Source of the DNA: Pseudomonadota bacterium
GTDB lineage: Bacteria; Desulfobacterota; Desulfobacteria; Desulfobacterales; RPRI01
Assembly (NCBI GenBank): GCA_018823005.1
Contig: JAHJJB010000023.1
Span: 1 to 46,898, forward strand
Direction: 5' to 3'
Length of the DNA: 46,898 nt
Each line of letters begins with the position of its first letter. Position 1 is the stretch's first letter. Made by a program: the position numbers and the translations under genes. Positions 1 through 46,898 of the stretch are shown here, piece after piece. Under the pieces are notes generated by a model. That model was given only the letters and a program-made list of their open reading frames with translations, was not told the DNA's origin and searched no databases.

Positions 1-81
1 AAGTTCACGATATAGGATCGTGTAATCTTCATCCTCTCTTTCATTTTGTTTCAACTCAGCAATATTTGTGTATTTTTCCAT
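1..81 (-). CDS. N-terminal fragment (window edge) resembling poly-gamma-glutamate hydrolase family (YjqB/DUF867-like)
   Basis: Reverse-strand reading from ATG at 81 gives MEKYTNIAELKQNEREDEDYTILYREL..., open to the window edge; resembles the N-terminus of YjqB-like proteins. Only 27 aa are visible. Confidence 0.35.
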   Translation of the reverse strand, partial: MEKYTNIAELKQNEREDEDYTILYREL

Positions 82-300
82 AAAAGGTTTAATTCTGGTG
101 TGTTAGCTTCTTGTTCAAATATAACAATTAATTCTATAGGTTCCTGTGAACTCCAAAACCCGCAAGGTACAGGAAGTGATCATTTTTCGAAGTGCTTGAA
201 ATAGTGTGCCGCCAGCGCCTCAACATCTGTAATTCCATTGACTACGAGAAAATTTATGAACATTTTACGGAAAAATAATTAATGCATCTATGGTAAGCGT

Positions 301-381
301 CCCACAGGACGCACGAGTTTTTTGATAGGACTGTCGAAATGCGGGTTTAAAGAACCATATAGCAACTGATTTGTCAATGGA
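301..381 (+). repeat. Diverged direct repeat, copy 1
   Basis: cccacaggacgcacgagttttttgataggactgtcgaaatgcggg...accatat...tgtcaatgg; matches 2041-2121. Confidence 0.7.
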
Positions 382-382
382 T

Positions 383-1090
383 TTAAGATGTTTGCATATT
401 TTTAATGGATATCTTCTCCAGCAACAAAATGGTTTCATCTATTAAATGTTCCCTGGCCCAAGCTTTTTGTTTGTCGTCAAGCGCTTCGCCAAGTCCTTGC
501 AATACATTCCTCCGGGAAAATGTTTTTTTGATAAACTTAACCAGAAATGCGCAGTATTCGTCCGTTCCTTTTCCTGTCCGTTCTATCAACAGTTTTTCAT
601 TCAACATAAATCCGTGACTCAGAAAATACCACGCATCGAATAAATCACGGACAACGGCACTTTTGCGATCTGATAATGCAACCAACTTGTTTGTAGCCAC
701 AGTGATCTCGTCCGCAAGCAATATAGGCACTCCCATAAACCATTCGTTTTTATAACGGTTATTTTTCCACACGCGTTTGTTGAATTCGATTTTTATTTTT
801 GTGGCGCCTTTTCCATAATCGAATTCATACAGAAGCGTATGCTTTTTATCTGCCTCATCAACTATGCGGCCATTTAAAGACAGTACTTCTTTGATGGCAT
901 CCGTGTCGCTTTTCCCAAACGGCCTGATAATATCAAAATCAAGATCGAATGAAAAACGCGGTAAATCATAAAACAGCGTTGCGCACGTTCCTCCTTTAAA
1001 AGCTGTCTTTTCAGGCACCGCTTTAATAATGCCCGTTAAAAGAGCAGTCAAATAACGTCCGTGCGTGTTTCTGTCAAAACCGGCGCTCAT
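383..1090 (-). CDS. Nucleotidyltransferase AbiEii/AbiGii-type toxin
   Basis: FKGGTCATLFYDLPRFSFDLDFDI matches the nucleotidyltransferase core (GGT...R.S.DLDF); overlaps the upstream AbiEi-like gene by 4 bp. Confidence 0.85.
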   Translation of the reverse strand: MSAGFDRNTHGRYLTALLTGIIKAVPEKTAFKGGTCATLFYDLPRFSFDLDFDIIRPFGKSDTDAIKEVLSLNGRIVDEADKKHTLLYEFDYGKGATKIKIEFNKRVWKNNRYKNEWFMGVPILLADEITVATNKLVALSDRKSAVVRDLFDAWYFLSHGFMLNEKLLIERTGKGTDEYCAFLVKFIKKTFSRRNVLQGLGEALDDKQKAWAREHLIDETILLLEKISIKNMQTS

Positions 1091-1644
1091 ATTAATTTCT
1101 CAGCCTTTTCCCGGACCGTTTTCGGATACAGCGAGCTCAATCGTTTAAGCGCTGTTACGTTGATCTTAGACGGCTCATCAATATCCGCTAAAAAACCCAG
1201 ATACAAACTATCCAGAATCGCGCGTTCAGGAGACGCAATAGAAATCCCCTCTCTGATTCGGATACCGTCAAGATTGAAAAACAAATCATCTTTCAGCACA
1301 TAATATACGTACAACACCGCTCCTCTTTTTTTCCGGCTGTTAATCCGGGCCGCGCAATCGATTTGATTTCGTATCTGATAACTAACCCCGGCATAAGCAA
1401 GGGCGGATTGGAAACTGATATAGGAAGGCGTAACCATACGATTCGCCAGTTCGTAAATATTGTATTGTTTGCTGAGAGCATAGTAGCCTTTGGCAATTCG
1501 CAAAATAAGACCCTTTGCGACCATACGCACAGCATTTGTTTTGGCACTAAGCTCCCCCTCTCCCCACAATGTACGTAAATCCTGAGGAGTGAAGATAGTT
1601 TTGCCGGAATCCATTAATATTTTAAGTCTGTTTGAACTGTTCAT
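1087..1644 (-). CDS. AbiEi-like antitoxin / transcriptional regulator
   Basis: N-terminal winged-helix-like segment, ISFQSALAYAG and SPERAILDSLY motifs typical of AbiEi antitoxins; ATGA overlap with the toxin gene. Confidence 0.8.
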   Translation of the reverse strand: MNSSNRLKILMDSGKTIFTPQDLRTLWGEGELSAKTNAVRMVAKGLILRIAKGYYALSKQYNIYELANRMVTPSYISFQSALAYAGVSYQIRNQIDCAARINSRKKRGAVLYVYYVLKDDLFFNLDGIRIREGISIASPERAILDSLYLGFLADIDEPSKINVTALKRLSSLYPKTVREKAEKLI

Positions 1645-1653
1645 ATCTTTTAT

Positions 1654-1675
1654 AAGTATACTATTTTGTATACTT
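1654..1675. promoter_or_regulatory. Perfect inverted repeat AAGTATAC-N6-GTATACTT, candidate autoregulatory operator of the AbiE-like operon
   Basis: 8-bp perfect arms 10-31 nt upstream of the AbiEi start at 1644. Confidence 0.5.
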
Positions 1676-1929
1676 TTATATGATATATGTAATATGGAGG
1701 AGTGATTTTGTCAACAGGACAGTTTCCTTCTCCCCTGCGTCAGCCGAAATTCTGTCCTCGGATTGACATAAAAAGGGGCACTATGGGGACCCATGATTTT
1801 ATGCGTTTCTGCTCTTTTCAGAGTAAAACCCTAATTACTTCTAGCAACCTCCTGAAGCGTTGGTTTTAAAATCGTCCATGCTCCTCCAGTGGGGTTTGTA
1901 ACAAGGCGCAGACTGCCCTTTTAATCTGG

Positions 1930-1949
1930 ATTCCCGCTTTCGCGGGAAT
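1930..1949. repeat. Short hairpin repeat ATTCCCGCTTTCGCGGGAAT
   Basis: 8-bp perfect stem, 4-nt loop; the interspersed repeat that produces spurious FPRKRESR peptides. Confidence 0.75.
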
Positions 1950-2040
1950 AACGAAAAGCCCGGATTTATTAAGTCTCGCATTCTTAAAACATGGATAACA
2001 ATTTCCGGCCAAACAAATACTACTTCATATATATGATGCG

Positions 2041-2121
2041 CCCGGCAGGATGCACGAAATTTTTGATGGAACTGTCGAAATACGGACTTACAAAACCATA
2101 TCAGACACATTATGTCAATGA
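2041..2121 (+). repeat. Diverged direct repeat, copy 2
   Basis: cccggcaggatgcacgaaatttttgatggaactgtcgaaatacgg...accatat...tgtcaatga; same orientation as copy 1. Confidence 0.7.
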
Positions 2122-2173
2122 ATATTAACTAGTTAGATAAAATAGACAATATTGCAAAATGTTCACTAAGCCG

Positions 2174-2854
2174 TCAATAAGTTACTTTCTTCAAAGCATC
2201 CAGTATCGGATCAGCTTTTTCCCTGTGCTCAGGGGGTATCATAAGTATCTTTAAAGGGTGATTCTTTATAAGACCGGGAGGAGGATTCCGGATTTTACCT
2301 GATGAAAGATTCTCACGGTTTTCGGCTGATTCTAAAAATTGCAACACATCCGAAAGATTGCCTGAAAACCTGCCTGCATCGGCATGCTCTATAACCTGCA
2401 TGAAGATATTGTTTACCGTAATAACGAAGTCGTCAACTACGGCGCTTCCGCTTTCAGCACAGTTTACAGTTGAAACAAAACACCTGCAGGCAAAAGGCCT
2501 GCGCTCGTAAACGGAACATTCCTTGTCAATCAAAAGAGGGCACTCGCCTCCCGACAGGTTCTCTTCTTCGGGCAAATCTCTTTCTTCCGAGCAGATCTGT
2601 GCCATCTCATTTATCGTTACCCTTGGCCTGAACCCTGCTTCTTTCCCGGATGCTTTTATTCCGGCGAATAACGCCTCTTCGCCTTTTCCTGAAATCCCTT
2701 CAACAACTTTAAAGCCTTCAAGCGTTGTCATGGTAACGTTTCCTGTGCAGCAGAAGCAGCAGCGCTTTTTACAGGCAATATTCAGACCGGCTGAAAAATC
2801 ATCATAAATTTTATATATTTTCCCAAGTGCTATAAGCTTTGAGTTTAGGTCCAT
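2174..2854 (-). CDS. YkgJ-family cysteine cluster protein
   Basis: CKKRCCFCCTGNV and CPLLIDKECSVYERRPFACRCF Cys clusters. Confidence 0.75.
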   Translation of the reverse strand: MDLNSKLIALGKIYKIYDDFSAGLNIACKKRCCFCCTGNVTMTTLEGFKVVEGISGKGEEALFAGIKASGKEAGFRPRVTINEMAQICSEERDLPEEENLSGGECPLLIDKECSVYERRPFACRCFVSTVNCAESGSAVVDDFVITVNNIFMQVIEHADAGRFSGNLSDVLQFLESAENRENLSSGKIRNPPPGLIKNHPLKILMIPPEHREKADPILDALKKVTY

Positions 2855-3011
2855 TCATATCCCCCGAAACAGAATTTATAAAAACCGTTTCTTTCCGTAT
2901 CAGCATATGCTTGAGTTGTTCAATATATTTCGTGGCATTCGAACCCTTGAGCTCTCAAATCCTCTACGATCACTAACTAACAGTCATGCCCGGAGTGGGC
3001 ACGAAGCATGA

Positions 3012-3088
3012 GAAGGCAGGAGCCAAGAGTCAGAATATCCATGGTATTTTTTTCTTCTGTATTCTGTATTCTGACTTCTGTCTCCTCA
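3012..3088. repeat. Imperfect inverted repeat (caggagccaagagtcagaat ... attctgacttctgtctcct)
   Basis: Complementary arms around 3012-3036 and 3054-3088 upstream of the DUF362 gene. Confidence 0.55.
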
Positions 3089-3200
3089 TATAAATTTTTG
3101 AGATGATCCCAATATGTATTAAACGTCTTGACTAAAACACTCCCAGTCGTTATTTTCTATAGATATCAAACCATTTAACTATTCCCAGGCAGGGGGTCAT

Positions 3201-4307
3201 ATGAAAAGCAAAGTATATTTCACCGATTTAAGAGCAACACACAAAGAAAACCTCTTAAAAAAGATTGAAAAGCTTACCGAAGCTGCCGGTCTTTCAAAAA
3301 CTGTCAGCAAAAGGGATCTTGTTGCTGTAAAAATTCACTTTGGCGAAACGGGTAATACAGCTTTTATACGCCCTGTATTCTTACGCAAAATAGTTGAATC
3401 TGTAAAAGCAGCGGGCGGCATTCCTTTTCTTACCGATGCAAACACTTTGTATTCAGGAACACGCAGTGACGCCCCTCATCATCTCACAACAGCCACACAA
3501 AACGGCTTCGCATATTCCGTTGTGGAAGCCCCCATTATTATAGCAGACGGTCTGCGCGGAAAATCGGAAATGCCTGTTGCAATTAAACAGAAGCATTTCA
3601 AGCAGGTATACATAGGCTCCGAGATTGTTCAGGCAGATTCTCTTGTATCGGTTGCTCATTTTAAATGCCACGAGCTTTCAGGTTTTGGCGGAACACTGAA
3701 AAACCTTGGAATGGGATGCGCATCACGAAGGGGGAAACTGGCGCAGCATTCTACAGTATGCCCTGCCATAAAAAAGAAAAAATGCATAGGATGCGGCGAC
3801 TGTGTCGAGCACTGTTCCCAGAAGGCAATCTCAATTATAGACGAAAAAGCCGTTATTGACCCGGAAAAGTGCATCGGGTGCGGCGAATGCATCTTAATAT
3901 GTCTGAACAGCGCCATTCAGATTGAATGGAACCAGACAATTCCGGCTTTTCTTGAGAAAATGGTCGAATACACAATGGGAGTACTAAAGAACAAGGCAGG
4001 TAAAGCCCTCTTTATAAACTTTATTACAGACATCTCCCCGGCCTGTGACTGCTACCCCTACAATGATGCTCCAATTGTTAGAAATATCGGAATAGTGGCT
4101 TCAAACGATCCCGTCGCCATAGACCAGGCTTCCGTCGATCTTGTAAACAACGAGCAGGCTCTTCCGGGGTCCTGCATAAAAACTTCTTCAGGACCGGGTG
4201 AAGATAAATTTAAGGCGGTTTATCCCGCCACAGACTGGACTATTCAGCTTGACTATGCAGAAAAGATAGGAATTGGGACCAGAAAATATGAACTCGTGCA
4301 GATATGA
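3201..4307 (+). CDS. DUF362 domain-containing protein with two 4Fe-4S motifs
   Basis: DUF362-like N-terminus plus CIGCGDCVEHC and CIGCGECILIC ferredoxin motifs; gggggt upstream of ATG. Confidence 0.88.
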   Translation: MKSKVYFTDLRATHKENLLKKIEKLTEAAGLSKTVSKRDLVAVKIHFGETGNTAFIRPVFLRKIVESVKAAGGIPFLTDANTLYSGTRSDAPHHLTTATQNGFAYSVVEAPIIIADGLRGKSEMPVAIKQKHFKQVYIGSEIVQADSLVSVAHFKCHELSGFGGTLKNLGMGCASRRGKLAQHSTVCPAIKKKKCIGCGDCVEHCSQKAISIIDEKAVIDPEKCIGCGECILICLNSAIQIEWNQTIPAFLEKMVEYTMGVLKNKAGKALFINFITDISPACDCYPYNDAPIVRNIGIVASNDPVAIDQASVDLVNNEQALPGSCIKTSSGPGEDKFKAVYPATDWTIQLDYAEKIGIGTRKYELVQI

Positions 4308-4469
4308 CGGCTTTGTAAAAAGTCATTCTGCTGTGTCGCGCTTCATCCCCGCCCTGTTGAATAACAGCAGGGCTGATTCAACAGGGTGAATCATTGCAGC
4401 GTACCAATAAGTACGCTTCATTCCTCAAACTTCGCGCGCCTTGCATAATGAGCTTTTTACTTTGCCGTC
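4306..4469. repeat. Palindromic element A with terminal inverted repeats (GACGGCtttGTAAAAAG ... CTTTTTACtttGCCGTC)
   Basis: Outer arms pair imperfectly over about 36 bp; internal perfect 11-bp stem CCCTGTTGAAT/ATTCAACAGGG (4352-4362/4376-4386). Confidence 0.65.
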
Positions 4470-4509
4470 TGAATTTTGATTTTTTACTAAGATATTAAAT
4501 ATAAAGGAT

Positions 4510-5253
4510 TTGGGATATTTAATGCAATTATCAAATAAAAAAATAGCTGCTTTTTCAATAATATTACTGGTTGGTTGTTTTTCTGTTTTTTTTGCTTGTG
4601 GTGAGACTGGAAATAACAGCAAAAACAAACCTTTTGATGCAGAAAAATTATATCCGGAAAGTTTTACATTCTTTGATTTAGGGTCAAACACCAAAATATC
4701 AGATGATCTTCAAAAAAACCTTTCCGGCCAACTCGGCTCATATTCTATTGAAAAAATGACCATTCTCGATCTGGTTATCCATAACAAAGCAATCTTTGGG
4801 AAGCATTTTCCGAACCTTTTTGAACTTCACAGTAAATTGAACGACGAAAAAGGGGCAAGAATAGAGCACAACATTACTAACCTTACTTTCAGATATCTTC
4901 AAAATGAAAACACACCGTTTGAATCTGTGAAACTCACATTTTCAAATTATTCAAACAAACCTTTGTTGTTTTCAATAACCTCAAAAAAGAAGGAATCGTA
5001 TATTGTTGACACCCTGAAGGAAAAATACGGTGAACCGGCAGTTATAAACTGGGAGGACGGGAAAAGCTTATCTTTGCTCTGGGAAAAGAACAGAGATTTT
5101 TTGATTTTTTCCAAAATTTCAGAAAGAGGCAGTTTTAAATACAGCATAATGATTTACTTTGTTAATAATATCGAAAACCTTTTGCAGATTGAGCAGGATG
5201 AGATTAAAAAACGGGAAGAGGAAAGAAAAAAGGCCGGCAAAACTGCTTTTTAA
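4510..5253 (+). CDS. Hypothetical lipoprotein-like protein
   Basis: N-terminal hydrophobic segment ending LVGCFSVFFACGETG; no recognised domain. Confidence 0.55.
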   Translation: MGYLMQLSNKKIAAFSIILLVGCFSVFFACGETGNNSKNKPFDAEKLYPESFTFFDLGSNTKISDDLQKNLSGQLGSYSIEKMTILDLVIHNKAIFGKHFPNLFELHSKLNDEKGARIEHNITNLTFRYLQNENTPFESVKLTFSNYSNKPLLFSITSKKKESYIVDTLKEKYGEPAVINWEDGKSLSLLWEKNRDFLIFSKISERGSFKYSIMIYFVNNIENLLQIEQDEIKKREEERKKAGKTAF

Positions 5254-5340
5254 TATACCTACCTTATTAACATACGCCTCCATACCCTGACATGGCATTA
5301 GATCGGATATTATGTAAAGGTATCGAAGAGGATTTATAAA

Positions 5341-6027
5341 ATGTCCTTAAAATCTGTTCCGACCCGCGGAAGAACTCTTGATTACGCAGCCGGTGTTTAC
5401 GACATATTTGAGCCAATGTTGCTTTTCGGCAGGCAAAGCATGATGAATAATCAGCTTATCGGGCTCCTTGAAATAAAAGAATCGCATAAGATTCTCGATA
5501 TAGGGTGCGGAACCGGAATTGTTGCAAAAATGATTGCAGACAAATTGAGCTCTGAGTCAGGCGGTTGTGCCATAGGAATTGATGCTGCAGGTAAAATGAT
5601 TGAAGGCGCCAGAAAAAAACGTGGCAGTAAAACCTGTCTTTTTGAGGTAGCGGCCGCAGAAGAACTCCCTTTTGAAAATGAATATTTTGATTCTGTGATT
5701 TCGACACTCTTCTTCCATCACATCCAGCTTGATCTGAAAGAAAAAGCCTTTGCGGAGGCTTTTCGTGTCCTGAAACCAGGAGGCAGGCTGGTACTTTCAG
5801 ACATGCATATCCCGACCACATTTATGGGAGCTCTTATATCTCATGCCTCCCGCTGGATTTTGGTTCAGCCCCAGATCGGAGAAAATATAAGAGGGGTTCT
5901 GCCCGGAATAATAGAAAAGGCCGGGTTTGATAAACCGAAGATTGTCTCGACATATTTCGGGTATATCACCGTATTTTTAAGCCAAAAACCATCGAAAGAA
6001 TCAAATGACCGGCATCCAGACAAATAA
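5341..6027 (+). CDS. Class I SAM-dependent methyltransferase
   Basis: ILDIGCGTGIVAKMIA (motif I) and LKPGGRLVLSD motifs. Confidence 0.9.
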   Translation: MSLKSVPTRGRTLDYAAGVYDIFEPMLLFGRQSMMNNQLIGLLEIKESHKILDIGCGTGIVAKMIADKLSSESGGCAIGIDAAGKMIEGARKKRGSKTCLFEVAAAEELPFENEYFDSVISTLFFHHIQLDLKEKAFAEAFRVLKPGGRLVLSDMHIPTTFMGALISHASRWILVQPQIGENIRGVLPGIIEKAGFDKPKIVSTYFGYITVFLSQKPSKESNDRHPDK

Positions 6028-7039
6028 GAATTCATGCGGGAAAGGAATAGAAAATACTTTCAAGTCGTTGAAAGAAGAGTTAGGAGAAGCTTTATACTCA
6101 TATTGGAATATTGCATCTCAGATTCTTGATAACAGCGGGATCAATGTTATTCCTCCAGAGCCCGAATATATTTCCATCGAAAGGAATTTCTTTTCAGCCC
6201 TTTTTCTGTATTCATATTTCCGGGCAGGCATACCCAGATCAAGGCGCGTTCTTTATGCAACCGCAAATCAGTGCTTACGGGGAATGGTAACCGGATGCGA
6301 CAATCTTCTGGATAACGAATATAAAAAAACGCTTGATACGGACATTCCTCAACATGCAGTAAAATTTCGTTCGATCCTTGATATCATGATTTCAGACCGT
6401 ATCCTGTTTTCAATCCTTCACAAAGAGAATGATGCCGGCACTCTGACTTTAGACCAGGTTCTGGATGCAACTTATGCTTCTTTACGAACCCTGGCAAGGA
6501 GCGGCGCACAGGAAGCGTCTGAAGAATGCGGATACAAGGAAATGCTGAAACCTGAAACTATACTGACTACTATTCACCATTATAAAACCGGATTGCTTTT
6601 CCAGTCTCCATGGGCTTTGCCGGATATAATTGAAAAGAGTGACACGAAGGATATTTCCGATATAAAGAATGCCTTGTATCAGATAGGCATGGGCTGCCAG
6701 ATATTGGATGATATGGTCGATTTACCTGTCGATATAAAAATGAAGCGTCATAACTATGTGGCTTCATTAATATGGCACGGAGCGAATTTAAAAGAACGTG
6801 GCGGCCTTGCAGGAAAATTTACAGCGGGCGATAACGAGAAAGCTCATCATGAGTTTCTTTTCGAATTTCCGGATGCAAGGCGTATTGCAGCAACTACAGC
6901 TCTGAATTTTCTTAATAACGGAACAAGGATGCTTTTTGACGAAGCTCATCATTTCATGGTGAATGCATCGATTGAATTTATTTCAGCCCGGATAGGGGCA
7001 GACCGTTTTCTTTTTGATATCGAAAATGAGGCAAATTAA
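6005..7039 (+). CDS. Isoprenoid (polyprenyl) synthase-like protein with atypical Asp-rich motifs
   Basis: GIPRSRRVLYATA, CDNLLDNEYK (DNxxD) and GCQILDDMVDLPVD (QxxDDxxD) occur in the order expected for trans-isoprenyl diphosphate synthases. Confidence 0.6.
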   Translation: MTGIQTNKNSCGKGIENTFKSLKEELGEALYSYWNIASQILDNSGINVIPPEPEYISIERNFFSALFLYSYFRAGIPRSRRVLYATANQCLRGMVTGCDNLLDNEYKKTLDTDIPQHAVKFRSILDIMISDRILFSILHKENDAGTLTLDQVLDATYASLRTLARSGAQEASEECGYKEMLKPETILTTIHHYKTGLLFQSPWALPDIIEKSDTKDISDIKNALYQIGMGCQILDDMVDLPVDIKMKRHNYVASLIWHGANLKERGGLAGKFTAGDNEKAHHEFLFEFPDARRIAATTALNFLNNGTRMLFDEAHHFMVNASIEFISARIGADRFLFDIENEAN

Positions 7040-8202
7040 TGCCTTTTACCTTTTGGATTAAAACAGCGGGGCTTTTTCTTGTCAGGTCACGGCGATCAAC
7101 AACGGTCCTCATCCTGATGGTCTTCAGCGCCGTGGCAACTCTTATTTTTCTTGCATCCCTTGCCATAGGCATAAATGATGCCATGATAAGAAACTCGGTC
7201 AGCCTCTTTTCAGGACATATTTCCGGATTTAATCTCCCGAGTACCATAAGCAGAAAAAGTTTGTTCACAGACGGAGTTTCGAATGTTCTGATGCGCATCC
7301 CTACCCAGGGGATTCTCAGCCATAGTGGAAATCTGGCAATGGTTACATTGATTGCCGTTGACCCGGTTGAAGAAAAGAAGAGCTCTGCAATATGGAAGAA
7401 GATTCTTCAGGGAAGATACCTTGAACCGGGGAAAAAAGAGATTTTTTTAAGTAAGCCTGTTGCCGAACAGCTGAATATAGAACCGGGGGACAATATCGGT
7501 TTTAGCCCTGATCCTGATTTGCCTCCTGTTGAACTTGCGGTAGCAGGCATATATAATACAGGCATGTATCAACTCGACAGGGGCATTGCTTTTTGCCAGA
7601 TTTCTGCCGTTCCTGCCAAAGCCGCAGAATGGAATGCTGCAATCTTTTTAAATGACGGGGCGGATAAGGATTTAATTCTTGCCGGATATCACAAGGCTTA
7701 TTTAAAAGATTCCCTTTTTAAAACATGGTCGGATTTGATGCCTGATCTCAAACAATTGATCGACCTTAATTATATCTCAATGAGCATCGTGATGGTTCTT
7801 GTTTTTGGAGTGGTATCGCTTGGAATTGCCTGTGCTTTTTCAATCTTTATTTTAAAAAATCTGCGGGAATACGGAATTATGAAAGCAATGGGAGTTACTC
7901 CTTCTGAAACGCTTCTTCTTATTTTTTCTGAAGTGATTCTTTTGAATCTTGCCGCCTTGTTTATTGGAATAATAGGAGGTATTGCTGCCGTATCGGTGTT
8001 TCAGAGAACCGGCATTGATCTTTCTGCTTATACTTCGCACAATCAATATTTCATTGTTTCAGGGGTTGTTTTTCCGAGGCTGACGACATATTCGGTCTGG
8101 CTTGCGCCTTGTCTGGCTCTTGTTTTCAGTATTTTTTCGGCTATATGGCCTGCTGTTCTTGTGATAAGAAAAAACACTTCCCAGATTTTAAGGAGCATTT
8201 AA
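7039..8202 (+). CDS. ABC transporter permease (FtsX/LolE/MacB-like)
   Basis: N-terminal TM, large extracytoplasmic domain, C-terminal TMs with NLREYGIMKAMGVTPSE; start overlaps upstream stop (TAATG). Confidence 0.85.
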   Translation: MPFTFWIKTAGLFLVRSRRSTTVLILMVFSAVATLIFLASLAIGINDAMIRNSVSLFSGHISGFNLPSTISRKSLFTDGVSNVLMRIPTQGILSHSGNLAMVTLIAVDPVEEKKSSAIWKKILQGRYLEPGKKEIFLSKPVAEQLNIEPGDNIGFSPDPDLPPVELAVAGIYNTGMYQLDRGIAFCQISAVPAKAAEWNAAIFLNDGADKDLILAGYHKAYLKDSLFKTWSDLMPDLKQLIDLNYISMSIVMVLVFGVVSLGIACAFSIFILKNLREYGIMKAMGVTPSETLLLIFSEVILLNLAALFIGIIGGIAAVSVFQRTGIDLSAYTSHNQYFIVSGVVFPRLTTYSVWLAPCLALVFSIFSAIWPAVLVIRKNTSQILRSI

Positions 8203-8207
8203 AAGCA

Positions 8208-8885
8208 GTGATTCGTACACGGAACCTGTCAAAGAGCTACAGCACCGGCAGAGGAAAGGTTCAGGCCATCTCTGATGTTTCCCTTTTCGTAGATACAGGC
8301 ATGACACTTACGGTTATGGGAAAATCCGGTTCCGGTAAAACCACACTTCTCAACTGTATTGGCGGCATTGAAAGGCCCGACACCGGCAGTGTAGAATGTT
8401 TTGGAGTTGACATCCATGCTCTTTCAAACAGAGATCTTTCTCTTTTTCAGCGCCGTAATGCAGGTTTTGTGTTTCAAGCCGGGAACCTTCTTTCGTATCT
8501 GACAGTATCCGAAAACATAGCCTTTCCTCTGGTTCTTAACGCCATTCCGAATAAAGAAAAAGACAGGCGTGTTCTCGAACTGCTTGAAAAAATAGAGTTA
8601 TCCGATGCAGCCCGTGCAATGCCTAATGAGCTTTCCGGAGGAGAGGCTCAAAGAGTGGCTTTCGCGAGAGCTATCGCTCATTGCCCTAAAATGCTTCTTG
8701 CAGATGAACCAACGGCAAGCCTTGATACCGAGACTGGTAAGAATCTTGTAGGTCTCATGTTCGCCTTGGGCAAAGAGGAGAAATGTACAATAATAATCTC
8801 AACTCATGACCAGGAAATAATAAAGCTGTCATACAAGTCATTAGATATCAGGGACGGCAAAGTGAAAGGCCCGGAAAATGAATAG
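8208..8885 (+). CDS. ABC transporter ATP-binding protein (LolD-like)
   Basis: Walker A GKSGSGKTT, signature LSGGEAQRVAFARA, Walker B MLLADEPTASLD. The tracked ATG at 8109 lies inside the permease gene; GTG at 8208 is the more likely start. Confidence 0.9.
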   Translation: MIRTRNLSKSYSTGRGKVQAISDVSLFVDTGMTLTVMGKSGSGKTTLLNCIGGIERPDTGSVECFGVDIHALSNRDLSLFQRRNAGFVFQAGNLLSYLTVSENIAFPLVLNAIPNKEKDRRVLELLEKIELSDAARAMPNELSGGEAQRVAFARAIAHCPKMLLADEPTASLDTETGKNLVGLMFALGKEEKCTIIISTHDQEIIKLSYKSLDIRDGKVKGPENE

Positions 8886-9129
8886 ACTTTTAAAGTTAAT
8901 CCTTTTAGCAGGTGGTATTTTATTTGCTTTCGGATGCGGTTACAAAGCTTATCTCGGCTTGCACGGAACTTCGGTCAGATTGCATCCTGATATACACAAA
9001 TCTGTTACGGCAGACAGGGAATGCCTCGAATGTCATCATCCTGATAATCCAAAGGGGCCGCCTACTCCGCATCCAACTTTTACAGGCTGCATCAAGTGCC
9101 ATAATGATGAGAATGGTACTAAAAAATAA
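8878..9129 (+). CDS. Small di-heme c-type cytochrome, probable lipoprotein or membrane-anchored
   Basis: Two CxxCH motifs (CLECH, CIKCH) with additional His; N-terminal hydrophobic segment; ATGA overlap with the ATPase gene. Confidence 0.8.
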   Translation: MNRLLKLILLAGGILFAFGCGYKAYLGLHGTSVRLHPDIHKSVTADRECLECHHPDNPKGPPTPHPTFTGCIKCHNDENGTKK

Positions 9130-9141
9130 AACGGAAAACAT

Positions 9142-9933
9142 ATGCACCAGTTTGATAAAGATATTTCTCTTACACCCCGGGAAGACTTCTTTTTTACGGG
9201 AACTTTGACCGATAACTGGTCAATCAATGGTAATCCAAACGGAGGATACCTGATGGCCATACTGGCAAATGCCATGTCACAGCAAAGTGAAAAAAAATCA
9301 ACGCCCATTCTGACTGCAAATTATATTTCGCGGTGCGTTCCGGGCAAAGCAGATTTGTCTGTCGAAACAATTTCTCAGTCGAACCAGTTTAACCGTTTTC
9401 AGGCAAAGCTGTTTCAGAACGGAAAAGAAAAAATCAGAGCAATAGGCACCTTTGCGGATGAAAAGGACGGCTGTTTTTTTGAAAGATTTGAAGCACAAGC
9501 GCCTGATATTTCTCCTCTTAAAGAATGCATTCTAATTCAGCCTATTCCGAAATACACTCTCTTTAACCAATTGGATGCACGTCTGGAACCTGAAAGCGCC
9601 GGCTGGATGCAGGGCAAACTGTCTGATAAATCTGAACAAAAGGGCTGGGTCAAGTTCAGAGACGACCGCCCCTTCGATATATTTTCAATATCATTAATTG
9701 CGGACTCATTTCCGCCTCCTGTTCTCGCAAGCCAGGGAATGGTTGCATGGGTGCCGACAATAGAATTTTCAATAAATATCCGGAATATTCCTGAGACCAA
9801 ATGGCTGAAATGTGTTTTCCGAAGCCGTTTTATAAATTGCGGCCTTCTGGAAGAAGATGGCGAAGTGTGGGATGAAGAAGGCAGGATAATCGCAATTTCA
9901 AGGCAGATTGCTCAATTCCGGAAAACCGGCTGA
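9142..9933 (+). CDS. Thioesterase family protein (TesB-like acyl-CoA thioesterase)
   Basis: WSINGNPNGGYLMAILANAM hotdog motif. Confidence 0.75.
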   Translation: MHQFDKDISLTPREDFFFTGTLTDNWSINGNPNGGYLMAILANAMSQQSEKKSTPILTANYISRCVPGKADLSVETISQSNQFNRFQAKLFQNGKEKIRAIGTFADEKDGCFFERFEAQAPDISPLKECILIQPIPKYTLFNQLDARLEPESAGWMQGKLSDKSEQKGWVKFRDDRPFDIFSISLIADSFPPPVLASQGMVAWVPTIEFSINIRNIPETKWLKCVFRSRFINCGLLEEDGEVWDEEGRIIAISRQIAQFRKTG

Positions 9934-9937
9934 TCTT

Positions 9938-10306
9938 ATGCTTCTAAAAATAGCCGCTGAAATAATTGTATTGATCCATTTAATGTTCATTGTTTTTGTT
10001 GTGACAGGAGGTTTCTTTGTCCTGAAATGGCCCAAAATAGCCTGGCTGCATATACCTGCAGCAATCTGGGGCGCTCTGATTGAGTTTACAGGCTGGGTCT
10101 GCCCGCTCACACCTGTTGAGAACAGTCTCCGGGAAGCAGGAGGAAAAGCCGCATATCAGTCTGAATTCATAAATCATTACATCATTCCGGTTATTTATCC
10201 GGCTGGTTTGACCCGTGAAATTCAGTTTGTTATGGGTTGTATAGTTATTGTATTAAATGTATTGATCTATGCCATGCTCATTGTGAAAAAAGTCCGGAAA
10301 GAATAA
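9938..10306 (+). CDS. DUF2784 domain-containing membrane protein
   Basis: IAWLHIPAAIWGALIEFTGWVCPLTPVENSLR and YPAGLTREIQF; start taken at 9938 rather than 9908. Confidence 0.8.
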   Translation: MLLKIAAEIIVLIHLMFIVFVVTGGFFVLKWPKIAWLHIPAAIWGALIEFTGWVCPLTPVENSLREAGGKAAYQSEFINHYIIPVIYPAGLTREIQFVMGCIVIVLNVLIYAMLIVKKVRKE

Positions 10307-10352
10307 ATATCCTTAAAACCAATTAATTTTTTTCATTGAAAGGGGAACTATT

Positions 10353-10694
10353 ATGGTTAAGCAATTGATAACACTAAGTTTAGCGATACTCCTGACCACA
10401 CTGCTTTCTGTCGGATTTTTGACAATTCCCGGAAAGGCCGATGCCGGGGTCGTGCCTCTTGAAGGAATAAAATATGATGTTAACTTCTCTCTTGAGGATA
10501 ATCTGAAATTGTTTATCGGAATGAAAGTATATGTTACCCTTGATTCAGGAAAGACTTTTGCGGGTAATGTTAAGGAAGTAGGAAACCATCTTATATGGCT
10601 GGAAAAACTGGATGGCAAGGAGTTTTTTGATGCCCTGATTCGTATTAACAGTATTACTGCCATAGATACAAGATTCCGGGATCTGAAACGTTGA
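10353..10694 (+). CDS. Hypothetical exported protein, possible Sm-like fold
   Basis: Signal peptide then GMKVYVTLDSGKTFAGNVKEVGNHLIWLEKL, resembling an Sm/barrel motif. Confidence 0.5.
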   Translation: MVKQLITLSLAILLTTLLSVGFLTIPGKADAGVVPLEGIKYDVNFSLEDNLKLFIGMKVYVTLDSGKTFAGNVKEVGNHLIWLEKLDGKEFFDALIRINSITAIDTRFRDLKR

Positions 10695-10784
10695 TATAAA
10701 AAGATCGAATATCGTACGTCGAAGTTCGAGTTGCGATTTACGATGTACGAACTACGAAAGATTAACAGGGCGGGAGGAAGCAGC

Positions 10785-11561
10785 ATGCATGAAGGAAATG
10801 CCAAAAATATAGGTTATGTTGCCGGGCGCTGGCCCCTTGATCCTGAAAAGCCGACTCTTGTATTCATTCACGGCTCCGGAGGATCAAGCGCTCTCTGGGA
10901 AAAACAGGTCGACGAACTCAAAGCGCATGTGAACACAATCGCCCTGGATCTCCCCGGCCATGGACGAAGCAGCGGTCCCGGTATGGACACCGTCGCAGGA
11001 TATTCCGCGGCAGTCGCAGATTTTATCGAAACAGTTGAAATACCGGAACCTGTTCCGTGCGGTCTGAGTATCGGCGGAGCCATAGTTCTTCAGCTTATTC
11101 TGGAGCATAAGGAGCGTTTTAAGGCTGCAATCCTCGTGAATACCGGTGCACGGCTCCGGGTAATGCCTCTGATTTTAGAGACCATAAAAAAAGATTACGA
11201 AAAATATCTAAGCACTATCCCTGTTTTTGCGGCATCTGAAAAAACTGACCCCCGGAAGCTTGCTTCACTCATGGCAGATACGGCAAAATGCAATCCGGAA
11301 ACAGCATTTGGTGATTTTAAAGCCTGCGACCGGTTCGACGTGATAGATAAATTATCAGCCATAATCACTCCTGTTCTCATATTGACGGCTGAAGATGACA
11401 TGCTGACGCCGCCGAAGTTTGGAGTATATATGAAAGAAAAGATCAGGAAGGCATCCATGGTAAATATCAAAGATGCCGGACACCTGTCACCACTGGAACA
11501 ACCGGAAGCATTCAACCGAGCCATCACTGATTTTCTAAAGCAGGAAAAACTTATTTTATAA
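10785..11561 (+). CDS. Alpha/beta fold hydrolase
   Basis: LVFIHGSGGSSALWEKQ, ALDLPGHGRS, GLSIGG nucleophile region, DAGHLSPLEQPEAF. Upstream Met at 10731 lies in repetitive sequence; 10785 follows gggagg. Confidence 0.85.
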   Translation: MHEGNAKNIGYVAGRWPLDPEKPTLVFIHGSGGSSALWEKQVDELKAHVNTIALDLPGHGRSSGPGMDTVAGYSAAVADFIETVEIPEPVPCGLSIGGAIVLQLILEHKERFKAAILVNTGARLRVMPLILETIKKDYEKYLSTIPVFAASEKTDPRKLASLMADTAKCNPETAFGDFKACDRFDVIDKLSAIITPVLILTAEDDMLTPPKFGVYMKEKIRKASMVNIKDAGHLSPLEQPEAFNRAITDFLKQEKLIL

Positions 11562-11578
11562 GGAGTCTTTTCATCGAG

Positions 11579-12253
11579 ATGAATTCTGAGATGCAGCAAT
11601 ATATTCAACCTTCACCGACAATCGATTTCGATAATATAACAGTCGCGAAGTTCGCCGGGGAGAACTCGGGAGTTTCCGCCGACCAAAGAGAACAGGCAGT
11701 CAGTCTTTATTACGCTGTAAGGGACTCTATACGCTACGACCCTTATTCTATGAATTTATCAATCGAAGGACTCAGGGCGAGCACCACGCTGAGCCTTGGA
11801 AGGGGCTGGTGTGTCGCCAAGGCAATCATTCTTGCTGCATGCTGCCGGTCTTTAGGGATTCCCGCCCGTCTCGGTTTTGCAGATGTTCGAAACCACCTGA
11901 CTACTGCGCGCCTTCGGGAGATTATGAAAACCGACGTCTTCTTCTGGCATGGTTATACCTCGATTTACCTGGACGGACTCTGGATCAAAGCGACCCCCGC
12001 CTTTAATATAGAGCTCTGCGAAAAGTTCAGGCTTAAACCTCTCGATTTTGACGGACTTAAAGATTCAATATACCATCCATTTGATCTTGAGGGGAACAAG
12101 CACATGGAATATCTGAGATATCGCGGAGAATTTGCCGATGTTCCCTTAGACCAGATAATTGAATCCTTTAGCCGGGAATATACCCTTGATGATTCATCCC
12201 TGAAGGAAGGTGACTTCGACCGTGAAGTAAGTATTGAAACAAAGAGTATTTAA
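11579..12253 (+). CDS. Transglutaminase-like domain protein
   Basis: LGRGWCVAKAIILAACCRSLGIPARLGFADV (Cys), WHGYTSIYLDGLWIKATPAFN (His/Asp region). Confidence 0.85.
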   Translation: MNSEMQQYIQPSPTIDFDNITVAKFAGENSGVSADQREQAVSLYYAVRDSIRYDPYSMNLSIEGLRASTTLSLGRGWCVAKAIILAACCRSLGIPARLGFADVRNHLTTARLREIMKTDVFFWHGYTSIYLDGLWIKATPAFNIELCEKFRLKPLDFDGLKDSIYHPFDLEGNKHMEYLRYRGEFADVPLDQIIESFSREYTLDDSSLKEGDFDREVSIETKSI

Positions 12254-12280
12254 CTGCCTGAGCAAACCGGGAGGTAAGCC

Positions 12281-13213
12281 ATGAAAACGAGACGGTCGTT
12301 AATACCGATTATCTTTATTATAGTGATTCTTCCTGTCGTACTCTATCAGATAATGAATCCCGAAAAAGATGAACTTAATGATGCTATCCGAACTCGGCTT
12401 GGAGGATCATACATATCTCTTTCAGGAGGGGTAACCCATTATGCCCTCGAAGGGCCGGAAACGGGGCAGGTGGTTGTGCTCGTTCACGGCGGGACGGTTC
12501 CAATGTTTACCTGGGATGTTGTATCCCCGACTCTGGCAGCTGCCGGCTATCGTGTCCTCCGTTACGACATGTACGGACGGGGCTACTCGGACAGGCCGCC
12601 TGTCACATACAATCGGAAACTTTACGGGGATCAGTTGATGGAGCTGCTTGATAAGTTAAACCTAAATGAGCCTGTCGATCTGGTCGGATATTCGCTTGGC
12701 GGCGGAATAGTTGCCGACTTTGCGGCCCGGCACCCTCAGCGTGTCCGCAAACTCACCCTGATCTCCCCTGTTGTCTACAACTTTAAGACACCACAAATCT
12801 TTCGTATTCCTGTTTTAGGGGAGTTTCTCGCCCGAATTGTCGGCATCAGGACAATAACCAGGCGCGCAAACAGCACGTTTGAAGGGACAGAGCTTTACCA
12901 GCGCCACGCAAACCTCTTTGCCGAGCAGACAACGTTCAAAGGCTTTCAGGACTCAATGTTGTCAATGATCCGGAGTGACGCTATCGGAGATTATCGTGAC
13001 AGCTTTGAGTCGGTCGGAAAACAGAAAAGAAATGTACTGCTGATATGGGGGGCACGCGACGCGGAGATTCCTGAAGAGGTAATAAATACCACCCGGAAAC
13101 TGATTCCTTTTGTTCAGTTTCATGATGTCAGGGATGCGGGTCACAATATCGTGTTTCAGAAACCACATCAAATAACCGAAATAATTGATAATTTTCTGCG
13201 AAGTAACCCGTAA
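12281..13213 (+). CDS. Alpha/beta fold hydrolase, membrane-anchored
   Basis: VVLVHGGTVPMFTWD, YDMYGRGYSDRP, VGYSLGGGI, DAGHNIVFQKP; N-terminal TM. Confidence 0.87.
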   Translation: MKTRRSLIPIIFIIVILPVVLYQIMNPEKDELNDAIRTRLGGSYISLSGGVTHYALEGPETGQVVVLVHGGTVPMFTWDVVSPTLAAAGYRVLRYDMYGRGYSDRPPVTYNRKLYGDQLMELLDKLNLNEPVDLVGYSLGGGIVADFAARHPQRVRKLTLISPVVYNFKTPQIFRIPVLGEFLARIVGIRTITRRANSTFEGTELYQRHANLFAEQTTFKGFQDSMLSMIRSDAIGDYRDSFESVGKQKRNVLLIWGARDAEIPEEVINTTRKLIPFVQFHDVRDAGHNIVFQKPHQITEIIDNFLRSNP

Positions 13214-13227
13214 AATGGAGGATGCTT

Positions 13228-13416
13228 ATGCGAAACTTAGCAATTGCCCTCATCACTCTTTCGGCAGCAGGGTTTCTGCTGGCCGTAATCGGAACCCTGA
13301 GCGTCGGCCCGATTATGGGAGTGAGCCCGGAAGGATTCTCACGAGGCTCAAACAACATTGCGCTCATCGCCATTGCCCTCTCTTTTTGGTTTGGAGGGAA
13401 CAAAAACAAGGAATAG
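13228..13416 (+). CDS. Small hydrophobic protein, unknown function
   Basis: Short ORF with ggagg upstream; two hydrophobic stretches. Start could be 13222. Confidence 0.45.
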   Translation: MRNLAIALITLSAAGFLLAVIGTLSVGPIMGVSPEGFSRGSNNIALIAIALSFWFGGNKNKE

Positions 13417-13598
13417 CTTGAGATTGATCGGTAACTGATTTAAACAATTAACCGCTTTCCACAACAGGAAAATCGGAAGAGTGGGGTGTGGCGTTTTTTG
13501 AACATGGAGAGTTCCCCTGGTGCATCCATCCCAAAAAGAAGGCTTATTTTATCCTTTTTGCAAACTTTTTTTAAAGTAGTTCAATCTTTTGTTTTTCA

Positions 13599-13628
13599 TT
13601 GACACCCAATGCCTCATCCTTATATATT
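13599..13628 (+). promoter_or_regulatory. Putative sigma70-type promoter for the TAXI-TRAP operon
   Basis: TTGACA (13599-13604), 18-nt spacer, TATATT (13623-13628). Confidence 0.4.
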
Positions 13629-13750
13629 ACCCCCGTTTAAAGTGCTATCAATACATGGTATTTAATAGTATCTTAAAAGTCAGGGTTCAGGCGGCAAAGA
13701 AAATCATGAAAAAGCCGTCAAGCTTAAACAATAACTGAAAAAAGGAAAGG

Positions 13751-14710
13751 ATGTGCTTTATGAAAAAACTGTTAGGTGTATGTGTGGCTGTTTTGTTTGT
13801 TATCGGCGTAGTTCTCCCGGTCTATGCGGCTGATACCAATCTGGTTTTAGCAACCGGCGGAACTGCAGGAACTTACTATCCTTTTGGCGGTGCAATGGCA
13901 AGAATCTGGAACACCAAAATTCCCGGCATGAACGTGACCGCTCAGACCACAGGAGCATCGGCTGAAAACATCCGGCTGGTAAACAAAAAGGAAGTTGAAC
14001 TGGCCCTTGTTCAGAGTGATACCCTTGATTTTGCCTACAATGCCAAGGAAGCGTTCAAGGAACCGATCAAAACAATGAGCGCGATCGCAGTTCTTTATCC
14101 TGAAATCATCCAGGTTGTGACCCGGGCTGACTACCCCATAAAATCGATCACGGACCTCAAGGGCAAGAAAGTGGGCGTGGGCGCTCCGGGAAGCGGAACC
14201 GAAGCCAATTTCAGGCAATTAATGGACGTTTACGGTTTGGCCAAGGGTGATGTAAACAGCCAGTATCTCTCTTTCTCGGAAAGCGCTGAAGCTTTCAAGG
14301 ACAGGCATATAGATGCCTTTATAGTTACTGCCGGCATTCCGAATGCAGCGATAATGGATATCTCGACACAGAATGAGATCCGGATTATTAATATTCCAGC
14401 AGAGACAGCCGCAAAGCTTACTGTGAAATATCCCTTCTTAGCGGCAGTCAAAGTGCCTGCCAACACCTATAAGAGCCTAACCCAGGATGTGGAAACAGTT
14501 GCGGTCAATGCCGTTCTAATAGTCGGCAACGACGTCTCCGCGGACGTTGTCTACAACATGACCAAGGCACTGTTTGATAATCAGGCCGAACTGGCATCCG
14601 CTCATGCCAAGGGGAAGGAGCTGAATCTGCAAAATGCTGTTAAAGGGGTATCAATCCCATTCCATCCTGGTGCAATGAAGTACTATAAAGAAAAAGGGGC
14701 TATAAAATAG
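13751..14710 (+). CDS. TAXI family TRAP transporter solute-binding protein
   Basis: Signal peptide; LVLATGGTAGTYYPFGGAMARIWN and KKVGVGAPGSGTEANFRQL. Confidence 0.95.
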   Translation: MCFMKKLLGVCVAVLFVIGVVLPVYAADTNLVLATGGTAGTYYPFGGAMARIWNTKIPGMNVTAQTTGASAENIRLVNKKEVELALVQSDTLDFAYNAKEAFKEPIKTMSAIAVLYPEIIQVVTRADYPIKSITDLKGKKVGVGAPGSGTEANFRQLMDVYGLAKGDVNSQYLSFSESAEAFKDRHIDAFIVTAGIPNAAIMDISTQNEIRIINIPAETAAKLTVKYPFLAAVKVPANTYKSLTQDVETVAVNAVLIVGNDVSADVVYNMTKALFDNQAELASAHAKGKELNLQNAVKGVSIPFHPGAMKYYKEKGAIK

Positions 14711-14764
14711 CCTGAGGAGGATACGGGCGCGGTTTTCCGGAAGGGAACCGCGCCCTCTGTTTTT

Positions 14765-15268
14765 ATGAGGCATCGATTTGCATGGAGCGTTATTTTTGCC
14801 GGTTTCATCGGCTTTTGGCTTTTGTTCCTGCCGTTTATCACAGTCCTTGAAATCAGTGATTTTAAAACCCAGCGAAAACTGCAGCTCTTTCGCGTTCGCT
14901 CCGGGGAAGAATTTACCATCTCCTTCACTCACTCAGTAAATCGACGGCCTGTTTATGATACTCTGCGGGTTGAAAATGATCATCTTGTGATAGTTAGGTC
15001 CCGGTACGATTCATTCGGAGCCGGCATGCCCGAGTCTTCCACCGGAGAAGGAACGCTGTCAATCGCAAAAGATGGCTGGCTTGTTTGGACCGTCAACCAA
15101 CCGATACCGTACTTAACGGTGAGAGTTGGATGGACGGCTGAGCATACGTTGCATATAAGAGACCGCACTATCCGTCTTGCGGAACTTGCGGAACCTGGCA
15201 GCGCAGTAACCATGCGTGTTCAGAATATAAACATGATAGATTTTTTGAAAGGCAGATCCGTGAAATGA
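14765..15268 (+). CDS. DUF1850 domain-containing protein
   Basis: FRVRSGEEFTISFTHSVNRRPVYDTLRVENDHLVIVRSRYDSFGAGMPE; located between TAXI SBP and TRAP permease. Confidence 0.85.
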   Translation: MRHRFAWSVIFAGFIGFWLLFLPFITVLEISDFKTQRKLQLFRVRSGEEFTISFTHSVNRRPVYDTLRVENDHLVIVRSRYDSFGAGMPESSTGEGTLSIAKDGWLVWTVNQPIPYLTVRVGWTAEHTLHIRDRTIRLAELAEPGSAVTMRVQNINMIDFLKGRSVK

Positions 15269-17262
15269 ATAAGGAAGATAATGTTAAATCAGGCCCTCTC
15301 AAAACGCAAATGGAAGGGGTCGAAGCTGTTTCCAAGGAAGAAATCGAAGAGATTCTGAAGAAGGTCGACAGGGAATCAAATATCCGGCCGCTTAAAGGCG
15401 TTTCGCACTGGATTGTTTACTGCATCGGTGTCGGATGGTCTGTTTTCCAGGTTTATACGGCCGCCTTCGGGCTCCTGCCGGCACAACTTCAGCGTTCCAT
15501 TCATCTGGCGTTCGCCTTCGCGCTGGCCTATCTACTGTTTCCTTTCCGTTCATCGAAGTCTTCCGGCCAGCTTAAATGGTACAGCTGGATGTTCGCCGCT
15601 TTCGCGACCCTGGTCGGTCTGTATATGGGTCTAAACTATATGCGCATAATGGAAGCCGGCGGAGATTACGCAACCGTTGATTATATTTTTGCAGGATTCG
15701 GGATTCTTCTTACCCTAGAGGCTGCGAGACGTGTTGTAGGCCTGCCGATCGCCTGCCTTGCATGCTTCTTTCTCATATACGCCTATTTCGGAAGTTATTT
15801 CCCAGCCTTCATGGAACATCGCGGATATTCCCTTGAGAGAATAGCTTCCCATATGTACCTCACAACCGAGGGTATACTTGGCATTCCGCTGGGAGTCTGC
15901 TCAACATTTATCTATCTGTTTATTCTGTTCGGTTCTTTCCGGGAAAAGACCGGCCTTGGACAGCTTTTCATCGATATTTCAAATGCTATTGCCGGATGGG
16001 CTTCGGGCGGTCCGGCCAAGATGGCGGTCATCACCAGCGCTCTGGAAGGAACGGTCTCAGGGAGTTCGGTTGCAAATACGGTGGAATCCGGCAGCCTGAC
16101 CATCCCTATGATGAAGCGCCTCGGTTATCGCCCGGAGTTTGCAGCGGCAGTGGAAGCTTCCTCTTCAACCGGCGGACAGATTATGCCTCCCATCATGGGC
16201 GCAGCCGCATTTATCATGGCTGAATTTCTAAATATGCCCTACCTGCAGATCGCCAAGGCGGCAATAATTCCGGCCTGCCTCTATTTCTTCGGAGTCTTCA
16301 TGGAGGTGCATTTTGAGGCCAAGCGGCTCAAGCTGCGTGGCTTGAGAAAGGACGAGCTTCCTGTATTTATGGATGTAATGCGCGAACGGGGGCATCTCTT
16401 CGTTCCCCTGGTTTCAATCATCGTCTTTCTCAGCATAGGTTTTACACCGCTTTATGCCGCTCTGATGGGCCTTGTGACCTGCGTGGTCGTTGGCGCAATG
16501 CGCAAATCAACCAGAATGAGTCTGAGGGAAATCGCAGACGCCTTCGAACTCGGTGCCCGCAATGCGATCGGCGTCGCCCTTGCATGCGCTTCGGCCGGCA
16601 TCATCATCGGCGTTATCACTCTTACCGGGTTGGGGTTGAAGCTGGCAAATGGCCTGGTGGACCTCGCAGGAGGCAATCTTCTTTTGACCCTGATGTTCAC
16701 GATGGTTACATCCATTATCCTCGGCATGGGCGCACCTACGACAGCCAATTACATTATAACGTCAACAATTGCGGCTCCCGCCCTCATCCTGCTTAACGTG
16801 CACCCTCTGGCAGCACACATGTTCGTTTTCTATTTTGGGATCGTAGCCGATATCACACCGCCGGTTGCCCTGGCAGCATATGCAGGGGCAAGTATTGCAA
16901 AGTCCGATCCGTTGAAGACGGGGATTATATCCACGAAGCTGGCAATAGGAGCATTCATAGTTCCATTCATTTTTGTTTATAATCCTGCAATGTTATGGAT
17001 TAATACAACGTGGGTTGGAATAATCCAGACGCTATTTACGTCATGCATAGGCATGACGGCGATAGGCGCATCGATGATAGGGTTTTTTCTTTCCAAAATG
17101 ACATGGCTTGAAAGAGGCGTGTTTTTTATCTGCGGCCTGATGTTAATTGATCCCGGACTGACGACAGACATTGCCGGAATTCTTATCCTCGCAATTGGAG
17201 TTTATTTCCAGTGGCAGAAAAAGAGAAAAGAAGCCCCGGAAGAGCTTGCCGGAGCGGTTTAA
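15265..17262 (+). CDS. TRAP transporter permease, fused DctQ/DctM type
   Basis: Multi-TM 665-aa protein; SGSSVANTVESGSLTIPMMKRLGYRPEFAAAVEASSSTGGQIMPPIMGAAAFIMAEF. Confidence 0.95.
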   Translation: MNKEDNVKSGPLKTQMEGVEAVSKEEIEEILKKVDRESNIRPLKGVSHWIVYCIGVGWSVFQVYTAAFGLLPAQLQRSIHLAFAFALAYLLFPFRSSKSSGQLKWYSWMFAAFATLVGLYMGLNYMRIMEAGGDYATVDYIFAGFGILLTLEAARRVVGLPIACLACFFLIYAYFGSYFPAFMEHRGYSLERIASHMYLTTEGILGIPLGVCSTFIYLFILFGSFREKTGLGQLFIDISNAIAGWASGGPAKMAVITSALEGTVSGSSVANTVESGSLTIPMMKRLGYRPEFAAAVEASSSTGGQIMPPIMGAAAFIMAEFLNMPYLQIAKAAIIPACLYFFGVFMEVHFEAKRLKLRGLRKDELPVFMDVMRERGHLFVPLVSIIVFLSIGFTPLYAALMGLVTCVVVGAMRKSTRMSLREIADAFELGARNAIGVALACASAGIIIGVITLTGLGLKLANGLVDLAGGNLLLTLMFTMVTSIILGMGAPTTANYIITSTIAAPALILLNVHPLAAHMFVFYFGIVADITPPVALAAYAGASIAKSDPLKTGIISTKLAIGAFIVPFIFVYNPAMLWINTTWVGIIQTLFTSCIGMTAIGASMIGFFLSKMTWLERGVFFICGLMLIDPGLTTDIAGILILAIGVYFQWQKKRKEAPEELAGAV

Positions 17263-17306
17263 GATAACAAGCCCGTTCTGCCGAACATCTGGTCGAGATT
17301 AATTCA

Positions 17307-17345
17307 GACTTCAAAGTAAAAAAATGATTTTTTTACTTTGAAGTC
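17307..17345. terminator. Perfect 18-bp stem / 3-nt loop hairpin, probable terminator or attenuator
   Basis: gacttcaaagtaaaaaaa-tga-tttttttactttgaagtc between the TRAP permease and the DUF3786 gene. Confidence 0.6.
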
Positions 17346-17360
17346 ACCAGTAATAACAAC

Positions 17361-17963
17361 ATGACATATTCAATCGACATCAGTTATTTTAAGGAACTTG
17401 CCGGGAAAAACCCTGAAGATATCTGCAGGATAGCTTTATGTGATTATGATATAAAGATAAAAGCCTATATATTAACCGTCTGGGGTGAGGATTACGGCAT
17501 CTATCCTGATGAGTGTAAAATAGCACCCCTCCGTAACAGGAAATCTGATTTAAACACCTTGTTCGGGCTCTTCATTATTTACTATCTTTTAAAATCAAAA
17601 GATATAAAAGTCAGCGGGGAATGGATATCTGAAAAGGATATTCCTGGCGGGACTACTTTTTTTCGCGGCCCTCATAAAATTCCAACTCAATTGATTGAAC
17701 GGCAGTATGAAGAGGATCTTACGGGATTCAAAGATATATGCGAACAGCTTTCAGGAAGCCGGATCGATATGGCAGATGCAGCCTACTCTTTTCAGATAAC
17801 ACCGCGCGTACCGGCAGCGGTTCTTTTCTGGGAAGGTGACGATGAATTTCAGCCTGAATCAAAAATTCTGTTTGACAAAACCATAACCGAACATCTTACA
17901 CCTGATATCATATTCTGTCTCGCAGTTGAAATTTGTCAAAGAATAAGCGGGATAAAGGAATGA
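17361..17963 (+). CDS. DUF3786 domain-containing protein
   Basis: LFIIYYLLKSKDIKVSGEWISEKDIPGGTTFFRGPH. Confidence 0.8.
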   Translation: MTYSIDISYFKELAGKNPEDICRIALCDYDIKIKAYILTVWGEDYGIYPDECKIAPLRNRKSDLNTLFGLFIIYYLLKSKDIKVSGEWISEKDIPGGTTFFRGPHKIPTQLIERQYEEDLTGFKDICEQLSGSRIDMADAAYSFQITPRVPAAVLFWEGDDEFQPESKILFDKTITEHLTPDIIFCLAVEICQRISGIKE

Positions 17964-18095
17964 GTAATTTTTTAAATTTACTGGCAGTTGTTTACAAGTT
18001 TTCCCCAAAACAATAATAAAAGAGTATAAAAATGAAACTCCAGGATAATGTCAATTGTTTGCTGAAAAACATTGCGGTTTAGGAACATAACAACC

Positions 18096-19028
18096 ATGTC
18101 TTCAAGAAAAACCGTCAGTCTTGTGCTTGGCAGCGGATCCTCGCGCGGCTGGGCTCATATAGGAGTCATCGAAGCGCTGGAAGAAGAGAATATCCCCATC
18201 GATTACATAGTCGGATGCAGCATCGGTTCCTATGTTGGGGCTCTGTATGCCAGCGGATCTCTGAAAAAGCTGAAAGAATTTGTGATCAGCATGGACGGCA
18301 AAAAGGTTTTTTCATATTCCGATCTTATTTTGCCGCGGTTTGGTCTTCTGGATGGGAAAAAAAGGCTGAAAGAGCTCTTTTCAATGCACACAGATGCTAA
18401 CATATTTTCTGATCTGAAAATACCTGTAATGATGGTTGCCACAGACCTCGAAGCAGGCGACAAAGTTGTTCTGAAATCAGGTAATATTATTGATGCCCTT
18501 TTGGCAACCATGTCAATGCCGGGGCTTTTTCCCCCTGCAAGGGTCAATGATCGCTGGCTTGTGGATGGTGGGCTCGTTGATCCTGTCCCTGTCAGTGTTG
18601 CCAGAGCAATGGGATCCGATGTCGTTATTGCCGTTGACCTCAACAGCGGGCTTGTCCCGCGCAAAAGAAAGACAGTCCATACAGGCAGGAATCTGGTCAC
18701 TGATAACGGAATCGAAAAGGAACAGACAGTTAACCATCTAAATTACATAGAAAAAGCAGCTATTAGCTTAAAACACAAGAAGGATGAACTGCTTGGAAGT
18801 AATTCATCAAAATTCAACTTGATTGAAACAGTGGTAACTTCAATAAGCATAATGCAGGAGAGGATAACCCGCATAAATCTTGCTGTCGATCCGCCGGATA
18901 TATTAATACAGCCGCGGATCGGAAAATTAAAGATGATGGACTTCGACAAGGTTGAACATGCTATTGAAGAGGGTTATATCGGACTCATGGAAAAAATTGA
19001 AGACATTAAGATGCATCTTGAGGCTTGA
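18096..19028 (+). CDS. Patatin-like phospholipase (RssA-like)
   Basis: LVLGSGSSRGWAHIGVI, GCSIGSYVGALYASG (GxSxG), VDGGLVDPVPV (DG dyad). Tracked start 18072; 18096 also plausible. Confidence 0.92.
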   Translation: MSSRKTVSLVLGSGSSRGWAHIGVIEALEEENIPIDYIVGCSIGSYVGALYASGSLKKLKEFVISMDGKKVFSYSDLILPRFGLLDGKKRLKELFSMHTDANIFSDLKIPVMMVATDLEAGDKVVLKSGNIIDALLATMSMPGLFPPARVNDRWLVDGGLVDPVPVSVARAMGSDVVIAVDLNSGLVPRKRKTVHTGRNLVTDNGIEKEQTVNHLNYIEKAAISLKHKKDELLGSNSSKFNLIETVVTSISIMQERITRINLAVDPPDILIQPRIGKLKMMDFDKVEHAIEEGYIGLMEKIEDIKMHLEA

Positions 19029-19058
19029 TGTCATAAAGGAGAATCCTCTTTAAAAACA

Positions 19059-20039
19059 ATGAAACAGGCTCAAAACGTCCGGAAACGATTACTTCGGCCC
19101 GCAATCATGATAATAGCGCTCTTATTGGCAGCTATCTCACCCGGGGCCGATATTCCATTTCTTTCCGGGCGCGTAACCGACAACGCGGAAATCTTTACCG
19201 ATGGCATGCGAAAAAAGCTGACAGAAAGCCTCAAGGCCCACGAAGAAAGTACCGGAAACCAGATCGCTGTACTAACTATCCCGTCCCTTGGGGGCGAGAG
19301 CATCGAAGAATATGCCACCTCGGTATTCGGGGCCTGGAAGCTTGGCCGGAAAGGCAAGGACAACGGCGTTCTGGTTATAGTTGTACCCAATGACAGGCGC
19401 ATGCGAATCGAAGTTGGTTACGGCCTTGAAGGAACGTTAACGGATCTTGTGGCAGGCAGGATCATCCGAAACCTCATGGCACCACGGTTCAAGAATGGAG
19501 ATTTCGACGGAGGTATCGAGGCCGCCGTAAAGGCCATCATAGGGACACTTGAGGGCCTTGAAGTAACTGATATAAGCGATAATTCACCCCAACTGGCGAA
19601 TAAATCAACCGGGTTCCAAATCGATGAACCTGACCTCCCCCTCACTCAACGCATCCTCTTCGGGGCTTTCATCTTCGGCATCATCGGATTGTTTACGGTA
19701 ATCGGCGTCCTTACACCCGGGAGCGGATGGTTTCTTTACTTCTTCCTCATTCCCTTTTGGGCGATGTTTCCAATCATCGTTGTCGGAACAAAGGGCGCGC
19801 TCTACCTGCTCATCACCTACGTGATCTGTTTCCCGATTGCAAAGCTTATGATCAGGAAAACCGACTGGTATGAAAAGGCAAATGAATCTTTCCGCACGAA
19901 AGGGCAGGCATCTATCGGCGGTTTCATGATCACTTCCGGTGGTTCGGGGGGTTCCTGGAGTTCCGGCAGTTCGGGCAGCTCTGGTTTTTCCGGAGGAGGC
20001 GGCTCCTCTGGTGGCGGTGGCTCTTCCGGGAGCTGGTAG
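19059..20039 (+). CDS. TPM domain-containing protein (YgcG-like) with Gly/Ser-rich C-terminus
   Basis: VTDNAEIFTDGMRKKLTESLKAHEESTGNQIAVLTI; C-terminal GSSGFSGGGGSSGGGGSSGSW. Confidence 0.9.
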   Translation: MKQAQNVRKRLLRPAIMIIALLLAAISPGADIPFLSGRVTDNAEIFTDGMRKKLTESLKAHEESTGNQIAVLTIPSLGGESIEEYATSVFGAWKLGRKGKDNGVLVIVVPNDRRMRIEVGYGLEGTLTDLVAGRIIRNLMAPRFKNGDFDGGIEAAVKAIIGTLEGLEVTDISDNSPQLANKSTGFQIDEPDLPLTQRILFGAFIFGIIGLFTVIGVLTPGSGWFLYFFLIPFWAMFPIIVVGTKGALYLLITYVICFPIAKLMIRKTDWYEKANESFRTKGQASIGGFMITSGGSGGSWSSGSSGSSGFSGGGGSSGGGGSSGSW

Positions 20040-20083
20040 AGGAAACGGCGGAGGAGCATATTAATATAAAAAAGGAGGCAGCA

Positions 20084-21001
20084 ATGATACTAATAACCCG
20101 TTCGGACTTTGATGGTTTAGGATGTGCAGCACTTCTTAAGGAGATAGGCATTATCAGTGACATCAAATTCGTTCATCCAAAAGACGTTCAGGATGGAAAG
20201 ATAGCAGTAAATGAAAACAGTATCCTCGCAAATATACCTTATGTCAAAGGGTGCGGCCTTTGGTTTGATCATCACTCAAGTGAAGTGGAAAGACATGCTT
20301 ATGGCGAATTCAAAGGAGTAAGCGATCCTTCCGCCTTAAGTGCCGCACGGGTTATATACGACTATTATGGCGGAGATCAGAAATTTACAAACCCCTGTTT
20401 AAAAGAGCTTGTTGAGGCAGTTGATAAAGCTGATTCAGGCAATTTCACTCCTGATGAAATATTAAACCCCAAAGGATGGGGTCTCCTTTCTTTTATCATG
20501 GATCCCCGAACCGGTTTAGGCAGATACAGGGATTACAGAATCAGCAATTATCAATTAATGATGGATATGATTGATTATTGCAGATTTAAAAAAGCCGACG
20601 AGATACTGGAAATTGAGGATATCAAAGAAAGAAAAAAGCGCTATTTTGAACAGGATGCCCTTTTTAAGGAGATGGTGAAATCCAACACAACCATAAGAGG
20701 AAATGTAATTGTATTAGATTTAAGGAACCAGCAAGAGATATATACAGGGAACCGTTTTGTTCTTTACAGTCTTTATCCAAAACAAAATATTTCCATACAG
20801 GTTCTTTGGGGCTTCCAGCGCCAAAATATTGTTATGACCTGTGGTTATAGTATTTTAAATAGAACTTCAAAGTTTGATATTGGTGCGCTTATGTTGAAAT
20901 ACGGTGGAGGCGGTCATAAAAAAGTAGGTACTTGCCAGGTTCCGGTTGATGAAGCGGATAAAATTCTGGAAGATCTTATTCGTCAGATGCAGGAAAGCTG
21001 A
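20084..21001 (+). CDS. DHH-family phosphoesterase / exopolyphosphatase-like protein
   Basis: LITRSDFDGLGCAALL, FDHHSSE, YGGGGHKKVGTCQV (DHHA1-like). Confidence 0.85.
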   Translation: MILITRSDFDGLGCAALLKEIGIISDIKFVHPKDVQDGKIAVNENSILANIPYVKGCGLWFDHHSSEVERHAYGEFKGVSDPSALSAARVIYDYYGGDQKFTNPCLKELVEAVDKADSGNFTPDEILNPKGWGLLSFIMDPRTGLGRYRDYRISNYQLMMDMIDYCRFKKADEILEIEDIKERKKRYFEQDALFKEMVKSNTTIRGNVIVLDLRNQQEIYTGNRFVLYSLYPKQNISIQVLWGFQRQNIVMTCGYSILNRTSKFDIGALMLKYGGGGHKKVGTCQVPVDEADKILEDLIRQMQES

Positions 21002-21041
21002 TATAGCTTACTAACAACTTTACAGAGAAAGGATAAATCTT

Positions 21042-21401
21042 ATGACGAACAATGTCCTGATAGTTCTATCGTGTGGAACCGATAATCCCAACCGTACAAC
21101 CCGCGCTCTTTTCTTTGCCATGGTGGCTCATAAAGAAGGAAAAAATACAGCAATTTTCCTTCTTGATGAAGGGGCTTATATTGCCAAAAAAGGCATGATA
21201 TCCAATATAAGAGCAGCTACCGGTGACAGCGCTGATGACCATCTCGCTTATCTCCAGGAATACGGTGTTCCTATTTATGTGTGTACCCCTTGCGCAAAAT
21301 CGAGGCAGATTACGGAAACTGATCTTATTCCCGGGGCAAAAATGGCAACAGGAATGGAAATGATCAAATTAGCATGCGAAAGCACTGTAATAAGCCTTTA
21401 A
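21042..21401 (+). CDS. DsrE family protein
   Basis: VLSCGTDNPNRTTRALFFAMVAHKEGKNTAIFLLDEGAYIAKKG. Confidence 0.85.
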   Translation: MTNNVLIVLSCGTDNPNRTTRALFFAMVAHKEGKNTAIFLLDEGAYIAKKGMISNIRAATGDSADDHLAYLQEYGVPIYVCTPCAKSRQITETDLIPGAKMATGMEMIKLACESTVISL

Positions 21402-21416
21402 GAAAGATCTGTTCAA

Positions 21417-21854
21417 ATGGATTTTCTCGCGGAATACGGTTATATTGGTCTCTTTCTGGCATCATTCCTGGCCGCAACAATACTTCCTCTTAGTTCAGAG
21501 GTTGTGTTAATTTTTTTATTGCTGAACAGCTATGACCCGTTTCTTTCAATTACTGTGGCAACCGCCGGAAATGTATTGGGTTCTGTTGTAAATTATGCTT
21601 TGGGATTATGGGGAAGCTTTTTTATAATGAAAAAGCTGTTGCGATTATCTCAGGAGGAAATTTCCAGGTCTGAACAAAGATTTAAAAAATACGGGGTGTT
21701 CAGCTTACTTTTCGCCTGGGTCCCGATTATCGGAGATCCATTGACAGTTGCAGCGGGAGTCTTGAAAATAAATATATATGTTTTTTTGAGCCTGGTGACC
21801 GCCGGCAAGTTGTTCCGGTATATAATAGTCGGAGTCTCAGTACTGTCTCTATAG
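21417..21854 (+). CDS. YqaA family (DedA-related) membrane protein
   Basis: EYGYIGLFLASFLAATILPLSSEVVLIFLLL, WVPIIGDPLTVAAGVLK. Confidence 0.85.
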   Translation: MDFLAEYGYIGLFLASFLAATILPLSSEVVLIFLLLNSYDPFLSITVATAGNVLGSVVNYALGLWGSFFIMKKLLRLSQEEISRSEQRFKKYGVFSLLFAWVPIIGDPLTVAAGVLKINIYVFLSLVTAGKLFRYIIVGVSVLSL

Positions 21855-21894
21855 TTTTAAGGAAATTAATATTTTATCCGGGAATCATGAATTG

Positions 21895-22021
21895 ATGGGG
21901 TCGTAAAAAGTTAATTTTTCACATGAAGGCACAAAGGCACTAAGAAAGACCTATTGAAAACATTCAGGTTCATCTTTGTGTTCTCTGTGATCTTTGTGTG
22001 AGAGCGACTTTTTACGAAGGT
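21895..22021. repeat. Palindromic element B bounded by TCGTAAAAAGTT/GACTTTTTACGA and flanked by 11-bp direct repeats
   Basis: Flanking ATCATGAATTG at 21884-21894 and 22022-22032; internal cacaaaggcac ... gtgatctttgtg complementarity. Confidence 0.7.
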
Positions 22022-22049
22022 ATCATGAATTGCAAGGCAGGGAGTAAAG

Positions 22050-22400
22050 ATGAAAATAATCAGGCTCTATACAGGCGAAGACGGCGAATCACATTTCGAG
22101 GATATTGAGATACCCCTCGAAGAGAGCGGGAAAATAGGAATGCTTTCGAAACTGCAGAAAGCAACCGGCGTCATCTTCCGGGAGACTGCTGATGACTACA
22201 ACTACGATTGGCACAATGCCCCTCGTCGACAGTACATCATCATGCTGGATGCCGGAGTGGAGATTGAAGTAGGTGACGGGACGAGGCGCATCATCAATCC
22301 GGGAGAAATCCTGCTGGCCGAAGATACGACCGGCCACGGCCATATCAGCAGGGCATTGAACAGGAAGCCCCGCAAATCTGTTTTTATAACACTTGAGTAA
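22050..22400 (+). CDS. Cupin-like hypothetical protein
   Basis: RRQYIIMLDAGVEIEVGDGTRRIINPGEILLAEDTTGHGHISR. Confidence 0.65.
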   Translation: MKIIRLYTGEDGESHFEDIEIPLEESGKIGMLSKLQKATGVIFRETADDYNYDWHNAPRRQYIIMLDAGVEIEVGDGTRRIINPGEILLAEDTTGHGHISRALNRKPRKSVFITLE

Positions 22401-22567
22401 AATCGCTTTGAATTCTTTTTCGCTCCGTTTAGAGTAAATGTCATTAATATGTTCCGTTTGGGTATGGGTGTGTATGCGAACAATTTGAAATAGCTCCAAT
22501 CGGAACATTATTCTGACAATCACTATAACCGATTGACCTAAAGCAGATCCCATATCATATGTAATTT

Positions 22568-23707
22568 TTAATCAAATTCACCATTCCATAACCGTTCAAG
22601 AAACAACTGCCAGGGTATCGATTCAATATTTTTTGTCAATTGGCGTGGTTGATTTTCCAGGCAAACAATACAGCATTTTTTTACCGGCCCGTCTTCTAAA
22701 AGAGCCTGCAGAGACCTGATATCGCCTTCATGGACACGGGATGAACCCTTAATCTCCAGAGCAAGTTCTTTGTCGCCCAGAATAAAGTCAACTTCACGGC
22801 CGGTCGATGTCCGCCAGAAAGATATAGGCCAGTCGGGATTACGATGAGCCTGATAAGCTTTCAATTCCATTAATATAAAATGTTCAAAAGCTTTCCCGAA
22901 TTCCGGGCTGCCGATTTTTGGCTGGTGCCTGGCAAGGTAATTAGCCACACCCACGTCAAATAAATAAAACTTTTCGGTAATGATCATTCGCCGCTTTCTG
23001 GATTTTTTCCACGGCGGTATTCTAAACCCAAGATACGTATCCTCAAGAATATCGAAATAAGTACGGACAACTTTGTGCGAAACCCCTGTTTCACGGGCAA
23101 TATTCACGTAATTGATAAGTTCGCTGGAAGTTATCGCCGCTACACGTAAAAATTCATTGAATGCCGGGACATTCTGCGTAAGGGCTTCGCTGATAACCTC
23201 TTCTTTAAGATAATCGGCAACATAAGAACGCAAATCTTCAACAGGATCAGGTGAAAGGTAGTGGGAAGGAAGCAATCCGGAAATCATAACTCGTTCCAGG
23301 CTGAAATCAGTTACTTCCATATATGATAAAGGGGTCATGGTTCTTCGCCAGGCGCGCCCGCCTAACAGATTGGCATGTCCGCGGCGTAATTTGCGCGCGC
23401 TGGAACCGGTCAGCAAAAACGACAGGGCTTTATTTTCAATTAGCCAATGGACTTCATCAAGGAGGGGTGGAATTTTCTGAATTTCGTCAATTACAATAAG
23501 TCCTTTATGATTCTGGTACCGTTCTCGTAACAAAGCAGGGCGCGAGATATATTCCGCCCAAATATCGGTTTTTAATAAATCAATTATTTCAACCCCGGGA
23601 AGATTGTGAGAAATCCAATAACTTTTGCCGACTTTGCGCGGGCCCCACAGAAAGGCGGATTTTCCAGGCGGCAAATTAAGCTCAAACAGTCTTTTGATAA
23701 TTTTCAT
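22568..23707 (-). CDS. AAA-family ATP-binding protein (DUF4143-type)
   Basis: LWGPRKVGKSYW Walker A, GLIVIDEIQKIPPLLDEVHWLIE, FLLTGSSARKLRR, FWRTSTGREVDFIL. Confidence 0.9.
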   Translation of the reverse strand: MKIIKRLFELNLPPGKSAFLWGPRKVGKSYWISHNLPGVEIIDLLKTDIWAEYISRPALLRERYQNHKGLIVIDEIQKIPPLLDEVHWLIENKALSFLLTGSSARKLRRGHANLLGGRAWRRTMTPLSYMEVTDFSLERVMISGLLPSHYLSPDPVEDLRSYVADYLKEEVISEALTQNVPAFNEFLRVAAITSSELINYVNIARETGVSHKVVRTYFDILEDTYLGFRIPPWKKSRKRRMIITEKFYLFDVGVANYLARHQPKIGSPEFGKAFEHFILMELKAYQAHRNPDWPISFWRTSTGREVDFILGDKELALEIKGSSRVHEGDIRSLQALLEDGPVKKCCIVCLENQPRQLTKNIESIPWQLFLERLWNGEFD

Positions 23708-23741
23708 AATGGGAGCAAATTATCCGAATATATTTCTATTG

Positions 23742-24674
23742 TCAAGAAATATTGTGCGTATCATTGTTTACATTCTTCCGGTTGACCAGGTAAATACCCG
23801 TACCCACCAGGACAAGCGCCAGTAATAGCGAGTTCGAAATAGCCTCGTTAAGCAATAAGCCGCCTGCCAGTACGCCAAAAAGAGGCGTAAGAAAAGTGAA
23901 CGATGCAACACGTGAAACCTGATAGTTGCGTATGAGCCAGAACCAGACTAGATATGTGATGAATGCAACCCAGACAGCCTGGTAGGCAAGGCAGAGAGCT
24001 ATAAGCGGCGTCATCGATACAACTCCCGGTTCACTCATAAGCAGTGACCCTATCGGCAGGACAACAGCGGAAACACCAAGCTGGTAGAGCAGTGTTTTGC
24101 TTGGTGCAATCCTGACAAGAGGGCTGGCCTTGATCATGACAGTTACGGCACCCCACAAAACTGCCGCTATGGCTAACATACCGTCACCAATCAGCATTTT
24201 ATGGGTCGGGGAGATTAATGACTCTTTGAATGCGATGAGAATGCCGGTAAAAGCGCAGCAAAGACCAATAACCTGGACTTTTCCCAGCTGTTCACCCGGA
24301 ATAAAGAACTGCGAACCTAGTGCAACAACAAAAGGCGACATATACAGAAAAATGACTGCACGTGATGCGTTGGTAAAATTGAGACCAAGGTAGATGAAAA
24401 CAAATTCCCCCGCGAACAGAAGCCCTATGGCTATACCCCACCATAGTGTGCCATCTTTCTCAAACATTGGTTCCCTGCGCGCCGCCATCCAGATCCAGAC
24501 AAGAATAGCGGCACAAACTGATCTGATTCCGGATTGCAGTACAGGAGAAACACCCTGGTTGGCTATCTTGATTGTAACCTGCTGCAGGCCCCAGCTTGCG
24601 CAAAGTACGGTCAATAAGACAAAAGCTTTAAGATCTAAATTCCGGCTCTTTTTTGTCAATTGAAGCTCCGTCAT
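23742..24674 (-). CDS. DMT superfamily EamA transporter
   Basis: 10-TM-like hydrophobic profile; two EamA-type repeats. Confidence 0.87.
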   Translation of the reverse strand: MTELQLTKKSRNLDLKAFVLLTVLCASWGLQQVTIKIANQGVSPVLQSGIRSVCAAILVWIWMAARREPMFEKDGTLWWGIAIGLLFAGEFVFIYLGLNFTNASRAVIFLYMSPFVVALGSQFFIPGEQLGKVQVIGLCCAFTGILIAFKESLISPTHKMLIGDGMLAIAAVLWGAVTVMIKASPLVRIAPSKTLLYQLGVSAVVLPIGSLLMSEPGVVSMTPLIALCLAYQAVWVAFITYLVWFWLIRNYQVSRVASFTFLTPLFGVLAGGLLLNEAISNSLLLALVLVGTGIYLVNRKNVNNDTHNIS

Positions 24675-24690
24675 GTTGTTTTCCAGCCTT

Positions 24691-24990
24691 TCAGGCTTTT
24701 CGCATCCTGAATTTCACGATAAGCGAAATAGTAAACAGAATTGAGCCCAGCGAAGCGAGTGTCGAGATAATGAGCGGCCATCCCCTGTCATTAAGCAGGT
24801 ACTGGACTACTGCGTAGAAGAAGGCGAAGGAAGAGGAAATGAACCAAAGGCACCAGGAATGAACGGATATGTTTACGCTTGATCGTGTCTGAATAATCTT
24901 GATCCACTGCGGCAGGTAGGCAGACAGGGAAATGAATGTCGTGGCAACCTGACACGCATTAGCAACTATTATAACTGAATCCGGTACCAT
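24691..24990 (-). CDS. SemiSWEET/PQ-loop (MtN3-like) transporter, about 3 TM
   Basis: YLPQWIKIIQTRSSVNISVHSW PQ-loop motif in a 99-aa protein. Confidence 0.7.
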   Translation of the reverse strand: MVPDSVIIVANACQVATTFISLSAYLPQWIKIIQTRSSVNISVHSWCLWFISSSFAFFYAVVQYLLNDRGWPLIISTLASLGSILFTISLIVKFRMRKA

Positions 24991-25144
24991 ATCGGTTATC
25001 CTCTGCCTCCTGTATAGGGCTGTTAATAGGCATGACTTTTTTTCTGATACCCTGAATAAAATACTATTATCCGGGATAAATTGGTATATGTTTTTTGAAA
25101 AAACATCTCATGGAAGAAAGAAGTGTCGAGCAAGACTCCTGTAT

Positions 25145-25858
25145 TCAAGGTATCTGCTTTAATCTTCCTATAGAAAGGCCGTGAATCGGTATGATAATAT
25201 CAGCCATGTTTCTTATTTTCTGGGCCGAATCATAGGCTTTGATGGCATCAATATGAACACCGGGGCAAATTGCCGGTCCATTGGCCGGAAAGTTCTTTTC
25301 ATTGCAGCAAAATCCTGTGATGACAGCTTTCCCTTTTGAAGTGTTTATGACAACCGACTGCCCACCGACGGAATGACCGGGCGAAAAGATCACTTCAATT
25401 CCCTCTTCTATTTCGGCATCCCCGTCAATTTCGACAACATTGACTCCATCAAGAACGTCCGGATAATACCTGTGATCTATATGATGAGGGTTTTTGAGAA
25501 AAGCGAGCTCGGCTTTTTGCGCATAAACCACAGCCTTTGAGCATTTATAATCATTCTCGCAGTGGTCATTGTGAAGATGGGTATGGATTATCACATCTAT
25601 ATCTTCCGGTTTAAGATCAAAAGACGAAAGGGCATCTTCAAATTCGAGGATTTTGAATCCGCACTCCTTTTCAACCTCTTCGGATACTACAAACTGTTCA
25701 AGGCCGGTATCAACAATAATGTTTTTATCGCTTCCTTTTATATAAAACATGTAGATGGGAAGAATGATCCTTTTCCCGTAATCACGCTGATATGTCATTA
25801 TGCCCTGGTCGGTTTCATTTATCCCGACCGCAACCGGATGTATCGTGTATTCCCTCAC
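25145..25858 (-). CDS. Metallo-beta-lactamase fold hydrolase (N-acyl homoserine lactonase family-like)
   Basis: DVIIHTHLHNDHCEND (HxHxDH), FSPGHSVGGQSV, ITGFCCNEKNFP. Confidence 0.8.
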   Translation of the reverse strand: MREYTIHPVAVGINETDQGIMTYQRDYGKRIILPIYMFYIKGSDKNIIVDTGLEQFVVSEEVEKECGFKILEFEDALSSFDLKPEDIDVIIHTHLHNDHCENDYKCSKAVVYAQKAELAFLKNPHHIDHRYYPDVLDGVNVVEIDGDAEIEEGIEVIFSPGHSVGGQSVVINTSKGKAVITGFCCNEKNFPANGPAICPGVHIDAIKAYDSAQKIRNMADIIIPIHGLSIGRLKQIP

Positions 25859-25921
25859 ACCTCTCTCCTAGCGCCTTTCACCTAATGCCTTTCGCCTCGC
25901 GCCTCATGCCTCATGCCTTCT

Positions 25922-27076
25922 TCAAGGTCTTCTCTTGTCATTGAAAATATAATTTGAAATAACAACCTTCTGAATTTCAGATGTGCCTTCGTATATTGTC
26001 AAAACACGGGCATCCCTGTAAAATCTTTCAACAGGATATTCTTTAATATAGCCGTATCCGCCGTGTATCTGCAGAGCCTTTGCCACGGTCCGGTTGACCA
26101 TTTCAGATGCATAGAGCTTTGCCATGGATGCCTCGAGAGAGTATTTTTCTCCCCTGTCTTTCGTGGCGGCCGCCGAAAGGGTCAGCTGGCGTGCCGCTTC
26201 AAGTTCAGTTGCCATTTCTGCAATCATCCATCGGAGTCCCTGGAATTTTGATATGGTCTGGCCGAATTGCTCACGTTCGGTTGAATATTTTACCGCGGCA
26301 TCGAGAGCTGCCTGGGCAACTCCGATTGACTGCGCTCCGATTCCTATCCGCCCTCCGTCAAGAGCTGTCATGGCCACCTTAAAGCCATTTCCCTCACCGC
26401 CAAGAAGATCCTTCTTGTGAACCCTGCAATTATCAAAAATAAGGTCTGTGGTATCGGAAGCCCTCAGACCCATTTTGTCCTCGGTCTTTCCGACAATAAA
26501 CCCGGGGGTACCTTTCGCCAGAAGGAAAGCGCTAATTCCCTTATGCTTTTTTGCAGGATCCGTATTTGCAGTAGCTATTGTAAGTCCGGCGTTTTTTCCT
26601 GTTGTGATAAAACGTTTTGTGCCGTTTAATACATAGTAGTCCCCGTCTTTCACCGCAGATGTCTTCTGGCTCACAGGATCCGAACCGGCCTGCGGTTCGG
26701 TCAGGGCAAAAGCGCCAATGCTTTTCCCTGAAACAAGGGATGGCAGAAACCTTTTTTTCTGGTCCTCCGTCCCAAAGCGGCATATGCTTTCACAGACTAT
26801 AGAATTGTGAACAGACATAACCACTGCGGTAGATGCGCATGAGTAAGCAATCTCTGAAAGAGCAAGGACATAGCTTACCGTATCTGTGCCGGAACCTCCG
26901 TATTCAGGAGGAACCATCATACCCATGAGTCCAAGTTCAGCCATTTTTTCAAAGTTTTCGGCCGGAAACTCCTTCGTTTCATCCCGCTTCATAGCTGTCG
27001 GGGCTATAACTTTTCTCGAAAATTCCCGAACCATGTCCTGGATCATGAGTTGTTCATCGGTAAGAAAATATGACAT
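25922..27076 (-). CDS. Acyl-CoA dehydrogenase (short-chain/butyryl-CoA type)
   Basis: GAFALTEPQAGSDP, QIHGGYGYIKEYPVERFYRDARVLTIYEGTSEIQ. Confidence 0.95.
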   Translation of the reverse strand: MSYFLTDEQLMIQDMVREFSRKVIAPTAMKRDETKEFPAENFEKMAELGLMGMMVPPEYGGSGTDTVSYVLALSEIAYSCASTAVVMSVHNSIVCESICRFGTEDQKKRFLPSLVSGKSIGAFALTEPQAGSDPVSQKTSAVKDGDYYVLNGTKRFITTGKNAGLTIATANTDPAKKHKGISAFLLAKGTPGFIVGKTEDKMGLRASDTTDLIFDNCRVHKKDLLGGEGNGFKVAMTALDGGRIGIGAQSIGVAQAALDAAVKYSTEREQFGQTISKFQGLRWMIAEMATELEAARQLTLSAAATKDRGEKYSLEASMAKLYASEMVNRTVAKALQIHGGYGYIKEYPVERFYRDARVLTIYEGTSEIQKVVISNYIFNDKRRP

Positions 27077-27100
27077 TTTTTACTCCTTTTATATACATAT

Positions 27101-27168
27101 TGGCCTCTGGTTTATAGTTTCTGGTCTCTGGTTTTTCTTTTAACCAGGAACCAGGAACCAGGAACCAA
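27101..27168. repeat. Imperfect inverted repeat with tandem AACCAGG units
   Basis: ctggtttatagtttctggtctctggtt ... aaccaggaaccaggaaccaggaacca upstream of the acyl-CoA dehydrogenase start. Confidence 0.7.
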
Positions 27169-27184
27169 AATATTTCACAAGCCG

Positions 27185-27736
27185 TCACGGTCCGTAGATA
27201 ACGACTATCAGCTCCGCCTTTTTTTCCCCGACATTTTTAAGCATATGCCTTATCCCGGAGTTAAAATGCAGTGAGTCGCCTTCTCCCAGCCTGTTGATGT
27301 GCTCACCCACTACTACTTCAACACTTCCTTCAAGGACATATACGAATTCTTCCCCCTCGTGATTATAACTAACCCCTTTATGATTTTGCAGAGGATCAAC
27401 AGTCACCTTGAAGGCTTTCAAATGTTTATTTTCAGCACCGGGGGTGAGTGTTGTGTACGCGTAGTTTTCAGTACGCTTGCTATAGGCTTTAATTCGCTTG
27501 CTTAAAGTCGATTCCTGCTCCCTCAAAAAATATCCGGAATCAATTTCAAGGGCCTTTGCAATCTGGAGCAAAGCTCCGACAGGAGGAAAAACCTTGCCTG
27601 ACTCTATCTTCTTGAGATAATCGATCGAAAAACCCGTTTCATTTGCTATCTGGTCGAGGGATACCTTTTTTTCTTCCCTTACCTTCCGGATTTTCTTGCC
27701 GACCTGGACAATTGAAGTTTCTTTCTTTTTCGGCAT
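27185..27736 (-). CDS. XRE family transcriptional regulator with C-terminal cupin domain
   Basis: VSLDQIANETGFSIDYLKKIESGKVFPPVGALLQIAKAL HTH; C-terminal cupin YNHEGEEFVYVLEGSVEVVVGEHINRLGEGDSLHFNSGIRHMLKN. Confidence 0.93.
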   Translation of the reverse strand: MPKKKETSIVQVGKKIRKVREEKKVSLDQIANETGFSIDYLKKIESGKVFPPVGALLQIAKALEIDSGYFLREQESTLSKRIKAYSKRTENYAYTTLTPGAENKHLKAFKVTVDPLQNHKGVSYNHEGEEFVYVLEGSVEVVVGEHINRLGEGDSLHFNSGIRHMLKNVGEKKAELIVVIYGP

Positions 27737-27745
27737 ACAGCCTCC

Positions 27746-28597
27746 TTATTTGTATTCGTAAAAACCTTTTCCCGTCTTTCTTCCCAGCCATCCGGCTTCA
27801 ACATATTTCCGAAGAAGAGGACAGGGCCTGTATTTTGAATCCTTAAATCCGTTATAAAGAGTCTCCATTATGGCAAGGCAGGTATCAAGCCCTATCAGGT
27901 CAGCAAGAGCAAGAGGTCCCATGGGATGATTCATTCCCAGTTTCATAACGGTATCAATATCCTCTTTAGTGCCTACGCTATGATAGAGACAGTAGACCGC
28001 TTCGTTAATCATTGGCATAAGTATCCTGTTTGCTATAAAGCCGGGATAATCGTTTGCCAGAGCAGGGGTTTTCCCGAATTTTACTGAAAGATCCCAGGTA
28101 AGTTTAAATGTTTCGTCGGAAGTGGTAATTCCGCGTATGACTTCAACAAGTTTCATGACAGGCACAGGATTCATGAAATGCATGCCGATCACTTTATCGG
28201 GCCTCTTTGTCTGTGAGGCAATTCTTCCTATGGGAATGGAAGATGTATTTGTTGAAAGTATCACATGCGAAGGGCATATGGAATCGAGATCTTTAAAAAT
28301 CTGAAATTTCAGCTGTTCATTTTCCGTGGCAGCTTCAACAACAAAATCGGCACCGGCCATGTCTTTTAAATCGGTGCTGGTCTTAATGCGTTTTAAAACA
28401 GCGTTTTTCTCCTCTGCCGTCATCTTTCCCTTTTCAACATTCCGGGCAAGATTTTTTGTTATCGTATCAAGACCGCGCCTGACGAATTCATCCTTGATAT
28501 CGTTCATTATAACTTCAAGGCCGCTCATTGCTGCAACCTGAGCGATGCCGTTTCCCATCTGGCCAGCCCCGATAACACCGAATTTTCTTATTTCCAT
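27746..28597 (-). CDS. 3-hydroxyacyl-CoA (3-hydroxybutyryl-CoA) dehydrogenase
   Basis: GVIGAGQMGNGIAQVAAMSG, HFMNPVPVMKLVEVIRG, DYPGFIANRILMPMINEA. Confidence 0.95.
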   Translation of the reverse strand: MEIRKFGVIGAGQMGNGIAQVAAMSGLEVIMNDIKDEFVRRGLDTITKNLARNVEKGKMTAEEKNAVLKRIKTSTDLKDMAGADFVVEAATENEQLKFQIFKDLDSICPSHVILSTNTSSIPIGRIASQTKRPDKVIGMHFMNPVPVMKLVEVIRGITTSDETFKLTWDLSVKFGKTPALANDYPGFIANRILMPMINEAVYCLYHSVGTKEDIDTVMKLGMNHPMGPLALADLIGLDTCLAIMETLYNGFKDSKYRPCPLLRKYVEAGWLGRKTGKGFYEYK

Positions 28598-28633
28598 TTG
28601 CGTCTCCTTAATGATCTGTTATTGTTCGACGGC

Positions 28634-28810
28634 TTCGTAAAAGTCATATGTGAACGGATTTGAGATTTTTGGGAAATAGATTTTTAAATTACTGAGCGTT
28701 AAAAATCACAAGCTGTTTGAGGGCGTTAGCCCGAGTTCTTGTGATTTAGTGAAGTGGTTTAAAAATCCCCAAAAAGCTCATTAAGTGAGCATATTTGGAC
28801 TTTTTACGAA
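28634..28810. repeat. Palindromic element C bounded by TTCGTAAAAGTC/GACTTTTTACGAA
   Basis: Internal stems aatcacaag/cttgtgatt and GGGC-gtta-GCCC; TIR shared with elements A and B. Confidence 0.7.
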
Positions 28811-28824
28811 CACATCATGCTTCA

Positions 28825-29997
28825 TTATCTTTTAATTATCAAAGCAACTGCCTCTCCCCCTCCAAGGCAGAGGGAAGCAAGACCTGCTTTTTTGTCCTGT
28901 TTTATCATTTCATGCAAAAGCGTGACAAGCAAACGGCACCCGCTTGCACCGATGGGATGACCGATTGCAACACTTCCTCCGTTAACATTTACCTTTGAAG
29001 GATCAAGGCCGAGTTCGCGAAGTACTGCAACGGTTGAACCGCTGAAAGCCTCGTTGATTTCATAAAGATCGATATCCTCCTTTGAAAGCCCCTCTTTCGC
29101 AAGGCATTTGGGGATTGCCCATATAGGAGCCACAAGTACATACTTCATGTCGATGCCGTATGAAGCCTGCGCCCCTATTCTTGCCATTATCCTGCACCCG
29201 AGCTTCTCGGCCTTCTCTTCAGACATAACGACAACAGCGGCAGCCCCATCGCTTATTATTGAAGCATTCCCGGCTGTTCCAACACCCTCTTTTTTAAAGG
29301 CCGGTTTCATTTTTGCCAGGATTTCATAATCCGTATCCTGGGGACATTCATCATTTTCGAAAATTGTTGCGCCTTTTCTTCCGGCAACTTCGACGGGAAC
29401 AATTTCGTCTTTGAACCGGCCCGAAGCAACGGCATTAATTGACCTCCGGTAAGATTCTGCCGCGTACCTGTCCTGATCTTCCCGGCTGATTCCGTATTTT
29501 TCCGAGCAGAGTTCATTCGACATTCCCATATGAAAATCATTTACATTGTCCCAGAGTCCGTCATGCAGCATATGATCCTGCAGCTTTCCCGGCCCCATGC
29601 GATAGCCGAATCTTGCCTTTTCAAGGAAGTATGGAGCCATGCTCATGTTTTCCATTCCGCCCGCAACCACAACTTCGGCATCCCCGGTCTGAATCGCCTG
29701 TGCTGCGAGCATAACGGCTTTCAACGCGGAACCGCACACTTTATTTATAGTGATACACTCAGCCTCCCATGGCATCTTTGCCATTACAGCGGCCTGCTTG
29801 GCAGGATTCTGACCGTAGCCGCATGGTAGAACCATGCCCATTATCACTTCGTTAACATCCTTTTTCTCGATGCCCGCCCTTTTCACAGCTTCCTCTATTA
29901 CTATGGAGCCGAGCTTTGTGGCTCCGACATTTCCAAGGGTCCCGTTGAAACTCCCGAGAGGTGTTCTCACGGCACTAACTATTACAGCTTCTTTCAT
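28825..29997 (-). CDS. Acetyl-CoA C-acetyltransferase / thiolase
   Basis: [60 protein letters not shown]. Confidence 0.95.
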
Positions 29998-30146
29998 ATC
30001 CTGTTTTCTCCTTTATAAATCGTACTTCGAAGATCGTACATCGTACATCGAATATCGAAATTCGTTGATGGTGGTTCGTCAGTCGATTAACTATCCATGA
30101 CATTACCACTTGAACCCCAGACTCCTTGACCCCTTGAACCCAACCT

Positions 30147-33100
30147 TTACATATTCCTTCTGTATTTGCCGCCAACATCATACAGGGCCTGGGTAATCTG
30201 CCCCAGCGAACAGGTCCTCACAGTATTCATGAGTTCGGCAAATATATTTTCTCCTGACAGGGCAACCTTCTGCATTCTTTTCAACGCCTCAGGAGCTTTA
30301 TCCGCATTCCTTGTTTTGAATTCCTCAAGCCGGAAGAGCTGCGCCTCTTTTTCGCTCTCCGAGGCCCTCGCAAGTTCGACGCAATCCGACATCTCTTCAG
30401 GATCAACATCAGGATCACGGAAGGTATTAACGCCAATAATCGGATATTCACCCGTGTGTTTTAAAGTTTCGTAGTAAATAGACTCTTCCTGAATCCTGTT
30501 TCGCTGGTACCCGGTTTCCATTGCGCCGAGAACACCGCCGCGCTCAGTGATCCTGTCAAATTCCGCAAGGACGGCCTCCTCTACAAGATCGGTCAGTTCC
30601 TCGACTATAAAGCTCCCCTGGTTCATATTCTCGTTATTTGCAAGCCCCCATTCCTTGTTTATTATAAGCTGGATTGCAAGCGCCCGTCTCACGGATTCCG
30701 AGCTCGGAGTGGTTATTGCTTCATCAAACGCGTTCGTATGAAGACTGTTGCAGTTGTCATACACGGCACAAAGGCCCTGCAGCGTTGTTCTGATGTCATT
30801 AAACTGGATATCCTGACTGTGAAGCGATCTCCCCGAAGTCTGTATGTGGTATTTAAGCATCTGCGAACGTTCAGACCCCTTGTATTTCTCCCGCATCGCA
30901 ACAGCCCATATTCTTCTCGCAACCCTTCCTATGACTGTGTACTCGGGATCCATTCCGTTTGAAAAAAAGAAAGAAAGGTTTGGCACAAAGCTGTCAAGCG
31001 GCATGCCTCTCGACAGATAATATTCAACATAGGTAAACCCGTTTGCCAGTGTCAGGGCAAGCTGGGTAATGGGATTTGCGCCCGCCTCGGCTATATGATA
31101 ACCGGAAATGGAAACAGAATAGAAATTCCGGACATTGTTTTTAATAAAATATTCCTGGATATCTCCCATCATCTTCAGGGCAAACTCTATGGAGAAAATG
31201 CAGCTGTTTTGCCCCTGATCTTCCTTTAAAATATCAGCCTGGACAGTACCCCTGACATTTGAGAGCACTATTGAACGTATACCATGGCATTCTTTTTCGT
31301 CAGGATCTCTCCCTTTTTCATTTCTGAACTTGTCTATCTGCTGATCTATGGCGGCATTTAAAAACATCGCAAGCATAATGGGCGCCGGCCCGTTTATCGT
31401 CATCGATACCGACGTATTGGGCGCGCAAAGCTCGAATCCGTCATACAGCATCTTGACATTATCGAGTGAACAGACGCTTACTCCCGAAGTACCAACCTTC
31501 CCGTAAATATCAGGTCGCCTGTCCGGATCATTCCCGAAAAGGGTCACGGAATCAAAAGCCGTTGAAAGCCGTTTTGCATCATAGTTTGCTGAAAGCAGCT
31601 TAAACCTGTTATTGGTCCTTGCCGGGTCACCTTCTCCTGCAAACATTCGGGTTGGATCTTCGTCAACCCGTTTAAGCGGAAAAACACCGGCCGTAAAGGG
31701 GAATTGTCCGGGAACATTCTCCTCCCTCATCCATCTCAGTATTTCTCCCGGATCCATGAACTTTGGCAGGGAAATCTTTGGAATCTTCTGGTGCGAAAGA
31801 GAGAGCGTATAAAGTGGAAGCCTTATTTCTTTATTTCTGACCCTGTATACAAAGTCATCCCCTGAATAACTCTTTTTAATCTCATCCCAATCGGCCAGAA
31901 CATTTTTTGTCTCTTCCGAAAGCTGTTTATCCGCTCCTGCTATTTCTTCCTTTAATCTTGAAAGAATTGCGCCCGTGCTCTCTTTTTTTTCTGTCTCACT
32001 ACCTACAATCTTTTCTGTCTCTTCGAGGTGCCACAATTTCCTGACTGCCCCGGACTGCTCTTTTGTCTCCCTGTGGTAGTTCCTCAGCATATCTGCAATT
32101 TCAGATAGATATCGCGTTCGCTCCGGGGGAATAATAATCGTCTTGGATGACGATTTTTTCCGGTCAGGACGGGAAAGCTCTGAAATCAGTTTTATTCCCT
32201 TTTTTTCAAAGACTTTGTCTAAAATCTCATGATACAATGCCGTAACGCCATCATCATTAAACTTTGATGCTATCGTTCCGAAGACAGGCATTTCATCAAG
32301 CTGTTTTTCCCAGGCTTTTCTGTTCCGCTGAACCTGCTTGCTCACGTCACGAAGGGCGTCTTCGCCTCCACGTTTTTCAAACTTGTTGATGACAACAAGA
32401 TCGGCAAAATCAAGCATATCTATTTTTTCAAGCTGCGAGGCCGCACCGAACTCGCTTGTCATAACGTAAATTGATACGTCCACAAGATCAATTATCTTTG
32501 AATCGCCCTGCCCGATACCCGCCGTTTCAACAACCGCAATATCAAATCCGGCAGCTTTCACGACATCGATAACCTCCGGAAGAGCTTCAGGAATTACCGT
32601 ATCCGACATGCGGGTTGCAATCGACCGCATATACACCCCTGGCCTGCCGATTGCGTTCATACGTATCCTGTCCCCCAGCAAAGCCCCCCCTGACTTTCTG
32701 CGGGACGGGTCACAGCTTATTATTGCAACTTTGATTTCCGGAATGTCGCGCATGAGCCGCAGGATTATCTCGTCGGTAAGAGATGATTTTCCGGCCCCGC
32801 CGGTTCCGGTAATGCCTATAACCGGGACCTTGCTCTTTCTGCCTTCGGAAAGCAGCGGGGTAAAATCGGAGATGTTTCCGTTGTTTTTTGCAAGTTCAAC
32901 TGCCGTTATAAGATGTGCAATCTTCAGTTTGTTGTCCGGAGAAAGGCCGGTAATATCAACTTTCTTCTCATCAACAGTCGGAAAGTCAAGCATCTCCACC
33001 ATATGGTTGATGATTCCCTGGAGTCCGAGCCTGGCCCCGTCTTCCGGCGAGTATATCTTCGCAACTCCGTACGCTTCCAGTTCCCTGCTTTCGTTCGGAA

Positions 33101-33419
33101 CGATGACTCCGCCGCCTCCGCCGAATACCTTGATATGGGAAGCTCCGTTATCACGGAGAAGATCTAACATGTATTTAAAGAACTCCATGTGTCCGCCCTG
33201 ATAACTGGAAACGGCTACTCCCTGAACATCTTCCTGAATGGCTGCTTCGACAATCTCTTCTACCGACCGGTTGTGTCCGAGATGTATTACTTCAACTCCT
33301 GTATCCTGAAGTATTCTGCGCATTATATTTATGGACACATCATGGCCGTCAAAAAGAGATGTTGCTGTAACTATCCTTATATTATGCCTGGGCTTATAGA
33401 CATTTACTTCAACGCTCAT
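30147..33419 (-). CDS. icmF: Fused isobutyryl-CoA mutase IcmF-type (B12-binding / G-protein chaperone / mutase)
   Basis: B12-binding domain [25 protein letters not shown]; GTPase [37 protein letters not shown]; catalytic domain [62 protein letters not shown]. Confidence 0.93.
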
Positions 33420-34084
33420 GCGCCCTCCTTTAATAGTGCCTGGTTCTTTTTTTGTCCTGAGATGCTGAGGATGAATTCGGTTTGATACTCAATATAATCT
33501 TCAAGAGTGTAATGGCGGGCAAGAAACCACCGCCTGAATGTCCACATGTGTCCAAGAACGGATATGTTGTGGGCGGCAAGCTCTATCGCCCTTTCATCGA
33601 GAGGGGCAATGTGCCCCTGTGAGACAAGGCGGGCAATAGCCTCAACAAAGAGGCCTGTTATCCTGAGTTCATTCTCCAACACTTTCTTTTGCCACTGGAG
33701 CGGAAGGGACTGTGTTTCCTGATAAATAAGGAGTATAAAATCACTCATTTTATTACAAACCATGAAATATTCTCTGATAATATCAGCAAGGGCGTCCCTT
33801 CCTCCCGATGATTTTGCCATTACATCGGTTACCCTTTTTTCCACCTCGACATGAATTGAATCGCAAACGAGATAGAGAATATCTTCTTTTGACGCTATAT
33901 ATTCATAAAGAGATCCTATTGAAACACCTGCGGCCTTCGCAATCTGCCTTGTCGATGTTTTATGAAAACCCTTATCAATGAAAAGCTTAACGGCGGCTTC
34001 GGCAATCTGCCGCCGTCTTTTTTCAACAAGGTCAAGATTCTTTACCTGGGTCGGAATATCTTTTGTTCTTTGAAGTTCCTGCAT
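33416..34084 (-). CDS. TetR/AcrR family transcriptional regulator
   Basis: [53 protein letters not shown] overlap with the downstream icmF-type gene. Confidence 0.95.
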
Positions 34085-34141
34085 AATCTCCGGTAGCCCG
34101 TTTATGCCTCATTGCGGAAAAAATCAATAAATTAGAGATCC

Positions 34142-34157
34142 GAGCGAGCGCTCACTC
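34142..34157. promoter_or_regulatory. Palindromic operator 1 (GAGCGAGCGCTCACTC)
   Basis: 7 of 8 half-site positions symmetric; downstream of a putative minus-strand promoter (TTGACA complement at 34187-34192). Confidence 0.65.
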
Positions 34158-34330
34158 ATGGGTTGATATCATGCATCATTTTTACTTGTCAAGATGTAAG
34201 ATATTCTTCTCCTCAACCCGCTTTAAAAGGAAATATATCGACCCAATATAACATATAATATATTGTATTTATGATCTATATTGTTTTTTATTGAATAATT
34301 TGCCACACCGGTTAATATCCAAAAAAAATA

Positions 34331-34359
34331 TTGACAATAATGAACCTGTGAGGATAAAC
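34331..34359 (+). promoter_or_regulatory. Putative promoter for the hydratase/lyase operon
   Basis: TTGACA at 34331-34336, 17-nt spacer, ATAAAC at 34354-34359. Confidence 0.4.
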
Positions 34360-34372
34360 TGAATGAAAACTT

Positions 34373-34389
34373 ACCGAGCGCTCACTCAT
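34373..34389. promoter_or_regulatory. Palindromic operator 2 (ACCGAGCGCTCACTCAT)
   Basis: Shares 15 identical bases CGAGCGCTCACTCAT with operator 1 (34145-34159), spaced exactly 230 bp. Confidence 0.65.
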
Positions 34390-34471
34390 ATTTTTTTATA
34401 TTCAATATTTGGGCATAAAGTCCGCTTATTTTACGAAGTTATTAAAACTCATGGAGGTTGGAGGTATTGCT

Positions 34472-35257
34472 ATGACGGAAGAACAGGTTCTCCTGGCAGA
34501 AGAAAAAGAGGGTATAATGACACTTACTTTAAACCGTCCCCAGGCAATGAATTCTTTAAATTTCAGCATGCTGCATTCTTTGAGGGAGCAGGTGGAAGCT
34601 TTGAGATTCAGATCCGATATAAGAGTTGTCATTATCACGGGATCGGGAGATAAGGCATTCTGCTCGGGAGCAGATCTGAAGGAGCGTGTAACATTGAGCC
34701 CTGTGCAGGTAAAGGAATATATTTTTACGATAAGAAATCTCTTTACTTCGATAGAACTTTTAAATAAGCCTGTGATAGCCGGTGTAAACGGCGTAGCGCT
34801 TGGGGGAGGTACCGAACTTGCCCTGGCATCAGATATCCGCATAGCATCCACAAATGCCACCATGGGACTCACAGAAACGCGCCTTGCTATTATCCCGGGA
34901 GCAGGTGGAACCCAGAGGCTTCCAAGGCTGGTTGGCCGGGGCAAAGCAAAAGAGTTGATATTCACCGGGAAGAGAATTGATGCACAGGAAGCTCTGTCTA
35001 TAGGGCTTGTCAATAAAATCTGCGAAAAGGATGACCTTGTAAAAGAATGTATGCTGATGGCTGCCATGATATGCGAAACAGGCCCCATAGCAATAGAGCA
35101 GGCAAAATATGCAATAAATTTCGGGATTGAAACCGATATTCAGACCGGCCTTGCAATAGAATCGAATGCCTACTGGGTGACAATACCGACGGAAGACCGT
35201 CTTGAAGGACTTGCGGCTTTTCGCGAAAAAAGAAAACCGGTATACAAGGGAAAATAA
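34472..35257 (+). CDS. Enoyl-CoA hydratase/isomerase, AUH/methylglutaconyl-CoA hydratase-like
   Basis: AFCSGADLKERV, GVALGGGTELALASDIRIASTNATMGLTETRLAIIPGAGGTQRLPRLVG, TIPTEDRLEGLAAFREKRKPVYKGK; ggaggt before ATG 34472 (tracked start 34409). Confidence 0.93.
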   Translation: MTEEQVLLAEEKEGIMTLTLNRPQAMNSLNFSMLHSLREQVEALRFRSDIRVVIITGSGDKAFCSGADLKERVTLSPVQVKEYIFTIRNLFTSIELLNKPVIAGVNGVALGGGTELALASDIRIASTNATMGLTETRLAIIPGAGGTQRLPRLVGRGKAKELIFTGKRIDAQEALSIGLVNKICEKDDLVKECMLMAAMICETGPIAIEQAKYAINFGIETDIQTGLAIESNAYWVTIPTEDRLEGLAAFREKRKPVYKGK

Positions 35258-35265
35258 AACAAGAA

Positions 35266-35300
35266 GGGCTCAAGGATTCAAGGATCCGGGTGTTCAAGTG
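35266..35300 (-). repeat. TTGAACCC-family interspersed repeat
   Basis: ggctcaaggattcaaggatccgggtgttcaagtg. Confidence 0.55.
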
Positions 35301-35349
35301 AAAAGAAAATATTTGACCACATTACTTAATAACTTTTAGGAGGACGAAG

Positions 35350-36369
35350 ATGGCGCTTATGAATTATCCGAAAAAGGTTGTACTGGGAGACATAACCGTA
35401 AGAGATGGTTTCCAGCATGAAGAAAAGTTTATTCCGACTGATGCAAAGGTCTGGGTTGCGGAACAGCTTCTGCTCGCCGGTTTTAAAAGAATCGAAGTCA
35501 CAAACTACGGAAACCCGACAGGCATGCCGCAGTTTAAGGATGCCGATGCGGTGATGAAACGCCTTCGCGGAAGCAAAAAAGCGGGGCATCTTTTGAAGGA
35601 TGCTGAAATCACGACCATAACTATCAGGGAAAAAGCGGTTGATAGAGCTATTATTGCCAAAAAGGAAGGTTACGGCCCCGACAGGATACTTTTCATGGTC
35701 TCAACAAGTGAGGCTCATCACAAGAAAAATTCCGGATTGTCCCTCGCCGAGTACTGGAAGATGTGCGCAGATTATATTCCCAAGGCTCATGAAGCCGGAA
35801 TTAAAGTCTGCGGAACGGTCAGCACAATATGGGGCTGTCCCATAGCAGGTCCGACCGAGCTGAAAGATGCCGTTGCTTTTACTAAACGTTGGCTCGATAT
35901 CGGAGCAGACGACATAGAACATGCAGATCATGACGGTTCGGCCGCGCCGAACAAGGTTTTTGAGTATTTTTCCATGATCCTTGATGAAATTCCGGATAAA
36001 TCAAAGCATATCGCTCATTTCCATACAACAAGAGGATGGGGCCTTGCCAATGTACTCGCTGCCCTTCAGGCCGGAATCACCCATTTTGAATCCACAATCG
36101 GCGCAATAGGCGGCCAGCCGGCAAATTTTGTGGACGGCGTCCCCGTGGCAGGAACAGGCGCATACTATTATTCCGACCCGTCAATCACGGGGCTCGTATC
36201 AACCGAAGATATGGTCGTGATGATGGATGAAATGGGCATCGATACCGGCATTAATGTTGACAAGCTTCTGGACATCGGGAGGATGACCGAAAGGATAGTC
36301 GGAAGGCGTCTTCGATCCGAATGCGCTCATACAGGAAGAATTCCAAAGGAGCTGACCGGACGGAAATAA
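35350..36369 (+). CDS. Hydroxymethylglutaryl-CoA lyase-like TIM-barrel protein with non-canonical active site
   Basis: DITVRDGFQHEEKF, HFHTTRGWGLANVLAALQAGITHFESTIGAIGGQPANF, TEDMVVMMDEMGIDTGINVDKLL. Confidence 0.85.
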   Translation: MALMNYPKKVVLGDITVRDGFQHEEKFIPTDAKVWVAEQLLLAGFKRIEVTNYGNPTGMPQFKDADAVMKRLRGSKKAGHLLKDAEITTITIREKAVDRAIIAKKEGYGPDRILFMVSTSEAHHKKNSGLSLAEYWKMCADYIPKAHEAGIKVCGTVSTIWGCPIAGPTELKDAVAFTKRWLDIGADDIEHADHDGSAAPNKVFEYFSMILDEIPDKSKHIAHFHTTRGWGLANVLAALQAGITHFESTIGAIGGQPANFVDGVPVAGTGAYYYSDPSITGLVSTEDMVVMMDEMGIDTGINVDKLLDIGRMTERIVGRRLRSECAHTGRIPKELTGRK

Positions 36370-36383
36370 CAGGAGATATCTCG

Positions 36384-37130
36384 ATGCCTGACAGAATTGA
36401 TTCGATACAGGACCTTGACCACGAACAGACGGCCCGCCTGATCATCGACATGTTCCACCGAATAATAGTTCATTATGCCCTGTGGTACACCGAAATCAGG
36501 CACCAGATGGGCACGGAAAGGGCGCTCGAAGCTCTGAAGACAGCATCTGAAAGAGGCTATGAAATCCAGATGAAGAGGCTGGGGAAAGTCCTTGGCTTTG
36601 AAATGAAGGACGGTATACCTCTCCCCATGCTGAACATGTCTAAAGAGAAGCTGTCCGACCTTATGGATTGCGCTGCCGCGAACTGGATTGCAAATGACGG
36701 TGTCTGGTTCCAGGCAGTTGAATTTACAAACGGGATGATAGATGCCAAACGGTGCAATGATACCTGCTGGGCGCACTTCTCACCCTTTGAAGCGTGGACT
36801 ATAAGGAGATTTTTAAATCTTCCCGATAACCCTGGACTTGAGGGCCTCAAAAGAGCCCTCAATTTCCGCATATACGCCCGGCTGAACACACAGTCTGTAG
36901 TCGATGACACTCCGAACAGTTTTATCTTCCGGATGAATGAATGCCGCGTTCAGTCTGCAAGAAAACGGAAAGGGCTTGATGATTATCCGTGCAAATCGGG
37001 AGGCATGGTCGAATATACTTACTTTGCAAGAAGCATTGATCCCAGAATCATTACAGAATGCGTCGGTTGTCCCCCGGACAAACATCCTGACGACTGGTTC
37101 TGCGCATGGCGGTTCATACTAAAAGAATAG
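36384..37130 (+). CDS. DUF6125-like Cys-rich protein, unknown function
   Basis: Conserved-looking Cys/Trp-rich region: RCNDTCWAHFSPFEAW, NECRV, YPCK, ECVGCPPDKHPDDWFCAWRF; 14-nt gap from the lyase stop with aggaga RBS. Confidence 0.65.
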   Translation: MPDRIDSIQDLDHEQTARLIIDMFHRIIVHYALWYTEIRHQMGTERALEALKTASERGYEIQMKRLGKVLGFEMKDGIPLPMLNMSKEKLSDLMDCAAANWIANDGVWFQAVEFTNGMIDAKRCNDTCWAHFSPFEAWTIRRFLNLPDNPGLEGLKRALNFRIYARLNTQSVVDDTPNSFIFRMNECRVQSARKRKGLDDYPCKSGGMVEYTYFARSIDPRIITECVGCPPDKHPDDWFCAWRFILKE

Positions 37131-37238
37131 GGTTCAAGGGGTCAAGGATTCGAGGATTCGAGTGAAAAATTCGCCTGAAGCTGAAAGCCCTTATCAAGTC
37201 GTTAGAAAACACACTTGAACCCTCGGACCCTTGAACCG
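37131..37238. repeat. Inverted pair of TTGAACCC-family repeats
   Basis: ggttcaagggg... (37131-37164) and ...cccttgaacc (37212-37238); 10-bp perfect outer arms. Confidence 0.65.
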
Positions 37239-37254
37239 CAATAGCGAACGCATT

Positions 37255-37274
37255 CCCCGTAGCTTGCTACGGGG
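37255..37274. repeat. Hairpin repeat CCCCGTAGCTTGCTACGGGG
   Basis: 9-bp perfect stem with 2-nt loop; related copy at 37323-37341. Confidence 0.8.
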
Positions 37275-37322
37275 TTAGTGAGCGAATCAAAAACGGAAAG
37301 AAAGTCCTTACGGTCGAAGATT

Positions 37323-37341
37323 CCCCGTACTTGCTACGGGG
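37323..37341. repeat. Hairpin repeat CCCCGTACTTGCTACGGGG
   Basis: 7-bp stem; near-identical to 37255-37274. Confidence 0.8.
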
Positions 37342-37371
37342 AGCTTCAATCCTTGACCCCTTTAGGTCCTA

Positions 37372-38433
37372 TTACTCCAGCTTATATTTGCCGATTCTGT
37401 CATTGTGCAGGCTTCCAAGGTAAAGATACCCGTCATGCTCTCTTGCGCAGGTAATCTCTTTAAGATGTTCGCCTGTCGGCTCCTGCAAACTTCCGGTGAT
37501 TATACCGTCTTCATTGATGGCAAGCACAAAGCCGTACGGTTTGGGTTTAGGCCACAAAAATTTTGGAAGCCTTGAAACAATCTTTTTTACAAAAGGGCTT
37601 GGATGCATCATGTCCATCTGGTCGTTTCTCACGGTAAACAGAGCAAGCCAGAAAGTGCCCCTGCGGTTGGAAGTAATATTGTCCGGAAAACCGGGCAGGT
37701 TGTCCAAAAACGTATCGGCTTTTCCGGCCTTAGGCCCTTTGAGCCAGTAGCGCTGGATACGATACCTGTATGTCTCATTCACAAGAACGAAATCCTCATT
37801 CTGTGAAAGGGCGACCCCGTTTGAAAAATAAAGATCCCGGAGCAGAACGTCTGTTATCTTATTGTTCGGGTTGTATCTTAAAAAACGTCCGTTAGGCCTT
37901 GATTCCAAAAGGTCGAAAAGATATTCGTTCTGCTGGTATTTATAACTCGCATCCGTAAAATAGATCATGCCGTCCGAGGCAATGTCGAGGTGATCCGTGA
38001 ACTTAAAGGGAATACCTTCCGCCTCTTTTGTGAGAAGAGTAATTTTTCCGGAAGTGTCAAGCGAAAGAAGCCCATTGTAAGCATCTGCCACTATGAGATT
38101 GCTCTTGCCATCAAAAGCAAGCCCGAGAGGGCGGCCTCCTGTTTCGGCAAAAGTTTCGATGCCGCCGTCTTTTAATATCCGGACAATTTTTCCATCCTGG
38201 GTTCCTCCATATATCCTGCCTTCAGAATCTACCACAACATCTTCAGGGCCATTGATTTTGCCCTTCGCAATAAGTTCGGCTTTTGATAGCTCATTGTTTT
38301 GCGCAAGAACTCCCGTCATATCAGGCTTTTTTGCCGGTTTATATGCTGCGGGGTCAATCCTTGTCGGCCAGAATAAAAGATATAAAATAATCGCGGCAAT
38401 AATCACCACCAGAATCATAATATACTTTTTCAT
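37372..38433 (-). CDS. SMP-30/gluconolactonase/strictosidine synthase-like protein, membrane-anchored
   Basis: GPEDVVVDSEGRIYGGTQDGKIVRI, YFSNGVALSQNEDFVLVNETYRYRIQRYWLKG; N-terminal TM. Confidence 0.88.
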   Translation of the reverse strand: MKKYIMILVVIIAAIILYLLFWPTRIDPAAYKPAKKPDMTGVLAQNNELSKAELIAKGKINGPEDVVVDSEGRIYGGTQDGKIVRILKDGGIETFAETGGRPLGLAFDGKSNLIVADAYNGLLSLDTSGKITLLTKEAEGIPFKFTDHLDIASDGMIYFTDASYKYQQNEYLFDLLESRPNGRFLRYNPNNKITDVLLRDLYFSNGVALSQNEDFVLVNETYRYRIQRYWLKGPKAGKADTFLDNLPGFPDNITSNRRGTFWLALFTVRNDQMDMMHPSPFVKKIVSRLPKFLWPKPKPYGFVLAINEDGIITGSLQEPTGEHLKEITCAREHDGYLYLGSLHNDRIGKYKLE

Positions 38434-38450
38434 ATTCCTCTCCCTTGAGG

Positions 38451-38480
38451 TTCCTGGTTTATGGTTTCTGGTTCCTGGTT
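38451..38480 (+). repeat. GGTTCCTGGTT-family repeat
   Basis: ttcctggtttatggtttctggttcctggtt; related to 27101-27168. Confidence 0.6.
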
Positions 38481-38509
38481 AAAAGAGATCGCTATGCAAA
38501 GGTTTCTTA

Positions 38510-41203
38510 TCAGTGGGCTTCGGCCCAGTTATTACCTGACGCAATATTTACCTTGAGCGGAACCTTCAGGTCCCAGACTCCTTCCATTGTTTCTTTGACA
38601 AGCCTGCTCACCGCATCAAGTTCATGAGGCGGCACTTCAAAAACAAGCTCATCGTGCACAGAGAGCAGCATTGCAGTCCTGAATTTCTTTTCAGCCAGCG
38701 CCCTGTCAATATTTATCATCGCGACCTTTATGAGGTCGGCGGCAGTTCCCTGGATCGGCGTGTTCACTGCAATGCGTTCTGCGGCAGCGCGGACTATCTT
38801 GTTGGAGCTGTCAATATCAGTAAGTAGCCTGATGCGCCCGAGGAGCGTTCCTGTCTTTTTATTCCCGTGAGCTTCCTCAATCGTCTTTTCAATAAATTCT
38901 TTTACGCCCTTGTATCTTGCAAAATAGTTTTCGATATAGGTCTGGGCCATCTTCTGGCTTATGCCAAGCTCTTTTGAAAGGCTGAAGGCACCCATGCCGT
39001 ATATTATGCTGAAATTTATAATTTTTGCCTGCCTTCTCAGCTCGGAGGTAATAAACTCCGGAAAAACCCGGAACACCTCGGTAGCCGTTCTGGTATGAAT
39101 ATCTTCATCGTCTGAAAAAGCCTTTATCAGGATTTTATCATCCGAGCAGTGGGCAAGAATTCTCAGCTCTATCTGGGAATAATCGGCTGAAAGAAGGTGC
39201 CACCCTTTTTCAGGTATGAAAGCGCTTCTTATCTCTTTACCCTCATCTGTTTTAATAGGAATATTCTGAAGATTCGGGTCTGAACTGCTGAGCCTCCCTG
39301 TTGCAGTTACGGTCTGGTTAAATGATGAGTGTATGCGTCCTGTTTCCTGGTCTGCAATTTCAAGCAGCGCGTCCGCGTATGTTGATTTAAGTTTTGAAAG
39401 AGTCCTGTGTCTTAATATAAGCGCAGGAAGTTCATGCATGCGGGATAGCTCGGTAAGCACGTCCACATCAGTTGAATATCCCGTCTTTTTTTTCGTCTTC
39501 TTCATGACAGGAAGCGACAGTTTTTCAAAAAGGACCTCTCCTAACTGCTGTGGAGATTTAATATTGAAAGTCATTCCCGCAAGTGAATAAATCCCGCCTT
39601 CAAGCTCATCTATCTGCTGTTCAAAATGTTTGGAAAGCTCACGAAGCCTTTGTCTGTCAACACATATGCCTTTCATTTCCATCTTCATAAGGACAGGAAT
39701 AAGGGGCATTTCGACATTTTCAAAAAGATCTTTGACTCCGATTTCACCAAGTTTTGGCAAAAGAACATCATGCGCAAGAAGAGTTATGTCGGCATCCTCG
39801 CATGCATAAGATACCGCCTTTTCTAAAGGTACACCCGCGAAACCGTCCTCCGGCTTTTTTTTCCCCACTGTCTCTTCAAAGGTGATTTTTCTATGGCCGA
39901 GAAAATCAAGGGCTATCTGGTCAAGGTTATGGGCGCGTTTTGAAGGATTGATAAGATAGGATGCCACCATCGTATCAAAAGAGACTCCGGCAAGCACAAT
40001 TCCATGAAGTTTCAGAACTATCCAGTCATACTTTATGTTCTGGCCTATTTTCTTTATACCCGGATTTTCAAAAACACCTTTGAGCCGTCCCAGTACTTCA
40101 TTAAGATCAAGCTGCCCGGGAACACCTTCATAATCATGGGCAAGTGGAATATAAAATGCCTCGTGTGGTTTTAAAGAAACCGATATTCCAACGAGTTTGG
40201 CTTTAATAGGATTCTCGGATGTGGTTTCGGTATCGACGGCAAAGTAATCAGCCGATTCAAGTCGTAAAATAAGGGAAGAAAGGCTTCCCATATCCGTAAT
40301 CAGACTGTATTCCTTTTCCGAAAGATCTGATTGTATGGACACGCTCTGCTGAAGCTGCCTGAACTCAAGCTCCTGAAACAACTCTGATAATCTTTGGTTA
40401 TCAGGCTTTTGAAAAAGAAAGGAATCCAGGTCGAAATCAAAAGGGACCATGGTATTTATTTCAACAAGCCGCCTGCTTAACAACGCCTGATCTTTAAACA
40501 AAACAAGGTTTTCCTGCTGCTTTTTCTTTGTGATTGAATCGATATTATTGAAAAGATTTTCAATGCTTCCAAAATTTTTAATAAGATCAAGAGCTGTTTT
40601 GGGACCTATTCCCGGAACCCCCGGAACATTATCTGAAGTATCCCCCGAAAGCCCCATGACATCAATAATCTGGCGCGGCTCAATCCCATATTCTTCAACA
40701 ACTCTGTTTTTATCCGTGATCTTGTCTTTCATCGGATCCCAGATAATAACCTTATCGGTCACAAGCTGAAGAAAATCCTTGTCTCCCGTCACCATTACCA
40801 CGGAATAGCCGGAATCTTCCGCTTTGCCCGCGAGGGTTCCTATAAGATCATCCGCTTCAAATCCGGGCATTTCAATTACGGAAAGGTTAAAAGCCCTCGT
40901 TATCTCTTTGATGTAGGGAATCTGAACCTGCAGGTCTTCAGGCATCGGCGGACGGGTGGCTTTGTAGTCTTTGAAAAGGTCATGCCGGAATGTCGGGCCT
41001 TTGGAATCAAAAACCATAACAACGTATTTCGGACCCCAGTCCTCAATTAGTTTGATCAGAATCCTGGCAAAGCCAAAGATAGCGTTTGTCGGGAGTCCTT
41101 TGGAATTTGAAAGGCCTCTTATGGCATGGTATGCACGGTAGATATATGCGCTTCCATCAATAAGAAAAAGTGTTTTATCAGGAAACTCAGGTTTTTTTCC
41201 CAC
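38510..41203 (-). CDS. polA: DNA polymerase I
   Basis: 5'-3' exo (LFLIDGSAYIYRAYHA), 3'-5' exo (DTETT, NIKYD, YACED) and polymerase motifs (LLSADYSQIELRILAH, RRQAKIINFSIIYGMGAF, SVHDELVFEVP). Confidence 0.98.
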   Translation of the reverse strand: MGKKPEFPDKTLFLIDGSAYIYRAYHAIRGLSNSKGLPTNAIFGFARILIKLIEDWGPKYVVMVFDSKGPTFRHDLFKDYKATRPPMPEDLQVQIPYIKEITRAFNLSVIEMPGFEADDLIGTLAGKAEDSGYSVVMVTGDKDFLQLVTDKVIIWDPMKDKITDKNRVVEEYGIEPRQIIDVMGLSGDTSDNVPGVPGIGPKTALDLIKNFGSIENLFNNIDSITKKKQQENLVLFKDQALLSRRLVEINTMVPFDFDLDSFLFQKPDNQRLSELFQELEFRQLQQSVSIQSDLSEKEYSLITDMGSLSSLILRLESADYFAVDTETTSENPIKAKLVGISVSLKPHEAFYIPLAHDYEGVPGQLDLNEVLGRLKGVFENPGIKKIGQNIKYDWIVLKLHGIVLAGVSFDTMVASYLINPSKRAHNLDQIALDFLGHRKITFEETVGKKKPEDGFAGVPLEKAVSYACEDADITLLAHDVLLPKLGEIGVKDLFENVEMPLIPVLMKMEMKGICVDRQRLRELSKHFEQQIDELEGGIYSLAGMTFNIKSPQQLGEVLFEKLSLPVMKKTKKKTGYSTDVDVLTELSRMHELPALILRHRTLSKLKSTYADALLEIADQETGRIHSSFNQTVTATGRLSSSDPNLQNIPIKTDEGKEIRSAFIPEKGWHLLSADYSQIELRILAHCSDDKILIKAFSDDEDIHTRTATEVFRVFPEFITSELRRQAKIINFSIIYGMGAFSLSKELGISQKMAQTYIENYFARYKGVKEFIEKTIEEAHGNKKTGTLLGRIRLLTDIDSSNKIVRAAAERIAVNTPIQGTAADLIKVAMINIDRALAEKKFRTAMLLSVHDELVFEVPPHELDAVSRLVKETMEGVWDLKVPLKVNIASGNNWAEAH

Positions 41204-41217
41204 AGTAATTCCAGTAT

Positions 41218-41796
41218 TTAAAGTCCGAGTTCATCTGCAATTTCAGACATCGCCTTTATGCTTATCGACACAAACTCTTCGATAGGAATGCCTATTTTCT
41301 CACACTCCATTATTCTTTCCCTGCTCACGGCACGGGCAAAATGGGGGGTTTTCATCCTTTTTGTAACAGAACTTACTTTAACGCTTGAAATTTTTTTGTC
41401 GGGATACACAAGGGCTGTTGCCACAACCATGCCTGTTATGCTTTCCGCACATGCAAGGGAGTGCTCGAAAATTGTCGATCGCGACAGGCCCAGACCTTCC
41501 GCGTTATGCATCTTTATGACATCCGCTATTTCAGGAGAGACTCTTTTTTCTTCAAGCATTTTCGCGGAAACCGCTCCGTGGCTGGCTGAATCCTCACCTG
41601 TAATCTCGTAATCGAGATCATGAAGAAGGCCCGCGATTCCCCACAGTTCCCGGTCTTTTTCAAATTTTGCGGCAAGCGCCCTCATGATAGCTTCAGATGC
41701 GATGCAGTGAGCGACAAGCTTTTCATTTTTAAGATGCTCCCTTAAAAGCAGAAGGGCATCTTCTCTTGTAATTCCGGCTCCAAAATCATTTGACAT
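41218..41796 (-). CDS. HD domain-containing hydrolase
   Basis: LWGIAGLLHDLDYEITGEDSASHGAVSAKMLEEKRVSPEIADVIKMHN. Confidence 0.87.
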   Translation of the reverse strand: MSNDFGAGITREDALLLLREHLKNEKLVAHCIASEAIMRALAAKFEKDRELWGIAGLLHDLDYEITGEDSASHGAVSAKMLEEKRVSPEIADVIKMHNAEGLGLSRSTIFEHSLACAESITGMVVATALVYPDKKISSVKVSSVTKRMKTPHFARAVSRERIMECEKIGIPIEEFVSISIKAMSEIADELGL

Positions 41797-41934
41797 GTTA
41801 CTGCTCCTGAAAAAAATTCATATAAGAATTAATGTTGCATCAGGCATTTTTGAACTATCACAAAAGCCCATATATAACGACGGAAATCAGCGGGAGCGCA
41901 CCGTTTACTCAATCCGCTGCGTGGCATTTCAGAC

Positions 41935-42216
41935 TTACAGGATTTTCAATTGCCGTTTCAAATCCCGATAGTAATTTTCATGGGGGCCGATCATGATCAG
42001 TTCCAGATCCTCACCAACTTTTCGATATGCAAGCAGGTACTGCATTGTTTTTAGCTTAAACTTATGAACAAATATTCCCTGCAGATCACCTTTCTTTTCC
42101 TCCCCAACACTTGGATCATCGGCAATACTTCTTACTTCCCGATCCAGGGCGTCCTTCTCCGGCTCCGACATCTTCTTTACTTTATTCTTAAACGACCTCG
42201 ACTGGTAAATTCTCAT
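41935..42216 (-). CDS. RelE/ParE-type toxin
   Basis: YQSRSFKNKVKKM, HKFKLKTMQYLLAYRKVGEDLELIMIGPHENYYRDLKR. Confidence 0.8.
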   Translation of the reverse strand: MRIYQSRSFKNKVKKMSEPEKDALDREVRSIADDPSVGEEKKGDLQGIFVHKFKLKTMQYLLAYRKVGEDLELIMIGPHENYYRDLKRQLKIL

Positions 42217-42222
42217 AAGGCT

Positions 42223-42441
42223 CTATCCAAAAGTGTATTCGGTCTTCTCGCCCTGTTCTAACTCGTCCATCCCAATCAAGATTTCCTTAATGAGGGAGTA
42301 TGTCAAATCAGGATTCTCTTCCGCACATTTGCCCATGCGTGCCCAATGTTCAATCTGACCGGCCAAAGATCTGTGGTCAATCCGCCCATATTTTTTCGCC
42401 TCATCTACAAGTTTTTCGGATATTCTTACTGCTGTAGCCAT
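42223..42441 (-). CDS. ParD-like antitoxin
   Basis: MATAVRISEKLVDEAKKYGRIDHRSLAGQIEHWARMGK; 6-nt gap to the toxin. Confidence 0.8.
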   Translation of the reverse strand: MATAVRISEKLVDEAKKYGRIDHRSLAGQIEHWARMGKCAEENPDLTYSLIKEILIGMDELEQGEKTEYTFG

Positions 42442-42481
42442 AATTGTTCCTCCGGATATCTTTGTTGCAATATACTCCCAT

Positions 42482-42521
42482 CATGCATCTAATAATTGTA
42501 TAATGCAACCAATAATTGTAT
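42482..42521 (-). promoter_or_regulatory. Two tandem 20-bp direct repeats upstream of the antitoxin-toxin operon
   Basis: Minus strand: ATACAATTATTGGTTGCATT then ATACAATTATTAGATGCATG, directly adjacent, 17/20 identical. Confidence 0.55.
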
Positions 42522-42639
42522 TATCATTCTTACTGTCTTCTGGGGTCAGGCCCTGTTGCAGTGTGGGAAAAACCGCCCCGGGTTCCCGGTCGAGTGTGAA
42601 ACGCCTTGTTAAACCTTCAGCATTATACAAGGTGGTGGA

Positions 42640-42954
42640 TTAGAAAGCCTTGCCTTCTCTGATAGCTTTCAATGCACCTTCATAATTTTCACGTACATTT
42701 CCGATAAGTTCTATGATTTCGTCCGAGGCGCCATTTTGTTTCACAATGTTGTCAATAAGGAGGAGAAGGGGTTTCATCTGATTTAGCGCCCTTACGCATT
42801 CCCAACTCATTGCCTCATCAATATGGAACAACATCCTATCTGAGCCTTCAAAACCAAATTCTTCTACCACTTGATCTCGTAATAACATCCATGCACCTTG
42901 GAGGTCGGATATTGCAGTTTTTAAGTATCCAGTTTCTTCTTGTTCAAAGCTCAT
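42640..42954 (-). CDS. Hypothetical protein
   Basis: Intact 104-aa ORF, predicted helical; no domain recognised. Confidence 0.5.
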   Translation of the reverse strand: MSFEQEETGYLKTAISDLQGAWMLLRDQVVEEFGFEGSDRMLFHIDEAMSWECVRALNQMKPLLLLIDNIVKQNGASDEIIELIGNVRENYEGALKAIREGKAF

Positions 42955-43050
42955 ATGTGGAATTCACCTTGAGGTTTAATAAATTATGAATTTCGGGTTG
43001 GTCCGACCTAACCTCAAATCTCACCCCATGCCGCACAGCTACGCTGCGCT

Positions 43051-43578
43051 TCACGGCGTCAGTCTTAATGCGGTTGATGTGATTTCTTTTAGTTTTTCTT
43101 TAAATATTTCAAGCGGATGCTTATAATCTATAGCACTTAAAATAATTTGATTCAATTCGTGGTTTAATTTGTAAACATCGGTTCTTGCCAAACCTCCCTC
43201 TTCGTGAACAATGTATTCAAGTAGATTTTTTTGCTCATTCATTGTGCCAAGAACACTCCGATTATTTGTTTTTTCGTATTTAATGTTTTCGGATTCAAAT
43301 AGAATACCTTCGATTTGGCGCTGAGAAATTTTTTCATGCAGTAAATTTTTAAACAGGTATTGCCCAAATACGAAATGAAACGATTCAAAATCTTGCCTTT
43401 TAAGTGAAGGAATAAAGAGTGCGTATCGTGTTATATCGTTTGATATTAATACGCACTTATGCCTTTCAATATAAAATACATTCCCGTGCCAACTCCAAAA
43501 CGGATTTTCCCCGGATTTCTCTTCCGTTGGCTTTTTCTTTAATTCAGTAAGTAATTTCTGAGTGCAGTGTACTATCAA
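43051..43578 (-). CDS. DUF6933-like protein
   Basis: LIVHCTQKLLTELK...FWSWHGNVFYIERHKCVLISNDITRYALFIPSLK. TTG at 43578 after aaagga is a likelier start than the tracked ATG at 43695. Confidence 0.6.
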   Translation of the reverse strand: MIVHCTQKLLTELKKKPTEEKSGENPFWSWHGNVFYIERHKCVLISNDITRYALFIPSLKRQDFESFHFVFGQYLFKNLLHEKISQRQIEGILFESENIKYEKTNNRSVLGTMNEQKNLLEYIVHEEGGLARTDVYKLNHELNQIILSAIDYKHPLEIFKEKLKEITSTALRLTP

Positions 43579-43626
43579 GTTTTTTATTCCTTTAGAATAT
43601 AAAGCGGAAATCAGAACCCTCAGGGG

Positions 43627-43661
43627 TCGGGCCAAGCTATAGCTGGCCTTTTCTGGCCCGA
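43627..43661. repeat. Nested palindrome TCGGGCCA ... TGGCCCGA with inner AGCTATAGCT
   Basis: 8-bp perfect outer arms (43627-43634/43654-43661) and inner 10-bp palindrome (43635-43644). Confidence 0.6.
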
Positions 43662-43696
43662 TATCACTCTTCCAGACCCCATCTTCTTTCAGCACA

Positions 43697-44188
43697 CTAG
43701 TCCAGATCCAACTTAGCTTTGCACTGATTACATATTACAACGCCCCGGAAAACTTTATTGCCGCATTCGGGACAAAAATAGCGGGCTTCTTCATCCTGAA
43801 TCCACTTTTCAGTCCCGACCTCTCTCCAATACGGAATAGCCCGCAAAATTACCCTTTTACCAACAGTCATTGGGAAATTTTCAATATGTTTACATGGAAA
43901 TTCGTCGCACTCGTGACATCCGGAATACCCTTTTTCTTTTGTGCAGTCCCTGATCTCACACTGCCTGCAGTGCATAAAAAGATCATCCGATAAGCACCCG
44001 CGGCATCGTATATCTTCTGCTGAAATATTTTCACTGTTAGGAAGAGTGCCCTTGCCGAGAACTTTTCCCTTGTAAACCTCAACTAACCGCTCCTTGAATT
44101 TTTGATTATTATCACAGTGTGCCATATAAATTGCACAGACTCCGCAGTAAAGTCCGCAAGGAGAAATAAAATCCGGATTTATATCCAC
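43697..44188 (-). CDS. DUF3795 domain-containing protein with C-terminal zinc ribbon
   Basis: CGLYCGVCAIYMAHCDNN, CRGCLSDDLFMHCRQCEIRDCTKEKGYSGCHECDEFPC, YFCPECGNKVFRGVVICNQCK. Confidence 0.87.
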   Translation of the reverse strand: MDINPDFISPCGLYCGVCAIYMAHCDNNQKFKERLVEVYKGKVLGKGTLPNSENISAEDIRCRGCLSDDLFMHCRQCEIRDCTKEKGYSGCHECDEFPCKHIENFPMTVGKRVILRAIPYWREVGTEKWIQDEEARYFCPECGNKVFRGVVICNQCKAKLDLD

Positions 44189-44236
44189 AATTCTAATTTC
44201 TTTCTATTTATCATTTTCGCACACTACAATGTCATA

Positions 44237-44275
44237 ACATAGAAATGCACCGGTTCATACGGTGCATTTCTATGT
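44237..44275. repeat. Perfect 16-bp stem / 7-nt loop hairpin
   Basis: acatagaaatgcaccg-gttcata-cggtgcatttctatgt between the DUF3795 paralogs. Confidence 0.85.
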
Positions 44276-44336
44276 CAGAATAAGTGTTTTGTCTACAGTA
44301 CTCTCAACTAACAAAGAATCCGTTTTCATCAACTTT

Positions 44337-44780
44337 TTAATCTGTCTCGACTAACTCCTTGCAACTCCCGCAACGCCTGGCGCCGCGAAAGAGCTGGTCA
44401 TTGCAATGAGGGCATCTGTATCGATTTTCCTCTTCTTCCACCCACTTTTCAGTACCCAGCCTTTTTCTGGCAGGGACAGAGCGGAGTATTACTTTTTTAC
44501 CAGCAGGAAAAGGAAAATCATCAACCAATTTACAGGGAAACTCTATACATTGATGGCAGCCTTCATAATTTTTTTCCATTACACATGTTCGAATACCGCA
44601 TGCCTGGCAATATACAAATTTTTCATCTGACAAACAGCCTTTACAGGCTATTTGTTCAGGCGTCACACCATAAGCATTGGCCAATTTATCTTTCAGTTTT
44701 CGATTGTTGTCGCGACTTGCCATATAAACACCGCAAACGCCGCAATACAGTCCGCAGGGTGCTAATAATTCTGTGTTCAT
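44337..44780 (-). CDS. DUF3795 domain-containing protein with C-terminal zinc ribbon (paralog)
   Basis: CGLYCGVCGVYMASRDNN, CKGCLSDEKFVYCQACGIRTCVMEKNYEGCHQCIEFPC, YRCPHCNDQLFRGARRCGSCK. Confidence 0.87.
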   Translation of the reverse strand: MNTELLAPCGLYCGVCGVYMASRDNNRKLKDKLANAYGVTPEQIACKGCLSDEKFVYCQACGIRTCVMEKNYEGCHQCIEFPCKLVDDFPFPAGKKVILRSVPARKRLGTEKWVEEEENRYRCPHCNDQLFRGARRCGSCKELVETD

Positions 44781-44841
44781 TTTGTTGTTTCCTTTCTCCC
44801 TAATTTACGGTCCTGCCGCAAACAAATTCAAGGATTTGTTC

Positions 44842-45306
44842 TCATGTTTCCAATATGTTGGATATCAGTTTGTCTCGTTCTCGTTCTGAGATGTAAAGTT
44901 TTATCCTTACATCGCGGATTTTGGCCTCGCGTTCTTTTTTCCTGGAAGCGGCTTTTTTTGCCTTGGAAATGAGATCATTTAAATCACACGGCTTCGTCAG
45001 ATAATCGAATGCGCCGAACTTCAACACTTCAATGGCAGAATGAATTGAGGCATGGCCGGTGAGCATGATGATTTCCAAGAGAGGGTGCTTTTTCTTGAGT
45101 GTTTCAACTATTTTAATGCCGTCGAGATCAGGCATTTCGACATCGAGAACAACGACGTCAACGGTGTCGTTCTTTTCCAGTAGATTCATCGCCTCCGTCC
45201 CGGAAAAAGCACAGTCCACCGTAAACCCCCTATGGCGCAGGCGTTGGGCGAGAGTTTCAATAAACGGCTTTTCATCATCGACAAGAAGAAAATTGAACGA
45301 GGTCAT
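44842..45306 (-). CDS. Response regulator receiver domain protein (stand-alone)
   Basis: FLLVDDEKPF, VVVLDVEMPDLDGIKIVETLK, MLTGHAS, YLTKP. Confidence 0.93.
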   Translation of the reverse strand: MTSFNFLLVDDEKPFIETLAQRLRHRGFTVDCAFSGTEAMNLLEKNDTVDVVVLDVEMPDLDGIKIVETLKKKHPLLEIIMLTGHASIHSAIEVLKFGAFDYLTKPCDLNDLISKAKKAASRKKEREAKIRDVRIKLYISERERDKLISNILET

Positions 45307-45444
45307 ATGCTTCTCCTGCGTGCGATTTTAGGGACATCAATATATAAGTTGACAGCGTGGAGGATGACAGGCGGGGAATAAGCTGTCAGCGGTCGTATTA
45401 AAACCAGCCGGTTTTGTTATGTATTTTCTATCTCGCAAAGTCCA

Positions 45445-45819
45445 TTATTTTTTCTGATACCATTTTCCCGCATTATCCTGAAGCCATTCACCTGCACGCG
45501 CATTTTCGGCAATTTGTATTGCCCTGCGTTTTCCTACAAGATCAGCACTTGCACCCTGCTGATTTGCTATTGATGTATAAACCGCCTTCCTGTCAGTATT
45601 TTCGCTGTTAACAAGCCCCTCCTGTTCTTTGCCTGAAGAGACAAACTGCAGGTATCCGAGATTGTTTTCCCCGATAATTCCCTTTGATTTTAGGGCCTGA
45701 ACAGCAGGAATTCTTTCTAACATTCTTGCTTTTAATTCTTTTGCGTCCTGTGCAAATGAATAACTGCATGTAAAAACGAGCAGCATCAAAACGACTATTT
45801 TTGTAATTTTATCGATCAT
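45445..45819 (-). CDS. YdbL-like DUF1318 protein
   Basis: Signal peptide; LKSKGIIGENNLGYLQF, VYTSIANQQGASADLVGKRRAIQIAENARAGEWLQDNAGKWYQK. Confidence 0.88.
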   Translation of the reverse strand: MIDKITKIVVLMLLVFTCSYSFAQDAKELKARMLERIPAVQALKSKGIIGENNLGYLQFVSSGKEQEGLVNSENTDRKAVYTSIANQQGASADLVGKRRAIQIAENARAGEWLQDNAGKWYQKK

Positions 45820-45835
45820 AACATCTTCTCCTTTT

Positions 45836-45870
45836 CACTTGAACCCTTGAACCCTCGACCCCTTGAATCC
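45836..45870 (+). repeat. TTGAACCC-family interspersed repeat
   Basis: cacttgaacccttgaaccctcgaccccttgaatcc. Confidence 0.65.
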
Positions 45871-45878
45871 AAATAATA

Positions 45879-46064
45879 TTACTTTGCCTTATCAATATCT
45901 CCGAAGAAATTGTCAAGAGCCCTGTCCACTTTGATGTTTACATCAATTATTATATGGATGGGCTTGATTTCAACCGGTGCAACCGCGACTTCATGGCGGG
46001 TACTGCAGCCCTGAATAAAAAAGAAAGTTAACATTCCGGTAAAAACAATCATTTTTCTTATCAT
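45879..46064 (-). CDS. YnbE-like lipoprotein
   Basis: FFFIQGCSTRHEVAVAPVEIKPIHIIIDVNIKVDRALDNFFGDI. Confidence 0.82.
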   Translation of the reverse strand: MIRKMIVFTGMLTFFFIQGCSTRHEVAVAPVEIKPIHIIIDVNIKVDRALDNFFGDIDKAK

Positions 46065-46081
46065 AATAATAATCCTTTTTG

Positions 46082-46898
46082 TTATCGTGATATGTTTAAA
46101 GCATTCCGGTAATGCAGGATTTTGTCAAGAGGAATAACAAGGTTTATATCAAGCCGTATACCCTGAAAGCGTGAGCCTTCCTCGGCCGATTTAACCCTTA
46201 CAAACCCGCCCAGATCCTTTTTATATATAAACGGAAGCGGGTTGGCGGGTTTTCCGTCAAACTGGAGGTATAAACGAAGATCTTCTCCTTCAGTTAAAAG
46301 TTTGAGCCTGACCCAGTCATAAAGATAATCCTTCAGAGCTTCTATTGTAAGCTCAATCTGTGTAAACTGGGAAGTGCCGGGAACTGCCCCTTCCCCAAGG
46401 AGTTTGGCGCCGGTTATGTGAATTGTCCCGCCTTCTCCAGGGGTCGAATAGAGAAAACCATCTGTAAAGCTTAGTTTTCCGCCTTTATATTCCACAGGTA
46501 TCTTACCGTTTACAGCTCCGTTTCCTTCAGCGGTAGCAATTCCAAACTGCTCGATAATCATTGCAAGATTCACCCGGTCGCAGAATAGAGTCAGGCTTAT
46601 ATCCTTATTTGCCGAAGAGACTCTTATTGACTGTGTATTTACAGAACCATTACACCACTTGAAGCTGCTTTTTTCGATATAAAAGGATTCAGCCGACTCA
46701 ATCTGAAAATCGACTTTGCCGTCAGACAGCTGTATTGAACCGATCGAAGCCCTGTCAAATGTGATATGCTGCCTTGGGCCGCTCCGGACAGCAAAAAGGT
46801 CCGGCATTAAAAGGTTTATATCAATCCCCTCGATAAGAATATCTTTATCGCTATATCGCAATGATCCTTCTTTAAGAGCTCCCTTTAAAAAACCGGCC
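46082..46898 (-). CDS. YdbH-like (AsmA-related) protein, C-terminal part; continues past window edge
   Basis: Frame open to the edge (..AGFLKGALKEGSLRYSDKDILIEGIDINLLMPDLFAVRSG); C-terminus LIPLDKILHYRNALNISR; adjacent to ynbE/ydbL-like genes. Confidence 0.75.
   Translation of the reverse strand, partial: AGFLKGALKEGSLRYSDKDILIEGIDINLLMPDLFAVRSGPRQHITFDRASIGSIQLSDGKVDFQIESAESFYIEKSSFKWCNGSVNTQSIRVSSANKDISLTLFCDRVNLAMIIEQFGIATAEGNGAVNGKIPVEYKGGKLSFTDGFLYSTPGEGGTIHITGAKLLGEGAVPGTSQFTQIELTIEALKDYLYDWVRLKLLTEGEDLRLYLQFDGKPANPLPFIYKKDLGGFVRVKSAEEGSRFQGIRLDINLVIPLDKILHYRNALNISR

Follow-up and report, generated by a model that had tools for sequence, protein, structure and literature searches.

A widespread cysteine-less branch of HMG-CoA-lyase-like proteins with a putative place in bacterial isovalerate oxidation

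HMG-CoA lyase (HMGL) is a textbook enzyme, and the question raised by this locus is what a relative of it does when the catalytic cysteine has become glutamine and a metal-binding asparagine has become leucine. The gene lies in a stretch of 46,898 nucleotides, analysed as a whole and called the window here. In HMGL, Arg41, Glu72, Tyr167 and Cys266 are the critical residues, and Mg2+ is bound by Asp42, Asn275, His233 and His235 (PMC6941031). No paper on a cysteine-less HMGL was found in the literature searched. The gene and the residues compared, with human HMGL numbering as the reference, were located as follows.

35350..36369, plus strand: GGQP-type HMG-CoA-lyase-like gene; the translated open reading frame has 339 residues and matches PF00682
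35401..35406, plus strand: Arg18-Asp19, the retained equivalents of catalytic Arg41 and metal ligand Asp42 in the human enzyme (alignment, clade survey)
35917..35934, plus strand: the region E190-H-A-D193-H194-D195 (clade alignment)
36016..36024, plus strand: His223-x-His225, the metal ligands His233/His235, kept (alignment, clade survey)
36115..36117, plus strand: Gln256 (CAG) at the position of catalytic Cys266 (translation, alignment with human HMGL)
36121..36180, plus strand: lengthened lid after GGQP (alignment; low model confidence)
36193..36195, plus strand: Leu282 at the position of metal ligand Asn275 (alignment, clade survey)

PF00682 was the sole profile matched (7e-34; 117.8 bits, gathering cut-off 29 bits); the protein did not fall into the beta-keto acid cleavage enzyme (BKACE) family PF05853, and its score of 186.4 bits with the NCBIfam HMG-CoA lyase model NF004283 was below the cut-off of 246 bits. 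Its best solved relatives were HMG-CoA lyases. An AlphaFold2 model built from 31 sequences had a mean pLDDT of 87.9, with lid residues 257-271 below 50, and every one of the 14 top Foldseek matches of this model was an HMG-CoA lyase (target-normalised TM-score 0.91-0.95). The protein is a member of the DRE-TIM/HMGL fold, as a first-pass annotation, made from the sequence alone, had assigned it. It shares fold, operon position and presumed products with human HMGCL (2cw6/3mp3), B. subtilis YngG (1ydo) and the A. baumannii enzyme (6nds), and is about 28% identical to HMG-CoA lyases, but carries Gln, Leu, His and Asp where the canonical enzymes have Cys266, Asn275, Thr205 and Ile206, together with a longer lid. 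Homocitrate and 2-isopropylmalate synthases, which are DRE-TIM enzymes, have the barrel and the metal site in common with it; however, their reaction runs the opposite way and the fold match was weaker (TM-score about 0.65-0.70 over the query).

The active site was compared between human HMGCL, the window protein and 114 distinct sequences of its clade (clade A). The window protein keeps the equivalents of Arg41, Asp42, Gln45, Glu72, Asn138, Asp204, His233, His235 and Glu279, including the RDG and HxH motifs already recognised in the first pass. Across the clade, the catalytic Arg41 and Glu72 equivalents were retained in 114/114 sequences. Three metal ligands (Asp42, His233 and His235) are kept, while the fourth, Asn275, is Leu in all 114, the segment SITGLVSTED of the window protein aligning with ASGNLATED; Cys266 is Gln in all 114 as well, so that both losses first read from a single protein hold throughout the clade. 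The GG loop and TED are separated by 38 residues where human HMGL has 21, and the insertion estimated earlier at about 15 residues is present and comes to about 17. A further change had been missed: the conserved D-T-x-G of canonical enzymes is D-H-D-G in the window protein. Around the kept Asp204 (Asp193), Ser201 is replaced by Glu190, Thr205 by His194 and Ile206 by Asp195, and these four residues are invariant (114/114), as are Gln256, Leu282, Asn52 and Glu247. On the substrate side, Thr205 to His, Ser75 to Asn and Asn275 to Leu are fixed and Leu202 to His occurs in 111/114. Human Tyr167 corresponds to Thr156, at a position that also varies among the cysteine-containing HMGLs (Cys-HMGLs). 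The substitutions are no quirk of one sequence, Gln, Leu and His-Asp being present in every distinct member, and by strict sequence criteria the clade fails two defining HMGL features, Cys266 and Asn275. A relocated catalytic cysteine, supplied by another segment, was considered and rejected: no cysteine is invariant anywhere in the 114 sequences, position 154 being Cys in 59/114 and position 163 in 90/114.

A maximum-likelihood tree of 58 sequences, drawn with a midpoint root, placed all GGQP proteins and one GGWP protein in one clade nested in the Cys-HMGLs (support 95/89), with clade A supported at 97/94. The proposal that GGQP plus the insertion defines a clade was borne out, and this clade arose once inside the Cys-HMGLs. 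The basal GGQP lyases (clades B, B2 and C; among them L081, L088, L091 and L084) have Gln at Cys266 like the window protein but differ from clade A in retaining Asn275 and Thr205. Because they do so, the cysteine appears to have been lost first, and the metal-side and substrate-side changes and the long lid would have come later, in clade A; under the midpoint root, this direction of change rests on the nesting. The basal forms offer natural stepping stones on which the order of changes can be tested, and some of them stand in operons of ACAD, carboxyltransferase, acetoacetate-CoA ligase and enoyl-CoA hydratase (ECH) genes (L081). The GGWP protein (L080, 8695 onward) has DHLG and lies inside the GGQP clade. 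Of 297 genomes surveyed in the phylum, about 70 contained clade members. GTDB contigs, when scanned, yielded at least 516 relatives, of which the best 80 belonged to Desulfobacterota, Bacteroidota, Chlorobiota, Cloacimonadota and Elusimicrobiota; no viral copies of the GGQP lyase were found. The GGQP clade is a large, overlooked and widespread cysteine-less HMGL branch in anaerobic and other bacteria.

What the clade does was approached through its gene neighbourhoods, those of the window being the following.

25922..27076, minus strand: short-chain acyl-CoA dehydrogenase
27185..27736, minus strand: XRE-cupin regulator (gene clusters c11/d16; domains scanned in relatives)
30147..33419, minus strand: IcmF, fused isobutyryl-CoA mutase, divergently transcribed (NF045497, 1897 bits, cut-off 1500)
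33416..34084, minus strand: gene for a TetR-family regulator, separating the divergent units (PF00440, 3e-15)
34409..35257, plus strand: ECH family gene directly upstream of the lyase; second-best solved match human methylglutaconyl-CoA hydratase (AUH)
36321..37130, plus strand: DUF6125 gene downstream of the lyase (PF19620, 2.7e-71); its true start probably lies after the lyase stop

The cluster of the ECH gene was present in 32/61 compared loci. Relatives of the XRE-cupin gene recur beside GGQP lyase operons (L070 from Desulfococcus multivorans, L223, L224, L105 and L109-L112), and its product is a candidate regulator of isovalerate catabolism. The first-pass annotation had tentatively tied the lyase to the acyl-CoA mutase pathway and raised the question whether IcmF and the DUF6125-like gene accompany the clade. 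The DUF6125 gene does recur beside clade members, though it does not define them, and IcmF was rejected as a defining partner, since it stands beside the lyase in just a few of the loci fetched (those of the window genus plus L105, L123 and L076). An enzyme, lyase or condensing, specialised on a product of the IcmF pathway would fit those few loci; yet most loci fetched had no IcmF nearby and many had isovalerate-type genes, with MCC-, ECH- and ACAD-type genes recurring. Moreover, the D. multivorans member was reportedly formed on isovalerate alone, isobutyrate being among the 17 substrates tested (PMC5109826), and we find such a dedicated enzyme hardly credible.

Most of the informative clade loci carry ACAD, ECH and carboxyltransferase genes and then the lyase. 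The best solved relative of the ACAD was isovaleryl-CoA dehydrogenase (IVD) and that of the carboxyltransferase was methylcrotonyl-CoA carboxylase (MCC) beta; in other operons a glutaconyl-CoA decarboxylase A-type subunit takes this place. In several operons acetoacetate-CoA ligase (above the NCBIfam cut-off) or 3-oxoacid CoA-transferase adjoins, and in Bacteroidota the CoA-transferase subunits A/B stand beside the lyase. Among the 297 phylum genomes, 32 of the 34 with operon-type MCC-beta had clade A (raw Fisher p 4e-21, kinship ignored), and acetoacetate-CoA ligase was found in 54/70 clade genomes versus 50/227 others (raw Fisher p 1e-16, kinship ignored). The window genome has this ligase. 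Where a genome has no clade member, comparable operons (L226, L227) contain a GGCP lyase. A clean split between classical MCC and clade A (0/15) was rejected, the classical-type MCC-beta of the window genome lying just under the threshold (3.5e-99). A lysine-fermentation context was likewise rejected, the recurrent Bacteroidota neighbours being ssb, mutY, ribonuclease G/E and trpS. The operons of the window genus and L224 have no neighbouring carboxylase, and full-length MCC-alpha matches were missing from most of the clade genomes tested (G000, G072, G135, G210 and others), many of which have MCC-beta, so the pathway reading is incomplete in places. In Bacteroidota, a PYC_OADA and a biotin-carrier protein replace MCC-alpha beside an MCC-beta-like subunit (L122:3874-5973; cluster also in L133 and L156), which suggests a transcarboxylase-like arrangement.

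In the 3.20-Mbp cluster of D. multivorans DSM 2059, AcsA6, EchA2, Mcc and HmgL were reported as exclusive to cells adapted to 3-methylbutanoate (isovalerate) (PMC5109826). In the D. multivorans genome (G161) we found the clade member at 3,210,300-3,211,304, MCC-beta at 3,211,360 and acetoacetate-CoA ligase at 3,206,464, while the Cys-HMGLs of this genome are encoded at 0.12 and 1.31 Mb, outside the cluster. The published HmgL matches the clade member by coordinates and gene content, and on this match the only HmgL of the isovalerate-specific cluster belongs to the GGQP clade. With the window protein it shares about 62% identity, and it is annotated simply as a lyase, its active site not being discussed in the passages on this cluster.

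By its genomic context the clade would work like HMG-CoA lyase, and we consider it probable that these proteins are metal-dependent DRE-TIM lyases whose rebuilt active site serves the HMG-CoA lyase step in the oxidation of isovalerate and leucine. This reading is favoured by the single origin, the HMGL fold, the operon and genome association and the isovalerate-specific formation described for D. multivorans. Against it count the listing of Cys266 and Asn275 as critical (PMC6941031), the coexistence with Cys-HMGLs, and the fact that induction is not activity. Coexistence is common: a Cys-HMGL-type match (1e-40) occurred in 57/70 clade genomes of the phylum (a few phylum matches being clade-B proteins) and in 26/28 Bacteroidota-type loci tested, and both lyase types share one operon in L055, L057, L059, L060, L062, L063, L046, L122, L133, L156, L158, L160, L163 and L172, which redundancy does not explain well.

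Because Cys-HMGLs usually coexist with clade members, a different cleavage keeps some weight. A separate C-C lyase, or an enzyme of the Claisen type, could serve this branched-acid pathway alongside a normal Cys-HMGL, acting on another substrate or at another step, for example by acetoacetate exchange with an acyl-CoA or on a homologue or stereoisomer of HMG-CoA, and the clade's substrate-side changes (Thr205, Ser75, Leu202 and Asn275) would suit it; we regard it as possible but unlikely. G072, G135 and G210 had no other HMGL-type match at 1e-12, yet all carry acetoacetate-CoA ligase, and G072 (100% complete) has the order ACAD-ECH-MCC-beta-GGQP-XRE/cupin-DUF6125; G083 also had no other HMGL match, but its assembly is 8% contaminated. 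Since the operon of G072 contains MCC, the clade-only genomes outweigh coexistence. In the window genome, the Cys-HMGL adjoins DctP/DctQ/DctM TRAP transporter genes and not an isovalerate operon. Operon position, the acetoacetate-activating partners and the isovalerate-specific D. multivorans member favour HMG-CoA cleavage over the different C-C reaction first suggested. The adjacent gene pairs of several lineages raise another explanation, that the clade protein is a hetero-oligomer partner or regulator of the adjoining canonical HMGL with little activity of its own, and the neighbouring lyases in L122, L163 and L172 do carry altered residues. However, some genomes have a clade member alone, and the Arg41, Glu72, Asp42 and HxH equivalents are kept in 113-114/114, unlike in a decaying pseudoenzyme, which makes this explanation very improbable. 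The Cys-type paralogues concerned have Asp42 to Glu and Asp204 to Asn (L122:9011-9856, L163:7468-8316, L172:9119-9997).

If the clade fills the HMG-CoA lyase step, HMG-CoA, the presumed substrate, would be cleaved to acetyl-CoA and acetoacetate, and either acetoacetate-CoA ligase or 3-oxoacid CoA-transferase would then activate the latter. The enzyme would manage without Cys266, and the protein would supply three of the usual four metal ligands; Arg18, Asp19, Glu49 and the Asp19/His223/His225 metal site would carry out the retro-Claisen step. Judging from conservation, His194-Asp195, possibly aided by Gln256 and the lengthened lid, may assume the acid-base duty and the metal/substrate contact lost with Cys266, Thr205 and Asn275. 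A bolder proposal is that a rebuilt His194-Asp195 site, standing in for Cys266, Thr205 and Asn275, supports a C-C reaction not known for DRE-TIM enzymes, and that branched-acid catabolism requires the clade protein as a further lyase in addition to canonical HMGL; this we hold to be rather doubtful. A branch in at least five phyla without the cysteine and the asparagine would mean, if it fills the same step, that the HMGL active site can be rebuilt. It would also correct the annotation of anaerobic isovalerate degradation, clade proteins scoring below the curated HMGL cut-off.

Two further observations concern the window and its genome. Contig C224 carries an MCC-like gene set (L242:6534-13418) with MCC-beta, biotin carboxylase, biotin carrier, ECH, BKACE (PF05853, 1.8e-79) and ACAD in a row, BKACE occupying the place where a lyase might be expected. 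At 383-1644 on the minus strand of the window, two overlapping genes read, in translation, like a possible AbiEii/AbiEi-type toxin-antitoxin pair.
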